A stretch of 58,503 nt of DNA, from NCBI RefSeq assembly GCF_000739655.1, contig NZ_BATR01000005.1, forward strand, positions 1-58,503, read 5' to 3'. The first letter of the stretch is position 1; each line of letters opens with the position of its first letter. Origin of the DNA: Verrucomicrobium sp. BvORR106 (GTDB lineage Bacteria > Verrucomicrobiota > Verrucomicrobiia > Verrucomicrobiales > Verrucomicrobiaceae). The translations under genes and the position numbers were made by a program. Of the stretch, positions 1-58,503 are shown one piece after another. The notes under the pieces were generated by a model. It was not told where the DNA came from. It did not search any database and saw only the letters and a list, made by a program, of their open reading frames with translations.

Positions 1-516
1 CGCAACATCATCATCGTGGGCCTCATGGGTTCAGGGAAATCAACCGTGGGCCGCATGGCCGCCCACAGTCTCGGGTTTGGGTTTGTCGACACGGACCAGA
101 TCATCATCGAAAAGGCCCGCAAGACCATCCCCGACATCTTCGCCGCGGAAGGCGAGGCGGGTTTCCGCCAGCGTGAGACGGAGGCGCTCAAGTCCCTCCT
201 GGGCAAAGAAGGGCTCGTCATCGCCACTGGCGGTGGCATCGTCACCCAGCCGGCCAATCTGCCCATCCTCAAGCAGCTGGGCTATGTCGTCTGGCTGAAT
301 GCGGACCCCAACACGCTCTACCAGCGCACCGTGCACAGCAACGACCGCCCCCTGCTGCGCAATCACGATCCCGCCGCCACCCTGCGCCACCTGTACGAGA
401 CCCGGCGGCCCATGTACCAGAAGGCCAGTGATCTTCAGATCGGCACCGACGACCTGACCGCCCAGGACGTGGCCTATGGTCTGGCGGAGAGTGTGCGCGT
501 GTACTTCAGGGAGTGA
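1..516 (+). CDS. aroK: Shikimate kinase, 5' end cut by window edge
   Basis: Phosphorylates shikimate to shikimate 3-phosphate with ATP, a cytosolic step towards chorismate and the aromatic amino acids. The frame is open from base 1, so the true start lies before the window; family members begin only a few residues before the P-loop, so little is missing. Seen: Walker A GLMGSGKST (about bases 19-45), the shikimate-binding acidic motif VDTDQ, the arginine in FRQRETEAL, the glycine triplet in ATGGGIV, and the lid-type arginine in NDRPLL. Length to the stop (171 residues visible) fits single-domain bacterial shikimate kinase. The next gene starts about 120 bases downstream on the same strand. Confidence 0.95.
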   Translation, partial: RNIIIVGLMGSGKSTVGRMAAHSLGFGFVDTDQIIIEKARKTIPDIFAAEGEAGFRQRETEALKSLLGKEGLVIATGGGIVTQPANLPILKQLGYVVWLNADPNTLYQRTVHSNDRPLLRNHDPAATLRHLYETRRPMYQKASDLQIGTDDLTAQDVAYGLAESVRVYFRE

Positions 517-596
517 TCTGCTATAAGGTAAGTCAAAGGTAACGAATTGCCCTTCCCATGGGAACAAGGCGACCCGCTGCACGGCCTCCACCCGTT

Positions 597-633
597 CACT
601 TTTTACTTTTCACTTCTTACTTTTTACTTCCTG
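597..633. repeat. Pyrimidine-rich short-word repeat upstream of queG
   Basis: Between aroK and queG the plus strand runs through degenerate copies of a TTTTACTTTTCAC-like word. The complementary strand reads as GTAAAAAGT/GTGAAAAGT words. It lies directly before the queG start and has no visible Shine-Dalgarno sequence. It resembles a decayed microsatellite more than a promoter. Function unknown. Confidence 0.5.
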
Positions 634-636
634 CCC

Positions 637-1668
637 ATGCCCCCTGCCGTTCTCAAGTCAGAACTTCAGGAGCTGTCCCGCGAGCTCGGCTTCTCGGATT
701 GCCGGGTTGCCCTTGCCCTGCCAGCGACGCATCGGGAACTGTATGAGCAGTGGGTGGCCGATGGCAAGTATGGCGACATGGCCTGGATGGCCCGCAATGT
801 GGAGCGGCGCATGGATCCCCGTCTGGTGCTCCCCGGCGCGAAGTCCATCGTCGTCTTTGCGCTGAACTACTTCCAGGGTCCCGGCCCCCAGCCTGGCCAG
901 TTGGAGGGCCGGATTGCGCGCTACGCGTGGAACAACGACTATCACGACCTCATCGACAAGATGCTCAAGGCCGTGAACAGCTTCATGGAAAGCCGCGGCG
1001 GCACCCAGCGCTTCTACGTGGACACTGGCCCGGTATTGGAACGCGACTTTGCCAGTGAGTCAGGACTCGGCTGGGGCGGGAAGAGCACCATGCAGATCCA
1101 CCGCTCCCTCGGCACCTGGTTCTTCCTGGCCGAGATCCTCACCACCTTGGAGCTGGAGCCAGACTCCCCGGCTCACGATCTCTGTGGCAAGTGCACCCGC
1201 TGCATCACCGCCTGCCCCACCCAGGCCATCACCGCCCCACGGCGCATGGACGCCCGCCGGTGCATCTCCTACCTCACGATCGAGAGCAAGAGCCCCATCC
1301 CCATCGAGTTCCGCCGCGCCATCGGCGACCGCCTCTACGGCTGCGACGAGTGCCTCACCGCATGCCCGTGGAATCGCTTCGCCCAGACCTCCCACGAAGC
1401 CTGGTTCCAGGCCCGCGAGTCCGTGTTCAACCTGCGCCTCCGCGACTTCCTCGCCCTCGATGACGACGCCTTCCGCGCCCTCTTCGCCAAGTCCCCCATC
1501 AAGCGCATCAAGCGCCCCGCCTTCCTCCGCAACGTCTGCGTGGTTTTAGGAAACATTGGCACCGCCGAAGACCTCCCTGCGCTGGAGATTGCCGCAGCCG
1601 ATGAGCACCCGCTGATCTCTGAACATGCACAATGGGCGCTGGAGGAGATCCGGGGGAGGCTGGCTTAA
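637..1668 (+). CDS. queG: Epoxyqueuosine reductase QueG
   Basis: Catalyses the last step of queuosine biosynthesis in tRNA, reduction of epoxyqueuosine to queuosine, using cobalamin and two 4Fe-4S clusters in the cytosol. The 343-aa product shows the ferredoxin-like cluster motifs: CGKCTRCITACP (Cys 183, 186, 189, 193), a further Cys in RRCISYL (209), and GCDECLTACPWN (236, 239, 243). The conserved YVDTGPVLERD segment contains the expected catalytic Asp. The C-terminal part is HEAT-repeat-like, as in full-length QueG. I chose the ATG at 637 because the frame upstream of it encodes a low-complexity pyrimidine-rich stretch (about 597-633) with no protein-like character. Confidence 0.95.
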   Translation: MPPAVLKSELQELSRELGFSDCRVALALPATHRELYEQWVADGKYGDMAWMARNVERRMDPRLVLPGAKSIVVFALNYFQGPGPQPGQLEGRIARYAWNNDYHDLIDKMLKAVNSFMESRGGTQRFYVDTGPVLERDFASESGLGWGGKSTMQIHRSLGTWFFLAEILTTLELEPDSPAHDLCGKCTRCITACPTQAITAPRRMDARRCISYLTIESKSPIPIEFRRAIGDRLYGCDECLTACPWNRFAQTSHEAWFQARESVFNLRLRDFLALDDDAFRALFAKSPIKRIKRPAFLRNVCVVLGNIGTAEDLPALEIAAADEHPLISEHAQWALEEIRGRLA

Positions 1669-1736
1669 GATATTTCGCCAATCCCGGCCCACCTCGGTAA
1701 ACGACATCTTCCCAACTCACAGAAAGGATGCTCCAG

Positions 1737-2180
1737 ATGAGAATTGCCCTGGCAATCATGTTCCTCGTCCCCTTCGCATTCATCCCTTGCGAAGCCCAGC
1801 ATAAGCCGGAGGCGAAGTATACTTTGGAGAAGATGCTGGATGCCCCCAAATTCACCCCCATTCAAATCAGGGAGGGTTCCTTCACAGAGACATGGTTCAC
1901 ACTTTATGTGAACATGAGAGATGAGATTACATCGAAAAGTGATGTCGCTGGTTTTTTGCAGATTGCATCCGAACTTCGATTCCTGAGCTCGACCAACCGG
2001 GATGGACAAAAGAAGATGCCAGAGAAGGATGGTTCAGCCCGCTCCATCTTCCAAACCTTCGCCAACCAGTGGGAAGTCCTCATCCTGATTGATGGCAACA
2101 CGGTCTACATCGTCGATGAAGGGGACGAAAAGAGATTCAAACACAGCGTCGCCATTCGAAGGGAAATTGAGCGGAAGTAG
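1737..2180 (+). CDS. Small exported protein, unknown function
   Basis: A 147-aa product that I do not recognise. It has an N-terminal signal peptide: Met-Arg, then a hydrophobic core of about 15 residues, with a plausible signal peptidase I site after CEA. The mature part is polar and mixed charged with no motif I can name. ATG codons exist at 1728 and 1737. AGAAAGG at 1721-1727 abuts the first but sits 9 bases before the second, which is better ribosome-binding spacing, so 1737 was chosen. Base composition is visibly more AT-rich than the neighbouring genes, which may point to recent acquisition. It is followed by the large palindromic region. Confidence 0.6.
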   Translation: MRIALAIMFLVPFAFIPCEAQHKPEAKYTLEKMLDAPKFTPIQIREGSFTETWFTLYVNMRDEITSKSDVAGFLQIASELRFLSSTNRDGQKKMPEKDGSARSIFQTFANQWEVLILIDGNTVYIVDEGDEKRFKHSVAIRREIERK

Positions 2181-2444
2181 CTGTCGCGTATCCAGACTGA
2201 CGGGAGATTGATGTCTGAAACTGACCCGTATTGATGAGCACCGGGCAGACATCGCCTGCGGGGGACTACATATCCCTTATCGGAGCAGTGCGTTTTGGAA
2301 GTGGAATACGCCAGCGTCCTGCACGTGGAGGACCCAAGCCTGTCGAAGCTTGGTGATACGGCGAGGGGGCGAAGCTTGCAGACGCTTCAGTGAGTGCCTG
2401 CCAAGGAATCTATGTCGTGAAGCACAGACTGACAGGCCTCAAAA

Positions 2445-3024
2445 TGGCCTGTGCTTGGGGAGCTCGGGGAGCGCACGCATCCTGCGTGCTGTTTGCGGCA
2501 TCTTGCCGCGAACGTCAGTCAGCTTGTGGCATCGGGAGGGGCTACCCAACATTCATGCAACATCACATTCGAGCGACATGGAGGTGTTGAAGGTGGTGGG
2601 AGGAAAAGCGCATGCTGTCGGCCTTCCCACCTGAGTAGCATCTTCGGATGGCACCCAACGTAGACTCGCTGGAAGCTCGTCAACGTTGGGCTTGTAGCCT
2701 CATCCTCTTCGAGGAAGAGCTTCGACTGAGGACGTGGGAACCGACTCTGGCTCAGCCCTCGGTAAGTCCCCTCAGAGGATTTGGGCCTGAAAGGCCCAGA
2801 GAGCCCAGCCCAGGGGCAAAGGCCACGAAGTGGACGGAGACCCTGGGTACCTCCAACGAGGATGATCAGGTGGGAAGGCCGACAGCATCCGCTATCGGCC
2901 CATTTTCATCAACACCTCCACGTCGGTGGGAACTGATGTCATGCGCTGACTGACGTTTGCGGCAAGATGCCGCAAACAGCACGCAGGAATGCGTGCACTC
3001 CCCGAGCTTCCCAGGCACAGGCCA
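2445..3024. repeat. Long imperfect inverted repeat in gene-free region 2181-3098
   Basis: The left arm (about 2445-2643) is the imperfect reverse complement of the right arm (about 2861-3024), with a central segment at 2644-2860. The outermost roughly 75 bases of each arm match almost perfectly and themselves contain small palindromes such as GCGGCATCTTGCCGC. An inner block around 2578-2635 pairs with 2861-2930. The arms differ in length, so indels have accumulated. Open frames across it are by-products of the repeat and show no protein-like composition. I see nothing recognisable in 2181-2444. A copy of part of the right arm lies at 54753-54803. Confidence 0.8.
2783..2848 (+). repeat. 66-bp structured dispersed repeat, copy 1
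   Basis: It sits in the centre of the long palindrome and matches 47005-47070 at about 60 of 66 positions. It can fold into three stems: GGGCCT-GAA-AGGCCC, an outer CCCAGGG/CCCTGGG pair, and CCAC-GAA-GTGG inside that. The differing base in the first stem keeps pairing (A-U here, G-U in the other copy). It may be a mobile intergenic RNA-like element; function unknown. Confidence 0.7.
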
Positions 3025-3098
3025 CTCTGAGAAACGGGGCACAACAAGGCATTGGCACTTCTTGTTCGACCAGTAGATTCAGGATCCCTGCCCTACCC

Positions 3099-3803
3099 AT
3101 GATCGCCACCTTCATCCTGGTTGACTACAACAACGCCCCGCCTGCCCGAATTTCCGAGTTGGCGAAGTCCCAGCACAAGGTTCTTGTCTTCCTGGGACAC
3201 AATCAAGACACCGTATCTCTGGAACTGGCAACCGCCCTCCAGGTGCTTGGGAAGAATGGCGAATATGTCCAAGCCCCGGGGGATGGGCCGCAGGCCCTCG
3301 ATCTCCACATCGCGTACTACATGGGCAAGATCGCGTGCGACAATCCCCATGCCTGCATCCATGTCGTCTCCAATAACCCGCGGTTCGATCCCTTGATCCA
3401 ACACCTCAGGAAGACTCATCAAGCTGCCGTATCTCGCAGCGACAGTCTGGATGCCGTGATCTCTGCACAAACTCTTGTCCCACTCCCGCTCGAACAGTTC
3501 CTCGCAACCGTCGAGAATTGGTTGAGCAGTCCATCTTATCACGGCCCCCGCACCCTGCCCAAGCTGCACAACGGTCTGAAGTCCTTTCTGCCCAAGTCCG
3601 TCACCAAAGCAGAACGTCAGCTCATTATCACAGCACTGCGAGAGCGGGGGCACTATGTCATTGAGGGAAACAAACTCTTGTGGCCCAAGGCCGCAACCTT
3701 CCCCGTCAAGCGTCCCATCACGCCATCCAGACAGGAACGGCACGAAGAACCGCAAGCCCCCAAAACAGGGCAGAGCTGGGATGACGACGATATTCCGTTT
3801 TGA
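3099..3803 (+). CDS. PIN-like nuclease candidate with winged-helix-like domain and SSB-type C-terminal tip
   Basis: A 234-aa product. Residues 1-125 resemble a PIN/NYN-fold ribonuclease domain: FILVDYNN with Asp9 in strand 1, VLVFLG strand 2, ALDLHIAYY with Asp68, and HVVSNNPRFDPL with Asp97. These are the usual places for metal-binding acids. Residues about 150-195 (LPKLHNGLKSF to GNKLLWP) look like a small winged-helix or LOTUS/OST-HTH-type module. A Pro/Gln/charged linker (196-225) follows. The last residues, SWDDDDIPF, end in the same six residues (DDDIPF) as E. coli single-stranded DNA-binding protein. The ATG at 3099 starts exactly at the domain; the upstream open frame is repeat-derived. 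The gene appears monocistronic. Nuclease activity and partner binding are inferred. Confidence 0.8.
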   Translation: MIATFILVDYNNAPPARISELAKSQHKVLVFLGHNQDTVSLELATALQVLGKNGEYVQAPGDGPQALDLHIAYYMGKIACDNPHACIHVVSNNPRFDPLIQHLRKTHQAAVSRSDSLDAVISAQTLVPLPLEQFLATVENWLSSPSYHGPRTLPKLHNGLKSFLPKSVTKAERQLIITALRERGHYVIEGNKLLWPKAATFPVKRPITPSRQERHEEPQAPKTGQSWDDDDIPF

Positions 3804-3881
3804 CAGCCCCCTTGGAGACAGTTGCAGGATTAACCACCCCGCCGCTGAAAAGTCCCCGCCCACCTCGCGTATGTCTGCCTC

Positions 3882-4868
3882 ATGCGTGCACCTCATCTTT
3901 TCTGGCTCGTCGCCCTCGCCGCCAGCCTTCCTGTGCCAGGCTTTGCCCAAGAGCCCTCCCCGCTCCCCGACGCCAAGCCCATCCCGCTGGTACAGGTGAC
4001 ACCCCTGCCGGACTATCAGGCGTCGTTCACGTATCGTGGTCATGAACTGACCCGGTTCCGGTTTGATCCGGCTGCAAAACGCCCCTTCTGGTATCCCGCG
4101 CAAACTTCCCTGGCCCCTTCGGTGATCCGCATGGGGCATCCGCATGACCCCATCAGCCACCGTCACCACTACGGCATCTGGATGACGCACAATATCGTCA
4201 GCGGCATCAACTTCTGGGATGACGAGCACGGCAAAGGCAAGGGCAGCATTCAGCACCAAAAGGTCCTGGGTTACTGGGATGGCGATGAATCCGCCATGAT
4301 GATGACCCTGAACCACTGGGTGAGCGAGGAGGGCGGAAAGGTCCTGCTCATTGAAAAACGCCACATGGAAGTCCGCCCGGTGCCGGATGCGAGTTCCTGG
4401 CTGCTCATTGTGGACAGTGAATTCCTCGCTCCCAAAGGGCAAACCACCACCTTTGAAGGCAGCGGCTTCGGCCTCATGAGTGCCCGGATGGCCAAGTCCA
4501 TTGGCGTGCATGACGGCGGCGGCCGCATTCTTAACTCGGAAGGGCAGGTGAATGAGGAGCAGGTTTTCCGCAAACCCGCGCGCTGGTGCGACTACAGCGG
4601 GCGACTTACCGCTGAGGGATTCGCGGGCATCACCCTCCTCAATCATCCCGGCAATCCGAATCATCCAACCGCCTACCACGTGAGGAACGATGGTTGGATG
4701 TGCAACGCCCTGTCCCTTGAAAAGCCCGTCGCAGTAGGAGATGCCTCTCCGCTGCACGTGCGGCATGGACTGTGGGTCCATGAGGGCGTGCCCGATCAGC
4801 GTCGCTGTGAGTCCGTTTGGGCCGACTTTGTCAAAATGTCGCTCCCGGATATGAACAAGAAGCCCTAA
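3882..4868 (+). CDS. Secreted PmoA-like family protein (DUF6807)
   Basis: A 328-aa protein with a signal peptide ending near GFAQ. The conserved pattern of the PmoA-like/DUF6807 family is visible: FWYP near residue 70, then RMGHPHDPISHRHHYGIWMTH with clustered histidines, NFWDD, and a C-terminal beta-rich part with NHPGNPNHPTAYHVR. The family is common in Verrucomicrobia and Planctomycetes next to sugar oxidoreductases; its biochemical role is not settled despite the methane-oxygenase name. The histidine cluster suggests metal or carbohydrate binding (inference). It lies 78 bases before the Ser/Thr kinase gene on the same strand. Confidence 0.85.
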   Translation: MRAPHLFWLVALAASLPVPGFAQEPSPLPDAKPIPLVQVTPLPDYQASFTYRGHELTRFRFDPAAKRPFWYPAQTSLAPSVIRMGHPHDPISHRHHYGIWMTHNIVSGINFWDDEHGKGKGSIQHQKVLGYWDGDESAMMMTLNHWVSEEGGKVLLIEKRHMEVRPVPDASSWLLIVDSEFLAPKGQTTTFEGSGFGLMSARMAKSIGVHDGGGRILNSEGQVNEEQVFRKPARWCDYSGRLTAEGFAGITLLNHPGNPNHPTAYHVRNDGWMCNALSLEKPVAVGDASPLHVRHGLWVHEGVPDQRRCESVWADFVKMSLPDMNKKP

Positions 4869-4946
4869 ACCTTTGAGATTGCTTGATTCGCGCTTGGCAA
4901 GATGGACGTGCCACGGGTAGAGTTTTTCTTGATTTGATCCAATAGA

Positions 4947-7064
4947 ATGGCTGGACGGTATAAATTCCTCGAAGAGCTCGGCAAAGGCGGGGCGGGTGCG
5001 GTGTTCAAAGCGTATGACACCCAGCTCGATCGCTATGTCGCCATCAAACGTCTTTTCACCAAGGCGGAGATGGAGCAATCAGACGCCCAATCCGGCGGTC
5101 TGCGCAAGGAAGCGGGATCTCTCGCCACGCTCCAGCACCCCAACATCGTCTCCATCTACGACCTCAGCAGCGATGACGAGGGGTTCTTCATGGTCATGGA
5201 GCTCGTGGAAGGCGAGACCCTGGCCGACTGGATCGCCAACGGTCCGATGAACCTGGGCGATTTCCAGGAACTGGCGTCCCAGACCATGGAAGCCGTACTG
5301 GCCGCCCACAGCCTCAGCCTGCTGCACCGGGACCTCAAGCCTGAGAACATCAAGGTGCAGCGCCTGCCCGGCGGACGCATCCAGATCAAGGTGCTGGACT
5401 TCGGCCTGGCACGCCTTTCATACGGGGCCAAGAAGATGACGGAGGACCAGATGGGCAACATCATGGGCTCCATCTACTACATGGCTCCCGAGCAGTTCCT
5501 GCGCAAGCCGCTGGACGGGCGCGCCGATCTGTACGCCCTGGGTTGCGTGTATTACCAGGCCCTTTGCGGCCACCGACCGTACACCGATGCCACCGTGCAG
5601 GGCATCATGAACATGCACCTGGAGCACCGGGTGCACCCCCTGAAAACGCTGGCTCCAAGGCTGCCCGACCAGATCTGTGACTGGGTGATGTGGTTGATCA
5701 ACCTCGAACCCAACGACCGGCCGGCCAATGCCTCAGACGCCCTCAGAACGTTGAGAGAGCTAGCCTCCGCCGGATGGTTCAGTGAAACACCTGTTGCCGT
5801 GGCGGAGGCCATTCCCATGGCCGTGCCAGTCGGCGGCGGGGGTGTCACCGGCCCGCTGCGCGGCTCCACCACGCAGAGCATGGCGCGCCCGCCCACCGGC
5901 AGCGTCTCCCAGCGGCTCACCGCGAACGTGCCTAAGCGCACCACCGGCCTGCAACCCCGCCGTCCCGGCGTGAATCCTCCCGGTCCCGGGGCCCCGGGTT
6001 CGCTGTCCAACGCCTCCACCATCGTCGCCCGCAAGCCCAAGGCGGATGACGAGGATGCAGGCAGCGGCGTGCCGAAATGGGTGTACCCGCTCGCTGGTCT
6101 CGCTGTCATCGGTCTCATCTGGGGCGTTTGGCCCAAAGGCAAATCCGAGAATCCGGCCAAAACACCGCCCAAGGCCCAAGCTGGCGGCACCGTCAGCACC
6201 CCTGCCGCTCCGGCACCCGCAGCTCCCCTGCCCTCCCGCCCGGCTGATTTCATCGCTCCGGGCTGCATTCTCCAATATCGCGCTGGGGAAAAGATGGAAG
6301 CCATCGGTGCCCCGGGGAAACCGGCAACCGTGAACGCCCAGATCAAATCTTGGGGTGACCTCCAGACCCTCAGTGGCGAAGGCCCCTTGGAGACCTTTGA
6401 CGGTCAGGCAGCCTATGCCCCCACCTTGATCTTCGAAAAGCCCACGGGGCTGAAGGGCGGCGTGAACGCGCTGCGCTTTGCCACTGGACAGGGCATGGTG
6501 CACACCATGGCCAAGGGGACGACCAACAGCCGCGGCTACCCCTTTGGTGAAGATACCGCCAACAAGGGCGTCACCGTCATCATGCTGTTGCGGCCCTCCA
6601 TCATCGGCAAGGAGATCCGGTGCTTCCGCCTCCGCACGGAGGACAACAAGAACTACATCAACGTCCGCGCCTACCAGAACGGCGATTGGCGCCTGGGGAT
6701 TCGCGCTGGCAACACCAGCCGCGAGGCCAAGGTGACCAAGAGCAACACCAAGCAGTACAGCCTGGTCGGCGTCACATGGGATATCGTTATCGGCAAGGCC
6801 GTCATCAATGTCCGCCTGGCTGACGGAACCAAGTACCGGGCGGAAGTGGACACGCCCAAAGAATCGGTGAGCGTCTTCAACGACCTGCGGATCGGTGACT
6901 TCACCACCGATCAATCCAATCCCGTCGCGCCGGAAGACAAATTCTCAGGAGACGTCATTGAGCTGGCGGTCTGGCCCTTTGCCATGGGTTCGGAGGACCG
7001 CACAGCCCAAGAGATGAAGCTCACGCAGTACTACTTCGAGAACCCCGGCAACCGCTACAATTAA
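4947..7064 (+). CDS. Membrane-anchored Ser/Thr protein kinase with extracytoplasmic lectin-like domain
   Basis: A 705-aa Hanks-type kinase. Residues 5-275 form the kinase domain: glycine loop GKGGAGAVFK (12-21), invariant Lys34 in VAIKR, catalytic loop HRDLKPEN (about 127-134), metal-binding DFG at Asp151, and MAPEQ. A Pro/Gly/Thr-rich linker (about 285-370) leads to one membrane helix (about 378-396, VYPLAGLAVIGLIWGVW). Beyond it lies a Pro/Ala spacer and a C-terminal beta-rich domain (about 430-705) resembling a LamG/concanavalin-A fold. The topology suggests signal sensing outside and phosphorylation inside; the ligand and substrates are not evident. The gene stands alone between the DUF6807 and SMUG1-type genes. 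Confidence 0.9.
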   Translation: MAGRYKFLEELGKGGAGAVFKAYDTQLDRYVAIKRLFTKAEMEQSDAQSGGLRKEAGSLATLQHPNIVSIYDLSSDDEGFFMVMELVEGETLADWIANGPMNLGDFQELASQTMEAVLAAHSLSLLHRDLKPENIKVQRLPGGRIQIKVLDFGLARLSYGAKKMTEDQMGNIMGSIYYMAPEQFLRKPLDGRADLYALGCVYYQALCGHRPYTDATVQGIMNMHLEHRVHPLKTLAPRLPDQICDWVMWLINLEPNDRPANASDALRTLRELASAGWFSETPVAVAEAIPMAVPVGGGGVTGPLRGSTTQSMARPPTGSVSQRLTANVPKRTTGLQPRRPGVNPPGPGAPGSLSNASTIVARKPKADDEDAGSGVPKWVYPLAGLAVIGLIWGVWPKGKSENPAKTPPKAQAGGTVSTPAAPAPAAPLPSRPADFIAPGCILQYRAGEKMEAIGAPGKPATVNAQIKSWGDLQTLSGEGPLETFDGQAAYAPTLIFEKPTGLKGGVNALRFATGQGMVHTMAKGTTNSRGYPFGEDTANKGVTVIMLLRPSIIGKEIRCFRLRTEDNKNYINVRAYQNGDWRLGIRAGNTSREAKVTKSNTKQYSLVGVTWDIVIGKAVINVRLADGTKYRAEVDTPKESVSVFNDLRIGDFTTDQSNPVAPEDKFSGDVIELAVWPFAMGSEDRTAQEMKLTQYYFENPGNRYN

Positions 7065-7195
7065 GGAAGGCGCAGGGCGGAATCTCCACGGGTACTCGCC
7101 TCATCCCCGGGTAACAGACGACCAAACCGGTCCTGCGGCTCGCGTCTTCAGTCTTGAGTCTTCCCGCTGACTGGGCAGTGTGCCCTACTCTCCCC

Positions 7196-7921
7196 ATGCC
7201 CAGCCCTGCCTCCGATCTCATCAAAGCCGCTCGCGACCTCAGCCGCAAACTGGCTCCGCTCAAGTTTGGCGAGCCCGTCACGCACGTGTACAACCCCCTG
7301 GAATACGCCGCCGCTCCCCACGAGCAGTACCTCACCCGTTACGGGCGTGCCGGGCAGCAGATCATGTTTCTGGGCATGAATCCCGGGCCTTACGGCATGA
7401 CTCAGACGGGCGTCCCCTTTGGGGAGATCCCCGCCGTCCGGGACTGGCTGGGTATTTCCAGCCCCGTCGGCAAGCCGCCTGTGGAGAATCCGAAGCGTCC
7501 CGTGGTGGGCTTTGACTGCCCGCAGAGCGAGGTCAGCGGGAGGCGTCTCTGGGGTCTCTTCGCCGCCAAATTCGGCACCCCCGATGCCTTCTTTGACCGG
7601 CACTTCGTCGCCAACTACTGCCCCCTGGTTTTCATGGAAGAAGGGGGCAAAAATCGCACGCCTGACAAGCTGCCTGCTCCCGAGATGGCCGCGCTCTACG
7701 CCGCCTGTGACGAGCATCTCCAGAGGGCGGTGACCGCCCTCCAGCCGGAGTGGGTCATCGGGGTGGGTGGCTTCGCCGAAGGCCGCGCCCTCCTGCTGAA
7801 AGCAAAGTTTCCTGACCTCAAGATCGGACGCGTCCTGCACCCCAGCCCCGCCAGTCCCGCCGCCAACAAAGACTGGGCAGGGAATGTGACGAAGACTATG
7901 GAAAACCTGGGATTATGGTAA
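7196..7921 (+). CDS. SMUG1-type uracil-DNA glycosylase
   Basis: A 241-aa DNA repair enzyme predicted to excise uracil and related lesions from DNA. The active-site motif 1 of the SMUG1 family is intact: GMNPGPYGMTQTGVPFGE around residues 60-77, with Asn62 in the catalytic position. Motif 2, HPSPASP, is near the C-terminus with its conserved His. Length is close to that of animal SMUG1 proteins. The ATG at 7196 was chosen because the few codons of frame before it lack family character and run through a low-complexity stretch at 7141-7165. No repair partners lie next to it. Confidence 0.9.
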   Translation: MPSPASDLIKAARDLSRKLAPLKFGEPVTHVYNPLEYAAAPHEQYLTRYGRAGQQIMFLGMNPGPYGMTQTGVPFGEIPAVRDWLGISSPVGKPPVENPKRPVVGFDCPQSEVSGRRLWGLFAAKFGTPDAFFDRHFVANYCPLVFMEEGGKNRTPDKLPAPEMAALYAACDEHLQRAVTALQPEWVIGVGGFAEGRALLLKAKFPDLKIGRVLHPSPASPAANKDWAGNVTKTMENLGLW

Positions 7922-8025
7922 CTCAGTGTACACCATTTGGTACACAAAAGCTTATTTTCCAGGGTTGCCAATCAACTCTTCTCCGACCATCATGAGCGGA
8001 GCGCGCGGACGCTCTTGCTCTTCTC

Positions 8026-8844
8026 ATGTCACTCACTCAACTCGACATCCTTATCGACCGTCTCAAGGATGCCCAGTATGCTCATCTTTTACTCGAGCCG
8101 ATCCCCCTTTTTGGCATCTTCTTTGGTTTGATTTTTTTCGCCGTGGGGTTGTGGGGGAAAGAGGATAAAACCCGCGTGATCGCGTTGCTCATCATCGTGG
8201 GCGCTTGTGCCACGGTCATTCCTTACACCACCTACCGTGAACGCGCCCAGCCCCGGGTGCTGGAGGTGATGCCCCTGAAGAAAGCCATCAAGGACCAGAG
8301 CGCCCTTCGGCGGAGTGCACACTGGGTCTATCTCACCGTGGGCGTCACGGCACTGACGGCGCTCATCATGACCGGCAGCGTGGGCCAGCTCGCTGAATAC
8401 GGCGTGCTCGTGACCGGGATGGGGGCCCTGATCTTCAGCGTGTGGCTGCACATGAAGGAGGCGGAAATCTTCCACCCGAACATCCGGGGAGCACCGCCCA
8501 AGGTCATCCCCGCCACCCCAGGGACCTCCACACTGCCTGCCATGAGGCTGGCCGCTCCCAAGTCTTCCCCGAGAATGGCCACCCCGCCGCAGATCACGCA
8601 AGCCCCTTCGAGGGCCACCGCCGCGCAGGCTGCTCCGGCCAAACCCCTGCCCGCGCCAACGCAAGCGCAGGTGCAGGCCCAGGCCCGCACAGCACCTACG
8701 CCAACTCAGGCCCGACCGGCCACTGCTCCCGCGCAGACCAGGATCCCCCTGGACTCCCCACCGAAGGAAGCCGTCGTCCCCAAGTCCACCTCTGCTTCCG
8801 CCACTCCAGTCTCGGCTTCGCCCGTGACGATCCTTCGTCGCTGA
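8026..8844 (+). CDS. Membrane protein with Ala/Pro-rich tail, unknown function
   Basis: A 272-aa product of no family I recognise. After a short cytosolic N-terminus there are two hydrophobic segments (about 28-43 and 49-66), a basic loop, then two more (about 105-120 and 124-141). From about residue 155 to the end the protein is low complexity, dominated by Ala, Pro, Gln and Thr, and likely disordered. The ATG at 8026 is the first Met before the amphipathic N-terminus. It is convergent with the minus-strand dioxygenase gene, with only 34 bases between stops. Confidence 0.7.
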   Translation: MSLTQLDILIDRLKDAQYAHLLLEPIPLFGIFFGLIFFAVGLWGKEDKTRVIALLIIVGACATVIPYTTYRERAQPRVLEVMPLKKAIKDQSALRRSAHWVYLTVGVTALTALIMTGSVGQLAEYGVLVTGMGALIFSVWLHMKEAEIFHPNIRGAPPKVIPATPGTSTLPAMRLAAPKSSPRMATPPQITQAPSRATAAQAAPAKPLPAPTQAQVQAQARTAPTPTQARPATAPAQTRIPLDSPPKEAVVPKSTSASATPVSASPVTILRR

Positions 8845-8878
8845 TCACAGTCCATGGCCCGGCGCACGGCGTCTGCCG

Positions 8879-9553
8879 CTACTCGGCAGACTCGTACCAA
8901 GCCAGACCATCAGGCAGATCAAAACCAGCGTACTCCAGGTGAAGGATGCGGCGGTGACGGTCGGTCATCGATTTCGATGATGCGTGCAGCAGGAGCGGCC
9001 GCATCAGCAGGGCATCCCCCGCCTCCATCGCACACAGCACTTCCTCCACTTGGGTCCGGCAGTCTTGAATTTGGTCCGCCGCCAGCCGCCCCAGGGCATG
9101 GGTTCCAGGAAGCACTCTCAGCGCTCCGTTGTCTCCATCACACGGATCCAGGTGCAGACGGACCGTGATCACCTGCTCCAGCAGCCCGACGGGCGGCTGG
9201 ACATGCGGGATGCCGTCCTTCACACTCCAGGGCCCGAACCCGGGGACCTCCCGGCGCTCCCGCACCGCAAAGGTCAGATCCTGGTGCCAGGGCACCAGCC
9301 AGTTGGCTCCGGGGGACTTGTCAAAGTAAATGGCTCGAACCAAGCGGGGCGCGCCCTCCATGTACGGATGCAGACAGCCCAGCACCCGGTCCGAGAAAGC
9401 CACCTCCCGCACTGCCGGCACCTCCAGCAGCCCCCGTCGTCCCGCTCCAGTCACCGCCCCCAGGGCCAGGGTCAACTCCTGGCACTCCCCAGTGGGGAAT
9501 ACGGCCGGCACACGGGCATATCCCTCGCGCTCGAAACTCGGGTCCGGATACAT
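8879..9553 (-). CDS. Phytanoyl-CoA dioxygenase (PhyH) family protein
   Basis: A 224-aa Fe(II)/2-oxoglutarate-dependent dioxygenase candidate. The double-stranded beta-helix iron triad is visible: His90 and Asp92 in PWHQDLTF and His190 in RPLLLHASS, followed by the Arg of HRRILHLEY that would bind 2-oxoglutarate. The segment NGALRVLPGTH is also typical of the family. The substrate cannot be told from sequence; bacterial members hydroxylate small molecules, lipids or peptides. It lies 15 bases after the efflux lipoprotein gene, so the two may share a transcript. Confidence 0.85.
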   Translation of the reverse strand: MYPDPSFEREGYARVPAVFPTGECQELTLALGAVTGAGRRGLLEVPAVREVAFSDRVLGCLHPYMEGAPRLVRAIYFDKSPGANWLVPWHQDLTFAVRERREVPGFGPWSVKDGIPHVQPPVGLLEQVITVRLHLDPCDGDNGALRVLPGTHALGRLAADQIQDCRTQVEEVLCAMEAGDALLMRPLLLHASSKSMTDRHRRILHLEYAGFDLPDGLAWYESAE

Positions 9554-9568
9554 GATGGATCGATGAAA

Positions 9569-10990
9569 TTAAAATGCACCGCCCAAGGCCAGGTGAAGGT
9601 CGGCCCGGTTTCGCAGCCGCTGGGCCTGCACCGCCAGGAGCGCACTCCGGGCATCGAAGGCGCGCTGGCGCGAGTCCAGCACCGTGAGCGCATCACTCAG
9701 GCCCCGGCTGTAGCGGCTGATGGCCAGCTCCACCGCCCGGCCCGCCTCGGCCGCCGCCGTGGTCAAAGCCCTCTCCTGCTCCTTGAGGTGTTTCTCAGCC
9801 GCCAGGGCCCCTTCCACCTCCTTGAAGGCCTGGAGGGCCTGTCCGGAGTAGGTGGAGAGTATTTCATCGTACTTGGCCCGGGCCTCCTCCACGCCGGCCC
9901 GCAGTCTGCCACCCTGGAAGACCTGCTGGGCGACACTGCCCGCCAGGCTCCAGACCACCGCTTCACGCTGGAGCAGCAGGGAAAGTTCATCACTGCTCAG
10001 CCCACCGGTGCCGGTGAGGCTGAAGCTTGGCAGAAAGGCCTTCTTTGCCGAGCTTTCTGACCGCAGGGCCGATTCCAGCCGCCTCTCCATCGCCCGCAGA
10101 TCCGGACGTCGCAGGAGCATCTCCGACGGCAGGCCCGACGGCACTTCTTTCCTCATACCAGGCAGACGCATCAGCCCCGGCTCCTGCCCCGCGGGATAGG
10201 CCCCCAGGAGCAGTTCCAGGCTGCGCCGCGCCTCATCCTCCACCCGCTTCTGGGAGGCCAGGGTCGCCTCTGCGCGGGCCAGATCTGCCCGCGCCAGGCT
10301 CACATCCAGCGCCACTTGTTCCGTGTCGATCCCCCGGTCGAGTTGTTTCTCCAGAACCCCAAGGTTGATGCGCCGGGTGGCGATGTTCTCCTCTGAAAGC
10401 TTAATCTGCGCGTGAGCCTCCGCCAGCGTGATGGCAGACTTCACCGTGGTCGCCGCCAGGGACAACTGCGCGGCATGCAGATCCTCCGTCGCAGCCTCAG
10501 CACCCGCCACCGCCGCCCCTCGCTGATCTCGCAAGCGCCCCCAGAGATCCAGCTCCCAGCTGATGTCCACCCCCAGCTCGAAGCGGTTGCTCCGCACCCC
10601 TGAGCCCACGAACCGCTGCCCGGAGGCGCTTTGATTGCGCCTCCCGCCAAAGTCCGCGCCAACCTGGGGCCAGAGATCCGCTCCAGCCGCCTTGGCTTGC
10701 GCCCGCGCCTGGGTCACGCGGGCCGCGGTCGCTTTCAGATCGTGGTTCCGCTCCAGCGCCACCCCCACCAACCGTTGCAGGCTGGCGTCATCAAAATCTC
10801 TTAGCCATCCCGTGGCACTGGAGGAAGAAACACTCGCTGCGGCAGACCACTGGCGCGGCGCTTCTGAGGCGAGAGCCTCCAGATCCTCCTCCTTCCGCTC
10901 AGCACCCAGCGGGTCTGACGAGACGCAACCTGCTGCGGTGAGCAGTAGCGCGAATCCGGAGGGCAACAGCAGGCGACAGCGGGAGGCCAT
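9569..10990 (-). CDS. RND-type efflux outer-membrane lipoprotein, NodT/TolC family
   Basis: A 473-aa outer-membrane channel subunit for a tripartite efflux pump. The N-terminus has a signal peptide with lipobox LTAAGC. The protein then shows the two outer-membrane-efflux repeats: coiled-coil helices rich in Ala, Glu and Arg (about 90-260 and 285-465), the motif ISWELDLWGRLR near residue 140, and MLLRRPDLRAMERRL near 300, all typical of NodT proteins. The inner-membrane pump and periplasmic adaptor usually found beside such genes are absent here, so it must pair with distant components. It may be cotranscribed with the PhyH-family gene. Confidence 0.92.
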   Translation of the reverse strand: MASRCRLLLPSGFALLLTAAGCVSSDPLGAERKEEDLEALASEAPRQWSAAASVSSSSATGWLRDFDDASLQRLVGVALERNHDLKATAARVTQARAQAKAAGADLWPQVGADFGGRRNQSASGQRFVGSGVRSNRFELGVDISWELDLWGRLRDQRGAAVAGAEAATEDLHAAQLSLAATTVKSAITLAEAHAQIKLSEENIATRRINLGVLEKQLDRGIDTEQVALDVSLARADLARAEATLASQKRVEDEARRSLELLLGAYPAGQEPGLMRLPGMRKEVPSGLPSEMLLRRPDLRAMERRLESALRSESSAKKAFLPSFSLTGTGGLSSDELSLLLQREAVVWSLAGSVAQQVFQGGRLRAGVEEARAKYDEILSTYSGQALQAFKEVEGALAAEKHLKEQERALTTAAAEAGRAVELAISRYSRGLSDALTVLDSRQRAFDARSALLAVQAQRLRNRADLHLALGGAF

Positions 10991-11033
10991 GCAAAGCAGA
11001 GTCCACAGTTCCAGGAGAACGAGCAGGCACCCT

Positions 11034-11666
11034 CTAAGGCTTCACCTCACCTGCGGAGGGAGCAACGGGTGCCGGAGTCGGGGCAGGGACAGGCACTGGC
11101 CCGGGAGTAGGAGCACGCGCAGGTGCAGGTGCCGCTGTCGGTTCGGCAGGCGTTGCGCCTGGCACTGGCTCATCCGGCTTCACATAGTTGCCTTCGATCC
11201 TTTGCACCCAAGTCGCTTCGTAGCCGTCTCCTTTCTTCTGCAGGCGGTACAAGTTGCGCTCAAAGAGCTTTTTGTAAGCCCAGCCTGCCACCACATCCCA
11301 GCGGTCAGTTCCAGACGACTTCATGGACGTCAGCTGGATGGTCATGGGGGAAAGACCGCTGCGAGGGTCCACGATGCTCTTGTCCGGGTCGCGCAGGGTC
11401 AGCACCTCGCCACTGACGAAGTTCAGACGCAGGTCATCCATGCGTCCCACAAACTTCATGCTCGTGCTGTACAGCCGCTCCCCTTTCACCACGGAGTACA
11501 CCTTGGGCACCTGGGGATCCAGCGGCGGCAGAGCCTTCAGGAGGTGTCGCACCATCGCCTCCCCTTCCGGGCCTTCCATATCGTCCAGGGACATGGCGCC
11601 GGGTTCACCCGACTCGCACCCGAGGAGGGCAAACAGGCTGAACAAGAGGAGAAAACGAGAGATCAT
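11034..11666 (-). CDS. Lipoprotein with Pro/Ala-rich tail, unknown function
   Basis: A 210-aa product. The start at 11666 gives a compact signal peptide with lipobox LFALLGC; the longer open frame upstream lacks protein-like character. The mature region (about 20-165) is a mixed alpha/beta domain that I do not recognise, with repeated hydrophobic strands and a WDVVAGWAYKKLFERNLY segment. The last 45 residues are almost only Pro, Ala, Thr, Val and Gly. It sits 43 bases upstream of the efflux lipoprotein gene on the same strand and could be first in that transcript. Confidence 0.7.
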   Translation of the reverse strand: MISRFLLLFSLFALLGCESGEPGAMSLDDMEGPEGEAMVRHLLKALPPLDPQVPKVYSVVKGERLYSTSMKFVGRMDDLRLNFVSGEVLTLRDPDKSIVDPRSGLSPMTIQLTSMKSSGTDRWDVVAGWAYKKLFERNLYRLQKKGDGYEATWVQRIEGNYVKPDEPVPGATPAEPTAAPAPARAPTPGPVPVPAPTPAPVAPSAGEVKP

Positions 11667-11806
11667 CTGGTGCACTATGTGCAATGGTCCCGGGCGATGG
11701 TCAACCTCTGGCAACAGCCGGTCGGTGCCTTCTCCCTCCAGTGCCTGTTGACGTTTTTGCAAAATCCCGCAACTTTCCCCCACCTCGTAGGTTTCTACAG
11801 GTAGCC

Positions 11807-12283
11807 ATGGAGCCACTTTCGCCCAACGATCCGGTTTTTAAACTGCTTGGTAAAACCAAGTCAGTGGAACCGCGGCCCAACTTCACGCAGAACGTCCTGC
11901 GCGCCGTGCGGCAGACGCCTCAGCGCGAGACATGGTGGGAGCGCTGCCAAAGCTGGCTGGCCAATGGATTCGGTGCCCGCAGCACCTGGGCGGGCTCAGG
12001 CCTGGCCGTCACCGCAGCGCTGGCCATCTGGCTGGGCGTTCGCGCCCCAGAGGTGGAAACACCCCACAACAGCCCGGCCGCCGTCGCCACCCATTCCACC
12101 AAGGCTAGCTCTCCCGACTGGGCGACCTCCTCCCCCACGCTGGAAGAAGAAAACTTCACCGCCGTGGAAGAACCCACCTCCGTGGCTTCCCAGCTGGCCA
12201 GCATGGATCAGATGAGCCTTCTCCTGGCCCAGCAGGACACCAGCGCCCTCACAGATAACGAGATCGCGCTCCTGCTTTATTAG
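11807..12283 (+). CDS. Single-pass membrane protein, unknown function
   Basis: A 158-aa product. It has a cytosolic N-terminus (DPVFKLLGKTKSVEPRPNFT), one membrane helix at about residues 65-83 (STWAGSGLAVTAALAIWLGV), then an acidic Ser/Thr-rich tail. The layout (short basic/aromatic N-terminus, one helix, tail) is like small anti-sigma-type or FecR-like membrane proteins, but there is no sigma factor beside it and I see no zinc-binding motif, so this is only a guess. It is divergent from the lipoprotein gene and closed by a terminator at 12338-12380. Confidence 0.6.
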   Translation: MEPLSPNDPVFKLLGKTKSVEPRPNFTQNVLRAVRQTPQRETWWERCQSWLANGFGARSTWAGSGLAVTAALAIWLGVRAPEVETPHNSPAAVATHSTKASSPDWATSSPTLEEENFTAVEEPTSVASQLASMDQMSLLLAQQDTSALTDNEIALLLY

Positions 12284-12337
12284 CCTCTACCAATTATGAG
12301 ATTGCCGGACTAGGCCGTCCAAATCGGTTGACTTTCC

Positions 12338-12380
12338 ACGGCGGCGAACGAAATGTCACCGCCGTTTTCATTTTTTTTGG
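12338..12380 (+). terminator. Rho-independent terminator
   Basis: A perfect 7-bp GC-rich stem (ACGGCGG at 12338-12344 with CCGCCGT at 12359-12365), a 14-base loop, and a T-rich run ending in eight T. It closes the membrane-protein gene and separates it from the RRM gene. Confidence 0.75.
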
Positions 12381-12468
12381 CCACGGCATGGCAGTGCATT
12401 CTGGTTTTCGCCATGAATCGAATCACTTAGTGCAAAATACATGGCGGCCCTAGTCAAAGACAAACCAG

Positions 12469-12957
12469 ATGAACCTCTACGTTAGTAATCTTTCGTATAA
12501 CATGACCGATAATGAGTTGCGCGAATCTTTTGAGCGCTACGGTCTTGTCTCCCACGCCCGAATCATCCTCGATCGTGAGACGGGGCGGTCGCGTGGATTT
12601 GCGTTCGTGGAAATGCCAAATGATGAAGAAGCTCGTGCTGCCATCAATGGCCTGAACAACGTTGAATTGGCTGGGCGCCCTCTGAAAGTTGTCGAAGCTC
12701 GCCCTCGTGAAGAGCGTCCCTTCTCCCCTCGCCCTGCTGGCGGCGGTGGTGGTGGTGGCGGCGGCTACAGCGGCGGCGGTGGTGGTGGCGGCGGCGGTGG
12801 CTACAAAGGTGGCGGCGGCGGCGGTGGCTACAAGGGCGGCGGCGGTGGCGGCGGCTACAAGGGCGGCGGCGGCGGTGGCGGTGGCTATCGCGACAAGGAC
12901 AAGGGCAACTGGGACCGTGGCAAGCGCGACGGCTTCGGTGGTGGCGACTGGGATTGA
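12469..12957 (+). CDS. RRM RNA-binding protein with glycine-rich tail
   Basis: A 162-aa cytosolic RNA-binding protein. Residues 1-78 are one RNA recognition motif with RNP2 (LYVSNL, 3-8) and RNP1 (RGFAFVEM, about 43-50), as in bacterial and cyanobacterial cold-inducible Rbp proteins. Residues about 90-145 are runs of Gly broken by YSG and YKG units, ending in a charged RDKDKGNWDRG segment and a WD terminus. Such tails usually bind RNA non-specifically and promote condensation; Lys replaces the more usual Arg here. An upstream region of about 90 bases without a clear Shine-Dalgarno sequence may carry regulation, but no known element is visible. It is flanked by terminators. Confidence 0.92.
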   Translation: MNLYVSNLSYNMTDNELRESFERYGLVSHARIILDRETGRSRGFAFVEMPNDEEARAAINGLNNVELAGRPLKVVEARPREERPFSPRPAGGGGGGGGGYSGGGGGGGGGGYKGGGGGGGYKGGGGGGGYKGGGGGGGGYRDKDKGNWDRGKRDGFGGGDWD

Positions 12958-12990
12958 TTTTCCTGCCTTTACCTACTTTTAAATCTTTCC

Positions 12991-13026
12991 AGGCCGCAGA
13001 CGCTCCGTCTGCGGCCTTTCTGTTTT
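12991..13026 (+). terminator. Rho-independent terminator of the RRM gene
   Basis: An 11-12 bp perfect stem (AGGCCGCAGAC at 12991-13001 with GTCTGCGGCCT at 13007-13017), a loop of 3-5 bases, and a T-rich tail (TTCTGTTTT). It begins 33 bases after the RRM stop codon. Confidence 0.9.
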
Positions 13027-13080
13027 GGAGGAACCGGAGGCTGCCCAACAGACCCACCCAGAGCACGCCCCCCCCTCGCC

Positions 13081-13795
13081 GACCGCTCCCAAACTTCGCG
13101 AAGCGTCTTGGAGTACGGTGGCTCGACACCGTTTTCAGACCGCGACATCGCCTGAACGGTGACACCACATCAGCGAAGTCCAGCATCCCCGCAAAAGCCC
13201 GTCCACCAGCCGGACCGAGATCCAAGCCACTTCTCACCCGCCATCCGCTGGCGAAAGCGGCGTCCAGCCGCCAGCACTCCAAGACGCTGCCGCGTTCTTT
13301 GAGAATGCCTGGTCAAAGCGACTTCCCAGCACGGACTCGCAAGCCCTTCACCGAGCACATGCCCCTCGTCCACCACTCCCAAGCATCGCGAAGCGTCTTG
13401 GAGTACGGTGGCTCGACACCGTTTTCAGACCGCGACATCGCCTGAACGGCGACACCACATCAGCGAAGCCCCGCATCCCCGAAAAAGCCCATCCACCAGC
13501 CGGACCGAGATCCAAGCCACTCCACCCGCCATCGCCTGGCGAAAGCGGCGTCAAGCCGCCAGCGCTCCAAGGCGCTGCCGCGCTCTTTGATGATGCCTGG
13601 TCAAAGCGACTTCCCACCATGGGCTTGCAAACCCATCATCGAGCACGTCCTCCCTAGCCGACCGCTCCCAAACATCGCGAAGCGTCTTGGAGTACGGTGG
13701 CTCGACACCGTTTTCAAACCGCGACATCGCCTGCACAGCGACGCCACACCAGCGAAGCCCAGCATCCTCGCAAAAGCCCGTCCACCAGCCGGACA
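13081..13795. repeat. Tandem array of a ~290-bp unit, about 2.5 copies
   Basis: Copies start near 13081, 13371 and 13660 (the last partial). Periods measured on the shared GCGAAGCGTCTTGGAG word are 290 and 289 bases. Each full unit contains an inverted pair: the word run at 13098-13138 is the imperfect reverse complement of 13253-13294, and it also contains the small hairpin CGGTG-GCTCGA-CACCG. Copies differ by scattered substitutions. Open frames across the array are not protein-like. A relative of the inverted half lies at about 54695-54730. The remaining 13018-13080 and 13796-13949 hold nothing I recognise. Confidence 0.9.
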
Positions 13796-13949
13796 AAAGC
13801 GCCACAACCCAGGGCATTTGGCAGCAGGGAGCGCGTGGCGTCCTCATGGGACGCATGGAACGGACCGGGACAAGAATGTCCCTCCCTCCTTTTACTGAGC
13901 GTCGCACCCAGCGCATCCGACAAGGCAACAACTTAAGTCTTGTGTCCCC

Positions 13950-15122
13950 CTACACCACCCCATCAAGCGCCTGCACAAGATCGAGGCTCTTCGCATTCGG
14001 CAGCACACCCAGTTCCATCTGATTCATGACGTAGGCGAACGACAACCGCCTTCCGGGATCGCCAAAAACCAAACTGCCTCCCGCTCCCGGGTGCCCGAAG
14101 GCCAGGGGCCCCCGCCCAAACAACTGGCGCAACTTCGTCACCCCATCTTCCGCCACCGGATCGCGCATCACCCCTGGGCCGAACGCCATCAGAGTGCACA
14201 GAACCAAGTCCTCCCGCTGGGAGAATGTTTGAGACAACGATTGCACCAGGGATTCACTCACCAGACGACGCCCCTTCCATATGCCCCCTTGGGCCAGCAT
14301 GGCATAGAACGCCGCGAGCGCCCGGGCGGAGCCCACCCCGCCCATGCTCGGATAGCTGCGCTGAAGCGTCTCCGGCTTGTTCAAATCCTGGACGGCATTC
14401 AAACCACTGGGAGAGACGAACGTTCTCTGCGTGAGGGTCCCCTTGGTGGAAAACGCCTTCAGAAACGGCGTGGGAGCCTCGCCCGCCCTGACCCGCCCCG
14501 TGTAGAGGGTGGCCACCCGCGAGAGTTCCGTCTCAGGCAGGCCAATCCAAAAGTCGAGCCCCATCGGCTCTCCGATCTTTTCCCGGAAGTAACTGCCCAG
14601 CGTGATGCCGCGCGTAGCATGCTGGACGATCTCATCCAGCAGAAATCCGAACGTACGAGCGTGATAGCCCTGCTCCGTGCCCGGACGATAACTCGGCACT
14701 TGAGCCTCCAGAGCAGCCACCACCGCAGGGCCATCTTCAATCGGAACCACGCCATCCAGCGCGGAAAGCCCCGCCGTATGGCTGAGGAGTTGTCGGAAAG
14801 TGACCTCCCCCTTCCCACCTCCAGCGAAGGCTGGCCAGAGCTCCACCACCCGGTCATCCAGGGAAAGGCCCGCTTCCTCCAGGGCCAGGAGGCAGGTCAC
14901 CACCGCCACCCCTTTGGTGGCGCTCCACACAGGAACCAAGGTATCCGCCTCCCAGGACCTGGCACCGCTTCGATCCAGCGTGCCGCCGCTGAGATTCAGC
15001 ACCTCCTCCCCCTCGTGATACACAGAGACGGATGCACCAAGCTCGCCACGCTCCGCAAAGTTCCGCTCAAACAGCGGGCGAAGCGTCTGCTCCAGACGCG
15101 CGATGAACTCTTGGTCCGCCAT
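13950..15122 (-). CDS. Serine hydrolase, family VIII esterase / class C beta-lactamase-like
   Basis: A 390-aa cytosolic-looking hydrolase (no signal peptide). The serine-lysine motif SATK (Ser67, Lys70) and the Tyr153 motif YHA are in the positions expected for EstB-like family VIII carboxylesterases and class C beta-lactamases. A C-terminal GHPGAGGS loop replaces the KTG box, as is common in this family. QLLSHTAGL near residue 111-119 is another hallmark. It probably cleaves small esters; a true beta-lactamase is less likely without export. It starts 3 bases after the TPR protein stop on the same strand, implying one transcript. Confidence 0.9.
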   Translation of the reverse strand: MADQEFIARLEQTLRPLFERNFAERGELGASVSVYHEGEEVLNLSGGTLDRSGARSWEADTLVPVWSATKGVAVVTCLLALEEAGLSLDDRVVELWPAFAGGGKGEVTFRQLLSHTAGLSALDGVVPIEDGPAVVAALEAQVPSYRPGTEQGYHARTFGFLLDEIVQHATRGITLGSYFREKIGEPMGLDFWIGLPETELSRVATLYTGRVRAGEAPTPFLKAFSTKGTLTQRTFVSPSGLNAVQDLNKPETLQRSYPSMGGVGSARALAAFYAMLAQGGIWKGRRLVSESLVQSLSQTFSQREDLVLCTLMAFGPGVMRDPVAEDGVTKLRQLFGRGPLAFGHPGAGGSLVFGDPGRRLSFAYVMNQMELGVLPNAKSLDLVQALDGVV

Positions 15123-15125
15123 GGC

Positions 15126-15596
15126 CTACAGCTCGTCCTTGATGTTGACCAGGTCAGGATCCCGTTTGGCGGTCTTCTTCAGGCTGGAATCCATTTCAAA
15201 CGACTTCTCCAGCATGTTCAGCGCCTCGTCACGATTTCCCAACCGGGCGTGATAGCAGCCGATGTTGTAGAAGTACACCGCCTTGGTCCGCAGCGAAGGA
15301 GGCCCCTTGAGCAGGACGTTGAGCGCCCCTTGGGTATTTCCCAGTTCATGGAGGCAGTAGGCCTCGTGAATGAAGCCGCCCGGTTCTTGTGGAGCTTCCT
15401 GGCAGAGACGCTGCGCCACGCGCAGAGCGTCCTCCCAGCGGAGCTGCCCCATCAGGCTCAGGGTCAGAATCTCCAGCGCATCCGGCCGCGCCAGATACTC
15501 ACCGGGAAGATCCTGCAACTCGTGCCACACCGCTTGGAACATGCCCAACTCCAGGTAACCCTGTGCTGCGAGAATGCTCCGTTCGTACCCGTTCAT
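15126..15596 (-). CDS. TPR-repeat protein
   Basis: A 156-aa helical protein of tetratricopeptide type. Repeated A-x-x-x-L-x-x-x-G and G-x-x-x-x-A-L patterns are visible (for example around YNIGCYHARLGNRDEALNMLEKS at the end of the protein), giving three to four units. There is no signal peptide, so it is probably cytosolic and serves in protein-protein interaction. The gene precedes the serine hydrolase with a 3-base gap. It is divergent from the nucleotidyltransferase gene; the 78-base interval could hold both promoters. Confidence 0.8.
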   Translation of the reverse strand: MNGYERSILAAQGYLELGMFQAVWHELQDLPGEYLARPDALEILTLSLMGQLRWEDALRVAQRLCQEAPQEPGGFIHEAYCLHELGNTQGALNVLLKGPPSLRTKAVYFYNIGCYHARLGNRDEALNMLEKSFEMDSSLKKTAKRDPDLVNIKDEL

Positions 15597-15674
15597 GCCT
15601 CAATGTGGATGGGAATTCTCTCCGCCACGTTCCATCCGTTTGCAAGCCCCTGCTTGAGATCGTAGTACGAATGC

Positions 15675-16631
15675 ATGATTCAGGCCTTTGTCTTGGGCGC
15701 TGGGCTCGGCACGCGGTTAAAACCGCTGACCAACCAGCTCCCCAAGCCGCTCATCCCCGTTTGCCATCAACCGCTCATCACCCACGCCTTTGATCACCTC
15801 AGGCGTGCTGGGGCGCGGGAGTTCATCGTGAACACGCACCATCTGGCCGGGGCCTACACTGAGGCGTTCCCAGACGCACACTACGAAGGGCTGCCCATCA
15901 CCTTCCGCCACGAACCCATCCTGCTCGAAACCGCAGGCGGCATCGCCAACATCGCGGACCTGATTCGGGAGGAGTCCTTTGTTGTGTATAACGGGGACAT
16001 CCTGACCGATCTGCCCCTGGCCCCCCTCTGGGAGCACCATCTGAGTTCTGGAAACCTCGTCACCCTCGTGCTCCGCACAGAAGGCCCCGGCCAGCACATC
16101 GCACGAGACCCCGCGACCGGTCGACTCACGGACATTCGCAACATGCTCGGCACCGGGCAAAACGGCACCCACCAGTTCACCGGCATCTACGCGGTGCACC
16201 CGGCATTCTTGAAGCACCTCACCGCCGGCAAGATCGAGTCCGTCATCCCCATCTTTCTCTCCCTCATCCGTTCGGGTGCCCCCATCGGTAGCGTGGTCGC
16301 GGATGAGGGCTCCTGGTGGGATCTGGGCGATCGTACCCAGTACCTGGAGGCGCATCGCGCCATTTTCTCGGAAGGCGGCACTTTCCCGGCTTACGATCCG
16401 GAAGCCCGCGCTTCCTGGCACCCAGTGCATCGAGAAGCTCAGGTCCACCCCTCCGCCAGCCTCCGGGGAGTCAATCTGATCTCCCAGCAGGCCCAGGTCG
16501 GGGAAAACGCCGTGCTGGAAGACTGCCTGCTCTGGCCGGGTGCCCGGGTTGCCCCCGGGGCCGTGCTCCGGCGCTGCATCGTGCGCCGCGGCATGGAAGC
16601 TTCCGGCAATCTGGACGACACCGATGTCTAA
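15675..16631 (+). CDS. murU: Sugar-1-phosphate nucleotidyltransferase, MurU-like
   Basis: A 318-aa nucleotidyltransferase. The signature LGAGLGTRLKPLT (8-20) followed by PKPLIPV binds the NTP; YNGDILTDL carries the metal-binding Asp and WWDLGD the distal Asp. The last third has short left-handed-helix-like hexapeptides (VHPSASL, GENAVLEDCLLWPGARV). In Pseudomonas, MurU makes UDP-MurNAc from MurNAc-1-phosphate in a cell-wall recycling bypass that avoids MurA. The call as MurU rests mainly on the next gene being an AmgK-like sugar kinase; a general mannose- or glucose-1-phosphate transferase cannot be excluded. Confidence 0.75.
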   Translation: MIQAFVLGAGLGTRLKPLTNQLPKPLIPVCHQPLITHAFDHLRRAGAREFIVNTHHLAGAYTEAFPDAHYEGLPITFRHEPILLETAGGIANIADLIREESFVVYNGDILTDLPLAPLWEHHLSSGNLVTLVLRTEGPGQHIARDPATGRLTDIRNMLGTGQNGTHQFTGIYAVHPAFLKHLTAGKIESVIPIFLSLIRSGAPIGSVVADEGSWWDLGDRTQYLEAHRAIFSEGGTFPAYDPEARASWHPVHREAQVHPSASLRGVNLISQQAQVGENAVLEDCLLWPGARVAPGAVLRRCIVRRGMEASGNLDDTDV

Positions 16632-16704
16632 TCTCTGAAGGCCGGCTCCGGGAGCAGACCGCGCTTGCAATCCGCCCCAGACTGCCGAAAACTCCGCGCC
16701 CCTG

Positions 16705-17697
16705 ATGCTCACGGACCCTCAACTTCTCGAACTGACCGCCACCCAACTTCCGGGCTGGCCCAAGGCCGTTCGCCTGGATGCCATCCTCAAAGGCGGGTCC
16801 GACCGGCTCTTCTACCGTGTGCATTTCGACCGTCCGGCCGAGTCAGGCGTCATCCTCATGGTGTACACCATGGCGCGCCCGGACAATCCCCGTTTTGTCC
16901 CAGCCACGCTTCGCCTGGAGAAGCTGGGCATTCACGTCCCGCGCATCTTTGCCCACGATACCGAGAACCTCTGCGTGTGGCTGGAGGACCTCGGGCATGT
17001 GGATCTTCACTCCTTCCGGGAGCAGTCCTGGGAAACCCGGCGCCCTCTCTACGAATCCACGCTGGAAGAAGCGGCCAAACTCCACAACGTGAACGCCGGC
17101 GCCCTGAGCGCAGAGGACATCGCGGAAATGGAGTTGTGCTTCGATGACCGCCTCTACGAGTGGGAGCAGAATTATTTCCTCAACCACTATGTGCAAGGCC
17201 TGCTGGGCAAGGACCCCGCCAGCGCCAGCCTCGATGAAACCCACGAGGCGCTGAAGACCCTGCGGGACCATCTGGCGAGCCTCCCCCGTGGCCTTGTCCA
17301 TCGCGATTTCCAGAGCCAGAATGTGCTGATCCGCGAGGGCTCCGCCTGGTTGATCGACTACCAAGGCGTGCGCCCCGGTCTGGCCGAGTATGATCTGGCC
17401 TCCCTCCTCCTGGATCCCTACGTGGATCTCGCAGAAAACGAACGAGATGACCTGCTCGCCTGGTATGCCCAGCACACAGGTCGCGATCTGGAAGAACTGC
17501 GCCGGACCTACCAGCTCTGCGCAGCCCAACGGCTCATGCAGGCCATCGGGGCCTACGCCAACTTGAGTCGCAATCTGGGTAAACCGCAGTTCGAGCAGCA
17601 CATCCCTGTGGCTCTGGCCCGCCTGCGTGACATCTGCGACAGCCACCCGCTTCTGGCCCCCGTCGGAGCCCTCACCCGACTCAACGGCACGCACTGA
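16705..17697 (+). CDS. amgK: APH-fold sugar kinase, AmgK-like
   Basis: A 330-aa kinase of the aminoglycoside-phosphotransferase fold. The Brenner motif HRDFQSQNVL supplies the catalytic Asp and Asn, and LIDYQGVRPGLAEYDLASLL carries the metal-binding Asp; both closely follow the AmgK pattern (anomeric MurNAc/GlcNAc kinase making the 1-phosphate). N-terminal GGSDRLFYRV replaces the glycine loop. It follows the MurU-like gene by 73 bases, the arrangement known from the Pseudomonas MurNAc recycling route. Because GlgE follows it, a maltokinase role (also APH fold) was considered; the shorter length and MurU neighbour favour AmgK. Confidence 0.75.
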   Translation: MLTDPQLLELTATQLPGWPKAVRLDAILKGGSDRLFYRVHFDRPAESGVILMVYTMARPDNPRFVPATLRLEKLGIHVPRIFAHDTENLCVWLEDLGHVDLHSFREQSWETRRPLYESTLEEAAKLHNVNAGALSAEDIAEMELCFDDRLYEWEQNYFLNHYVQGLLGKDPASASLDETHEALKTLRDHLASLPRGLVHRDFQSQNVLIREGSAWLIDYQGVRPGLAEYDLASLLLDPYVDLAENERDDLLAWYAQHTGRDLEELRRTYQLCAAQRLMQAIGAYANLSRNLGKPQFEQHIPVALARLRDICDSHPLLAPVGALTRLNGTH

Positions 17698-17802
17698 CCA
17701 GCGGCCTGTTCCGCCCAGAGCATCAACGAAGGAAGGCCACAAAGCCTTTGCTTTGCCACGCCTCATGTGTCCTTGTGAGAGGTCAGCCTCTGACCACTTC
17801 TC

Positions 17803-19764
17803 ATGGAACCGAAGCACGCCCACGCTCCAACCGTCACGATTGAGAATTTTCACCCGTCACTGGGTGCCTCGAACTACCTGATCAAGCGGGTGATCGATGA
17901 ACCACTGGACGTGTACGCGGATGCGTTCACTGACGGGCACATCATCATGTGCACCCTGCTGAAGTGGCACAAGGCGGGGGACACACGCTGGACGGAGAGC
18001 CCCATGCGCCCCATGGAAAATGACCGCTGGCAGGGTCGCTGCAGCTTCCCCTCTGCCGGGCGATGGGAGTACGCCGTCGAATCCTGGGCGGACTCCTGGC
18101 TGACCTGGCGGAAGCACTTCAAAGCCAAATTCGACGCCAACGATCCGGAGCTGCGCATCGAAGCACGGGAAGGTGCCAAGCTGCTGGACCAGACCGCCCG
18201 CCGGGCCCGCACCGCCGGCGCCAGCTCCTCCTCCACGGAGCTCCTGGAGCTTGCCGACATGCTGCGCCGCCTGCCTCCAGGCGAATTGATCGACGTGATC
18301 ATGGGCGATGACCTCCAGCTCATCATGGAGCGCTTCCCTGACCGTTCCCTGAGCACCACATCTGAAGTTTTCCAGGTGGTGGTGGAACGGGAACGCGCCC
18401 GCTTCTCTGCCTGGTACGAGTTCTTCCCACGCAGTGCCGAGGGCCGGGCCGACCGCCACAGCACCTTCCGCGATTGCCTGGCCCGCCTCGACGATGCCAA
18501 ATCGATGGGCTTTGATGTCATCTACTTCCCGCCGATCCACCCCATCGGCGTCACCCATCGCAAAGGAAAGAACAACACCCTTGTGGCGCTTTCGGGCGAC
18601 GTAGGCTCCCCTTGGGCCATCGGCTCCGCCCATGGCGGCCACCGCGCCGTGGAGCCCGCCCTGGGCACTGTGGAAGACTTCGAATGGCTCGTGGGAGAAG
18701 CCCGCCAGCGCGGGCTGGAGATTGCGCTGGACTTTGCCATCAACTGCTCCCCAGACCACCCCTATGTGAAAGAGCACCCGGGCTGGTTCCACCAGCGCGA
18801 AGACGGCTCGATTCGCTATGCGGAAAACCCGCCCAAGAAATACCAGGACATCTACCCCATCAACTTCCACTGCGAAGACTGGAAGTCCCTGTGGCGGGAG
18901 CTCATCGATGTGGTGCTGTTCTGGGTGGAGCGTGGCGTGAAAATCTTCCGCGTGGATAATCCGCACACCAAGCCCGTGTCCTTCTGGGAGGTGTTGATCG
19001 CCGAGGTCCAGGCCAAGGACCCTGATGTGCTCTTCCTGGCAGAAGCCTTCACGAAGCCCCGCATGATGCAGGGGCTCGGCAAGATCGGCTTCAGCCAGAG
19101 CTACACCTACTTCACCTGGCGCGAGAGCAAGCACGAGCTCACCGAGTACGCCAACGAGCTGACCCAGGGCGACATGCGCTGGTACTACCGCGGCAACTTC
19201 TGGCCCAACACCCCGGACATCCTGCCCCATCATCTGCAGCACGCCGGCGCGCCCAGCTTCAAGGTCCGCGCCGCCCTGGCCGCCCTTCTCGTCCCGAGTT
19301 GGGGCATTTACAGCGGCTACGAACTCTGCGAAAACCAGCCGCTGCCGGGCCGGGAAGAGTACCTGGACTCCGAGAAGTACGAGGTCAAAGGCAGGGACTG
19401 GAACGCCCCCGGGAACATCAAAGGGTTTATCCGCGAACTCAACCGCGCCCGCCAGGACAACCGGGCTCTGCAGCTCTATGACAACCTGAAGTTCCATCAC
19501 TGTGGGCACGACCAGATCATCGTCTTCAGCAAGGTAACGCCGGACTTCAGCAACCGCACACTCGTGGTGATCAATCTCAATCCCCACGACACCGCCTCCG
19601 CCATGGTGGAACTGGAAATGGGCGCCCTCGGCCTCGCGCATGACGCGACCTATCGGGTGCGCGATCTCATCCACGGCGGCGGCTACCAGTGGCAGGGGGC
19701 CTCGAACTTCGTCAGTCTGGACCCGCGGGGCGCGTTCATGCATCTATTCCGCATCGAACTCTGA
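17803..19764 (+). CDS. glgE: Alpha-1,4-glucan:maltose-1-phosphate maltosyltransferase GlgE
   Basis: A 653-aa GH13 enzyme that transfers maltose from maltose-1-phosphate to alpha-1,4-glucan, making glycogen-like polymer. The nucleophile Asp385 is in FRVDNPHTKP and the acid/base Glu414 in LAEAFTKP; the 29-residue spacing equals that of characterised GlgE (Asp394/Glu423 in Streptomyces coelicolor). FPPIHPIGVTHRKGKNN and DFAINCSPDHPYVKEHP are GlgE-specific. There is an N-terminal beta-sandwich (about 10-120) and a helical insert typical of the dimeric enzyme. TreS, maltokinase and branching enzyme are not in the window, so the source of maltose-1-phosphate is unseen. Confidence 0.96.
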   Translation: MEPKHAHAPTVTIENFHPSLGASNYLIKRVIDEPLDVYADAFTDGHIIMCTLLKWHKAGDTRWTESPMRPMENDRWQGRCSFPSAGRWEYAVESWADSWLTWRKHFKAKFDANDPELRIEAREGAKLLDQTARRARTAGASSSSTELLELADMLRRLPPGELIDVIMGDDLQLIMERFPDRSLSTTSEVFQVVVERERARFSAWYEFFPRSAEGRADRHSTFRDCLARLDDAKSMGFDVIYFPPIHPIGVTHRKGKNNTLVALSGDVGSPWAIGSAHGGHRAVEPALGTVEDFEWLVGEARQRGLEIALDFAINCSPDHPYVKEHPGWFHQREDGSIRYAENPPKKYQDIYPINFHCEDWKSLWRELIDVVLFWVERGVKIFRVDNPHTKPVSFWEVLIAEVQAKDPDVLFLAEAFTKPRMMQGLGKIGFSQSYTYFTWRESKHELTEYANELTQGDMRWYYRGNFWPNTPDILPHHLQHAGAPSFKVRAALAALLVPSWGIYSGYELCENQPLPGREEYLDSEKYEVKGRDWNAPGNIKGFIRELNRARQDNRALQLYDNLKFHHCGHDQIIVFSKVTPDFSNRTLVVINLNPHDTASAMVELEMGALGLAHDATYRVRDLIHGGGYQWQGASNFVSLDPRGAFMHLFRIEL

Positions 19765-19799
19765 TCCCGCCCGCCCATCAGATCCGCGCGCTTGTTCCC

Positions 19800-20726
19800 A
19801 TGAACCCCGTCCGCTTGCTCCTGCTCCTCACCGCCATCGGCGGCAGCCTCGCCTGGCTCTATGTCGGCGGGGGGCGCAGCCAATTCCCGGAGGTGGACCC
19901 TTGGTACGTGGACTTCCTCGTGGCCAATACCCGCAACAAGGACACGAACACCACCCAATCCCTCTCCAGCGACGTGGTACTGGTCCAGTTCCGCGAGGAG
20001 GACAAGGCCGAGTACAGCACCTGGCCTCCCGCCCCGCTGGACTACATCATGGCGATGAAGCGGATTGCTCACCACGAGCCGGAGGTCGTGGCCTTCGCTG
20101 ACAGCCTGCACTGGGACAACGAAGCGCCTGAATTCGTCCTCCCTCTGCGCCAGACCCTGGTGGCTCAGCCTTCCGTCGTCTTCGGGTTTGAAGTAGCAAC
20201 CTCCAGCACCACGGACGCGCCCGTCACCCCTGAGGTCAAAACCTTCCTGGAAACCGAGATGCCCTCAATGGGTGAGGCGGAGGACTCGATCGAATCCATG
20301 CCCTCCTTCAATCAGGTGGTCGGCATCCCCTCCAAGACACTCCGCGTAACTGGGCAGATGGGCATCACCGCCATCCCCGGCACCATCAACACTCCTGAAG
20401 GCAGCGTCCCTCTCCTGGCCCGCTACGAGTCGAAGATCGTCCCGACCGTCGCAGCCCAGGCCGTCACTCTTTACCGGCGCATCCCCTATTCCGTCATGCG
20501 CCTGCGCCTCGGCGCGGGGGCCCGCCTCAGCCTCGGGGATCGATATGTCATCCCCCTCGACCGTACTGCCGCCGTGCGTGTGCCGCAGGAAGTCTCCGTT
20601 CCAGTCGTCAATGCCCTCGATCTGCTTACCCCGGAGCTTGGAGTGCCGTCTGAAGCGGTGAACAAAGAGGCCCTGGGGCAAAAAAAAGATCATCGTCATC
20701 TCCCACACCAAGGCTGGCGCGGATGA
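19800..20726 (+). CDS. CHASE2-domain membrane protein, frame broken at an A8 run
   Basis: An N-terminal membrane helix (NPVRLLLLLTAIGGSLAWLYV) is followed by an extracytoplasmic CHASE2-like domain (FLVANTRNK, DVVLVQFRE, WPPAPLDYIMAMKRIAHHEPEV). CHASE2 proteins normally end the sensor with three membrane helices. Here the frame passes through eight A at 20680-20687 and then reads a short foreign tail (KKDHRHLPHQGWRG) to a stop. Removing one A continues into a 120-codon frame holding the missing helices (next entry). No kinase or cyclase output domain follows, so even the joined protein would be a stand-alone CHASE2. It starts 35 bases after glgE and is likely cotranscribed. Confidence 0.8.
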   Translation: MNPVRLLLLLTAIGGSLAWLYVGGGRSQFPEVDPWYVDFLVANTRNKDTNTTQSLSSDVVLVQFREEDKAEYSTWPPAPLDYIMAMKRIAHHEPEVVAFADSLHWDNEAPEFVLPLRQTLVAQPSVVFGFEVATSSTTDAPVTPEVKTFLETEMPSMGEAEDSIESMPSFNQVVGIPSKTLRVTGQMGITAIPGTINTPEGSVPLLARYESKIVPTVAAQAVTLYRRIPYSVMRLRLGAGARLSLGDRYVIPLDRTAAVRVPQEVSVPVVNALDLLTPELGVPSEAVNKEALGQKKDHRHLPHQGWRG

Positions 20727-21051
20727 GGCCCGCACCATTGCGGCCGCCCTTTCCGCCCCTGCCTACCATCAAGCGTCCCAGCGTTGGGAGTGGGTGGTGG
20801 CGGGTGTCACCGCACTGCTCGCCTTGTGGCAGGCCCGCCAGGGTCGTCTTGGCTCCCTGGTCTTCGGTTTCGCCATTGTGGTCCTCTGCGTAGGCGCGGG
20901 CATTCTTGTCTTCCAGACGAGTTCGATCTGGTGCTCACCCCTTCCCGTGCTTGCCGTAGTCGCCCCCAGCACGCTGTGGTGCTTCCTCTGGCCCCACCGG
21001 AAGACCGCCCGCCGGGCGGAAATTCAGCCCGCCGAACCGGAGCCCGCCTAG
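20689..21051 (+). pseudogene. C-terminal part of the CHASE2 protein in another frame
   Basis: From just after the A8 run, the frame shifted by one base encodes KIIVISHTKAGADE, an Ala-rich stretch, then membrane helices (VVAGVTALLALW; LGSLVFGFAIVVLCVGAGIL; PLPVLAVVAPSTLWCFLW) and a basic tail. This is what the CHASE2 sensor needs at its end. With seven instead of eight A the two parts would join into a product of about 416 residues spanning 19800-21051. Assembly error, true mutation, and RNA polymerase or ribosome slippage are all possible. Confidence 0.7.
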
Positions 21052-21149
21052 CCGTCGGACAGGAATGCTCCTTGCCAAGCCCGGATTTTTCCGGTAGCGA
21101 GGACTGCACGGATCGATTTTCCCGCAGTACCTCAGTTTTGCTCTATCAC

Positions 21150-22505
21150 ATGACCTTTCGCAGTCTGTTGCGCCGCAGGGAGATTGGCGCCAATTCGTAT
21201 CTCATCGAGAACGGCCGCCAGCGCATCATTTTGGACGCCGGTGCCCACCCCAAGGAAAAAGGTCACGACTCGCTGCCCAATTTCAATTCGGTGCCTCACG
21301 ACACCGTGAATTCGATCCTGGTCACCCACGCCCACCACGATCACATCGGTGCATTGCCCGTGCTTCAGCGCCGTCAGCCGCGCACGCCCGTCTTTATGAC
21401 AGAGCCCACGGGCGAGGTCGGGGCGGCCATGCTCCACAACTCTGTGAACGTGATGACCCGGCAGCGGGAGGAGCAGGGCATCCAGGAGTACCCGCTTTTC
21501 ACCCACAAGGAGATCGACGGGATCAAGGGCCGCTGGAACTACCGTGACCTGCGCCGCCCGTTCTTCCTGCCAGAGTCCGAGGTGGAGTGCACCTTCTTTG
21601 ATGCCGGCCACATCATTGGCTCCGCAGGCATCATGCTGCGGAATGAAGGCAAGACCGCCTTCTACACCGGAGACGTCAACTTCGAGCCCCAAACGATCAC
21701 CCGGGAGGCGGACTTTCCCACCACTGGCATTGATACGCTGATCATCGAGACCACCCGGGGCGACTTCCAACGTCCGGCGGACTTTTCCCGCAAGGCGGAG
21801 AAGGAACGCCTGGCGCTAGTGATCCGTGAGACCTTTGAAAAAGGCGGTGCCGTGATGATTCCGGTCTTCGCACTCGGCAAATCCCAAGAACTCCTGGTGA
21901 TGCTGCATGAGCTGCACCAGATGGACCTGATTCCGAACGCTCCCGTTTTCATCGGCGGATTGAGCACCAAGATGACCGTTCTCTACGACAACTACGCCAG
22001 CAAGACCCGGCGCAGTTACGAAGGATTCCGCATTCTTGAGGACATGTCCACGCTGGTGGCACCCCGCAAGCGCCGTAAGGAACTGCTGTACAATGCCCGG
22101 ACCATCTACGCTCTCTCCAGCGGCATGATGAGCGAAGGCACGACATCGAACCAGTTTGCCATGCGATTCATGGACAATCCCAAGAACACGATCGCTTTCG
22201 TGGGCTATACGGATCCGGCCACTCCCGGCTACCGCATCCGCCACGCCAAGCAGGGCGAGAAGATCAAACTCGATCCCCAGCTCCCTGAGGTTCCCCTTCT
22301 CTGCCGCGTTGCCAGCTTTGACTTCAGCGCCCACGCCGTTCGCGAGGACATCGTCTCTTACGTGACCAAGGTGAGCCCGCGCAAGGTGTTCCTCGTCCAT
22401 GGCGACGCACCGGCACAGGTCTGGTTCCATCAAACACTTTCCGCCGCCCTCCCTCAGACCGAGATCATCTCCCCGGAGCCGGGCGAGACCTTGAGCCTCT
22501 GGTAG
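21150..22505 (+). CDS. Beta-CASP metallo-beta-lactamase-fold RNA-processing hydrolase
   Basis: A 451-aa protein of the MBL/beta-CASP group (YSH1/CPSF73-like), usually RNA endo- or exonucleases. Motif 2 THAHHDH binds two zinc ions; motif 3 is in DAGHIIGSAG and motif 4 in FYTGDVNF. The beta-CASP part carries IPVFALGKSQELL (motif A region with the downstream conserved segments GGLSTKM and SSGMMSEGTT), FSAHAVRED, and the C-terminal FLVHGD. The ATG at 21150 was chosen; the frame upstream overlaps the CHASE2 fragment and is not protein-like. It is closed by the terminator at 22537. Confidence 0.9.
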   Translation: MTFRSLLRRREIGANSYLIENGRQRIILDAGAHPKEKGHDSLPNFNSVPHDTVNSILVTHAHHDHIGALPVLQRRQPRTPVFMTEPTGEVGAAMLHNSVNVMTRQREEQGIQEYPLFTHKEIDGIKGRWNYRDLRRPFFLPESEVECTFFDAGHIIGSAGIMLRNEGKTAFYTGDVNFEPQTITREADFPTTGIDTLIIETTRGDFQRPADFSRKAEKERLALVIRETFEKGGAVMIPVFALGKSQELLVMLHELHQMDLIPNAPVFIGGLSTKMTVLYDNYASKTRRSYEGFRILEDMSTLVAPRKRRKELLYNARTIYALSSGMMSEGTTSNQFAMRFMDNPKNTIAFVGYTDPATPGYRIRHAKQGEKIKLDPQLPEVPLLCRVASFDFSAHAVREDIVSYVTKVSPRKVFLVHGDAPAQVWFHQTLSAALPQTEIISPEPGETLSLW

Positions 22506-22536
22506 GCACCGCGCATCAATCGTCACCTCCTGTCGA

Positions 22537-22572
22537 AACAAAAAGGGCGGCCCTCAGGCCGCCCTTTTTGTT
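22537..22572. terminator. Strong bidirectional terminator between convergent genes
   Basis: A 16-bp perfect inverted repeat: 22537-22552 (ending GGGCGGCC) with 22557-22572 (starting GGCCGCCC) around a CTCA loop. A-rich on the left, T-rich on the right, so it works on both strands. It stands between the stop codons of the beta-CASP gene and the minus-strand secretin gene. Confidence 0.92.
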
Positions 22573-22614
22573 GATTCAATCTTGTTCCGTGCCGCTTGGG
22601 CTTGGGAAATTAGG

Positions 22615-25044
22615 TTACCGGACTGCCGTTGCTGCAGCGGAAGCACCCACACTGTTGCCACCTGGGTCAATGACCCGCACCGTCACAAAGAAGAGCACGT
22701 TCTTGCGTTCCACGTTGGAAACTTTGCTCTGGAAAGCACGACCCACGAGCGGCAGATCCCCAACCACAGGCACCTTGTCATCGATCTTGTGCCGCTTCTC
22801 AAACGTCACCCCACCCAGAACCACGGTGTTGCCATCCCAGACGGAAACGGACGTCGTGATCTTGTTGGTGCGGAAGATCGGCTGGAGGATGTCGTTGGGG
22901 ACATTGTAGAACACATCCGCGCCACCGAGGCCGATGGGCGCTGAGTTCTGAATATCCGTGCCGTAGTCGATGAATCCTTCGAACTCCACCGAGGAGGGCA
23001 CCAGGTTCAGGTCCACAGTGCGATTGCCTGAGCCCACCACCGGTTCCACTTCCAGCGTGATCCCGATGTTTCGCATTTCAAATGCAGTCGGTGTGGAGGG
23101 GGTGATGGGGGCGAAGTTGGCGACGTACTGAACGTTGTTGGCCGTGGCGTTCAAGCTCTGCGGGATCTGCGGAGGATCAAACTCAGTGGGATAACGGAAC
23201 TCTTTGGAGACCGTGACGTTGGCCCGCTGGCCACTCTTCGTGATCACCGTCGGAGCAGCAAGAACATCGATGCCCTTGCTCTGCTTCAGACCACGCAACA
23301 CCACCTGGAATTGAGGATCCGTGAATACGCCGGAAACGGCGAAGAAACCAGGGGACTTGGAGTTCGCCGCTGGCACCGTGGCACGCCCGATCAGGCCATC
23401 AATGCTGGGCACCCCGAGAATGGCACCCGAGCTGCGCAATCCACTGGTGACGGACTGACCAGGGAACGGAGCAGGATCACTAGGATCCGCAGCACCAGCA
23501 CCACCGCCAAAGACGCGCTCAGAACCCGGAACGTTGAACTGGCCCAACAGCCAGTCGAATCCAAGCTCCTTCAGCCTGGTCTCGTTGATCTCAACCATCC
23601 GGACCTGAATCTCCACCTGCTTGGGGGTCGCATTCACGGCCTGATCCACGTACTCATCCACCAAGGTGAGGTTTTCTGCGGTGTTGTTGACGAAAAGGAT
23701 GTTGGTGCCCGGGTTATAGGAAGCACCGGATCCAGGGGGGAACTGAACCCCACGCTGTTCCAGGAATTCCTTCGCGCCCAGTCGGCGGATCTGGAGTCCA
23801 CCACCGGCATTGGCCGGAGTCGCGCCAAAGGGATCATTCGGCACCGCGGGAGCCGCACCGCCTGCAGGGGCGGTTTGCAGGAAATCAGGGGGCACGCGAT
23901 ACTGCTTGCCAATCAGCGTCTCAGACTTCTCAGCCCGGGAAGTGATGGTCACCGCATATTCATCCGCCCGGTACACGGAACCGGTCATCTCCGTGGCGTA
24001 GCGGAGGATTTCCTCCAAGGGAACGGAAGTCATGCTCAAGGACACCGGCTTGGTCCGGGTCTCTTCAGGAGCCTTGATGACGAAAGCCACCCCTTTTTTC
24101 TTGGGGTCCAGCTCGCGGCTGCGAATACGGAGGAACTCGATCACTTCCTCCAGGCTGGCAGACTGCAGGTCCACCATCGGCACGATGATGGTCCGGAGCT
24201 TGATCAGAATGTTCTCCCTCGTGTTCTCCAGCGAGCCCATGGCCACGCCACCGGAGCCGAAAAGCTGCGAAACATCCACGACAGGCACATTGTCCTCCCA
24301 CAGGGAGTCCACACCCGTCAGCATTTTGCCTCTCGCGTGGTCACGAGCGACATCGTAATACTGGGCCTTGTGCTGCTCTGCCCGCTCCATGCCACGCCGG
24401 GCCGCACCATTGTACGGATCCACTCGCAGCACATCACGGAAACGCTCGTTGGCCGCGTCAAAATCACCCAGAGACATCAATCCCTGGCCCAGACGGAGCT
24501 TTTCCTCCACGTCCTTCACCTTGGCGAGGTGCTCCGGGGTGAGCGCGGGCTCATACCGGACCGGGTCGTCCAGGCGCTTTTGCAGCGTCTGAGCATCCGC
24601 GTAGTCAGGATTAAAATCGTCGGCGAGGACGGAACTCAAAAGGGCACGGGCCTCTGCATACTTGGCCTGATCCGCCAGCTTGGCGGCCTGGGCCACGGCG
24701 GCACGGGAATATCCGTCCCGGGCCTGCAGCTTCACAGCCGCGGAAAGAGGGGCGTCAGGGAGAAGATCCCATGCCTGGCGATAGAGGCGCAACGCACTCT
24801 CGTAGTCGCCTTTGTCGTACTGGGTATTTGCCTCAACCAGAAGAGCTTGGGCCTCGGCCAGACGCGCATTGCGGCGCACCAGCTCCTGATCGGCCAAGTT
24901 TCTGGCTTGGGGATTGCCCATCGGCCCCGCCACAGCGGTCCCGGCGACGCACAGTCCCATGCACAAACCGAGAGCCCCGTACTTGGCGAGGGCCGGAGTT
25001 CCCCTGCTCGTGGGTGTATTGGTATTTGGTTTGGCTAGCTGCAT
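22615..25044 (-). CDS. Secretin, Amuc_1098-type type IV pilus outer-membrane protein
   Basis: An 809-aa secretin forming an outer-membrane gated ring. It has an N-terminal signal-like helix ending near GTAVAG, then a TPR-like helical region (about 60-230), an N-domain with VDLQSASLEEVIEFLR, and a C-terminal secretin core (about 490-790): KQVEIQVRMVEINETRL, VLAAPTVITKSGQ, IGITLEVEPVV, and the closing VVLGGVTFEKR with VPVVGDLPLVG. The N-terminal TPRs are characteristic of the Akkermansia Amuc_1098 group. Starts at 25092, 25065 and 25044 are possible; 25044 has a GGGAAA spacer and lies just downstream of a candidate promoter whose -10 overlaps the 25065 start. No other pilus genes lie nearby. 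Confidence 0.9.
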   Translation of the reverse strand: MQLAKPNTNTPTSRGTPALAKYGALGLCMGLCVAGTAVAGPMGNPQARNLADQELVRRNARLAEAQALLVEANTQYDKGDYESALRLYRQAWDLLPDAPLSAAVKLQARDGYSRAAVAQAAKLADQAKYAEARALLSSVLADDFNPDYADAQTLQKRLDDPVRYEPALTPEHLAKVKDVEEKLRLGQGLMSLGDFDAANERFRDVLRVDPYNGAARRGMERAEQHKAQYYDVARDHARGKMLTGVDSLWEDNVPVVDVSQLFGSGGVAMGSLENTRENILIKLRTIIVPMVDLQSASLEEVIEFLRIRSRELDPKKKGVAFVIKAPEETRTKPVSLSMTSVPLEEILRYATEMTGSVYRADEYAVTITSRAEKSETLIGKQYRVPPDFLQTAPAGGAAPAVPNDPFGATPANAGGGLQIRRLGAKEFLEQRGVQFPPGSGASYNPGTNILFVNNTAENLTLVDEYVDQAVNATPKQVEIQVRMVEINETRLKELGFDWLLGQFNVPGSERVFGGGAGAADPSDPAPFPGQSVTSGLRSSGAILGVPSIDGLIGRATVPAANSKSPGFFAVSGVFTDPQFQVVLRGLKQSKGIDVLAAPTVITKSGQRANVTVSKEFRYPTEFDPPQIPQSLNATANNVQYVANFAPITPSTPTAFEMRNIGITLEVEPVVGSGNRTVDLNLVPSSVEFEGFIDYGTDIQNSAPIGLGGADVFYNVPNDILQPIFRTNKITTSVSVWDGNTVVLGGVTFEKRHKIDDKVPVVGDLPLVGRAFQSKVSNVERKNVLFFVTVRVIDPGGNSVGASAAATAVR

Positions 25045-25063
25045 TTTCCCGATAAAGCACGTC

Positions 25064-25092
25064 ATTAGAGCGTACCGGGCTGAAAAATACAA
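25064..25092 (-). promoter_or_regulatory. Candidate sigma-70-type promoter of the secretin gene
   Basis: Read on the minus strand: TTGTAT (25092-25087), a 17-base spacer, and TCTAAT (25069-25064). The -10 matches 5 of 6 consensus bases, the -35 only 3 of 6. A start about 7 bases downstream would give a leader of roughly 13 bases before the ATG at 25044. Weak by itself but it agrees with the chosen start. Confidence 0.35.
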
Positions 25093-25209
25093 TCTTCACG
25101 AACACGTTTTTGAACATTCTGCGAGGATGAAGCGTCCTGCACCCAAGTTTCTGATAGCAAGCACGTTGAGAAAGTACAGATTCCCGACTAAGTGCGCGCG
25201 CTTTACTCT

Positions 25210-26439
25210 ATGTCCTCACGTTGCTCCCGACCGGTCACCCGCTTCCTGACATCGCTCCTGCTGCCTGTCGCTGCACTTTTTTCAGCGCAGTGCGCGTCAG
25301 CCCAGGAGGTTGTAGCGGCCCCTGAAGTGAGTGGGAAGGTTTACGATTGCAAGGCGGGCCCCTGGGGGCAGCTCAAGTACTATTACATTTACCTGGAGGC
25401 CCCCGTCCAGTTCACCGCCAAGTTCCCGATGCCCAACTCGGTGACCAAATGGTGCTTTGAAGGCCTGACCGAACCCGATCTGCGGGCGCTTTTCACCCGA
25501 GCTGGCTTGCCCCATGCCTTGCAACAGTATCTCCTGGAGCCCAAACGCACGGTGGTGGAGAACGGCATTCTGACGGTCTTCCCGCCGCTGCCGGACCTGG
25601 AGGCGATGACCCCCACCCAGCGAGAAGTGATCTACGGGGAGCTGGCCAAGTCTGACCTGAATGAGTATCACAAAAATCCAGTGCTCATCACGGCCAACAA
25701 CGTGACCGAATGGCTCCAGGGCACCAAGCTGAGTCCTGAACTTCTGGAAGTGATCCCCAAATTCACCTACCGGCGCGGCAACATCCTGGCCTTCAGTGAC
25801 TTGTCAGCCGTCCTCAACTATGCCAAAACCGACAAGGAGGCGCAGGACTTCTTCAAAACCGTCACCCGCACCCGCACCATGATCCTGCGCCTGTCGGTGG
25901 ATGAGAACACCGACATTCAGCAACTGGCCGCTTACTGGACCGGCCGCAACCGCTACAAGGACATCGAGCCCATCCTCCAGTCCGCCAAGGAAACGGAAAG
26001 CGTGGCCCTCATCGACATCATCCACCTGCTGCCCTCCATGGCGCGGCGGTATCTGTACACCTACCCGCCGATGGAACTGGCCATCATGGGGAGGATGCCC
26101 GACTGCCACTGGACCTCATTGAACTTCTTCAACCACTATGCCCGCCAGTATTTCCTCGATACCCGGCTGGCGGCCGACCATGTGCTGAACAGCTACGACC
26201 GTGTGCCCGCCCCCTACGAGTTCGGGGACGTGCTCATGTTTCTGGATGTGCATGGCCAGGCCATCCACTCCTGCGTGTACATTGCGGATGACATCGTCTT
26301 CACTAAAAACGGTGAAAACCTCGTGTCCCCCTGGCTGCTCATGAAGCTGGATGACGTCAAAAGCATCTATTTCCCCGTGAACGAGGGTTCGGTCCAGGGC
26401 TTCCGCATGAAACCTCCCGGGGCAGAAAGCGCCAAATAG
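25210..26439 (+). CDS. Exported protein with a possible NlpC/P60-like cysteine hydrolase domain
   Basis: A 409-aa protein with a signal peptide (hydrophobic core LTSLLLPVAALF, cleavage near CASAQ). The middle (about 45-290) has no motif I know. The C-terminal part reads like a papain-like NlpC/P60 domain: Cys in PDCHWTSLNFFN, then a GDVLMF strand and AIHSCVYIADDIVFTKNG, matching the usual C, GD, H order of this fold. That would make it a cell-wall or amide hydrolase in the periplasm; this assignment is inference. A start at 25192 is also possible. It is divergent from the secretin gene (165 bases between starts) and convergent with the next gene. Confidence 0.65.
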   Translation: MSSRCSRPVTRFLTSLLLPVAALFSAQCASAQEVVAAPEVSGKVYDCKAGPWGQLKYYYIYLEAPVQFTAKFPMPNSVTKWCFEGLTEPDLRALFTRAGLPHALQQYLLEPKRTVVENGILTVFPPLPDLEAMTPTQREVIYGELAKSDLNEYHKNPVLITANNVTEWLQGTKLSPELLEVIPKFTYRRGNILAFSDLSAVLNYAKTDKEAQDFFKTVTRTRTMILRLSVDENTDIQQLAAYWTGRNRYKDIEPILQSAKETESVALIDIIHLLPSMARRYLYTYPPMELAIMGRMPDCHWTSLNFFNHYARQYFLDTRLAADHVLNSYDRVPAPYEFGDVLMFLDVHGQAIHSCVYIADDIVFTKNGENLVSPWLLMKLDDVKSIYFPVNEGSVQGFRMKPPGAESAK

Positions 26440-26445
26440 CCCTCA

Positions 26446-28278
26446 TCATGGAGCCGGGGAAGCGACACCGCTTCTCCAGGCGGCATGCTCACCCGGCATG
26501 GGGCGCACCCGCCTCGTTCGTGCGTCGTACGCATAAGCTTTGAGCTGGACCTGCTCCACCCCTTCCTCCTGCGAACGCTGAGGAAGGTCAATGACCACCT
26601 CCCAGGCAAAGTAGTGCTCAGGAAACTGCCGGCGAAGCAACATGCGCTGGTGAAAGTCCTCTGGCAGCACCGGGGCTGTCAGCGCGATGAACCGCTCCTC
26701 GCCAGCAGGCACGGTGGCACTGATCAGAATCAGATCCGCCAGATTGACCCGGTCCTTCGTGAGGCCGCAAGTCCCCCGGGCCAGCCACCGCCCCCCGCCC
26801 AGAGGGTGGAGGGAACTGAAGCTGGCGAACTTATCGGGAATAGCACTCCCCTGCCGCCACTGGCTGAGGCGTACGTCCTCCACGAACTTCACTCCTTTGA
26901 GACGCTCTTGGGAGCGGAGGAATTCCAGCCAGCCCGCCAGCTGATGTTTGGTCGAGTCCCACTGGATCGATGGATTGATCGGCAACGCCCTGACAAAATC
27001 TGTGGCAGCAATCTCCGAAACCATCCGCTGATGATAGAGGAGGAAGGAATGATAGCCTGCGGACCAGCCGGAGAAATGACCGGCCAGCAGCACCGCCACG
27101 GCAAACCCCAGCACACCCTCCGGCATCCGCACCACACCGCGCAGATCAGGATGAAAACAGAATGCGGCCACCAAGAAGACCACGCCGAGAACCATGAAAA
27201 GCATGAAGGTGGCGTAACGCGGAGCCAGCGCCGTCTCAAAGAGGGAGCCCATGCGCAGGTAGCAGATGAGGGCGGCATTCCCCACCGCCCACGCCACACA
27301 GATCAGCCACGGCAGGGCGGCTCTCCAGGCATCACGGCGGCGAGTCTTCCACACCAGCAGGAACGCCAACACGGAAACCACAGCCAGCAGGACGCCTCCA
27401 GCGACCATGCTCACTTCAAACGCCTCCAAAACCGAACCCTGCCCCAAGGTGTGCCCCAGCAGGACCAGCACATACAGGGCCGCCATCCCGGGACGGGCCG
27501 TCGCCTCATTCACGTCCCCCTCAACTACTACATCCGCACTCACCCCATGCAGGGCAAAATGGGCCACCCAGGTGGCCACCACCATCACAACCGTCCAGAC
27601 GACCAGCACCCTCACCTTGCGTTGGTTGGACATTTCCGCTGGCATAGCCACCCCCACCATCGGCAGGAGGAGGAAGCCCACCAGAAAGCCTGAACCAAAG
27701 GAGTTGGCCGCCACCACGCTCAAGCCCAAAGAGACCAACCACCGCCAGGTCCGCCAGTCTCCCGCCGAACGCAACAACGCCAACCCCACCGTGAGACAGG
27801 CTCCAGGAATGAAGTTCTGAAAAACAAAATCCCAGATCCACGTGTGCCCCTGAGCTCCGGTAAAGATGCTGAGATTCGCCAGCAACATCAACACGGGCCC
27901 GCGAGCCCCTGCCCTCTTCCACATCGGACGGGTGAGCAGCAGTACGGAAAAAGACATGAAAACCGAGAGCCCCCAACTCAACAACGGAAGCACGGACACA
28001 TCTCCCTTCAGCCCATGCAGAGCCGCGAAGTACAGCAGCTTGCCCACCGCCGCAGGATGCCCATTGTGCGGACGGAAGAGATCCTGCCATTCGCTGCGAC
28101 CTTCCACCCAGTGCTGATATTGCGCCACAAAGGCCCAGGAATCATGATAAGGCAGACGAGGGGCGAAGGAGGCACATCCATAGAGAACCACCAGCGCGGG
28201 AATCCACGCCACCAGCCAGAGGAACACGTGCCAGAGCCTGGCGGTGGAGGGAGTGGAACGTTGCAAGGAAACTGTCAC
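26446..28278 (-). CDS. Polytopic membrane protein, possible GT-C glycosyltransferase
   Basis: A 610-aa integral membrane protein with about ten hydrophobic helices spread over residues 15-430, then a soluble C-terminal region of about 170 residues probably on the periplasmic side. The first loop (PYHDSWAFVAQYQHW) has an acidic residue after the first helix, as expected of GT-C lipid-sugar-dependent glycosyltransferases, and it continues with FRPHNGHP. No family-specific motif is certain, so the function is a guess based on topology and on the neighbouring epimerases and GT2 gene. Its stop is 6 bases from the convergent gene's stop. Confidence 0.65.
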   Translation of the reverse strand: MTVSLQRSTPSTARLWHVFLWLVAWIPALVVLYGCASFAPRLPYHDSWAFVAQYQHWVEGRSEWQDLFRPHNGHPAAVGKLLYFAALHGLKGDVSVLPLLSWGLSVFMSFSVLLLTRPMWKRAGARGPVLMLLANLSIFTGAQGHTWIWDFVFQNFIPGACLTVGLALLRSAGDWRTWRWLVSLGLSVVAANSFGSGFLVGFLLLPMVGVAMPAEMSNQRKVRVLVVWTVVMVVATWVAHFALHGVSADVVVEGDVNEATARPGMAALYVLVLLGHTLGQGSVLEAFEVSMVAGGVLLAVVSVLAFLLVWKTRRRDAWRAALPWLICVAWAVGNAALICYLRMGSLFETALAPRYATFMLFMVLGVVFLVAAFCFHPDLRGVVRMPEGVLGFAVAVLLAGHFSGWSAGYHSFLLYHQRMVSEIAATDFVRALPINPSIQWDSTKHQLAGWLEFLRSQERLKGVKFVEDVRLSQWRQGSAIPDKFASFSSLHPLGGGRWLARGTCGLTKDRVNLADLILISATVPAGEERFIALTAPVLPEDFHQRMLLRRQFPEHYFAWEVVIDLPQRSQEEGVEQVQLKAYAYDARTRRVRPMPGEHAAWRSGVASPAP

Positions 28279-28404
28279 GGTTTCCAGAATCGCATGATAA
28301 GCACCAGTGCAACGATGAAAAAACCATTCTCCTCAGGTTGACTGCCGGGAGGGACCGGAGGAGAGGCTGTTTTTCCCTCCCTCTACTCATTTCCACCCAT
28401 CATC

Positions 28405-29478
28405 ATGCGCATTCTCGTCACTGGAGCCTGTGGGTTTGTTGGCAGCCGGATTCTGCGCCAGTTGCGCGCTCTGTCTGAGGACTGGACCCTGGTCGGCCTG
28501 GACAATCTCTGCCGGGCAGGCAGTGAACTAAACCGCGGGGCGCTGAAGGAACTCGGAGTGAAGTTTTTTCACGGAGATGTACGATCTGCGAGTGACTTCG
28601 AATCCCTCCCCGCGGTGGACTGGGTCATCGATGCAGCGGCAAACCCCAGCGTGCTGGCCGGCGTGGATGGCAAGTCCAGCAGCCGCCAGGTGATCGAGCA
28701 TAACCTTCTGGGCACCGTGAACATGCTGGAGTACTGCCGCCGTCATGGCGCAGGCTTCATCCTGCTCAGCACCAGCCGGGTTTATGGGATCGAACCCCTC
28801 TGCCAGATCCCTTTGCAGCAGCAGGGTGACCGCTTTGTGGTGGATGCCTCCCGGCCGCTCGCGCAGGGACTCTCCGCCCGCGGTGTAGATGAAAATTTCT
28901 CCACTGCACCTCCCGTGTCCCTCTACGGGGTGAGCAAGAAGATGTCTGAAGATCTGGCCCTGGAGTACGGCTACACCTTCAGGCTGCCGGTGTTCATCAA
29001 TCGCTGTGGCGTCATGGCTGGAGCCGGACAGTTCGGCCGGGCGGATCAGGGCATCGTCGCCTTCTGGATCCACTCCTGGCGGGAGCAGCGCTCGCTCCGC
29101 TATCTCGGATTCGGCGGCAACGGCTGGCAGGTGCGGGATGCCCTGCACCCAGATGACCTGGCTCAGCTGCTGTTCAAGCAGGTGCAAGCGGGGGATGCCA
29201 AGGACAAACCCCGGCTGGTCAATGTCGCCGGCGGGGTAGAGAGCTCCTTCTCGCTGGCCGAACTGAGCGTCTGGTGCGCGACCCGCTACGGCCGGGAAGT
29301 GCCCGTGGCGAAGGATGGCAGCGAACGGCCATTCGATATCGCATGGCTGCTGCTCGATGACGCGAAAGCACGTCAAGCATGGGACTGGAAGCCGGAGATC
29401 ACCAGAGACCAGCTCTTTGAAGAGGTCGCCGCCTTCGCCGACGCCCAACCATCCTGGATGGCGGTGTCAGCGTCTTGA
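28405..29478 (+). CDS. NAD-dependent sugar epimerase/dehydratase (SDR family)
   Basis: A 357-aa extended short-chain dehydrogenase. The Rossmann signature GACGFVG (7-13) binds NAD; LDNLCR follows strand 2; STSRVYG and the catalytic YGVSKK (Tyr-x3-Lys) are in place, as is the family-typical RCGVMAGAGQFGRADQGIVAFW segment. The last two features resemble CDP-paratose 2-epimerase-like enzymes, so it probably acts on a nucleotide sugar for surface glycan. There is no signal peptide. It is divergent from the GT-C-like gene, and the second epimerase lies on the opposite strand beyond the palindrome. Confidence 0.85.
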   Translation: MRILVTGACGFVGSRILRQLRALSEDWTLVGLDNLCRAGSELNRGALKELGVKFFHGDVRSASDFESLPAVDWVIDAAANPSVLAGVDGKSSSRQVIEHNLLGTVNMLEYCRRHGAGFILLSTSRVYGIEPLCQIPLQQQGDRFVVDASRPLAQGLSARGVDENFSTAPPVSLYGVSKKMSEDLALEYGYTFRLPVFINRCGVMAGAGQFGRADQGIVAFWIHSWREQRSLRYLGFGGNGWQVRDALHPDDLAQLLFKQVQAGDAKDKPRLVNVAGGVESSFSLAELSVWCATRYGREVPVAKDGSERPFDIAWLLLDDAKARQAWDWKPEITRDQLFEEVAAFADAQPSWMAVSAS

Positions 29479-29537
29479 GTCGAGCGGGAAGTCTCAAGGT
29501 CAGGGGAGGGAAACGCACTGGATTGTTTTGGGCGTGA

Positions 29538-29927
29538 CCGCGTAAACGCCAATGCCATCAGGGAAAAGTGGCGTGGCCGATGACCTCCTTTTTGGGAAGG
29601 ATCTGAGGGCTGAAAGCCCGGCGTGATGGCAGCCTTGGGCAACGCCCAAGGTTGGCGTTGGTTTAGATATTGAGGGCTGTAGGCCCGGAGTCATTCAGGG
29701 ATGCTCGTCGTGGGCAGGCTTAATGAGGCCGGGCCTTCAGCCCTCAAGGGTTGATGGGGACATCTATTCCTTGGGCGTTGCCCAAGGCTGCTATCAAGCC
29801 GGACCTTCGGCCCTTTTGAAGTGGCATTCCTGCCACCGGGATGGCGGATGCGCTATCGCTATCCCGGGCTTGCCTAGGCAAAACAGCAAAACTATCCTTT
29901 TCCCTGATGGCATTGGCGTAAACGCGG
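29538..29927. repeat. MITE-like long palindromic element with 31-bp terminal inverted repeats
   Basis: The ends 29538-29568 and 29897-29927 are inverted copies matching 29 of 31 bases. Inside, a block around 29603-29653 (ending AACGCCCAAGG) is the reverse complement of 29770-29818, and a further inner block (GAGGGCTGTAGGCCCGG) pairs with 29724-29752. The whole can fold into one long hairpin of nested stems. No transposase frame. It fills most of the gene-free stretch 29479-30092; 29928-30048 holds nothing I recognise. Confidence 0.85.
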
Positions 29928-30048
29928 AACTCCAACCCTGTTGAAGGACCATTTCCTCTTGATGGAGAGCGTAGAGCTCAGAAGGGCCAATAGCCCCTCA
30001 CCTTCCGCCGTGTCAATTCACCCCTGATCCTACTATCTGCCTCCCAAC

Positions 30049-30086
30049 TCAGGTCTTCTGTCTTGTGTCTTATAATCTTGTGTCTG
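30049..30086. repeat. Short-word repeat (TCTTGTGTCT type)
   Basis: Degenerate copies of TCTTGTGTCT (AGACACAAGA on the other strand) lie 7 bases past the stop of the minus-strand epimerase. Similar words occur at 13931-13948, past the serine hydrolase stop, and at 7141-7165, just before the SMUG1-type gene. Function unknown. Confidence 0.5.
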
Positions 30087-30092
30087 CCCCGC

Positions 30093-31151
30093 TCACAACG
30101 ACGCCACACACGCCGCGTGGATCTCTTCCAGCGTACGGCGCAGGTCATACTTATAGTGCCAGTCCGGATAATGCTGCTGGAACTTGCTGACATCGCTCAC
30201 GTACCAGATGTGGTCGCCAATGCGGTTGTCCTCTTCGTAGCTCCAGTCCAGCTTCTTCCCGCTGATCTCTTCACAGAGCTTGATGGCCTCCAGCATGGAG
30301 CAGTTGGAGTGGCGTGATCCACCGATGTTATACACCTCACCGCTGCGCGGAGCCTTGAGGAAGTGCCAGAAGGCATCCACCAGATCGTGGCTGTGGATGT
30401 TGTCCCGCACCTGCTTGCCCTTGTAACCAAAGATCGAATAGGGCTTGCCTGTCACCGTGCACTTCATGAGGTAGGCCAGGAAACCGTGCAACTCCGCCCC
30501 GGCATGAGCTGGGCCGGTCAGACAGCCGCCGCGGAAAACGCCGGTCTTCATGCCGAAATACCGGCCGTACTCCTGCACCATCACGTCCGCCGCCACCTTG
30601 CTGGCGCCGAAGATGGAATGCTTGCTGTCATCGATGCTCATGCTCTCATCGATGCCCTTGGCATGATAAGGATGATCCTCGGCGATCTCCCACCGTGTCT
30701 CCGTTTCCACAAGGGGCAAACGATTGGGCGTGTCTCCATACACTTTATTGGTGCTGGTGAAGATAAAAACCGCATCCGGACAGTGGAGCCGAGTGGCCTC
30801 CAGCATGTGCATGGTGCCCACCGCATTGACGCCGAAATCAGTCAGCGGCTCACGCGCCGCCCAATCGTGAGATGGCTGGGCTGCGGTGTGAATCACAGCC
30901 CCCGTGGCAAAACCGTACTTCTTGAACACCCGTGTCACCTCACCCCAGTCGCGGATGTCCACCGCCTCATGCCGGTAGAGCGACATTGCTTCAAGGCTGT
31001 CACGGGATTTGGAAGTGGAGGCCTCGGCACCAAAGAAATAGCTTCGCATGTCATTGTCGATCCCGATGACAGCCGTCCCTTCAGCATGGAGCCGCTTGCA
31101 CGTCTCCGAGCCAATCAATCCACACGATCCAGTGACAATAGCCAATTTCAT
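30093..31151 (-). CDS. CDP-paratose 2-epimerase / CDP-tyvelose epimerase (RfbE-like)
   Basis: A 352-aa extended SDR enzyme. GSCGLIG (8-14) binds NAD and [12 protein letters not shown] follows strand 2. The segments [45 protein letters not shown] and [20 protein letters not shown] are characteristic of RfbE, which converts CDP-paratose to CDP-tyvelose for O-antigen. The usual Tyr-x3-Lys has Phe in the Tyr position in FGASK, as read here. With the neighbouring SDR and GT2 genes it suggests a surface polysaccharide containing a dideoxy or related hexose; the exact substrate is inferred. Confidence 0.85.
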
Positions 31152-31261
31152 GAGTCCGCCATGCTACGGTTTTCCGTTGATGCCGCAAAGATTTTCTCTA
31201 ATCTCGGCGCGCGCCCGGACCCCCTCCCCAAGAGCCCGATGCTACCTGAGTAATTTCCGCC

Positions 31262-32047
31262 ATGAACACGTTAAATCCGGTCAAGTTTTTGAGCATCGTC
31301 ATCCCTGCGCGCGATGAGGTGGGGAGCCTGCCCTACACGGTGCGGCACCTGTATGATAAACTGACGGAGAACGGCATCAGGCATGAGATCGTGGTGGTGA
31401 ATGACGGAAGCACGGATGGCACCTGGGAACTGCTTCAGGAGATGAAGGCGGAGTTCCCTACGCTGGCTCCCGTGAACAACGAAGGTGCCAATGGCTTTGG
31501 CCGGGCCATTGTTCGCGGATTGAACGCCATGCAGGGTGACGCCGTGGTAATCATGATGGCGGATGAGTCCGACAGCCCCGACCATGTGGTGGGCTACTAC
31601 AATCTGCTCAATCAGGGGTACGAGTGCGTGTTTGGCAGCCGGTTCGTGCGCGGCGGCGAGGTCCAGGACTACCCGCCCCACAAGCTCGTCCTCAACCGCC
31701 TGGTCAACTGGTGGATCAAGCTGGTCTTCAACATCGGCCTCAACGACACCACCAACGCCTTCAAGGCCTATCGCCGGGAGGTCATCGATGGCTGCCGCCC
31801 CTTCATCGCGCCGCACTTCAACCTGACGGTGGAGATCCCCCTGAAGGCCATTGTCCGGGGATACACCTGGACCACCATGCCCATCTCATGGCAAAACCGC
31901 CGCGCAGGCGTGGCCAAGCTGAAGCTCAAGGAGATGGGCAGCCGCTACCTTTTCATCATCCTGTACGTCTGGCTGGAGAAGTACTTCAGCCGCGGGGACT
32001 ACCGCCGCCAGATTCAATCGATAGAGAAAGAAATGATCGCGGGGTGA
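31262..32047 (+). CDS. Family 2 glycosyltransferase (dolichol-phosphate-mannose synthase-like)
   Basis: A 261-aa GT-A enzyme. LSIVIPARDE starts the domain, VVVNDGSTDGT binds the nucleotide sugar, and MMADESDSPDHV replaces the usual DxD-containing strand with acidic residues. GSRFVRGGEVQDYP and NAFKAYRREV are typical of DPM1/polyprenyl-phosphate sugar transferases. No C-terminal membrane helices are present, so the protein is soluble or peripheral. It is divergent from the RfbE-like gene (110 bases between starts) and 32 bases before the SGNH gene. It would load a lipid carrier for the GT-C-like enzyme (inference). Confidence 0.9.
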   Translation: MNTLNPVKFLSIVIPARDEVGSLPYTVRHLYDKLTENGIRHEIVVVNDGSTDGTWELLQEMKAEFPTLAPVNNEGANGFGRAIVRGLNAMQGDAVVIMMADESDSPDHVVGYYNLLNQGYECVFGSRFVRGGEVQDYPPHKLVLNRLVNWWIKLVFNIGLNDTTNAFKAYRREVIDGCRPFIAPHFNLTVEIPLKAIVRGYTWTTMPISWQNRRAGVAKLKLKEMGSRYLFIILYVWLEKYFSRGDYRRQIQSIEKEMIAG

Positions 32048-32079
32048 GAGGCGTTTGGTCTAGTCTCTTTGCCCAAACC

Positions 32080-33015
32080 ATGAAACGTCTCCTCACCGGA
32101 ATCATTGCCCTTTTTTCCGGGCTGGCCTCTTTGAAGGCAGCCTCCACCTTCGAGTTTCAAGACCATGACCGTGTCATCCTCCTGGGAGGCACGCTGATCG
32201 AGCGGGAGCAGAAGTACGGCTTTCTGGAGTCCGCCCTGACGCTCGCGGCTGGCGAGGGCAAGCACGTGAGCTTCCGGAACCTGGGCTGGAGCGGCGACAC
32301 CGTCTTTGGCCACGCCCGGTCCTACTTCGGCCCTCCCAAGGAGGGTTTGGAACGCTTGAGCCGTCACGTGGAGCAGATCAAGCCCACGGTCCTGATCGCC
32401 TGCTACGGAGCAGACCTCCCCTTTGAAGGGCTGATCAAGATGCCCGAGTTCATCTCCGGCTACCGGGAAATGCTGGACCTCGTGCGCGCCAAGAGCCCGA
32501 AGGTTCGCGTCATCATCATTGCCCCTCCGCCACTGGAGAACCTGGGTGCCCCGCTGCCAGACCTCACCGCCGCCAACAAGAAGATGGAAGCGGTGCGCAA
32601 TGCCCTGAAGGAGTTCGCGGGCAAACAAGCCGCCACCTTTGTGGACAGCTACGAACTGATGGGCGGTGCCAGCAAACAACGCCCCGAGCACCCGCTCACC
32701 GACAACGGCATCCACTACGGGGAGGCTGGCTATCGCACCTGGGCCGCAAAGATCGTCGAGGGACTCGGCCTGACCGCCCCCAAGCTGCCCCCTGCCGCCG
32801 TGGACCCGCTGCGCCAGACCGTCATCAAGAAGGATCTGCTCTTCTTCAACCGCTGGCGTCCGGCCAATGAGACCTACCTCTATGGGTTCCGAAAACACGA
32901 ACAAGGCCAGAACGCCGCTGAAATCGAGCGCTTCGACCCCTTGGTGACGGCGGAGGACAACAAGATCCACGAGCAAAAGGTGGCGGCGCTGGAAGCTGCC
33001 AAGCGACTCCCCTAG
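32080..33015 (+). CDS. Exported SGNH-fold protein with degenerate active site
   Basis: A 311-aa protein with a signal peptide ending near SLKAAS. The SGNH/GDSL pattern is recognisable but altered: block I reads LLGGTLIERE, with no Ser in the nucleophile position of GDS; block II is NLGWSGDT; block III is CYGAD in place of GxND; block V is DNGIHYGEAGY with Asp and His in the DxxH arrangement. Similar proteins in Verrucomicrobia and Planctomycetes are often next to PVC cytochrome genes, as here (100 bases before the next one). It may bind rather than cleave carbohydrate esters, or use Thr; unresolved. The start at 32080 gives the signal peptide. Confidence 0.8.
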   Translation: MKRLLTGIIALFSGLASLKAASTFEFQDHDRVILLGGTLIEREQKYGFLESALTLAAGEGKHVSFRNLGWSGDTVFGHARSYFGPPKEGLERLSRHVEQIKPTVLIACYGADLPFEGLIKMPEFISGYREMLDLVRAKSPKVRVIIIAPPPLENLGAPLPDLTAANKKMEAVRNALKEFAGKQAATFVDSYELMGGASKQRPEHPLTDNGIHYGEAGYRTWAAKIVEGLGLTAPKLPPAAVDPLRQTVIKKDLLFFNRWRPANETYLYGFRKHEQGQNAAEIERFDPLVTAEDNKIHEQKVAALEAAKRLP

Positions 33016-33028
33016 TCCACCGCGCCTT

Positions 33029-33060
33029 CAGCCGTGCCCGTCACGGCTGTTTGAATTTTG
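33029..33060 (+). terminator. Possible Rho-independent terminator
   Basis: An 8-bp stem (CAGCCGTG at 33029-33036 with CACGGCTG at 33042-33049), a 5-base loop, then TTTGAATTTT. The T-tract is interrupted, so efficiency is doubtful. It lies between the SGNH gene and the PVC cytochrome gene. Confidence 0.5.
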
Positions 33061-33115
33061 CGTCTGCGCCCCCTTAAGGGCCCCTCATTCTGTACTGACC
33101 GCTTTTGATCCGACT

Positions 33116-36100
33116 ATGAAGTATTCCGCATCGATCCTGCTGGCCGCCTCACTGGCCCAGCTGACTTATGCCTCGCAACCCAAGTCCATGGCCGACCTCC
33201 CTGATCCCTCGGTGGAGGCAGAGAAGGCCGCTTTTGTGGTGCCAGAAGGCTATGAAATCTCCCTCTGGGCAGGTGAGCCGCTCGTCCGCAAGCCCGTGCA
33301 GATGAACTGGGATGCCCAGGGGCGGCTCTGGGTGGTGAGCAGCGTTACCTACCCCCAGATCAAGCCTGGCGATGACCCCATCGACCAGATCGTGGTGCTG
33401 GAAGACACGGACAAGGACGGCAAGGCTGACAAGAGCACCGTCTTCGCCAGTGATCTGCAGATCCCTACCGCTGTGATCCCGGCGGACGGCGGCTGCTATG
33501 TGGCCAACTCCACGGAGATCCTCTTTCTCAAGGACACCAATGGAGACCTGAAGGCCGACGAGCGGCAGGTGGTGCTGAGCGGCTTCGGCACCGAGGACAC
33601 CCACCACCTCGTCCACACCTTCCGTCATGGCCCGGATGGGCAGATGCACTTCAACCAGAGCATCTACATCCACAGCCACATCGAGACCCCATGGGGCCTG
33701 CGCCGTCTCATGGGCGGCGGCGTCTGGGAGTTCCGCCCGGAGACCCGCAAGCTGGAAATCATCGCCAAGGGGCTCATCAATCCCTGGGGCTATGAGTTCG
33801 ACCGCTGGGGCCAGAGCTTCGCCACCGACGGTGCCGGCAGTGAGGGCATCAACTACATCTTCCCCGGTGCGGTGTTCGCCACCAGCCCCGGTGCCAAGCG
33901 GATTGTCAAAGGCTTGAACCCCGGCCAGCCCAAGCAATGCGGTCTGGAGATCATTGAAGACTCCCACTTCCCGGATGACTGGCAGGGCACCCTGGTGACC
34001 TGCGACTTCCGCGGCAACCGCGTGAACCGCTTCCACCTGACCGAAAGCGGCAGCAGCTACATCAGCAAGCAGCTCCCGGACGTGCTGGCCAGCACCCATC
34101 GTGGCTTCCGCCCCATCGACGTGCGCACGGGCCCGGACGGTGCCCTCTACATCGCCGACTGGTTCAATCCCATCATCCAGCACGGTGAAGTGGATTTCCG
34201 CGATCCCCGTCGTGACCGTGTGAACGGCCGCATCTGGAAGCTCACCGCCAAAGATCGCAAACTGAGCAGCAGCCCGGACTTCGCCAAGGCGGAGATCCCC
34301 GCCCTGCTCGAGGAGCTGAAGAGCCCCCGCCGCTGGAACCGCCTCTTTGCCAAGCGCGAACTCCGCACCCGCGAGCCTCAACTGACTCTGGCCTCCATCG
34401 ATGAATGGGCGCTGGCTCTGAAGAAAGATGATCCGCAGTACTGGAACAACCTCCTGGAAGCCGCCTGGGCCCGCGAGACGCTCAACGCCTGCTCTCCCGC
34501 CCTGGTGCGCCAGCTCCTGGGCTCCCCGGACCATCGCATCCGTGCCGGTGCCCTCGGCATCCTGCGCCACCGCCTGACAGAGTTTCCTGATGCCGACGCC
34601 CTCCTCGCGACCTCCATCGCCGACGACAACGCCCAGGTTCGTCTCTGGGCCGTGGCCATCGCGCGCGACATGTTCAAGCCCCAGGCCCTGGAAGTGGCCC
34701 TCCGCGCCCTCGACAAGCCGGTGGATGAGAGCATTGATTTCCTCCTCGAACTCACCGCGCGTGAGCAGGCGGACGTCTGGCTGCCCGTGTTCGTCAATGG
34801 CGGCATCAAACTCGACGCCAATCCCAAGCACTTGGTGTACGCCCTGAAAGCCACCGGCCGTCCGGAAGCACTGCCCCCGCTCATCAAGGCCCTGGGCAGC
34901 GGCAAGCTCGCTGAAGAAGACGCTGCCGCCGTGCTCGCCATGGTGGGTGATGTGGCCAGCCCCGCCGAGCTCAGCCAGCTCTTCCCCATCTTCAAGAGCG
35001 AGTCCGCCAAGGCCCGTCGCATCGGCATTCTGGACGCCTTTATCAAGGCGGGACAGCGCAAGGCCACGCCGGATGCTGCCGCCGCGCTGAAGGATCTCCT
35101 CACCGCTCTCATCAGCGGCACCCCCGACGACACGGACCTCGCGGCGCGTGGTGCGGTGCTCGCCGGTCTCTGGAAGCAGGAGCCCCTGCGCGCCCGGCTC
35201 GAGGAAATTGCGAGCGGCGACAACACGCCGGCCGCCCTTCGCGACAGTGCCATCAAGGGCCTGGTATCCCTCGGCGGTGAACCCACGAAGAACTACCTCC
35301 AGACGCTGGCATCCGGTGAAAAGGCCGTGGGCACCCGGGCTTCCGCCCTCTCGGGTCTCTCCGAGCTTGCCCCTCCTCTCGCCGCGAAGCTCGCCGTGCA
35401 GTTCCTCGGCACCGCCAAGTCCGTGGACGAGGCCCGCCCCGTGCTGGAAGCCTTCTTGAAAAACAAGCAACTCCCGGTGCTGCTGGCCAACGAGCTCAAG
35501 GACAAGCAGGTGCCCGACTTCGTCGCCGTGGAAGGCATCCGCATGGCCAGCTCCCGCGGCCTGCAGTCCCTCATCGAGGAATCCCTGCGCAAGGCCGGTG
35601 GTGTGAAACAGATGGACCGCCCCCTCACTCCGGAAGAGATGCACGCCCTGGTCACCAAGGTGCAGGCTCAGGGCAACGCCTCCCGCGGGGAGGAAGTGTA
35701 CCGCCGCCAGCAACTGCTCTGCATGAGCTGCCACGCCATCGGCGAAAGCGGCGGCCTCATCGGGCCCAACATGGTGAGTCTGGGCTCCAGTGCCCCGGTG
35801 GACTACATCATCGAGTCTCTCCTCGAACCCTCCAAAAAGGTCAAGGAAGGCTATCACATGACCATGATCACCACCAAGGCTGGCCAGGTGGTCGCGGGTG
35901 GCATTGTCCAGGACGGGGATGAAGTGGTGGTGCGTGATGCGGCCAACCAGTTCCACAAGGTGGCCAAGGGCGACATCGCCCAGAAGATCATCAGCCCTGT
36001 CTCCATGATGCCCCCTGGCCTCACCGCCAGCCTTCGTGAAGACGAGTTTGTGGACCTCGTGAAGTTCCTCTCCGAACTCGGTCGCGAAGGTGACTACAAG

Positions 36101-36553
36101 ACGCAGCCCAACCGCTACGTCCGCACCTGGCGCACCATGGGCAAGATCGAGCAGGCTGACAACGACCACGTGCGCCACGTGGGCCTCCAGGCCCTGAGCG
36201 ACCGCAAGTATGCCTACCCCTGGCAGATGACTCTGAGCAAGGTCAACGGCGACCTTCCACTGAACGAACTACCGATCGCGGCGAAGATGTACCCCATCTT
36301 CCCCCGCATTGCCCAGTTCGACCTCCAGCTGGACGCTGACGGCCCGGTGACGCTCGGCCTGCCCGCCACTCCCGGCCTGGTGCTGGTGGTGGATGAGCAG
36401 AAGTTCGAGGAAGTCACCCCGCAGATGAAGCTCGACCTCAAAGCGGGCAAACACGTGGTCACCGTGCTGGTGCCCAAGTCCGCCGGTGAAGTCAGCGCCC
36501 TGCGCGTGGAGCTGCTGGAAGGAGCCGCCAAGGTGGTCACCACCCTCCAGTAA
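33116..36553 (+). CDS. PVC-type haem-binding dehydrogenase-like protein with HEAT repeats
   Basis: A 1145-aa secreted protein with signal peptide (SILLAASLAQLTYAS). Residues about 25-380 form the 'membrane-bound dehydrogenase' beta-propeller of Planctomycetes/Verrucomicrobia (GYEISLWAGEPLVRKPV, EDTDKDGKAD, RPIDVRTGPDGALYIADWFNP). Residues about 400-830 are alanine-rich helical repeats of HEAT type. A cytochrome c site CMSCH follows (Cys869, Cys872, His873) with a downstream VSMMPPGL motif supplying a Met. The last 130 residues form an extra domain. It is thought to oxidise sugars or other alcohols and pass electrons to haem; the substrate is unknown. It follows the SGNH gene and precedes a GNAT by 18 bases. 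Confidence 0.92.
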   Translation: MKYSASILLAASLAQLTYASQPKSMADLPDPSVEAEKAAFVVPEGYEISLWAGEPLVRKPVQMNWDAQGRLWVVSSVTYPQIKPGDDPIDQIVVLEDTDKDGKADKSTVFASDLQIPTAVIPADGGCYVANSTEILFLKDTNGDLKADERQVVLSGFGTEDTHHLVHTFRHGPDGQMHFNQSIYIHSHIETPWGLRRLMGGGVWEFRPETRKLEIIAKGLINPWGYEFDRWGQSFATDGAGSEGINYIFPGAVFATSPGAKRIVKGLNPGQPKQCGLEIIEDSHFPDDWQGTLVTCDFRGNRVNRFHLTESGSSYISKQLPDVLASTHRGFRPIDVRTGPDGALYIADWFNPIIQHGEVDFRDPRRDRVNGRIWKLTAKDRKLSSSPDFAKAEIPALLEELKSPRRWNRLFAKRELRTREPQLTLASIDEWALALKKDDPQYWNNLLEAAWARETLNACSPALVRQLLGSPDHRIRAGALGILRHRLTEFPDADALLATSIADDNAQVRLWAVAIARDMFKPQALEVALRALDKPVDESIDFLLELTAREQADVWLPVFVNGGIKLDANPKHLVYALKATGRPEALPPLIKALGSGKLAEEDAAAVLAMVGDVASPAELSQLFPIFKSESAKARRIGILDAFIKAGQRKATPDAAAALKDLLTALISGTPDDTDLAARGAVLAGLWKQEPLRARLEEIASGDNTPAALRDSAIKGLVSLGGEPTKNYLQTLASGEKAVGTRASALSGLSELAPPLAAKLAVQFLGTAKSVDEARPVLEAFLKNKQLPVLLANELKDKQVPDFVAVEGIRMASSRGLQSLIEESLRKAGGVKQMDRPLTPEEMHALVTKVQAQGNASRGEEVYRRQQLLCMSCHAIGESGGLIGPNMVSLGSSAPVDYIIESLLEPSKKVKEGYHMTMITTKAGQVVAGGIVQDGDEVVVRDAANQFHKVAKGDIAQKIISPVSMMPPGLTASLREDEFVDLVKFLSELGREGDYKTQPNRYVRTWRTMGKIEQADNDHVRHVGLQALSDRKYAYPWQMTLSKVNGDLPLNELPIAAKMYPIFPRIAQFDLQLDADGPVTLGLPATPGLVLVVDEQKFEEVTPQMKLDLKAGKHVVTVLVPKSAGEVSALRVELLEGAAKVVTTLQ

Positions 36554-36571
36554 ATTGCGCCTTCTCAATTC

Positions 36572-37150
36572 ATGAACCTCTCCCACCTGCCGACCGGCCT
36601 TGTCGTCCGTGAGTACACTCCGGATGACAAGGAGGCGTGCCTGGACATCTATCGTTCCAACGAGGACTTGCTGCCCCCCGATCTGATCGAGGCTTATGCA
36701 GACTGGCTGGACATAGGCACGTCCTACATGCTGGTGATCGAGCAGGGGGGCGAGGTCCTGGCCTGTGGCGGGCTGGAGATTGACGGAAGTAAAAACTCCA
36801 ATCAGATCAACTGCGGCCTGGTGCGGCGCTCGCACCACCGCAAGGGGCTGGGCACCCTGCTCAACCTCACGCGCCTGGCCCTGGTGCCCCAGGACCACGA
36901 CCCGGCGTTCGTTGGCATGGAGACCAGCGTCTCGAACGAGCCCTTCTTCAACAAGTTCGGCTTCGAGCGCCTCAACAAACCCGTGAGCCGCTATGCCGGG
37001 GCCTCTTATTTCCTCGACATGGGAATGTGGCTCCCCGCCAGCCAGAAACAGGAGCTGCTGACCCTGTTGAAATCACTGCCCGTGGATTTCCGCGTGGACT
37101 TTGAAGAGTCCATGGCCGGGGCGGCGGAGGGAGAAGAAGAGAAGGAATAG
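36572..37150 (+). CDS. GNAT family N-acetyltransferase
   Basis: A 192-aa acyl-CoA-dependent N-acetyltransferase. The N-terminal strand TGLVVREYTPDDKEACLDIY and the acetyl-CoA loop VRRSHHRKGLGTLL (R/Q-x-x-G-x-G/A) are clear; the FFNKFGFERL motif near residue 130 is typical of motif B. The C-terminal 30 residues are acidic and probably flexible. The substrate is unknown. It lies 18 bases after the large PVC protein and may be translated from the same message. Confidence 0.88.
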   Translation: MNLSHLPTGLVVREYTPDDKEACLDIYRSNEDLLPPDLIEAYADWLDIGTSYMLVIEQGGEVLACGGLEIDGSKNSNQINCGLVRRSHHRKGLGTLLNLTRLALVPQDHDPAFVGMETSVSNEPFFNKFGFERLNKPVSRYAGASYFLDMGMWLPASQKQELLTLLKSLPVDFRVDFEESMAGAAEGEEEKE

Positions 37151-37221
37151 GGCGAGGCGACAATAGTTGTGCTGAATTCATCCGAAGGACTTGCAGCGGT
37201 CTCAAACGCCCGTGCGCGGCG

Positions 37222-37297
37222 AATGTAGAAGAACCGTCTCGGTTCTTGTCCCCGCTCTGCCCAGCGCCCCCAAGAGCCGGGACGGCTCTTCTACATT
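37222..37297. repeat. Double-hairpin palindrome (GTAGAAGA...CGG type)
   Basis: Arms 37222-37248 and 37271-37297 are inverted copies matching 24 of 27 bases, around a 22-base loop. Each arm is itself a small hairpin (AAGAACC-GTCTC-GGTTCTT and AAGAGCC-GGGAC-GGCTCTT). It lies between the GNAT and permease genes, whose stops face each other, so it could also slow transcription from either side. Confidence 0.7.
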
Positions 37298-37355
37298 GTC
37301 CCGGTCATCCTTATCCTTACCTTGATGTCGTCAGCCAGGAGGTGACAGATATTTC

Positions 37356-38741
37356 TCACATCTCCACCTCACCCATGTCGTGCTTGGGCTTGATGATGAA
37401 ATAAAGCCCCAGCGCCACCACCAGCACGGCGGCCGCAATCAACGGGGCCGTACGATTGGCGGGATCGCTGCTCTGGATCGCACTCATCACTCGAACGACG
37501 ACCAACGAAGCGCAGACCAATGCACCCAGCACAGGTACAACCACCGGCACTTCGAACCCTCCTTTGGGCTCGTCCTTTCGGCGCTTCAGGATCACAAGAC
37601 CGATATTCACCACCGTGAAGACAGTGAGCAACAACAGCACGGTGGACTCGGCGAGCGCTTTCACGCCCCCGCTCAAGATCAGGCCTGTCACGATCACAAA
37701 CAACACCGCAATGGCGATGTGAGGCGTGTGACGACGTGGGTGCACACTGCCCAACACCTGAGGCAGCAGTCCCTGACGGCTCATCCCATAGAGCAAGCGT
37801 GAGCCCATGATGTAGTTGAGCAGCGCGGTGTTACCGATCGCGAAGATGGAGATGCCTACGTAGATCTTGTCGATGCCCTTGAACCAAGGCGCCGCCCTAT
37901 GGGCCACTTCCATCAAAGGAGTTTTGCTGGCAGCCAGCTCTTTCCACGGCACCACCGACACCGCCGTGATGGCCACGGCCATGTAGATCAAGGTGGCCAA
38001 GATCATCGCGCCAATGAGGCCAAAGGGAATGTCACGGCGCGGATTCTTCACTTCCTCAGACACATTGAGAATGTCCTCAAACCCGATGAAGGAGAAGAAC
38101 ATCAATACGGCCCCTTGCAGCACCAGAGCCAGGGTGATACCCGAGCCCAGTCCGCCCTCCACTGTGTCGCCCGGTGTCTCCAGGTAGTTCACGCTGCCCC
38201 AGAATTTTATGCCCACCGCGATGATGAAGATCAAGCCGGTCGCCTCGATGACCGTGCACACGATGTTGGCCCACATGCTCTCGCGAATGCCGCGGTAGAT
38301 AATTCCCCCAACCATGGCGACCAGCACAATCGCCACCAGTTTGATGGGCAGTTGCATGCCTATCGCCTTCTCCAGATTCTCCGCGATGGCTTGTGACCCC
38401 GTGGCCATGCTGGTGAGCCCGCTCATCATCACCGCAATACCCACCACGTAGCTCAGCCAGGAGTACTTGAACGAACGATGGGTGACATAGGCCGCTCCAC
38501 CGGCCTTGGGATAACGGCTACCTGCACAAGCATAGGAGAGCCCGGTTAACAACGCCGCCACCATGGCCGCGAGAAACGCGAGCCAGATGGCATTGCCCAG
38601 GCTGTCTGCCGCCCGCCCGACCAGCGCGTAAATGCCCGCCCCCAACATCGAGCCCAGGCCATAAAACAGGATCTGCCATGGGCCCAGCGTCTTCTGAAGC
38701 GCTGGCTGTTGAGGAGGGATGTGGGAGTCAGGCAAGTTCAT
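37356..38741 (-). CDS. APC superfamily amino-acid permease
   Basis: A 461-aa inner-membrane transporter with about 12 hydrophobic helices. The first helix has the substrate-binding glycine motif GSMLGAGIYALVG of APC-fold cationic amino-acid transporters, and the helix after it ends in SYACAGSRYPKAGGAAY. FFSFIGFEDILNVSEEVKNPRRDIP is the conserved helix 6-7 loop. It probably exchanges or imports amino acids by proton coupling; specificity cannot be told. It is monocistronic in appearance, downstream of nothing on its strand within 90 bases. Confidence 0.92.
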   Translation of the reverse strand: MNLPDSHIPPQQPALQKTLGPWQILFYGLGSMLGAGIYALVGRAADSLGNAIWLAFLAAMVAALLTGLSYACAGSRYPKAGGAAYVTHRSFKYSWLSYVVGIAVMMSGLTSMATGSQAIAENLEKAIGMQLPIKLVAIVLVAMVGGIIYRGIRESMWANIVCTVIEATGLIFIIAVGIKFWGSVNYLETPGDTVEGGLGSGITLALVLQGAVLMFFSFIGFEDILNVSEEVKNPRRDIPFGLIGAMILATLIYMAVAITAVSVVPWKELAASKTPLMEVAHRAAPWFKGIDKIYVGISIFAIGNTALLNYIMGSRLLYGMSRQGLLPQVLGSVHPRRHTPHIAIAVLFVIVTGLILSGGVKALAESTVLLLLTVFTVVNIGLVILKRRKDEPKGGFEVPVVVPVLGALVCASLVVVRVMSAIQSSDPANRTAPLIAAAVLVVALGLYFIIKPKHDMGEVEM

Positions 38742-38834
38742 GGGGGCCGTTCATTCTGAGCAAACGAACGGCCAACGTCCACGATCAAATGCCTCCATTT
38801 TCGGCACGCGCTCTCCGACCTGCCGATGCGATTA

Positions 38835-39860
38835 CTAAGGTTTCGCCGCGACTTCCGCCTTGGCCTTGTCGAGCACTTCCTTCAAGGTGACCTCCGCTCC
38901 GCCGCGGCGCTTGCTCTCATCGGCAGCCTCCATGAAGGCGTAGATCTCGACCGTTTCCTCCATGCTCACCGGAGGCTTGCCCGTGCGGAACATTTCAATG
39001 GCCGCCACTAGCAGCGGGTCATATCCATCGTAGGTACCAATCGCCGCCTCCCCCTTCTCACCCTTGGCCGTGCCGCCATAGGCTTTGGATTTGTCCGTGC
39101 TCTGGCGGAAGGTCCCCTTGCGCCCACCTTCCCAGGTACCGATGACTTCAATCCGGCCATCCGCCGTGGTGCCGCGTTTCACGGAGACACACCCTGTGCC
39201 CATGACAGTGAAGAGGGATTCCACACCATGTATGCCATACCAGAAGAGGTCAGGATGGGTTGGCTCCAGGCTCACCGGGCTGACCGTCTCAGCTTCGAGA
39301 ACCTTGCCGATGGACCCACCCCGCACCGCGAGCGTGCCTTTGCCAAAGCGAAGGGAAGAAGAGGAGAAAATAGGTACACCGGCCTTCTTGGCTTCATCAA
39401 AAATACGCAGGACATCTGCCAAAGAGGCGGCCATGGGCTTGTCGATAAACACCGGCTGCTTGGCCTTCAGCACGGGGCGGATCTGTTCCAAGTGCGGACG
39501 GCCATCATTCGTTTCGAGCAGAATTGCATCGGTTTTGCCCAACAACTCCTCAATGGAGCCCACAATCTCGCCGCCCAGGCCCTTCACCTTCTCCGTGTAC
39601 TCCGGCACGCGTTTGGTGCTGGTCTCAATGTCCGGGCTGCCTTTGGGATAGGCCGCCACCATTTTCGCGCCAGCCAGCTTCGCCGCATCTTCGGGGTTCT
39701 TGGCCCCCTTGTTCAGGGCCTGCGTGAAGGAAGTGGCGTGGGAAGTGTCCAGACCAATGATGCCCACCCGCAGGGGCTTGGGCTCATCTGTCCGACCGAT
39801 GGTGGGCAGACAGACTATGGTGGTGGCGGTGGCAAACAGGAAAAACAAACGGCGTTGCAT
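38835..39860 (-). CDS. Exported Gfo/Idh/MocA family oxidoreductase
   Basis: A 341-aa NAD(P)-dependent oxidoreductase-like protein. With the start at 39860 it has a signal peptide (RRLFFLFATATTIVCL). The N-terminal Rossmann region begins LRVGIIGLDTSHATSF; DKPMAASLADV is the family's EKP-type motif with Asp in place of Glu, its Lys being the usual catalytic residue. The C-terminal alpha/beta domain follows. Export of this family is common in Verrucomicrobia and Planctomycetes; the substrate is probably a sugar or cyclitol. The GLDTSHATSF variant of the glycine loop is atypical, so cofactor binding may differ. Confidence 0.88.
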   Translation of the reverse strand: MQRRLFFLFATATTIVCLPTIGRTDEPKPLRVGIIGLDTSHATSFTQALNKGAKNPEDAAKLAGAKMVAAYPKGSPDIETSTKRVPEYTEKVKGLGGEIVGSIEELLGKTDAILLETNDGRPHLEQIRPVLKAKQPVFIDKPMAASLADVLRIFDEAKKAGVPIFSSSSLRFGKGTLAVRGGSIGKVLEAETVSPVSLEPTHPDLFWYGIHGVESLFTVMGTGCVSVKRGTTADGRIEVIGTWEGGRKGTFRQSTDKSKAYGGTAKGEKGEAAIGTYDGYDPLLVAAIEMFRTGKPPVSMEETVEIYAFMEAADESKRRGGAEVTLKEVLDKAKAEVAAKP

Positions 39861-40021
39861 ACCCTGAAACCAACGCAGCAGCCGTGGCATCGTCTTGCAA
39901 AACCACCCCCTCGAACTCTGAGTCTCCGGTGCCCAGTTTTGGTAGGATTGTGACAATCCCCTCACAAGGGGATTCACCTCTTTCTCTGTGCAGGGGTGGA
40001 AGTTGATGCTAAAGAGCGACC

Positions 40022-41302
40022 ATGACCCTCCCTACCCAGAGCTGGTGGACCCCCGGCAGGATTCTGGCTCTGCTCATCGTCATCAATCTCTTCAGCTACA
40101 TCGACCGCTACGTGCTGGTGGCGGTGGAGCCCGAGCTGCGCGCGACGTTTCTGGCCGGAGATGCCATGGCCAAGACCAAGTCGGGCCTCTGGCAGACAGC
40201 CTTCATGATCTCCTACATGCTGATGGCCCCGCTCTTTGGCTGGCTGGCCGACCGAACCTCCCGCTGGCTGTTGATCGGGCTGGGCCTCTTGCTGTGGAGT
40301 GCCGCGAGCATCGGGTCCGGGATCGCGACAGGATTCACCATGCTCCTGCTCACACGGGCCATGATCGGCGTCGGTGAGGCCGCCTACGGTCCTGCGGCCC
40401 CAGCGTTGATCGCGGAGATGTATCCTGTCCATCGACGCGGCATCGTCATGTCCTGGTTCTTCATGGCCATCCCCGTGGGGAGCGCTCTGGGCTATGCTCT
40501 GGGCGGGCTGGCCAACAGTTACCTGGACTGGCGCTGGGGTTTCTGGCTGGCAGGGGTACCGGGCATCTTCCTCGCCATGGTCTGCTTCTTCTTGAAGGAC
40601 ACACGGCGCAGCCAGGCCGCCGCCACAGGACAGGCTCACCACGCCCCGGGGTTTGCCGACTACAAGCGCCTGCTTCGCATCCCCTCCTATGTCATCAACG
40701 TGGCCGCACAGACGGCCATGACCTTTGCCATCGGGGGCCTCTCTTTCTGGCTGCCTGCCTACATCACCGAGTACCGACAATATGGAACGCTGGGGCAGGT
40801 CTCCACGATGGTGGGCGCCATCACCGCTGTTTCAGGACTGGGCGCCACTCTCTTTGGCGGCTGGCTGGCGGATCGTTTGCGCAACCGCTTCGCCGCCTCT
40901 TATTTCCTCGTCTCCGGCGGTGGCATGGCCCTGGCCTTCCCCTGCACGCTGGCCATGCTGTTTGTCCCTTTCCCTTTCGCCTGGGTGTTTGTGTTTGGCG
41001 CGGTGTTCTTCCTGTTCTTCAACATCGGCCCTGCCAACACCGCCCTGGCCAATGTGGCCCCGGCAGCGGTGCGTTCCAGCGCCTTTGCCCTGAACATTCT
41101 CACCATCCATGCCCTGGGCGATGCCATCTCCCCAGCGCTCATCGGAGCCGTGGCCGACCGGTCCAACATGAACTTGGGCTTCATGCTCGTCTCCGGTGCC
41201 ATGCTCGTGGCGGCCGTTCTCTGGTTCATCGGCATGCGCTGGCTGCCGCAGGATGTGGAGCGCGCCGCAGCACGGGATGCGGAGGCCTCTGCCGAAAAAT
41301 AG
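40022..41302 (+). CDS. MFS transporter, Spinster-like
   Basis: A 426-aa inner-membrane carrier with 12 predicted helices. The first helix ends INLFSYIDRYVLV, a hallmark of the Spinster-type family; GWLADRTSRWLLI is the conserved loop 2-3 motif, and RAMIGVGEAAYGPAAPALIAEMYP the helix 4-5 segment. Charged-residue motif R-x-G near HRRGIVMSWF follows. Bacterial members carry sugars, organic acids or aromatic compounds; the substrate is unknown. It is divergent from the oxidoreductase gene (161 bases between starts), hinting at a shared metabolic role. Confidence 0.9.
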   Translation: MTLPTQSWWTPGRILALLIVINLFSYIDRYVLVAVEPELRATFLAGDAMAKTKSGLWQTAFMISYMLMAPLFGWLADRTSRWLLIGLGLLLWSAASIGSGIATGFTMLLLTRAMIGVGEAAYGPAAPALIAEMYPVHRRGIVMSWFFMAIPVGSALGYALGGLANSYLDWRWGFWLAGVPGIFLAMVCFFLKDTRRSQAAATGQAHHAPGFADYKRLLRIPSYVINVAAQTAMTFAIGGLSFWLPAYITEYRQYGTLGQVSTMVGAITAVSGLGATLFGGWLADRLRNRFAASYFLVSGGGMALAFPCTLAMLFVPFPFAWVFVFGAVFFLFFNIGPANTALANVAPAAVRSSAFALNILTIHALGDAISPALIGAVADRSNMNLGFMLVSGAMLVAAVLWFIGMRWLPQDVERAAARDAEASAEK

Positions 41303-41383
41303 GAGGCAGGGTGCAGGCAGTTTGGCAAAGAATCAGGGGCAACAGGTCGTGTTGCCACACGCGATCAACGCAAGCTTGTCGTC

Positions 41384-41649
41384 GAACCCGAAGGGTTCAC
41401 CATGAATAGCCATGGGTGAAACGAGCGTAGCGAGTGCAACCCATGGTGCCGCCCCATGCTCCTCTACCGCGGAGCGGTAGGCCCATCGTCTTGCGCCACC
41501 CCACACGTCATCCCGCGATCTCACCCACGCAGACTGTTACCCGCTATGGGCCTACCGCTCCGCGGTAGAATTCGCCCTCCCAAGTACCATGGGTAGTCCT
41601 CGCTCCACTCGGCCGACCCATGGCTATGCATGGCGAACCCTCCGGGTTC
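41384..41649. repeat. Long imperfect palindrome in gene-free region 41303-41716
   Basis: The left arm 41384-41485 is the imperfect reverse complement of the right arm 41547-41649. The outer ends (GAACCCGAAGGGTTC and its partner) and the inner 22-bp arms (41464-41485 with 41547-41568) match best; the middle has drifted. The loop is 41486-41546. Small sub-hairpins such as CTACCGC-GGA-GCGGTAG occur. No coding frame looks real. 41303-41383 holds nothing recognisable. Confidence 0.8.
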
Positions 41650-41670
41650 ATGAGATAACGCGTCACCTGC

Positions 41671-41710
41671 TGACGCACTGACGCACTGACGCACTGACGC
41701 ACTGACGCAC
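41671..41710. repeat. Five exact tandem copies of TGACGCAC
   Basis: An 8-bp unit repeated five times without change, ending 6 bases before the stop codon of the minus-strand mosaic gene. Related words (CACTGACGCACTGG) recur three times at 54881-54932, again just past the stop of a minus-strand secreted-protein gene. Confidence 0.9.
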
Positions 41711-41716
41711 CGGCTC

Positions 41717-44700
41717 CTACTCCACCTTCAACACCCCGTTCATCACCAACCAATGCCCCGGGAAGGTGCAGAGATAAGGATACTCCCCCTTCTCCTGCGG
41801 GGCATTGAAGTGGATGGTGAACTTCTGGCCGGGCTGCACCATGTCGGTGTACACCAGCACTTCTGGTGACTCCGGCACATAGTGGCGGGCGAGCCCGGCG
41901 GGATCCGTGATCATCTTGTTCGCCAGATCGCCCACGCGTTGCAAGGCCCCGGGTTTGATGAACAACACATTGTGGGGCACGGCATCCGGATTGCTGAACT
42001 CCAGCGAAAGCCGCTCCCCGCTTTTGGCCACCAGTTGTTTCTGTGCGAACTGCAGCCCCAGAGCGGCCTCCAGCTTGAGGGGACGACCGCTCTCACCTTT
42101 CGCCCAGGGATTCACTCGAGTGGGCTCAGTGGTCACGGCGACATTTCCTGCTGGCACACTCCGCGTCTTCACCACCAGCTCCCTCGCCCCGGGGAAATCC
42201 GTGAACGGTTGCCCGAGCTGATGCACCGTGCCATACAGGTCCGTAGATTTCCCAGGACCCGTCGTGATGTGCAGATGGATCTGACTGGCTGGCACCACCT
42301 CCGGCACTTCCAGGAAGAGCTTGCGCCCGCCCTCCAGCACCTGCACCGAGGTCACTTCCAAGGCATCGTGTCCGGCGGTTTTCGGATGTTTCACCGACCA
42401 CTCCTGGGAACCATAGGCGCTGGAGGTGATGTAGTTCCAGACCTGGACAAAGTGCTGGCGGGCCTCCCGCGCGACCGCGGCATCCACCGGCTGGTTAAAG
42501 GAAATCATCACTCCGTTCTGCCGCACCTCCCAGCCCACCGGCAGAGGCTCCGTACCGCCCGTAAAACGCACCCGCTGCAGGCAGCCGTCCTTGGGCCCAT
42601 AGCAGCCCCAGCCATACATGCCACTGACATAGAGCTGCCCGTCCTGCGCGTGAAAGCGGCCGCGTTGCGCGCCGGAGAGGAAATCCGCCGGCAACTCCCA
42701 TGCCGCCCCCTGAGGCTGCCCCGAGGTTGCATCCCGCAGCACCACCAGACCTGTGCAGGCCCCACAAGAAAAGGTGAGCAAGGTGCCGCGAGGCACGCCC
42801 CACGCATCACTCTCCACATAACACTGGCCGCCAGCTGAGTTGTCCACCCCACGCGGAAGATAAAGCAGCGGCGGTTCAACGGTCTTGCCCGGACGCGGCC
42901 CACCCAGACCATAGAACCCGCCAGCCTTCACCTCGCACACCATCGAGGCCGGCGTCCAGTCCCCCTCCTGGCACGAGGTCGTGATGCGCCCTTCGGCAGA
43001 GAGCCCCAGACCATTGGGGTTGCGAAAGCCCGTGGCCAGCACCTCCACCGGACCACCCGGCTTCACCCGACACACACCCTGGTTCCCAGAGGAGAAATAG
43101 AACCGGCCCTCTCCATCCCGCTGCAGACCACAGAGGTAGTCATGGCCGGAGGGTGAGGTGACCATGGCGTTGGTGACGCACTCGTAGAAGTCCGCTTCGT
43201 CGTCGTGGTTCAGGTCATGAAGCCGGGTGATCTGGTCGCGCCCCAACACGCAGATCTTGCCATCCGTCACCACCAGCCCCTGGGGCTGATGGAGACCGGT
43301 GGCGAACCGTTTCCACGTCAGCCGGGCCAGGGAATCATTCACTCCACGAACCAACCACACCTCTCCCGTCATGGTGCAGAGCGCCAGCGTGCCGTCCGGC
43401 AGAAAGTCATGGTCACTCACAAAGAAGAGAGCGCCGTACGGGTTTTCATAGGGGAGGGTCAGCGTGTCGAGCGCATAGGGCTTGCCCTCCCCAAGCGCCC
43501 CCTTCGTCTCCAGCACCTGCGTCCACTGGGCGGGTCCGCCATTGCGCAGATCCTTCCAGGGATGCTCCTCCGTCCTGGCCCGCAGACGCCGAGGCGTGCC
43601 ATTTTCAAGGCTCATCGCGTCCAGCATCTCCACCCCATCCAGTTCATAGGTGAACAACACGCGACTCCCGTGCCGGTAGAAGCCGTGGTACTTGAGCGAA
43701 GCAGGGGCGGGCTGCAGGGGCGTTTTCTGCACGGTCGCTCCGCCGGGTTTCGCCGCCTCCATGAAACCATGCCGCACTTCCGAGAGTTTGATGAAACCAC
43801 CTTTCCACACCAGGGGAAATGATGCCGTCACCGGGTCAAAGCAGGCTGCAAGTTCTCCTTCGCCCCCCAGGCGCACGCAGACACCTTTGGGCACCACGAG
43901 GCCGTCCCCCTTGAACACGCCGCTGAAGAGGTTTCCCAGATCGGAGCCCTTCCAGCGGCCGTCCCGCCAGGTGTCATCGCTCTGGTTTCCCCAGTGGCCC
44001 TGCGTGCCGCCATCCAGCCCCGGATACGGCGGCAGCAGCAACCGCTCTGCCTGGCGGCCTTTGAAGGCCACCGCCTGCTTGGGGTAGTAGTCGTAGATCC
44101 GGTCCCGGTTGACGGGCTCCTGCCGATTGGGCCAACGGTTGGGATGCAGCGGGGCACGCACGTAGGAGAACGGCTCCGGTTCGAGGGATGAACCCGCCGC
44201 CTCCTTCTTCAGCGCCTCGAGGTCGTCAAAGTTCCAGAGCCCGATGGTCGCGTCCGTGGGCAGCAGCGGCTCCCCACGGCCCACGGGATTGGAGTTGCCG
44301 CGGGCGATGCGCACCTCATCAATGATTCCGTCACAGGACAGCCCCTTCTCCACCAGACGCCCAAAGGCAATGCCCTGGGTGGGATGGGCCTTGGGCGTCG
44401 CGGGTGCCACCGGAGCATCCAGCACCTGTTTGTTGTCCACCTTCAGCCGCACGCGGTCGGATTCGATGATGGCGCTCAGCCGGTGCCACTGGCCGTCGCA
44501 GATGTTGGCCTGTGATTTGTACTCACCACCGCGACCGGGCATGTAGAGGCTGAGCACGCCGCTGCCGGCATAGGAGTAGAGTTCCCAATGCAGAGGGGAG
44601 GATTTGGATTCACAGGCCACGAGGATGTTGAACCCTCTGGCGCTGTCCAGCCGGGCCAGGCACTCCACCGTGATGGGGAGTTCATGGAAATCATCTTTCC

Positions 44701-45769
44701 CTGCCAGCACCAGTCCGCCCTTGAGCGCCTTCCCCAAGATCTCACTGCGGGACGGCACCAGTTGCGGCCCCTGCGTCTGGACCGCCGCGGAGGCTGAGTT
44801 GCCCTTCTCCGCGCCGGGACCAGGAGCCTTCCATGAGCGCGGCACAGGCCGGGGTCCCGCGTCACCACCGTCGAGTTGTTTCACCAGCCAGCGCAGGCCG
44901 TCGAGGTTGTCCTGCAGGCGGGCTTCGGCGTCCTCGTTGGTGTGATTGAGGATGCCGATGGGTCCTCGGTAACCGCTGTCACGGATCACGCGCAGAAGTT
45001 GCAGATCCAGCTCCCCCTGCGCAATGGGCACGATCTTCTGCCCCTTGGCCTCGCCATCGGGCACCATGCCGTTGAGGTTCAGGCAGAGCAGATGCGGAAT
45101 CATCCGGGGCAGCACCTGCGCCAGACGATCCATCTGGCTGTGCCCGTGGTGCAGGTTGTACACCATGCCCACATTGGACACGCCCTGCTGCTCAAGCTTC
45201 TCGATGATCTTGAGCTGCGTCTGGGGTTCGCCGAACCAACCGCCGTGATTGTACAGCCCCACCTTCACGCCCGCCTCTGCCGCCGCTGCGGCCAGTGGCT
45301 TGATGCGCGCCACCTCCTGGGTGAGCCGCGCCTCCTCCTCGGCAGCATTGGAGGGGCTCGGTCCACCACCCGTAATCCAGAGATCGCACTCCTTCAATCC
45401 ATGCCGCTTGATCAGCTCGAGGATGAGCTTTGCCTCCGGTGTGAGGGAGGTGGGAAACCACCACCCCGTGAGCCGGACCTGATGCCGGGCCAGCGCTTCG
45501 ATCTCCGCCTCAAAGGTGGGCACGTGCTCCGCCCGGTGGTCATAGACGAAGCGTGTGATGCCCAGTTTCTCCAGCATGGCCGCACGTTCCTCGGGGCCGC
45601 GTTTTTTGGCATCAAATGGCACGATGCACCAGGCCGCCAGATTGGGCTGCGCAAAGACTGCGTTGCGATCTGTTGCCGGCTTCACAGCGGAGGCCGGAGC
45701 CGCAGGCGGGGCAGCGTTCACTGGCGCAGCGGCAAGGCAGAGCAGGGCGGGGAGGACAAACCATCTCAT
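41717..45769 (-). CDS. Mosaic secreted protein: TIM-barrel, LamG-like, beta-propeller and C-terminal cupredoxin
   Basis: A 1350-aa exported protein (signal peptide VLPALLCLAAAPVNAA). Residues about 30-300 resemble a sugar isomerase TIM barrel of the xylose-isomerase-like type (GVKVGLYNHGGWFGEP, HHGHSQMDRL). About 355-490 look like a LamG/ConA-like domain, about 570-690 like a DUF6797-type region (WRDGRWKGSDLGNLFSG). About 745-1090 form a propeller related to PVC sugar dehydrogenases. About 1233-1350 are a type 1 copper domain with His in AVPHNVLF, Cys and His in CTFPGHW, and Met in LVMNG. It may oxidise sugars and pass electrons to copper (inference). The start at 45769 gives the signal peptide. 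An AraC-type gene lies 104 bases upstream on the same strand. Confidence 0.85.
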   Translation of the reverse strand: MRWFVLPALLCLAAAPVNAAPPAAPASAVKPATDRNAVFAQPNLAAWCIVPFDAKKRGPEERAAMLEKLGITRFVYDHRAEHVPTFEAEIEALARHQVRLTGWWFPTSLTPEAKLILELIKRHGLKECDLWITGGGPSPSNAAEEEARLTQEVARIKPLAAAAAEAGVKVGLYNHGGWFGEPQTQLKIIEKLEQQGVSNVGMVYNLHHGHSQMDRLAQVLPRMIPHLLCLNLNGMVPDGEAKGQKIVPIAQGELDLQLLRVIRDSGYRGPIGILNHTNEDAEARLQDNLDGLRWLVKQLDGGDAGPRPVPRSWKAPGPGAEKGNSASAAVQTQGPQLVPSRSEILGKALKGGLVLAGKDDFHELPITVECLARLDSARGFNILVACESKSSPLHWELYSYAGSGVLSLYMPGRGGEYKSQANICDGQWHRLSAIIESDRVRLKVDNKQVLDAPVAPATPKAHPTQGIAFGRLVEKGLSCDGIIDEVRIARGNSNPVGRGEPLLPTDATIGLWNFDDLEALKKEAAGSSLEPEPFSYVRAPLHPNRWPNRQEPVNRDRIYDYYPKQAVAFKGRQAERLLLPPYPGLDGGTQGHWGNQSDDTWRDGRWKGSDLGNLFSGVFKGDGLVVPKGVCVRLGGEGELAACFDPVTASFPLVWKGGFIKLSEVRHGFMEAAKPGGATVQKTPLQPAPASLKYHGFYRHGSRVLFTYELDGVEMLDAMSLENGTPRRLRARTEEHPWKDLRNGGPAQWTQVLETKGALGEGKPYALDTLTLPYENPYGALFFVSDHDFLPDGTLALCTMTGEVWLVRGVNDSLARLTWKRFATGLHQPQGLVVTDGKICVLGRDQITRLHDLNHDDEADFYECVTNAMVTSPSGHDYLCGLQRDGEGRFYFSSGNQGVCRVKPGGPVEVLATGFRNPNGLGLSAEGRITTSCQEGDWTPASMVCEVKAGGFYGLGGPRPGKTVEPPLLYLPRGVDNSAGGQCYVESDAWGVPRGTLLTFSCGACTGLVVLRDATSGQPQGAAWELPADFLSGAQRGRFHAQDGQLYVSGMYGWGCYGPKDGCLQRVRFTGGTEPLPVGWEVRQNGVMISFNQPVDAAVAREARQHFVQVWNYITSSAYGSQEWSVKHPKTAGHDALEVTSVQVLEGGRKLFLEVPEVVPASQIHLHITTGPGKSTDLYGTVHQLGQPFTDFPGARELVVKTRSVPAGNVAVTTEPTRVNPWAKGESGRPLKLEAALGLQFAQKQLVAKSGERLSLEFSNPDAVPHNVLFIKPGALQRVGDLANKMITDPAGLARHYVPESPEVLVYTDMVQPGQKFTIHFNAPQEKGEYPYLCTFPGHWLVMNGVLKVE

Positions 45770-45873
45770 GGCAGGAAGGGATGCGAAAGACGTGGGACAG
45801 AACGTTCCCAAGATGGGCTGCTCTTTGCCCAAATGATAGAAGGGCAGCGTCCTGTCTTGGTACAAAAGCGGCG

Positions 45874-46623
45874 TCAAGCTCCCGCCGTGGTGCCATAGCG
45901 CTGCTGGTACTCCCGCGGGGTCATGCCCGTTTCCTTGCGGAACTCCCGGGTGAAGTGGCTCTGGTCGCAGAACCCGTGGTCATCCGCCACCTCAGCCAGG
46001 CTCCGGCTGCTGAACACCAACGCCTGGCAGGCAAGGCGCACCCGCAGCCTCCGCACATACTGCTGGGGGGCCATGTGGAAGAGCTGTCGGAACCGGCGCT
46101 CAAACGCGCGCACGGAAAGGCCCGCCATCTTCGCAAGCGCCGCCGTTTCCAGAGGATGGGAGACATTGGCCCGAATGCCCGCCACCACCGCCGAGAGCCG
46201 AGCATCCTCCGCCACCATGACCGCCTCGGAGTCGCCGACAGCTCGGGTGGTCCCGGCCGTGCCGTAGAGTCGCCCCCGCGCATCATGCAGCGGCACCTTG
46301 TTGGTGATCGACCACGAAGCCGTGTGATCGAACCGCCCCACCAGCTCCACCCGGTCCACCACCTTCCCACCTGCCAGCACCAGTTCATCATCGCTGCGAT
46401 ACTGGTCCGCCAAATGCGCCGGTGAGAGATCGGCATCCGTCTGGCCCACCACCTCATCCAGATGCTCCAGCGAGTAGTTCAGCAGGAAGGCGCGGTTCAC
46501 CCACTGGTACCGGCCCTGCCGATCCTTGATCCACGCCTGCGTCGCCGGGCCCAGCATCTCCAACAGACTCAGCACGCCCGTGGCGGGGAGGCTGGAGAGG
46601 GGGGTGGATGGAGGTGATGGCAT
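45874..46623 (-). CDS. AraC-family transcriptional regulator with N-terminal PAS domain
   Basis: A 249-aa cytosolic regulator. Residues about 15-125 form a PAS-like sensor (WIKDRQGRYQWVNRAFL near the start). Residues about 145-245 carry the two helix-turn-helix units of AraC proteins, ending in the conserved VADDHGFCDQSHFTREFRKETGMTPREYQQRY. The start at 46623 follows a palindromic region; longer frames upstream run into that repeat. It lies upstream of the 1350-aa secreted gene on the same strand and could control it; this is inference. Confidence 0.9.
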   Translation of the reverse strand: MPSPPSTPLSSLPATGVLSLLEMLGPATQAWIKDRQGRYQWVNRAFLLNYSLEHLDEVVGQTDADLSPAHLADQYRSDDELVLAGGKVVDRVELVGRFDHTASWSITNKVPLHDARGRLYGTAGTTRAVGDSEAVMVAEDARLSAVVAGIRANVSHPLETAALAKMAGLSVRAFERRFRQLFHMAPQQYVRRLRVRLACQALVFSSRSLAEVADDHGFCDQSHFTREFRKETGMTPREYQQRYGTTAGA

Positions 46624-46682
46624 GGCGGGATCTATTAGCCGTGTGTGGAAAGTAAGAGTGGGAATTTTTGATGAAATACTCC

Positions 46683-46843
46683 TGACCCGCCTAAAGGCGG
46701 AACTCCAACTCTGGTACATACCCTCTCCGAAAAACTTGAGAGCGTTTCATCCCTGTTGAAGCGAAATCTCGAACAGCGAGTTGGACGTTCAAAGCAAGAG
46801 GGACCTCCGCACCGTGGTTGGAGTTCCGCCTTTAGGCGGGTCA
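46683..46843. repeat. Inverted-repeat element with perfect 27-bp ends
   Basis: 46683-46709 and 46817-46843 are perfect inverted copies (each holding the hairpin CCGCCTAAAGGCGG) around a 107-base spacer. The word TAAAGGCGGAACTCCAAC at the left end resembles TAAACGCGGAACTCCAAC at the right end of the 29538-29927 element. It lies upstream of the AraC gene in the gene-free stretch 46624-47141. 46844-47004 includes more degenerate pieces of the same words; 47071-47141 holds nothing recognisable. Confidence 0.85.
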
Positions 46844-47004
46844 ATAAACATTGTGCCCATAGCGCCCCTTTCCACCTCGACAATACGCTGGCCAAAAAGC
46901 GGTACTCCAACCCCGCTGCGAAACTCCGAAATGCTCCGCCCTGTTAACTTCAAAACCTGAGCAGCGCGCCGGACATACACCTCGTCTCAACACACCCGCG
47001 CCAC

Positions 47005-47070
47005 GGGCCTGAAGGGCCCAGAGAATCCAGCCCAGGGGCGGAGGCCACGAAGTGGACGCAGACCCTGGGT
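47005..47070 (+). repeat. 66-bp structured dispersed repeat, copy 2
   Basis: It matches 2783-2848 at about 60 of 66 bases and keeps the same three stems (GGGCCT-GAA-GGGCCC, CCCAGGG/CCCTGGG, CCAC-GAA-GTGG). Substitutions fall in loops or keep pairing. It stands between the inverted-repeat element and the sulfatase stop codon. Confidence 0.7.
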
Positions 47071-47141
47071 ATAGGCGCCCCTTTGCATGGCGGCCTGAAG
47101 GGTCGCGAGAGTGGTCCGCTACACCAAGGCACCTCCAATCA

Positions 47142-48734
47142 TCACGCCCCGACATTCTTTTGCGGCTTCTTCCTCGCCGTAGGCACTGCCTTCGCCCCTT
47201 TCAAAATATCCGGTTCCACGGTGTTGGGCTGAGCTTCCCCCGGCGTGCTGCGCCCATTGGCTACATACTTCTCCAGCAATTTCTTGAGTCGCTCCACCAC
47301 CTCGGGCTGTTCTGCCTGCACATTCTTTGTTTCTGTAGGATCGACCGACAGGTCATACAACTGCACGCGGGCCGCCCCCGTGTCCTCCTGGCCCGGTCGC
47401 GGGTCGCTCCAGCCGCCTGAGCCGGGGCAAAGCTCCAGTTTCCACGAACCCTGCCGGATGGAGAACGCACCGGTGATGGAGTGGTGCACCACCGCTTCCC
47501 GCACTGGAGAATCCTGCCCCTTGAGGGCAGGCAGCAGGCTCACGCTGTCTTCCGCAGCGTTGCCGGGCAGTTTCACTCCCAGGGCATCGGCGCACGTGGC
47601 CGTGAGATCCACCAGGCACACCGGGTGGGCATAGCTCGTGCCGGGCTTCACCACCGCCGGCCACTGGACGAGATAAGGCACACGGTGGCCGCCTTCATAG
47701 ATGTCCGCCTTGGTACCGCGCCACGCCGCGCTGGGGTTGTGCCCCCTGGCAGCCAGGGCGGGATAGTCGGCACTGGGGGAACAGCCGTTGTCACTGGTGA
47801 CGATGAGCAGGGTATTTTCATCGATCCCCTTCTCCTTCAATGCCGCCGCCACCTGGCCGATGGCGTCATCGGTCTCCATGACGAAGTCGGCGTACAGATT
47901 GAGCCCGCTGCGCCCCTGCCATTCTTTGGATGGCATGATGGGCGTGTGCGGAGAGGCCAGCGGGAGATAGAGGAAAAACGGCTTCTTTGCCTCCGCCTGG
48001 GTGTGCACATACTGCACCGCCCGGCGGGTCAGTTCCGGCAGTACCGCTGCCCCGTCGAAGCCCGGGCTGCCCGGCCCCTCACGGGTCCAGCTTTCCTTGC
48101 CGCCTTTGTTCATGGGCAGCTTCAAGGTCGCTGTGGGAGACTGGGCCACCCGGTCGTTTTCGATGAAACAATACGGCACCATGTCGAGGGAGGCACTGAT
48201 GCCGAAGTAGTAGTCGAACCCGACACTGTTGGGCCCGTTGGTGATGGGCTGGTCATAGTCCACATTCCGCACCTGGTCCGGCTTTTCGATGCCGAGCTCG
48301 GTCACGTCCTTGCCCGGGAGCTTCACCCAGTCCATGCCGAGGTGCCACTTGCCGATGCAGGCTGTGGCATAACCTTCCGATTTGAGGAAGGATGCGATCG
48401 TGAGGCGGCCGGGCTCAATCAGCCGGGGGCTCAGCCCTCCCAGCACTCCGTTCTGCAATTTCGAACGCCAGTTGTAGCGCCCCGTCATCACGCCATAGCG
48501 CGTGGGCGTGCAGACAGATGAGCTCGTGTGCGCATCCGTGAACCGCATGCCCCGGGCGGCAATGGCATCCATCTGCGGCGTGGCTATCTTGCCCTCCGGG
48601 TTAAAGCACTTCACATCGCCGTAGCCCAGATCATCGCAGAGGATGAAGACCACATTGGGCCGGGCGGCAGCACCTGCGGGCAGGAGGCCAGCGGCGGCCA
48701 GCACGGTTGTGAGAAGGAGGGAGCGCAGTTTCAT
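47142..48734 (-). CDS. Secreted arylsulfatase (type I sulfatase)
   Basis: A 530-aa exported sulfatase that would hydrolyse sulfate esters in the periplasm or outside. Signal peptide (LLLTTVLAAAGLLPAGAAA). Metal ligands DDLGYGD (34-40) and the formylglycine motif CTPTR (Cys75, matured by an anaerobic or FGE-type enzyme not seen here) are intact, as are GKWHLG and SDNGCSPSADYP further on. Verrucomicrobia typically use many such enzymes on sulfated polysaccharides such as fucoidan or mucin; the substrate here is unknown. The start at 48734 gives the signal peptide. Divergent from the next gene. Confidence 0.94.
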   Translation of the reverse strand: MKLRSLLLTTVLAAAGLLPAGAAARPNVVFILCDDLGYGDVKCFNPEGKIATPQMDAIAARGMRFTDAHTSSSVCTPTRYGVMTGRYNWRSKLQNGVLGGLSPRLIEPGRLTIASFLKSEGYATACIGKWHLGMDWVKLPGKDVTELGIEKPDQVRNVDYDQPITNGPNSVGFDYYFGISASLDMVPYCFIENDRVAQSPTATLKLPMNKGGKESWTREGPGSPGFDGAAVLPELTRRAVQYVHTQAEAKKPFFLYLPLASPHTPIMPSKEWQGRSGLNLYADFVMETDDAIGQVAAALKEKGIDENTLLIVTSDNGCSPSADYPALAARGHNPSAAWRGTKADIYEGGHRVPYLVQWPAVVKPGTSYAHPVCLVDLTATCADALGVKLPGNAAEDSVSLLPALKGQDSPVREAVVHHSITGAFSIRQGSWKLELCPGSGGWSDPRPGQEDTGAARVQLYDLSVDPTETKNVQAEQPEVVERLKKLLEKYVANGRSTPGEAQPNTVEPDILKGAKAVPTARKKPQKNVGA

Positions 48735-48855
48735 GGTGAGCAGATGGGTAACGGGGCGCGATCGCCTGCACAAACGGTCGTGTGTCAGGCTTCTTTCCAC
48801 CCTCTGCCAATCGCCGGGGATTGACGACGGATAGGGACATTGTTACTGGACGCTC

Positions 48856-49755
48856 GTGATTTCCAGCACCCGCAGCTTCCGTCTTGAAATGCTCCAAGTG
48901 GCCCGCCTGGCTCCCAAAGTCCTGGGCGACTCGACGGAACTGGTGGCCAGTTTCCTCCAGAGTCAGATCACGCCCCAAGGTGGGTTTGGCGATCGTGATG
49001 GCCGCCCTGACCTGTACTACACCGTCTTCGGTCTGGAATCGCTGATGGCGCTGCGCAAGGAGCTGCCGCTCGACTCCACGAAGGCCTACGTGCAGAGCCT
49101 TGGCGACGGAACCGGGCTGGATTTCGTCCACCTCTGCTCTCTGGCCCGATGCGTGGCCAGTCTGGGACGCGACACGCTGACAGAAGAGGCCAGAGTGCGG
49201 CTCGCCGCCCGCATCGAGGCCTACCGCACCCCGGACGGGGGCTATCATGGATCCCCGGAAAAAAGGGTCGGCTCGTCCTACGGTGCCTTTCTCGCGTGGG
49301 GAGCCTACTCGGACCTGGCCCTGCCCATGCCAGATGAGGAGCGCCTGTTGCCGACCGTACTCAATCTGCTCCTTCCTGACGGCTCGTTCGCCGCTGAACC
49401 CGACCTCCCCCAGGGCACCACGCCAACCACCGCCGCAGCCGTGGTGCTGTGCCGGCTGCTCGGAGCCAGTTTAGGCACCGCCACAGGGGATTGGCTGTTA
49501 GAACAGGCTCACGCGAGCGGCGGCTTCCTCGCCGTGCCCGGCGCTCCCCTGCCTGACCTGCTCAGCACCGCCACCGCCCTGCATGCCCTGGAAAGTCTGG
49601 AGGCGGACTGGTCGGCGCTGCGTGAGCCCTGCCTGGATTTCGTGGATAGCCTTTGGAATGCCGAGGGCGGATTTCATGGTCACTGGGCCGATGACCATCT
49701 GGACGTGGAGTACACCTCCTACGGCCTGCTGGCGCTGGGCCACCTCAGCAGCTAG
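48856..49755 (+). CDS. Prenyltransferase/squalene-cyclase-repeat protein
   Basis: A 299-aa all-helical protein with repeats of the protein prenyltransferase beta-subunit type: GGFGDRDGRPDLYYTVFGLESL (30-60 region), GGYHGSPEKRVGSSYGAFLAW, and GGFHGHWADDHLDVEYTSYGLLAL. Each has Gly-Gly-Phe/Tyr, a polar loop and a Tyr/Ser-rich helix, forming an alpha-alpha barrel. The zinc-binding Asp/Cys/His of eukaryotic transferases are partly present (DDHLDVEY). Function in bacteria is unclear. GTG at 48856 gives the full first helix; ATG at 48889 is an alternative start. Confidence 0.75.
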   Translation: MISSTRSFRLEMLQVARLAPKVLGDSTELVASFLQSQITPQGGFGDRDGRPDLYYTVFGLESLMALRKELPLDSTKAYVQSLGDGTGLDFVHLCSLARCVASLGRDTLTEEARVRLAARIEAYRTPDGGYHGSPEKRVGSSYGAFLAWGAYSDLALPMPDEERLLPTVLNLLLPDGSFAAEPDLPQGTTPTTAAAVVLCRLLGASLGTATGDWLLEQAHASGGFLAVPGAPLPDLLSTATALHALESLEADWSALREPCLDFVDSLWNAEGGFHGHWADDHLDVEYTSYGLLALGHLSS

Positions 49756-49906
49756 ACCGGCGGACTTTTATCTTGCCTTCCTTTCGCGCGAAATTTAAGG
49801 TACATTAGAAGTCGTACTTGGCTTCATAGTCGCTCACCTCAACCTCGGTCTCTGACAGTTCGCGTTCCCCTACCCGTGCACCTCGTGCGCGGCCACTCCC
49901 TGCGTC

Positions 49907-52900
49907 ATGGCGTTTTCCTTCCGTAGCTTCTTTGGCAAAGACAAACCGGACGACGGTTCGGCAGGAAGCTCCGCGATGACGTCCTCTCCCCAGGCTCATC
50001 AGGGGGGATACCCGTTCCAAAAAGGGAATCAGACCGGCACGTACTCCACCAAGGACGTGTTTCTGGGAGCGTCCACACCTGCGAACGGCAATGGTGCCAG
50101 TTACCACGGGTCCAGCCCTTTTTCCCCCGCCATCTCCGTGCCCAGCACGGGTCTCACGGTGGAAGACATTCTGCCCTCCCTGCCTCCCGATGTGGTCAAG
50201 CCAGGTGGCGTGGCCCCGGGTCAGCCGCTGCAGATTCCCAATGAGCTGCTGGAGCGCGCTCTGCGCAGTGGTCAGGCGGCGCTGCCGCTGTTCGAGATCT
50301 ACCGCGTCTGTCCGGCTCTGTTCCGTACGCCAATTGCCCCGCAAGACGCCCGTTGGGTAGCCCTGCCGCCTCACAAACTGGGCGGTCTGGCTGCGTTGAT
50401 GCACAAACAACAGCCCCCTCAGGCACCCGCTCCGACGCCTCCTGCCGGTCAGCCTCTCTTTCTGGGTGGCAATCCCTTTCAGCAGGCACCCGAGCCTCCG
50501 GCTGGCACCGCCTCTGGAGAAACCACCTTGTTTCATCCCTCGCCCTTCCATGTCGAAGGGGTGAACAACCCAGTGGAGCCTCCTCAGGGCATACCGCAGA
50601 CGCCGCAGTCCCTGCCGCCCACCACGGTCCAGCCCCCGTTCAATGCCTTCAGCCAGTTTGGAGCCCCCGCTGCGGCCGAGCCTACCGCCCCCACTGATGC
50701 AGCGGAGCGCAGCAGCGCCCCGCTGCCCAACGCCGTGACGGGGAACCCCTTCGCGACATCTCCCGCGGTCACCAGTTCCAGCTCGACCAATCCCTTCCCG
50801 CCGATGCCATCAGGGGGAGGCCAGTCCTTCAATCCGTTTGGCCAACCGGCGGTTCCCACTGCCCCTGCCTTGGGTGCCTCCCATCCGGAGCCCATGCCGC
50901 CCGTTCCGGCCTTCTTCGGCACGCCTCCAGATCAGTCAGCACAAGCGCCACCGGCGACCATCTCCCCTCCGGTCTCCCCGCTGTTCACCTTCAGCCACTC
51001 TGCTCCCGCCTCCCCGCCCACGGCACCACAGCCGGCTCCGGCGAGCCCGTTTGGGAACTTCCTGCCCGAGAGTCCAGCTGCTCCAGAAGCGCAGGGGTCG
51101 CCTGTGGCCAGTGGCCCTCAGCCTCTGCCCCAGGCTCCATCGCAACCGCAGGTGCCGTTTGGGGCACCCAATCCGTTTTTCCAGCCACCCTCAACTACGA
51201 GTGGCAGCGCGAACGCCAACGCAGCGCCCATTGCACCACCTGCACCTGCTCCTGCGCCCCTTCCGGGTCCGGGACCGGCCCTGAATCCTTTTGCGTCATT
51301 CGGCCTGCCCACGGCACCAGCCGAACCGCAGCCCATGCCCCCCACCATCCAACCGGTTGCGCCCGAATCGGCCCTGCCAGGCGGGGCAGCCCCGTGGCAG
51401 GCATTTTCCCCAGCACCGGCACCAACCCCAGCCCCAGCTTCGGCTCCCGAAGCCCCCGCTGCCCCCATCGGGAGCCCCTTCGGCCCCAGCCCGGTCCTGA
51501 GTCCAAGCTCATTCCCGGAAGCTCCTCCGGCCCCCGCAGGCACCAATCCGTTTGACCGCATCAAGGCGCTGAGCTCGTTGCCGGACCCATCCGCCAACGC
51601 CATGCCCGCCGCGCCACAGGGCTTGTTTGGGCCAGCGCCGACACCAGCACCCGTTCAGATCCCTGCACCACTGGCTCCGTCCACATCTGCCTCAGCATCT
51701 GCGCCCACGCCCACCGTTCCCCAGCTTGCTCCTGCGGCACCAGTTCCCGCCTTTGCCCCGCCCGCGTTCGGTGCGGCCCCCGTCCTTCCAGCAGCCCCGC
51801 CAGCTTTCGCAGGGGTCCCCGGGCCGCTGGCTGAGCCAGTCCCCGCTCCGGTTAAGGAGAAGGCCATCTTCAGCCTGGCCACCGTGCTCTCCCGATGCAC
51901 GGAGCAGGAAATCGGCGTGAAGCCCGAGCAGATCCCATCCTGGATCACGGTGGGCTTCCCCATCGCGATGCTGATGGACCAGCTCGCCAGTGGCAAGGTC
52001 ACCGTGAAGTTGGCGGAGATCATGCGTGGTCTCGAACCGGAGTTCCGCAGCATCATCACCCCCTCCCGGCCGGACATCGTGGTGGAACTGCCCATCAACG
52101 ACGTCTTCCACGCCCTGCCCTCGACCGCTGCGCCCGCGAGCCTCCCGGTGGCCCAGCCGTTGTTCCAGACGGCACCGAGCACTCCCGCGGAGGCACCCGC
52201 CCCTCCGATCACCAAGTCAGCAGACGTGCTGGGCAGCGAAGCCTTGGCCGCCATGGCCGACTTCAAACCCGCCGTGGCAGCGGGCTCCCCTGAAAGCCAG
52301 GCCGCCCTGCCATCCCTCTTCAGCCCAGCCCGGCCCGAGGAAACCACCTCCAAGCTGCCGACCGGCGTGCCGTGGCCATTTGAAGCTGCTGCCGAAGCTG
52401 CTGCCGCCTCTCCATCCTCCGAACCGGAAGCAGGAGCCCCTGCCGCACCCGCGCCCCCTGCTGCGCCCCAGGCCTTGTTTTTTGGCAGTCCGCTCGCGGC
52501 AGAGGATCCACCCGCGGTGCCGCCACCCTTCCACCTGCCGCAGCCCAAGGTGGAGCCCGTTTTGGCTCCTGAACCTCCGGCACCGGCCCCGCTCTTCCAG
52601 GCCACGAGTTCCCTGCTGGGCCTACCCGTGGACCCGCCAGCCAGCAGCCGGTCCATCCGCTCTGAGGCCATCACCTTCGGCCCCGGGGTCAAAGCCGAGT
52701 TTGCCTCCACCCACCCATCCCACCTCCGCGCCAGCAAGGACCGCAACAAGCAGCTTCTGCTGCGCGTGCTGTTGAGCACCGAGGACGACCTGGAACTGGA
52801 AGACGTCATTCGCCTCACCGGAGCCCTTCCGGGAGTGTCTGCCGCCGTCTGCCTGCAGGATGGCGCGATCATGGGCTACGCCAGCAATGGCACCAGCGAG

Positions 52901-53146
52901 GCCGAGAATTTCATCCGTCAGGCCACCCAGATCTACGGGCATCTGCAGCCCTTGATCCAGCTGACCGGCATCATGGATACCGAGACGCTGAGCATGAAAA
53001 GCGACCAGCTCATGGCCTCCTTCTCCCTCCAGGGTGAACTCGTGCTGGGCGTGCTTCACGACCCGGGCAAAAACGAGCCGACGCTGCGCGAGCGCATCAC
53101 TCTCATCGCCCGCGAGCTCAAGTCCGTCGTGGGTGCCGTATCCTGA
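49907..53146 (+). CDS. Long Pro/Ala-rich protein with C-terminal Roadblock-like domain
   Basis: A 1079-aa protein without signal peptide. Residues about 85-162 (ILPSLPPDVVKPGG, IPNELLERALRSGQAALPLF, YRVCPALF) and about 658-738 (IPSWITVGFPIAMLMDQLAS, GLEPEFRSIITPSRPD) look like two copies of one small domain. Between and after them lie long Pro/Ala/Gln/Phe-rich stretches that must be disordered. The last 130 residues (about 945-1079) resemble a Roadblock/LC7 domain (LEDVIRLTGALPGVSAAVCLQDG, SFSLQGELVLGVLHDP), the fold of MglB. The MglA-type GTPase gene follows 34 bases later, so this is likely its GAP/GEF-type or scaffold partner (inference). Confidence 0.75.
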   Translation: MAFSFRSFFGKDKPDDGSAGSSAMTSSPQAHQGGYPFQKGNQTGTYSTKDVFLGASTPANGNGASYHGSSPFSPAISVPSTGLTVEDILPSLPPDVVKPGGVAPGQPLQIPNELLERALRSGQAALPLFEIYRVCPALFRTPIAPQDARWVALPPHKLGGLAALMHKQQPPQAPAPTPPAGQPLFLGGNPFQQAPEPPAGTASGETTLFHPSPFHVEGVNNPVEPPQGIPQTPQSLPPTTVQPPFNAFSQFGAPAAAEPTAPTDAAERSSAPLPNAVTGNPFATSPAVTSSSSTNPFPPMPSGGGQSFNPFGQPAVPTAPALGASHPEPMPPVPAFFGTPPDQSAQAPPATISPPVSPLFTFSHSAPASPPTAPQPAPASPFGNFLPESPAAPEAQGSPVASGPQPLPQAPSQPQVPFGAPNPFFQPPSTTSGSANANAAPIAPPAPAPAPLPGPGPALNPFASFGLPTAPAEPQPMPPTIQPVAPESALPGGAAPWQAFSPAPAPTPAPASAPEAPAAPIGSPFGPSPVLSPSSFPEAPPAPAGTNPFDRIKALSSLPDPSANAMPAAPQGLFGPAPTPAPVQIPAPLAPSTSASASAPTPTVPQLAPAAPVPAFAPPAFGAAPVLPAAPPAFAGVPGPLAEPVPAPVKEKAIFSLATVLSRCTEQEIGVKPEQIPSWITVGFPIAMLMDQLASGKVTVKLAEIMRGLEPEFRSIITPSRPDIVVELPINDVFHALPSTAAPASLPVAQPLFQTAPSTPAEAPAPPITKSADVLGSEALAAMADFKPAVAAGSPESQAALPSLFSPARPEETTSKLPTGVPWPFEAAAEAAAASPSSEPEAGAPAAPAPPAAPQALFFGSPLAAEDPPAVPPPFHLPQPKVEPVLAPEPPAPAPLFQATSSLLGLPVDPPASSRSIRSEAITFGPGVKAEFASTHPSHLRASKDRNKQLLLRVLLSTEDDLELEDVIRLTGALPGVSAAVCLQDGAIMGYASNGTSEAENFIRQATQIYGHLQPLIQLTGIMDTETLSMKSDQLMASFSLQGELVLGVLHDPGKNEPTLRERITLIARELKSVVGAVS

Positions 53147-53180
53147 TTTCCCTCCAACCCGCCTTCCATCCTCCCTTCCC

Positions 53181-53840
53181 ATGGCTGTGATTCACGCCGA
53201 CCGCAGGACGGTCAACTTCAAGATCGTCTATTGCGGCACACCCATCGGCGGCAAGACCACCAACCTCCAGCACATCCACGCCTGCCTGGACCCAAAATCA
53301 CGCGGGGAGCTGGTGAGCCTCTCCACCACGGCGGACCGCACCCTGTTCTTTGACTTCCTGGCCGTGGAGGCCCCGATTCTGAACGGCTACACCGCCAAGT
53401 TCCAACTCTACACGGTACCCGGTCAGGCGGTGTACAACGCCACCTACCAACTGGTGCTCCAACAGGCAGATGGTCTCGTGTTCGTGGCGGACTCCCAGAT
53501 GGACCGCATGCGGGAGAACGTCCAGGCCTGGGACAACTTCCGGAACAACCTGCGTCTTAACGGGCAGTCGCTCGATGAGCTGCCGCTGGTCATCCAGTAC
53601 AACAAGCGCGACCTCCCCAATGCGGCCCCCATCGAGTACCTCGAGTACCTCATCAACCAGGGAGCCCACCGCTGCCAGAGCTTCGAGGCCAGCGCGGCCC
53701 GAGGACATAACGTGCTGACCACGCTCAACGCCATCTCCCACGAAGTGCTGGGCCGCTTCATGGCCAAGATGCAGCAGGGCCAGGTGCCCCAACCCATGGC
53801 CAGCCGCTCCTCCAGCGCTGCCGCCATGGCGGGTGTGTGA
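53181..53840 (+). CDS. MglA-type small Ras-like GTPase
   Basis: A 219-aa cytosolic GTPase. The P-loop is CGTPIGGKTTN (18-28), with the GG-K-TT pattern of MglA; switch 2 reads TVPGQAVYNAT, where Ras has DxxG, exactly as in MglA; NKRDLP gives guanine specificity. No lipid anchor. The last 25 residues are Ser/Ala-rich. In Myxococcus MglA sets cell polarity and gliding with the Roadblock protein MglB. The upstream gene encodes a Roadblock-like domain, so both likely form a switch. A start before 53181 is possible in frame but overlaps the upstream gene without protein-like sequence. Confidence 0.9.
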   Translation: MAVIHADRRTVNFKIVYCGTPIGGKTTNLQHIHACLDPKSRGELVSLSTTADRTLFFDFLAVEAPILNGYTAKFQLYTVPGQAVYNATYQLVLQQADGLVFVADSQMDRMRENVQAWDNFRNNLRLNGQSLDELPLVIQYNKRDLPNAAPIEYLEYLINQGAHRCQSFEASAARGHNVLTTLNAISHEVLGRFMAKMQQGQVPQPMASRSSSAAAMAGV

Positions 53841-53843
53841 GAA

Positions 53844-53983
53844 GTCTGCTCAGGGACTCTACAGCGCACTGAGGCAAACTAAAGTTTGAACTACAAACAG
53901 AGCCCAGCACAGCGCCCAGTTGGAAGCTGTTTGTAGTTCAAACTTTAGTTTGCTGCATGGATTCTAGCACTGACTGAGCAGAC
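53844..53983. repeat. Nested palindrome with perfect 27-bp inner arms
   Basis: Inner arms 53874-53900 and 53927-53953 are perfect inverted copies (rich in CAAACTAAAGTTTG words) with a 26-base loop; outer arms 53844-53853 and 53974-53983 also match exactly. It starts 4 bases after the GTPase stop and might also end transcription, but there is no T-tract. Confidence 0.85.
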
Positions 53984-54111
53984 TGAAGCCTGGACTCCGC
54001 ACACCACTTCCGAAGCGGTCACCATAGATTCCGCGAACCTCAGTCAACGAGGGGAAGACGTCATCCACGGTTCTGCCATCCCTTCAGGATGGAGTCAAAA
54101 TTTCGCCCATT

Positions 54112-54339
54112 CCAGAGGCAGGGCTCGTCAGACTCGCCCGGCCTCTGGCTACCTTCTGGGATGCCTTCGGCATAGGTGAACCATGACGGATCTCTCAGCC
54201 CACCGGGCCCCTGCCGATTGCCCATCAGCAGCACAACCGATATCGCAATCGCTCACCTCATCGAGAGCGCATCTCCATGCCGAAGGCATTTGAGAAGGTA
54301 GCCAGGGGCCGGGCGAGTTTGACGAGCCCCTGCCCCTGG
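54112..54339. repeat. Long palindrome with ~62-bp arms
   Basis: Left arm 54112-54173 and right arm 54277-54339 are inverted copies matching at about 55 of 62 positions, including the hairpin ATGCCTTCGGCAT. Flanking hairpins (CCATCCC-TTCAG-GATGG near 54076 and GCACCCT-GAA-AGGGTGC at about 54362-54378) extend the structure. No coding frame is convincing. It fills the centre of the gene-free stretch 53841-54934; 53984-54111 has nothing else I recognise. Confidence 0.8.
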
Positions 54340-54556
54340 GATGCCCACTAAAGATGAAATGCACCCTGAAAGGGTGCCAGAGATGTGTGCTTTCCTATAT
54401 CCGCACTCGCGACACGCAAAACCTCAGGAAAACATGCAAATCCCTGCTGCCCCCCTCTCCATCACGTCATCCCCGCAACCTTCCCCTGCGGGCAGCAAAT
54501 GTCACCCTAGCTACCGCGCCAAGCCTCCCCGGTCCCGGAGGGACCTCGGAAATTAG

Positions 54557-54615
54557 CCGGTGGTGACAACCACCGGGTAGACGCCCCGCCAAATCATCGC
54601 GTCCTGAAAGGACGC
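54557..54615. repeat. Pair of small hairpins (CCGGTGGT and GCGTCCT types)
   Basis: 54557-54576 is a perfect 8-bp hairpin (CCGGTGGT-GACA-ACCACCGG) and 54599-54615 a 7-bp hairpin with GAA loop (GCGTCCT-GAA-AGGACGC). The GAA-loop type also occurs in the 66-bp repeats and near 54370, suggesting one family of intergenic modules. Confidence 0.55.
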
Positions 54616-54752
54616 CGGACCGGGAGCGGAGCCTCTGCCCCTCCCTCGCCACCTGCCGCTGCTACAGCCTTGAGATTCCAGGAAATCACAAGGGCCGCCA
54701 GCACTCCAAGACGCTTCGCGACGCTCGCACCTGGCAAGGCAGAGAAGGCTCC

Positions 54753-54803
54753 GTTCCCGGCAAGATGCCGAGAACAGCACGCAGGATGCGTGCGCTCCCC
54801 AGC
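54753..54803. repeat. Fragment related to the 2445-3024 palindrome
   Basis: It matches 2955-3006 closely (shared GGCAAGATGCCG, AACAGCACGCAGGA and TGCGTGC words). Just before it, about 54695-54730, the words CCGCCAGCACTCCAAGACGC match the inverted half of the 290-bp tandem unit. Thus pieces of two separate repeats lie side by side here. Confidence 0.7.
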
Positions 54804-54880
54804 ATTGCCTTACTCACCAACCACAAACCATCCGCAAGCCAAAACCAATACGCCGAACCGCACCAGGCCCAACACCTTGA

Positions 54881-54932
54881 CCACTGACGCACTGCCCACT
54901 GACGCACTGGCTCCAGCCCACTGACGCACTGG
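54881..54932. repeat. Three copies of CACTGACGCACTG
   Basis: Copies lie at 54881-54894, 54895-54910 and 54917-54932, the last two identical over 16 bases. They are directly past the stop of the minus-strand cytochrome gene, in the same relative place as the TGACGCAC array at 41671-41710. Confidence 0.8.
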
Positions 54933-54934
54933 TT

Positions 54935-57900
54935 TCACCTCGGCTCCAGCTTCAGGTAATCCAGCCCCACCATAAACGCCTGCGCCGCGGCGGGATTGGC
55001 ACCGGTGATCTTCACCACCAGCTTGTGATCGCCCGGCTCCAGTGTGCGCACACCCCAGTCCAGCTCGCCGGTTGAAACCACCGCCACACTATACAGATCC
55101 ATTCGTGCCGCAGGGATGACCTCCCCATCCAGGCTCACTTCAATGGAAGCATAGTCGCGCGCTTTGGTGAGCGCCGCTTTGAGCGCATACTTGCCGGCCT
55201 TGGTCACCGGCAGGGTCACCGTCAACGTATCGCCCGGCTTGCCACCGGTCCACCAGAGCTGGCGAGCCTGGCTCCACTGGCCACCGAAGCCGCCCATGTT
55301 CTGGGGCTTGGCCTGCCCCTTGGTCACGACCACTCCCTCCAGCGTTTCTCCCTCGATCGCACCCTCCACCTTGGCCGCACCTGCGCCACTGCCACCCGCA
55401 GCCTCGGACTGAAGATACGCCACGAGGTCCACCACTTGCTCCGGTTGAAGGGCATCAAACTGCCCTTCTGGCATGGTCGAGAACTTCGAGATCTCACGGT
55501 TCTTCACTTCCGCCTTGGTCAGGCTGAACTCTACACCACCCGGCATCACCACCTTGTAGCCGTTGTCCGTCTCTTCCTTCACGATGCCACTGAGCACCCG
55601 GCCATCCTTCATGGAGAAGAGGTTGAGCTGATACGCCTTGCCGATCACGGCATTGGGATCCAGCACGTTCTCCAGGAGATAGTCCAGATTGCCGCGGTTC
55701 GATCCCGTAAGGTCGGGCCCCACATTCGCGCCCTCACCCAGCATGCGATGGCAGGCTCCACAGGTGCCGGCATACCACAGCTTGCCCTGCGCCAGATCCG
55801 CCTTCTTCAACCGGTCTGCCGTGAGGAGAGCTTTGTACTTGGCTTTGCGCTGCGGGAGATCCGCCTTGCTGGCGTTCACCGTGCCCCAAACCTTTTCAAT
55901 CAAGCCATCCACCTCGCCATTCTTCAGCGCCTGAAGCTGCCGCACCAGGAACGGAGAGAGCGCGTCTCTGGAGATCGCCTTGCTCTCCACACCTTTCAAC
56001 AAGGCCTGGGCTCCCGCCGCCGAAGAAGCCAGCGTGGCCACGGCATCCGCCTTCTCCACAGGAGAGAAGCCCGCAAAGGCCTTGGTCAGCACCGCTGGCG
56101 TCTCGGGGTGCGGCAGTGATGCCAGGGCCTGCACGGCATTGCGCGTGAGCACCGGATCACGGGACGCAATGAGCTGCTGCATGAGCGCGGCACTGGCCTC
56201 GTCTCGTACCTGCAACAAGATCTGCAAAGCGCGATCACGACGCCCGTTGGGAGCTTTGACATTCATCAAAGCCACGCGCTGCAACTGCACGGCTGCAGCA
56301 TCTCCGAAGTAGGCCGCCAGCTCATCCACCAGTGACTGCACGTTTTCCGAGGCCCCCTCACGCAGGCGGCTCGAGGTCTCACCCCAACCGGCGGGAGCAG
56401 TCAGTTTCCCTGAACCGCGGGCTGATTCCACCAGCAAATTCAAGAGGTTCTCACGCTGCCCCTGATCCGCATTGCCCGCGATGGAGGCGAGAAACGCACC
56501 ACGCCCATCCTCGCTGCCAGCCATACGCCGGTAGATGAACCCGGTCACCTTTTCCAGCTTGCTCGCAGCCGCCAGCTTCAAGCCAGCCGCCCCATCCGCC
56601 GCAACCACGGGTTCGATCCCATACCAAACGAGCAGGGGGATGTTGGCATCCTGCTGGTCTTCGGCGCGCCCCAGCAGGCCCAGGGCGATCTGCGCACGCT
56701 CCGCCACCGGCACCCGCTGCAAGACCGAAGCCAGCTCCCGACGCACCGGTGCCGCCTTTTCCTGGGCAGCCGCGCCCGCCAGAGTCTTCGCCAAATCGGC
56801 CGTCACTCCGCCATCCAGCTGCCCCAGCAGCCGCACCGCCCAGCCCCGCAGTTCCGGCTCCGGACGAGCTAGCAGACCCACCAGCAGTTTCTGGTTCGCG
56901 GCACCACCGGCTGACAGCCCCCACAGCGCCCGCAACCGACGCTCAATCGGCCCCGGAGACTCCAGCGCCTTCAACAGCGCCTGCTTCGCCACATCGCCCA
57001 CTCCGCCATCGGCCGCCTTCTCCATCAGCAACCGCTGCGCCATCCGCGCCTGCCAGGAGTTCGAGGAATCCAACAGCATGCCCACCAGCGCCACATCATC
57101 TTTGCCCGCCGGCAGGTTTTTCACCCAAGTGGTGTTGAGCTGGTCATACACCACACGGAAGATTCGTCCATTCGTGCGGTTCCAGATCTCCACATCACGA
57201 TGGTGGCAGGTTTGTTCATCATACCAGTCGGAGACATAGAGCGCCCCGTCCGGACCCACCTTCTGTGTAACGGGGATGAACCAGTGGTCGTTGGAGCGCA
57301 TGAAGTCCGGGCGTCGCTGCCCGGTATAGCCACTGAGGGCTGGCTCCACGGCATTGTGCACCAGGCGGTGACCATGCAGGTTGCCAAACAGCAGCGCCCC
57401 CCGGTAGAGTTCCGGGAAATTATCCCCCTGGTAGATGGCAAGCCCGCAGTGGGCATGCCCGCCCCCGGCCTGGTCCGTGCTGGCCGGCACGGCCAGGTTC
57501 TTCAGATCCTTGCGGTCGCCCCAGGCAGCATGATCCTTCACCTCACCGGCGTAGTGGCGATGCTCCGCGATGGTCTTGATGTCGTCATACGTGTAGGGGT
57601 TGAAATGCTGACCCGCCTGCCGCTGATATCGGCCACCGGGCAGGATGTGGTAGAGGTGCGGGATGACGCACGCGGTCACGAAGAACTCGCCGCGATCATT
57701 GAAGTCCAGGCCCCAGGGATTGCTCGTGCCGTGGGCAAAGACCTCAAACTTGTGTTGCGCAGGGTGATAACGCCACACCCCGGCATTGAGCGGCTGGCGG
57801 CTGGCCTCCGGGGTACCCGGCTTGCCCACCAGCGAGTGCGTGAAGACCCCGTGGCAGCCATAGAGCCAGCCGTCCGGCCCCCAGATGAAGGAGTTCAGCG

Positions 57901-58503
57901 TCTCATGCGTGTCCTGGCTGCCCCAGCCATCCAGCAGGACCACCGGATCCGCGTCCGGCTTGTCATCGTGATTCTTGTCCGGAATGAAGAGGAGGTTCGG
58001 CGCCGCACCAATCCAGACCCCGCCGAAGCCGACCTCAATCCCGCTCACAAGGTTGAGCTTTTCCATGAAGACCTTGCGGGTCTCGAAGCTGCCGTTTCCA
58101 TCCTTGTCCTCAAAGATAAGGATCCGGTCCTTGCCCTCACCCGCCTTCGCGGGCTGGGGATAGGTATTTCCTTCTACCACCCAGATACGGCCGCGCTCAT
58201 CCCAGCACATGGCGATGGGTTGCACCAGATCCGGCTCCGCCGCGATGAGATCCACCTTGAAGCCTTCCGGCACGATCATCTTCTTCACCGCATCCGCCGC
58301 CGACTGCCCCGCGACGTAGGACTCCGTGAGCGTGGCCCCAGGCCCATAGATCTTCTTGGGCTGGAACTGAGCAAAGCGCGCCGCATCCACCTGCTCCCGC
58401 TTTTGGACGAGGACATAACATCCCGCCTTGTTCCCGACCACCACGTCCACCAGCCCGTCTCCGTTCACATCCCCCGTAGTGAGCTGGGTGCCCACCCCGC
58501 TGG
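54935..58503 (-). CDS. PVC-type haem-binding dehydrogenase-like protein, N-terminus cut by window edge
   Basis: At least 1189 residues; the frame is open to the window end, so the start and signal peptide are missing. The visible part begins with an FG-GAP/VCBS-like unit (GDVNGDGLVDVVVGN), then the dehydrogenase-type propeller (VPEGFKVDLIAAEPDLVQPIAM, WGPDGWLYGCHGVFTH, VGPDGALYVSDWYDE), HEAT-like alanine-rich repeats, and a cytochrome c site CGACH (codons at 55749-55763) with GEGANVGPDLTGSNRGN and FSTMPEGQ beyond. The last 150 residues look like a carbohydrate-binding beta-sandwich. It is a likely periplasmic or surface oxidase of sugars or related compounds. Compared with the 33116 gene it gains FG-GAP and carbohydrate-binding ends. 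Confidence 0.92.
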   Translation of the reverse strand, partial: SGVGTQLTTGDVNGDGLVDVVVGNKAGCYVLVQKREQVDAARFAQFQPKKIYGPGATLTESYVAGQSAADAVKKMIVPEGFKVDLIAAEPDLVQPIAMCWDERGRIWVVEGNTYPQPAKAGEGKDRILIFEDKDGNGSFETRKVFMEKLNLVSGIEVGFGGVWIGAAPNLLFIPDKNHDDKPDADPVVLLDGWGSQDTHETLNSFIWGPDGWLYGCHGVFTHSLVGKPGTPEASRQPLNAGVWRYHPAQHKFEVFAHGTSNPWGLDFNDRGEFFVTACVIPHLYHILPGGRYQRQAGQHFNPYTYDDIKTIAEHRHYAGEVKDHAAWGDRKDLKNLAVPASTDQAGGGHAHCGLAIYQGDNFPELYRGALLFGNLHGHRLVHNAVEPALSGYTGQRRPDFMRSNDHWFIPVTQKVGPDGALYVSDWYDEQTCHHRDVEIWNRTNGRIFRVVYDQLNTTWVKNLPAGKDDVALVGMLLDSSNSWQARMAQRLLMEKAADGGVGDVAKQALLKALESPGPIERRLRALWGLSAGGAANQKLLVGLLARPEPELRGWAVRLLGQLDGGVTADLAKTLAGAAAQEKAAPVRRELASVLQRVPVAERAQIALGLLGRAEDQQDANIPLLVWYGIEPVVAADGAAGLKLAAASKLEKVTGFIYRRMAGSEDGRGAFLASIAGNADQGQRENLLNLLVESARGSGKLTAPAGWGETSSRLREGASENVQSLVDELAAYFGDAAAVQLQRVALMNVKAPNGRRDRALQILLQVRDEASAALMQQLIASRDPVLTRNAVQALASLPHPETPAVLTKAFAGFSPVEKADAVATLASSAAGAQALLKGVESKAISRDALSPFLVRQLQALKNGEVDGLIEKVWGTVNASKADLPQRKAKYKALLTADRLKKADLAQGKLWYAGTCGACHRMLGEGANVGPDLTGSNRGNLDYLLENVLDPNAVIGKAYQLNLFSMKDGRVLSGIVKEETDNGYKVVMPGGVEFSLTKAEVKNREISKFSTMPEGQFDALQPEQVVDLVAYLQSEAAGGSGAGAAKVEGAIEGETLEGVVVTKGQAKPQNMGGFGGQWSQARQLWWTGGKPGDTLTVTLPVTKAGKYALKAALTKARDYASIEVSLDGEVIPAARMDLYSVAVVSTGELDWGVRTLEPGDHKLVVKITGANPAAAQAFMVGLDYLKLEPR

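Follow-up and report, generated by a model that had tools for sequence, protein, structure and literature searches.

The locus raises the question whether a bacterial protein other than SSB can carry, at its own C-terminus, the short peptide by which SSB is recognised, and what such a protein would do with it. The C-terminal tip of SSB is the docking peptide by which SSB calls in repair enzymes. In the window, the 58,503-nucleotide stretch of Verrucomicrobium sp. BvORR106 DNA that was analysed, an open reading frame at 3099..3803 on the forward strand translates into 234 residues ending in SWDDDDIPF, as an earlier sequence-only reading had given it. Translation, Pfam, the predicted structure and purifying selection in three species support a coding sequence made up of a PIN7 domain, a winged helix, a linker and an SSB-type tip. 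On balance, and narrowly, we favour the reading that this PIN-NYN and winged-helix protein carries a working SSB tip, gained within the genus, with which it would dock on SSB-interacting proteins.

The N-terminal part is a member of the PIN7 family. PF18475 matched residues 7-105 (3117..3413, + strand) at 80.7 bits, over its cut-off of 34, which confirms the PIN/NYN-type domain proposed earlier, and the similarity of its fold to the MARF1 NYN domain and to VPA0982 (2qip) points the same way. The NYN profile matched under its own cut-off. PF00436, the OB-fold of SSB, gave no Pfam match to E 1 and a PIN fold was found instead, so that the protein is not an SSB; NCBIfam likewise returned no match to E 1. 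The predicted structure (mean pLDDT 80.7, pTM 0.55, from a shallow alignment of 11 rows) showed an alpha/beta fold from residue 1 to about 125, followed by helices and a beta pair in winged-helix order at residues 131-195 (3489..3683, + strand). The small winged-helix module that had been suggested is thus present in the model; it is conserved in the family and its sequence is rich in basic residues. With the whole protein as query, Pfam listed no OST-HTH/LOTUS row to E 1, the winged-helix order being that of the predicted helices and strands. From residue 201 on, the ten-residue mean pLDDT was 45-53 and the tail was predicted to be disordered and undocked, in agreement with the flexible linker of the sequence-only reading; a buried tail, which that reading had named as evidence against itself, did not appear in this prediction from a shallow alignment. 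Comparison with solved structures by Foldseek gave nothing at E ≤ 0.001, the first row (1.1e-3) being an unrelated-looking human protein and the second 2qip (2.5e-3). Re-alignment of the 1000 Foldseek-ranked chains by VIA-align placed MARF1 first, with Z 12.1 for its NYN domain from both mouse (rmsd 3.6 over 121 residues) and human (rmsd 3.1 over 119 residues), and VPA0982, 2qip, next (Z 10.2); apparently unrelated folds set in at Z 8.3, and there was no LOTUS row among the matches listed. Sequence searches of solved structures yielded nothing useful.

The tip itself, WDDDDIPF, occupies residues 227-234 (3777..3800, + strand), as read from the translation and supported by a genome-wide pattern search and by its invariance in three species. 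For the search we used the pattern GAYGANRWNHTNCCNTTYTRR, which encodes in degenerate form the residues D-[DE]-[DENKIMV]-[ILMF]-P-F followed by a stop, and whose last codon is also fitted by TGG. In the 8.69-Mb genome of the organism it fitted three places, compared with none for the reversed control, and the reverse complement gave identical places. The first is ssb (PF00436, 3e-35), the second a DUF669 protein (1.8e-10) with a match (9.2e-12) to phrog_378, a phage family of single-strand DNA binding proteins, and the third the PIN7 gene. A tip by chance can be ruled out, given three places in 8.69 Mb, two of them in ssDNA-binding proteins, and a reversed control of zero. Among the congeners, the pattern fell on ssb, the PIN7 gene and one place reading TGG in G001, on ssb and the PIN7 gene in G003, and on ssb only in G002, an assembly that is 76% complete.

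Order-wide, 146 of 189 genomes matched the pattern, the reversed control giving 17 places among the matches listed. Also among the matches listed, 113 distinct places with tip plus stop were read after TGG endings had been dropped and duplicates merged. These places are not a random sample: 60 stretches came from genomes chosen for at least two matches and the rest were returned loci. When compared with one or two query sequences per class, 65 were SSB-like, 24 DUF3127-like, three phage-SSB-like, three the PIN7 protein and 18 others. Nine of these 18 were frames of at most 68 residues, mostly likely to be chance or cut at a contig end, which shows that such ends do arise accidentally; the nine longer ones include unknowns, a pair of related HTH-type proteins, one PF12843 member and one protein whose GemA match is below the cut-off. 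Within this survey, the tip is a strong marker of proteins that bind ssDNA and of related ones, but a few other proteins carry it too.

Some of these carriers deserve mention in their own right. The two HTH proteins, L118 (24-881, - strand) and L122, come from two genomes in a different family of the order and end in MDDEIPF; L118 showed weak PHROG matches to repressors. The PF12843 protein of L192 (1186-1518, + strand; 2.9e-19) is not an SSB and ends in RDDDLPF, and the frame of L185 (1504-2106, - strand), with its sub-threshold match to GemA of Mu, ends in KDDNIPF. The DUF3127-like proteins with an SSB tip, L136 and 23 further places of the 113 (PF11325 being Pfam-confirmed for L136 alone), may represent a second SSB-like protein for some members of the order.

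Whether the tip is maintained could be judged from the congeners. At the same locus, the G001 protein ends in PSWDDDNIPF and that of G003 in SDWDDDDIPF, so the tip is kept in both congeners in which the gene was found, while the 76% complete G002 gave no gene match. Residues invariant in all three species numbered 85 of 112 in the PIN part (14-125), 44 of 65 at 131-195, 6 of 31 in the linker and 7 of 8 in the tip; the difference between tip and linker is significant in these three species (Fisher p = 0.0007). Pairwise omega followed the same course, with 0.25-0.29 for residues 14-110, 0.24-0.37 for 111-145, 0.13-0.34 for 146-195 and 0.59-0.82 for the linker at 196-225; the tip (226-234) gave 0.09-0.42, a range that rests on few sites, and the whole protein 0.29-0.38. 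The linker, residues 196-226 (3684..3776, + strand), is thus predicted to be disordered and drifts in a near-neutral manner by omega, invariant-site count and pLDDT. Two neighbouring genes gave omega values of 0.07-0.18; judged by these values, the constraint on the PIN7 gene is real and weaker than on the two neighbours. Sequence and predicted structure together provide what an SSB-Ct ligand calls for, namely acidic residues, a hydrophobic residue followed by P-F, a free C-terminus and a flexible linker. Because the tip is kept while the linker drifts nearly freely, it is probably a functional SSB-Ct ligand. The SSB-Ct-type tip of the sequence-only reading therefore stands, now with constraint in three species behind it.

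Outside the genus the picture is different. The protein query matched 26 of 115 genomes, the own genome included (three of four in the genus, G002 being the miss); PF18475 matched 36 of 286 genomes of the class, 28 of them over the cut-off, and a profile of 16 homologues matched 34 of 387 genomes of the phylum. One hundred loci were taken, from genome searches, two contig loci, three of 39 plasmid records and nine viral contigs. An ORF was obtained from 97 of them (none from L063, L064 and L236), leaving 75 distinct homologues once the own copy and duplicates had been removed. The tip was present in two, both of them congeners, and absent from all 73 outside the genus, although the ends of L061 and L230 tell little, these being short or broken frames. 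Relatives without the tip, which the sequence-only reading had named as evidence against itself, thus do occur outside the genus, whereas the two syntenic orthologues keep it. Tipless homologues were also obtained from 12 genomes that represent other genera within the family; these are 23-29% identical, and synteny was established for the congeners only. On this distribution, the tip is a genus-level addition to an uncharacterised family.

Two routes by which it might have been added were considered. The last 21 bases, from the final D-D-D through the stop, are identical to those of the ssb gene of the same genome. Capture from ssb by recombination is nevertheless not supported: the flanks differ, the congener pairs are non-identical, and the fixed residues limit codon choice. 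A viral or plasmid origin is likewise unsupported. A search of 50,697 phage records gave no match to E 0.01, a viral scan with the single protein query found none, PADLOC gave no model match to E 1 and PHROG none to E 0.1; 39 plasmid records match the protein, and the three that were read, as well as the proteins of the nine viral contigs with homologues, lack the tip. As a separate observation, contigs G550:C61 and G618:C74 each hold a full match to the PIN7 profile with separate winged-helix-only matches nearby, which suggests duplicated winged helices.

The state of the active site bears directly on what the tip would deliver. In the alignment of the 75 homologues, counting those with a letter at the position, D9 was found in 71 of 71, E11 in 71 of 72 (one Q), D68 in 75 of 75, D93 in 74 of 74 and D97 in 70 of 74. 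Judging from the motif and from what is known of PIN/NYN domains, D9, E11, D68 and D93 would form the PIN metal site. The window copy does not hold all four of these family-wide acids: D9, D68 and D97 are kept, and codons 11 (3129..3131, + strand) and 93 (3375..3377, + strand) both read AAC, for Asn. The catalytic list of Asp9, Asp68 and Asp97 drawn up earlier was correct in that all three are present, and it omitted E11 and D93, precisely the positions that are altered in the window copy. The G003 copy has all four acids intact, with E11 and D93 present. In G001, a short C run at about codon 13 is one base shorter, changing the frame, and neither D9 nor E11 lies in the tip-bearing frame, which starts beyond them; this may reflect an error in the assembly. 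Because two near-invariant acids are replaced by Asn, a working nuclease in the window species is doubtful, and catalysis there is probably weak or lost. Of the earlier claim of a nuclease, the PIN domain remains and the activity is in doubt, on account of the two Asn and of the G001 frame change.

In the reading we favour, the tip, borne on a flexible linker, would dock in the SSB-Ct pockets of SSB-interacting proteins. The partners would include RecO, which is encoded here (RecO_C matched over its cut-off in three of three genomes searched, the match covering profile positions 2-65 of 157 only), with PriA, RecJ, DnaG and others likely. The protein would then be brought to, or compete at, the ssDNA and fork sites where these partners act. 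A chain with a single tip and a probably RNA-binding body could be recruited to forks or gaps, deliver the partners to RNA, or dilute the partners of SSB. In the ancestral form, as in G003, the body was probably an RNase of the PIN/NYN kind, which the tip would bring to sites of DNA transactions; in the window species the active site is probably impaired or inactive, which would leave an adaptor or competitor. Published work on SSB offers points of comparison. For E. coli, peptides are reported to bind four SSB partners via the tip alone at any linker length, RecO being the strongest binder of the four tested (PMC7145534). The last Phe and the Pro are described as important in SSB, and the linker as a spacer of minimal length without fixed sequence (PMC10164576); the pattern seen here, a tip that is kept on a linker that drifts, fits this behaviour. 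The same E. coli study describes further RecO contacts of whole SSB beyond the tip (PMC7145534), which the PIN7 protein would lack and which we count against docking. So do we count the restriction to three species, the few sites behind the omega of the tip, the accidental tip-like ends among the short frames, a selection weaker than on the neighbours and a neighbourhood that indicates no pathway; moreover, G001 being out of frame near the start, the gene may be dispensable.

Other explanations share much of this evidence. If the PIN domain still cut RNA or DNA and the tip sent it to forks, the protein would be an active, tip-recruited nuclease. The PIN7 match over cut-off, the retention of D9, D68 and D97 and the four intact acids of the G003 copy are what such an enzyme would require, and the nearest fold, the NYN domain of MARF1, is described as an endoribonuclease whose silencing of a tethered reporter mRNA is impaired when Asp426 and Asp427 are altered (PMC6294520). 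We nevertheless consider this unlikely, since N11 and N93 stand where homologues have E in 71 of 72 and D in 74 of 74, and since the frame changes at about codon 13 in G001. A variant of the favoured reading, possible but doubtful, retains the fold, the winged helix and the tip with catalysis lost altogether, and makes the protein a cellular SSB-Ct mimic that would compete with SSB for RecO, PriA or RecJ or bring them to RNA or R-loops bound by the winged helix.

Altered active sites in two of three copies, together with selection weaker than on the neighbours, could also be read as the decay of a gene whose tip is a relic, acquired once in the ancestor of the genus and now without function. 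This seems improbable to us in view of the omega values of the PIN part (0.25-0.29, in this case residues 14-110) and of residues 146-195 (0.13-0.34), the conservation of the tip next to a drifting linker, and the conservation of the promoter-like site upstream. That site, TTGGCA-16-TAGATT (3052..3079, + strand), resembles a sigma-70 promoter by consensus match alone (one found, 0.3 expected) and by congener alignment, being identical in both congeners. Finally, the acidic tip might fold back on the basic winged helix or the PIN groove of its own chain and be displaced by nucleic acid, in an autoregulatory manner. The SSB tip binds the winged helix of RecQ, and the winged helix here has many basic residues. 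By analogy, SSB tips are also reported to bind unoccupied SSB DNA-binding domains (PMC7145534). An autoregulatory tail is distinctly unlikely, however: it leaves unexplained why the exact SSB consensus, including the C-terminal P-F, is kept, and the tail is undocked in the predicted structure, a weak point given the 11-row alignment.

Each half of the protein has known relatives. With the PIN7 family it shares the domain, the body length, the C-terminal winged helix and the G-x-x-A-L-D and S-x-D motifs; it differs in its tip, the 73 homologues outside the genus being tipless (at least two of them broken frames), and in the two replaced acids of the window copy. With the LK-nuclease (DUF88) and OST-HTH/LOTUS proteins it shares a PIN/NYN-type domain followed by a winged helix, and 2qip, among its nearest folds, is the DUF88 structure of the LK-nuclease paper, which describes the bacterial LK-nuclease and OST-HTH proteins as possible stand-alone RNA-degrading enzymes without conserved neighbourhoods (PMC2848206); unlike these, the window protein, searched whole, gave no Pfam match to OST-HTH or NYN over cut-off, and it possesses an SSB tip. 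The SSB-Ct itself has the same acidic residues before I-P-F at the very C-terminus and the same disordered linker, whereas the window tip sits on a PIN fold with no PF00436 match. DdrB of Deinococcus, for which a purported SSB-like motif is reported to be dispensable for radioresistance (PMC3834827), differs in that DdrB itself binds ssDNA. PIN/NYN proteins with a winged helix are known and so is the SSB tip; searches of an open-access library showed neither a combination of the two nor a nuclease that itself carries an SSB tip, although an engineered PriB-SSBc chimera does appear there. SSB organises bacterial genome maintenance via one short peptide, and a cellular protein other than SSB that ends in this peptide would naturally compete in this hub or serve there as an additional recruiter, and would lend itself to testing how partners distinguish tips. 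Tip borrowing is perhaps wider, as hinted by the few other non-SSB proteins of the order that end in the tip, which would make the tip an inexpensive query for finding unknown participants in DNA metabolism.

The gene neighbourhood, in the window and in both congeners, indicates no single repair pathway. Upstream lie genes that, as a reading of the frames, are queG-like and glycosyltransferase-like. Directly upstream of the promoter-like site, window positions 2438-3031 form an imperfect palindrome of about 600 bases with nested arms that are 81-91% complementary. In the locus alignment a similar stretch is present in G001, and most of the palindrome was not seen in G003. It is a member of a dispersed repeat, for which at least 127 matches within the genome were obtained from the 40 candidates scored out of 195; as matches occur on both strands and in pieces, copies are fewer than matches. 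Downstream, a DUF6807 gene, a Ser/Thr-kinase-like gene and a UDG-like gene follow in an order common to the window, G001 and G003, with additional small frames in G003; Pfam was run for the DUF6807 and UDG genes of the window only. The last of these, at window positions 7154-7921, encodes a UDG-superfamily glycosylase (PF03167), and similar frames occupy the same place in both congeners.
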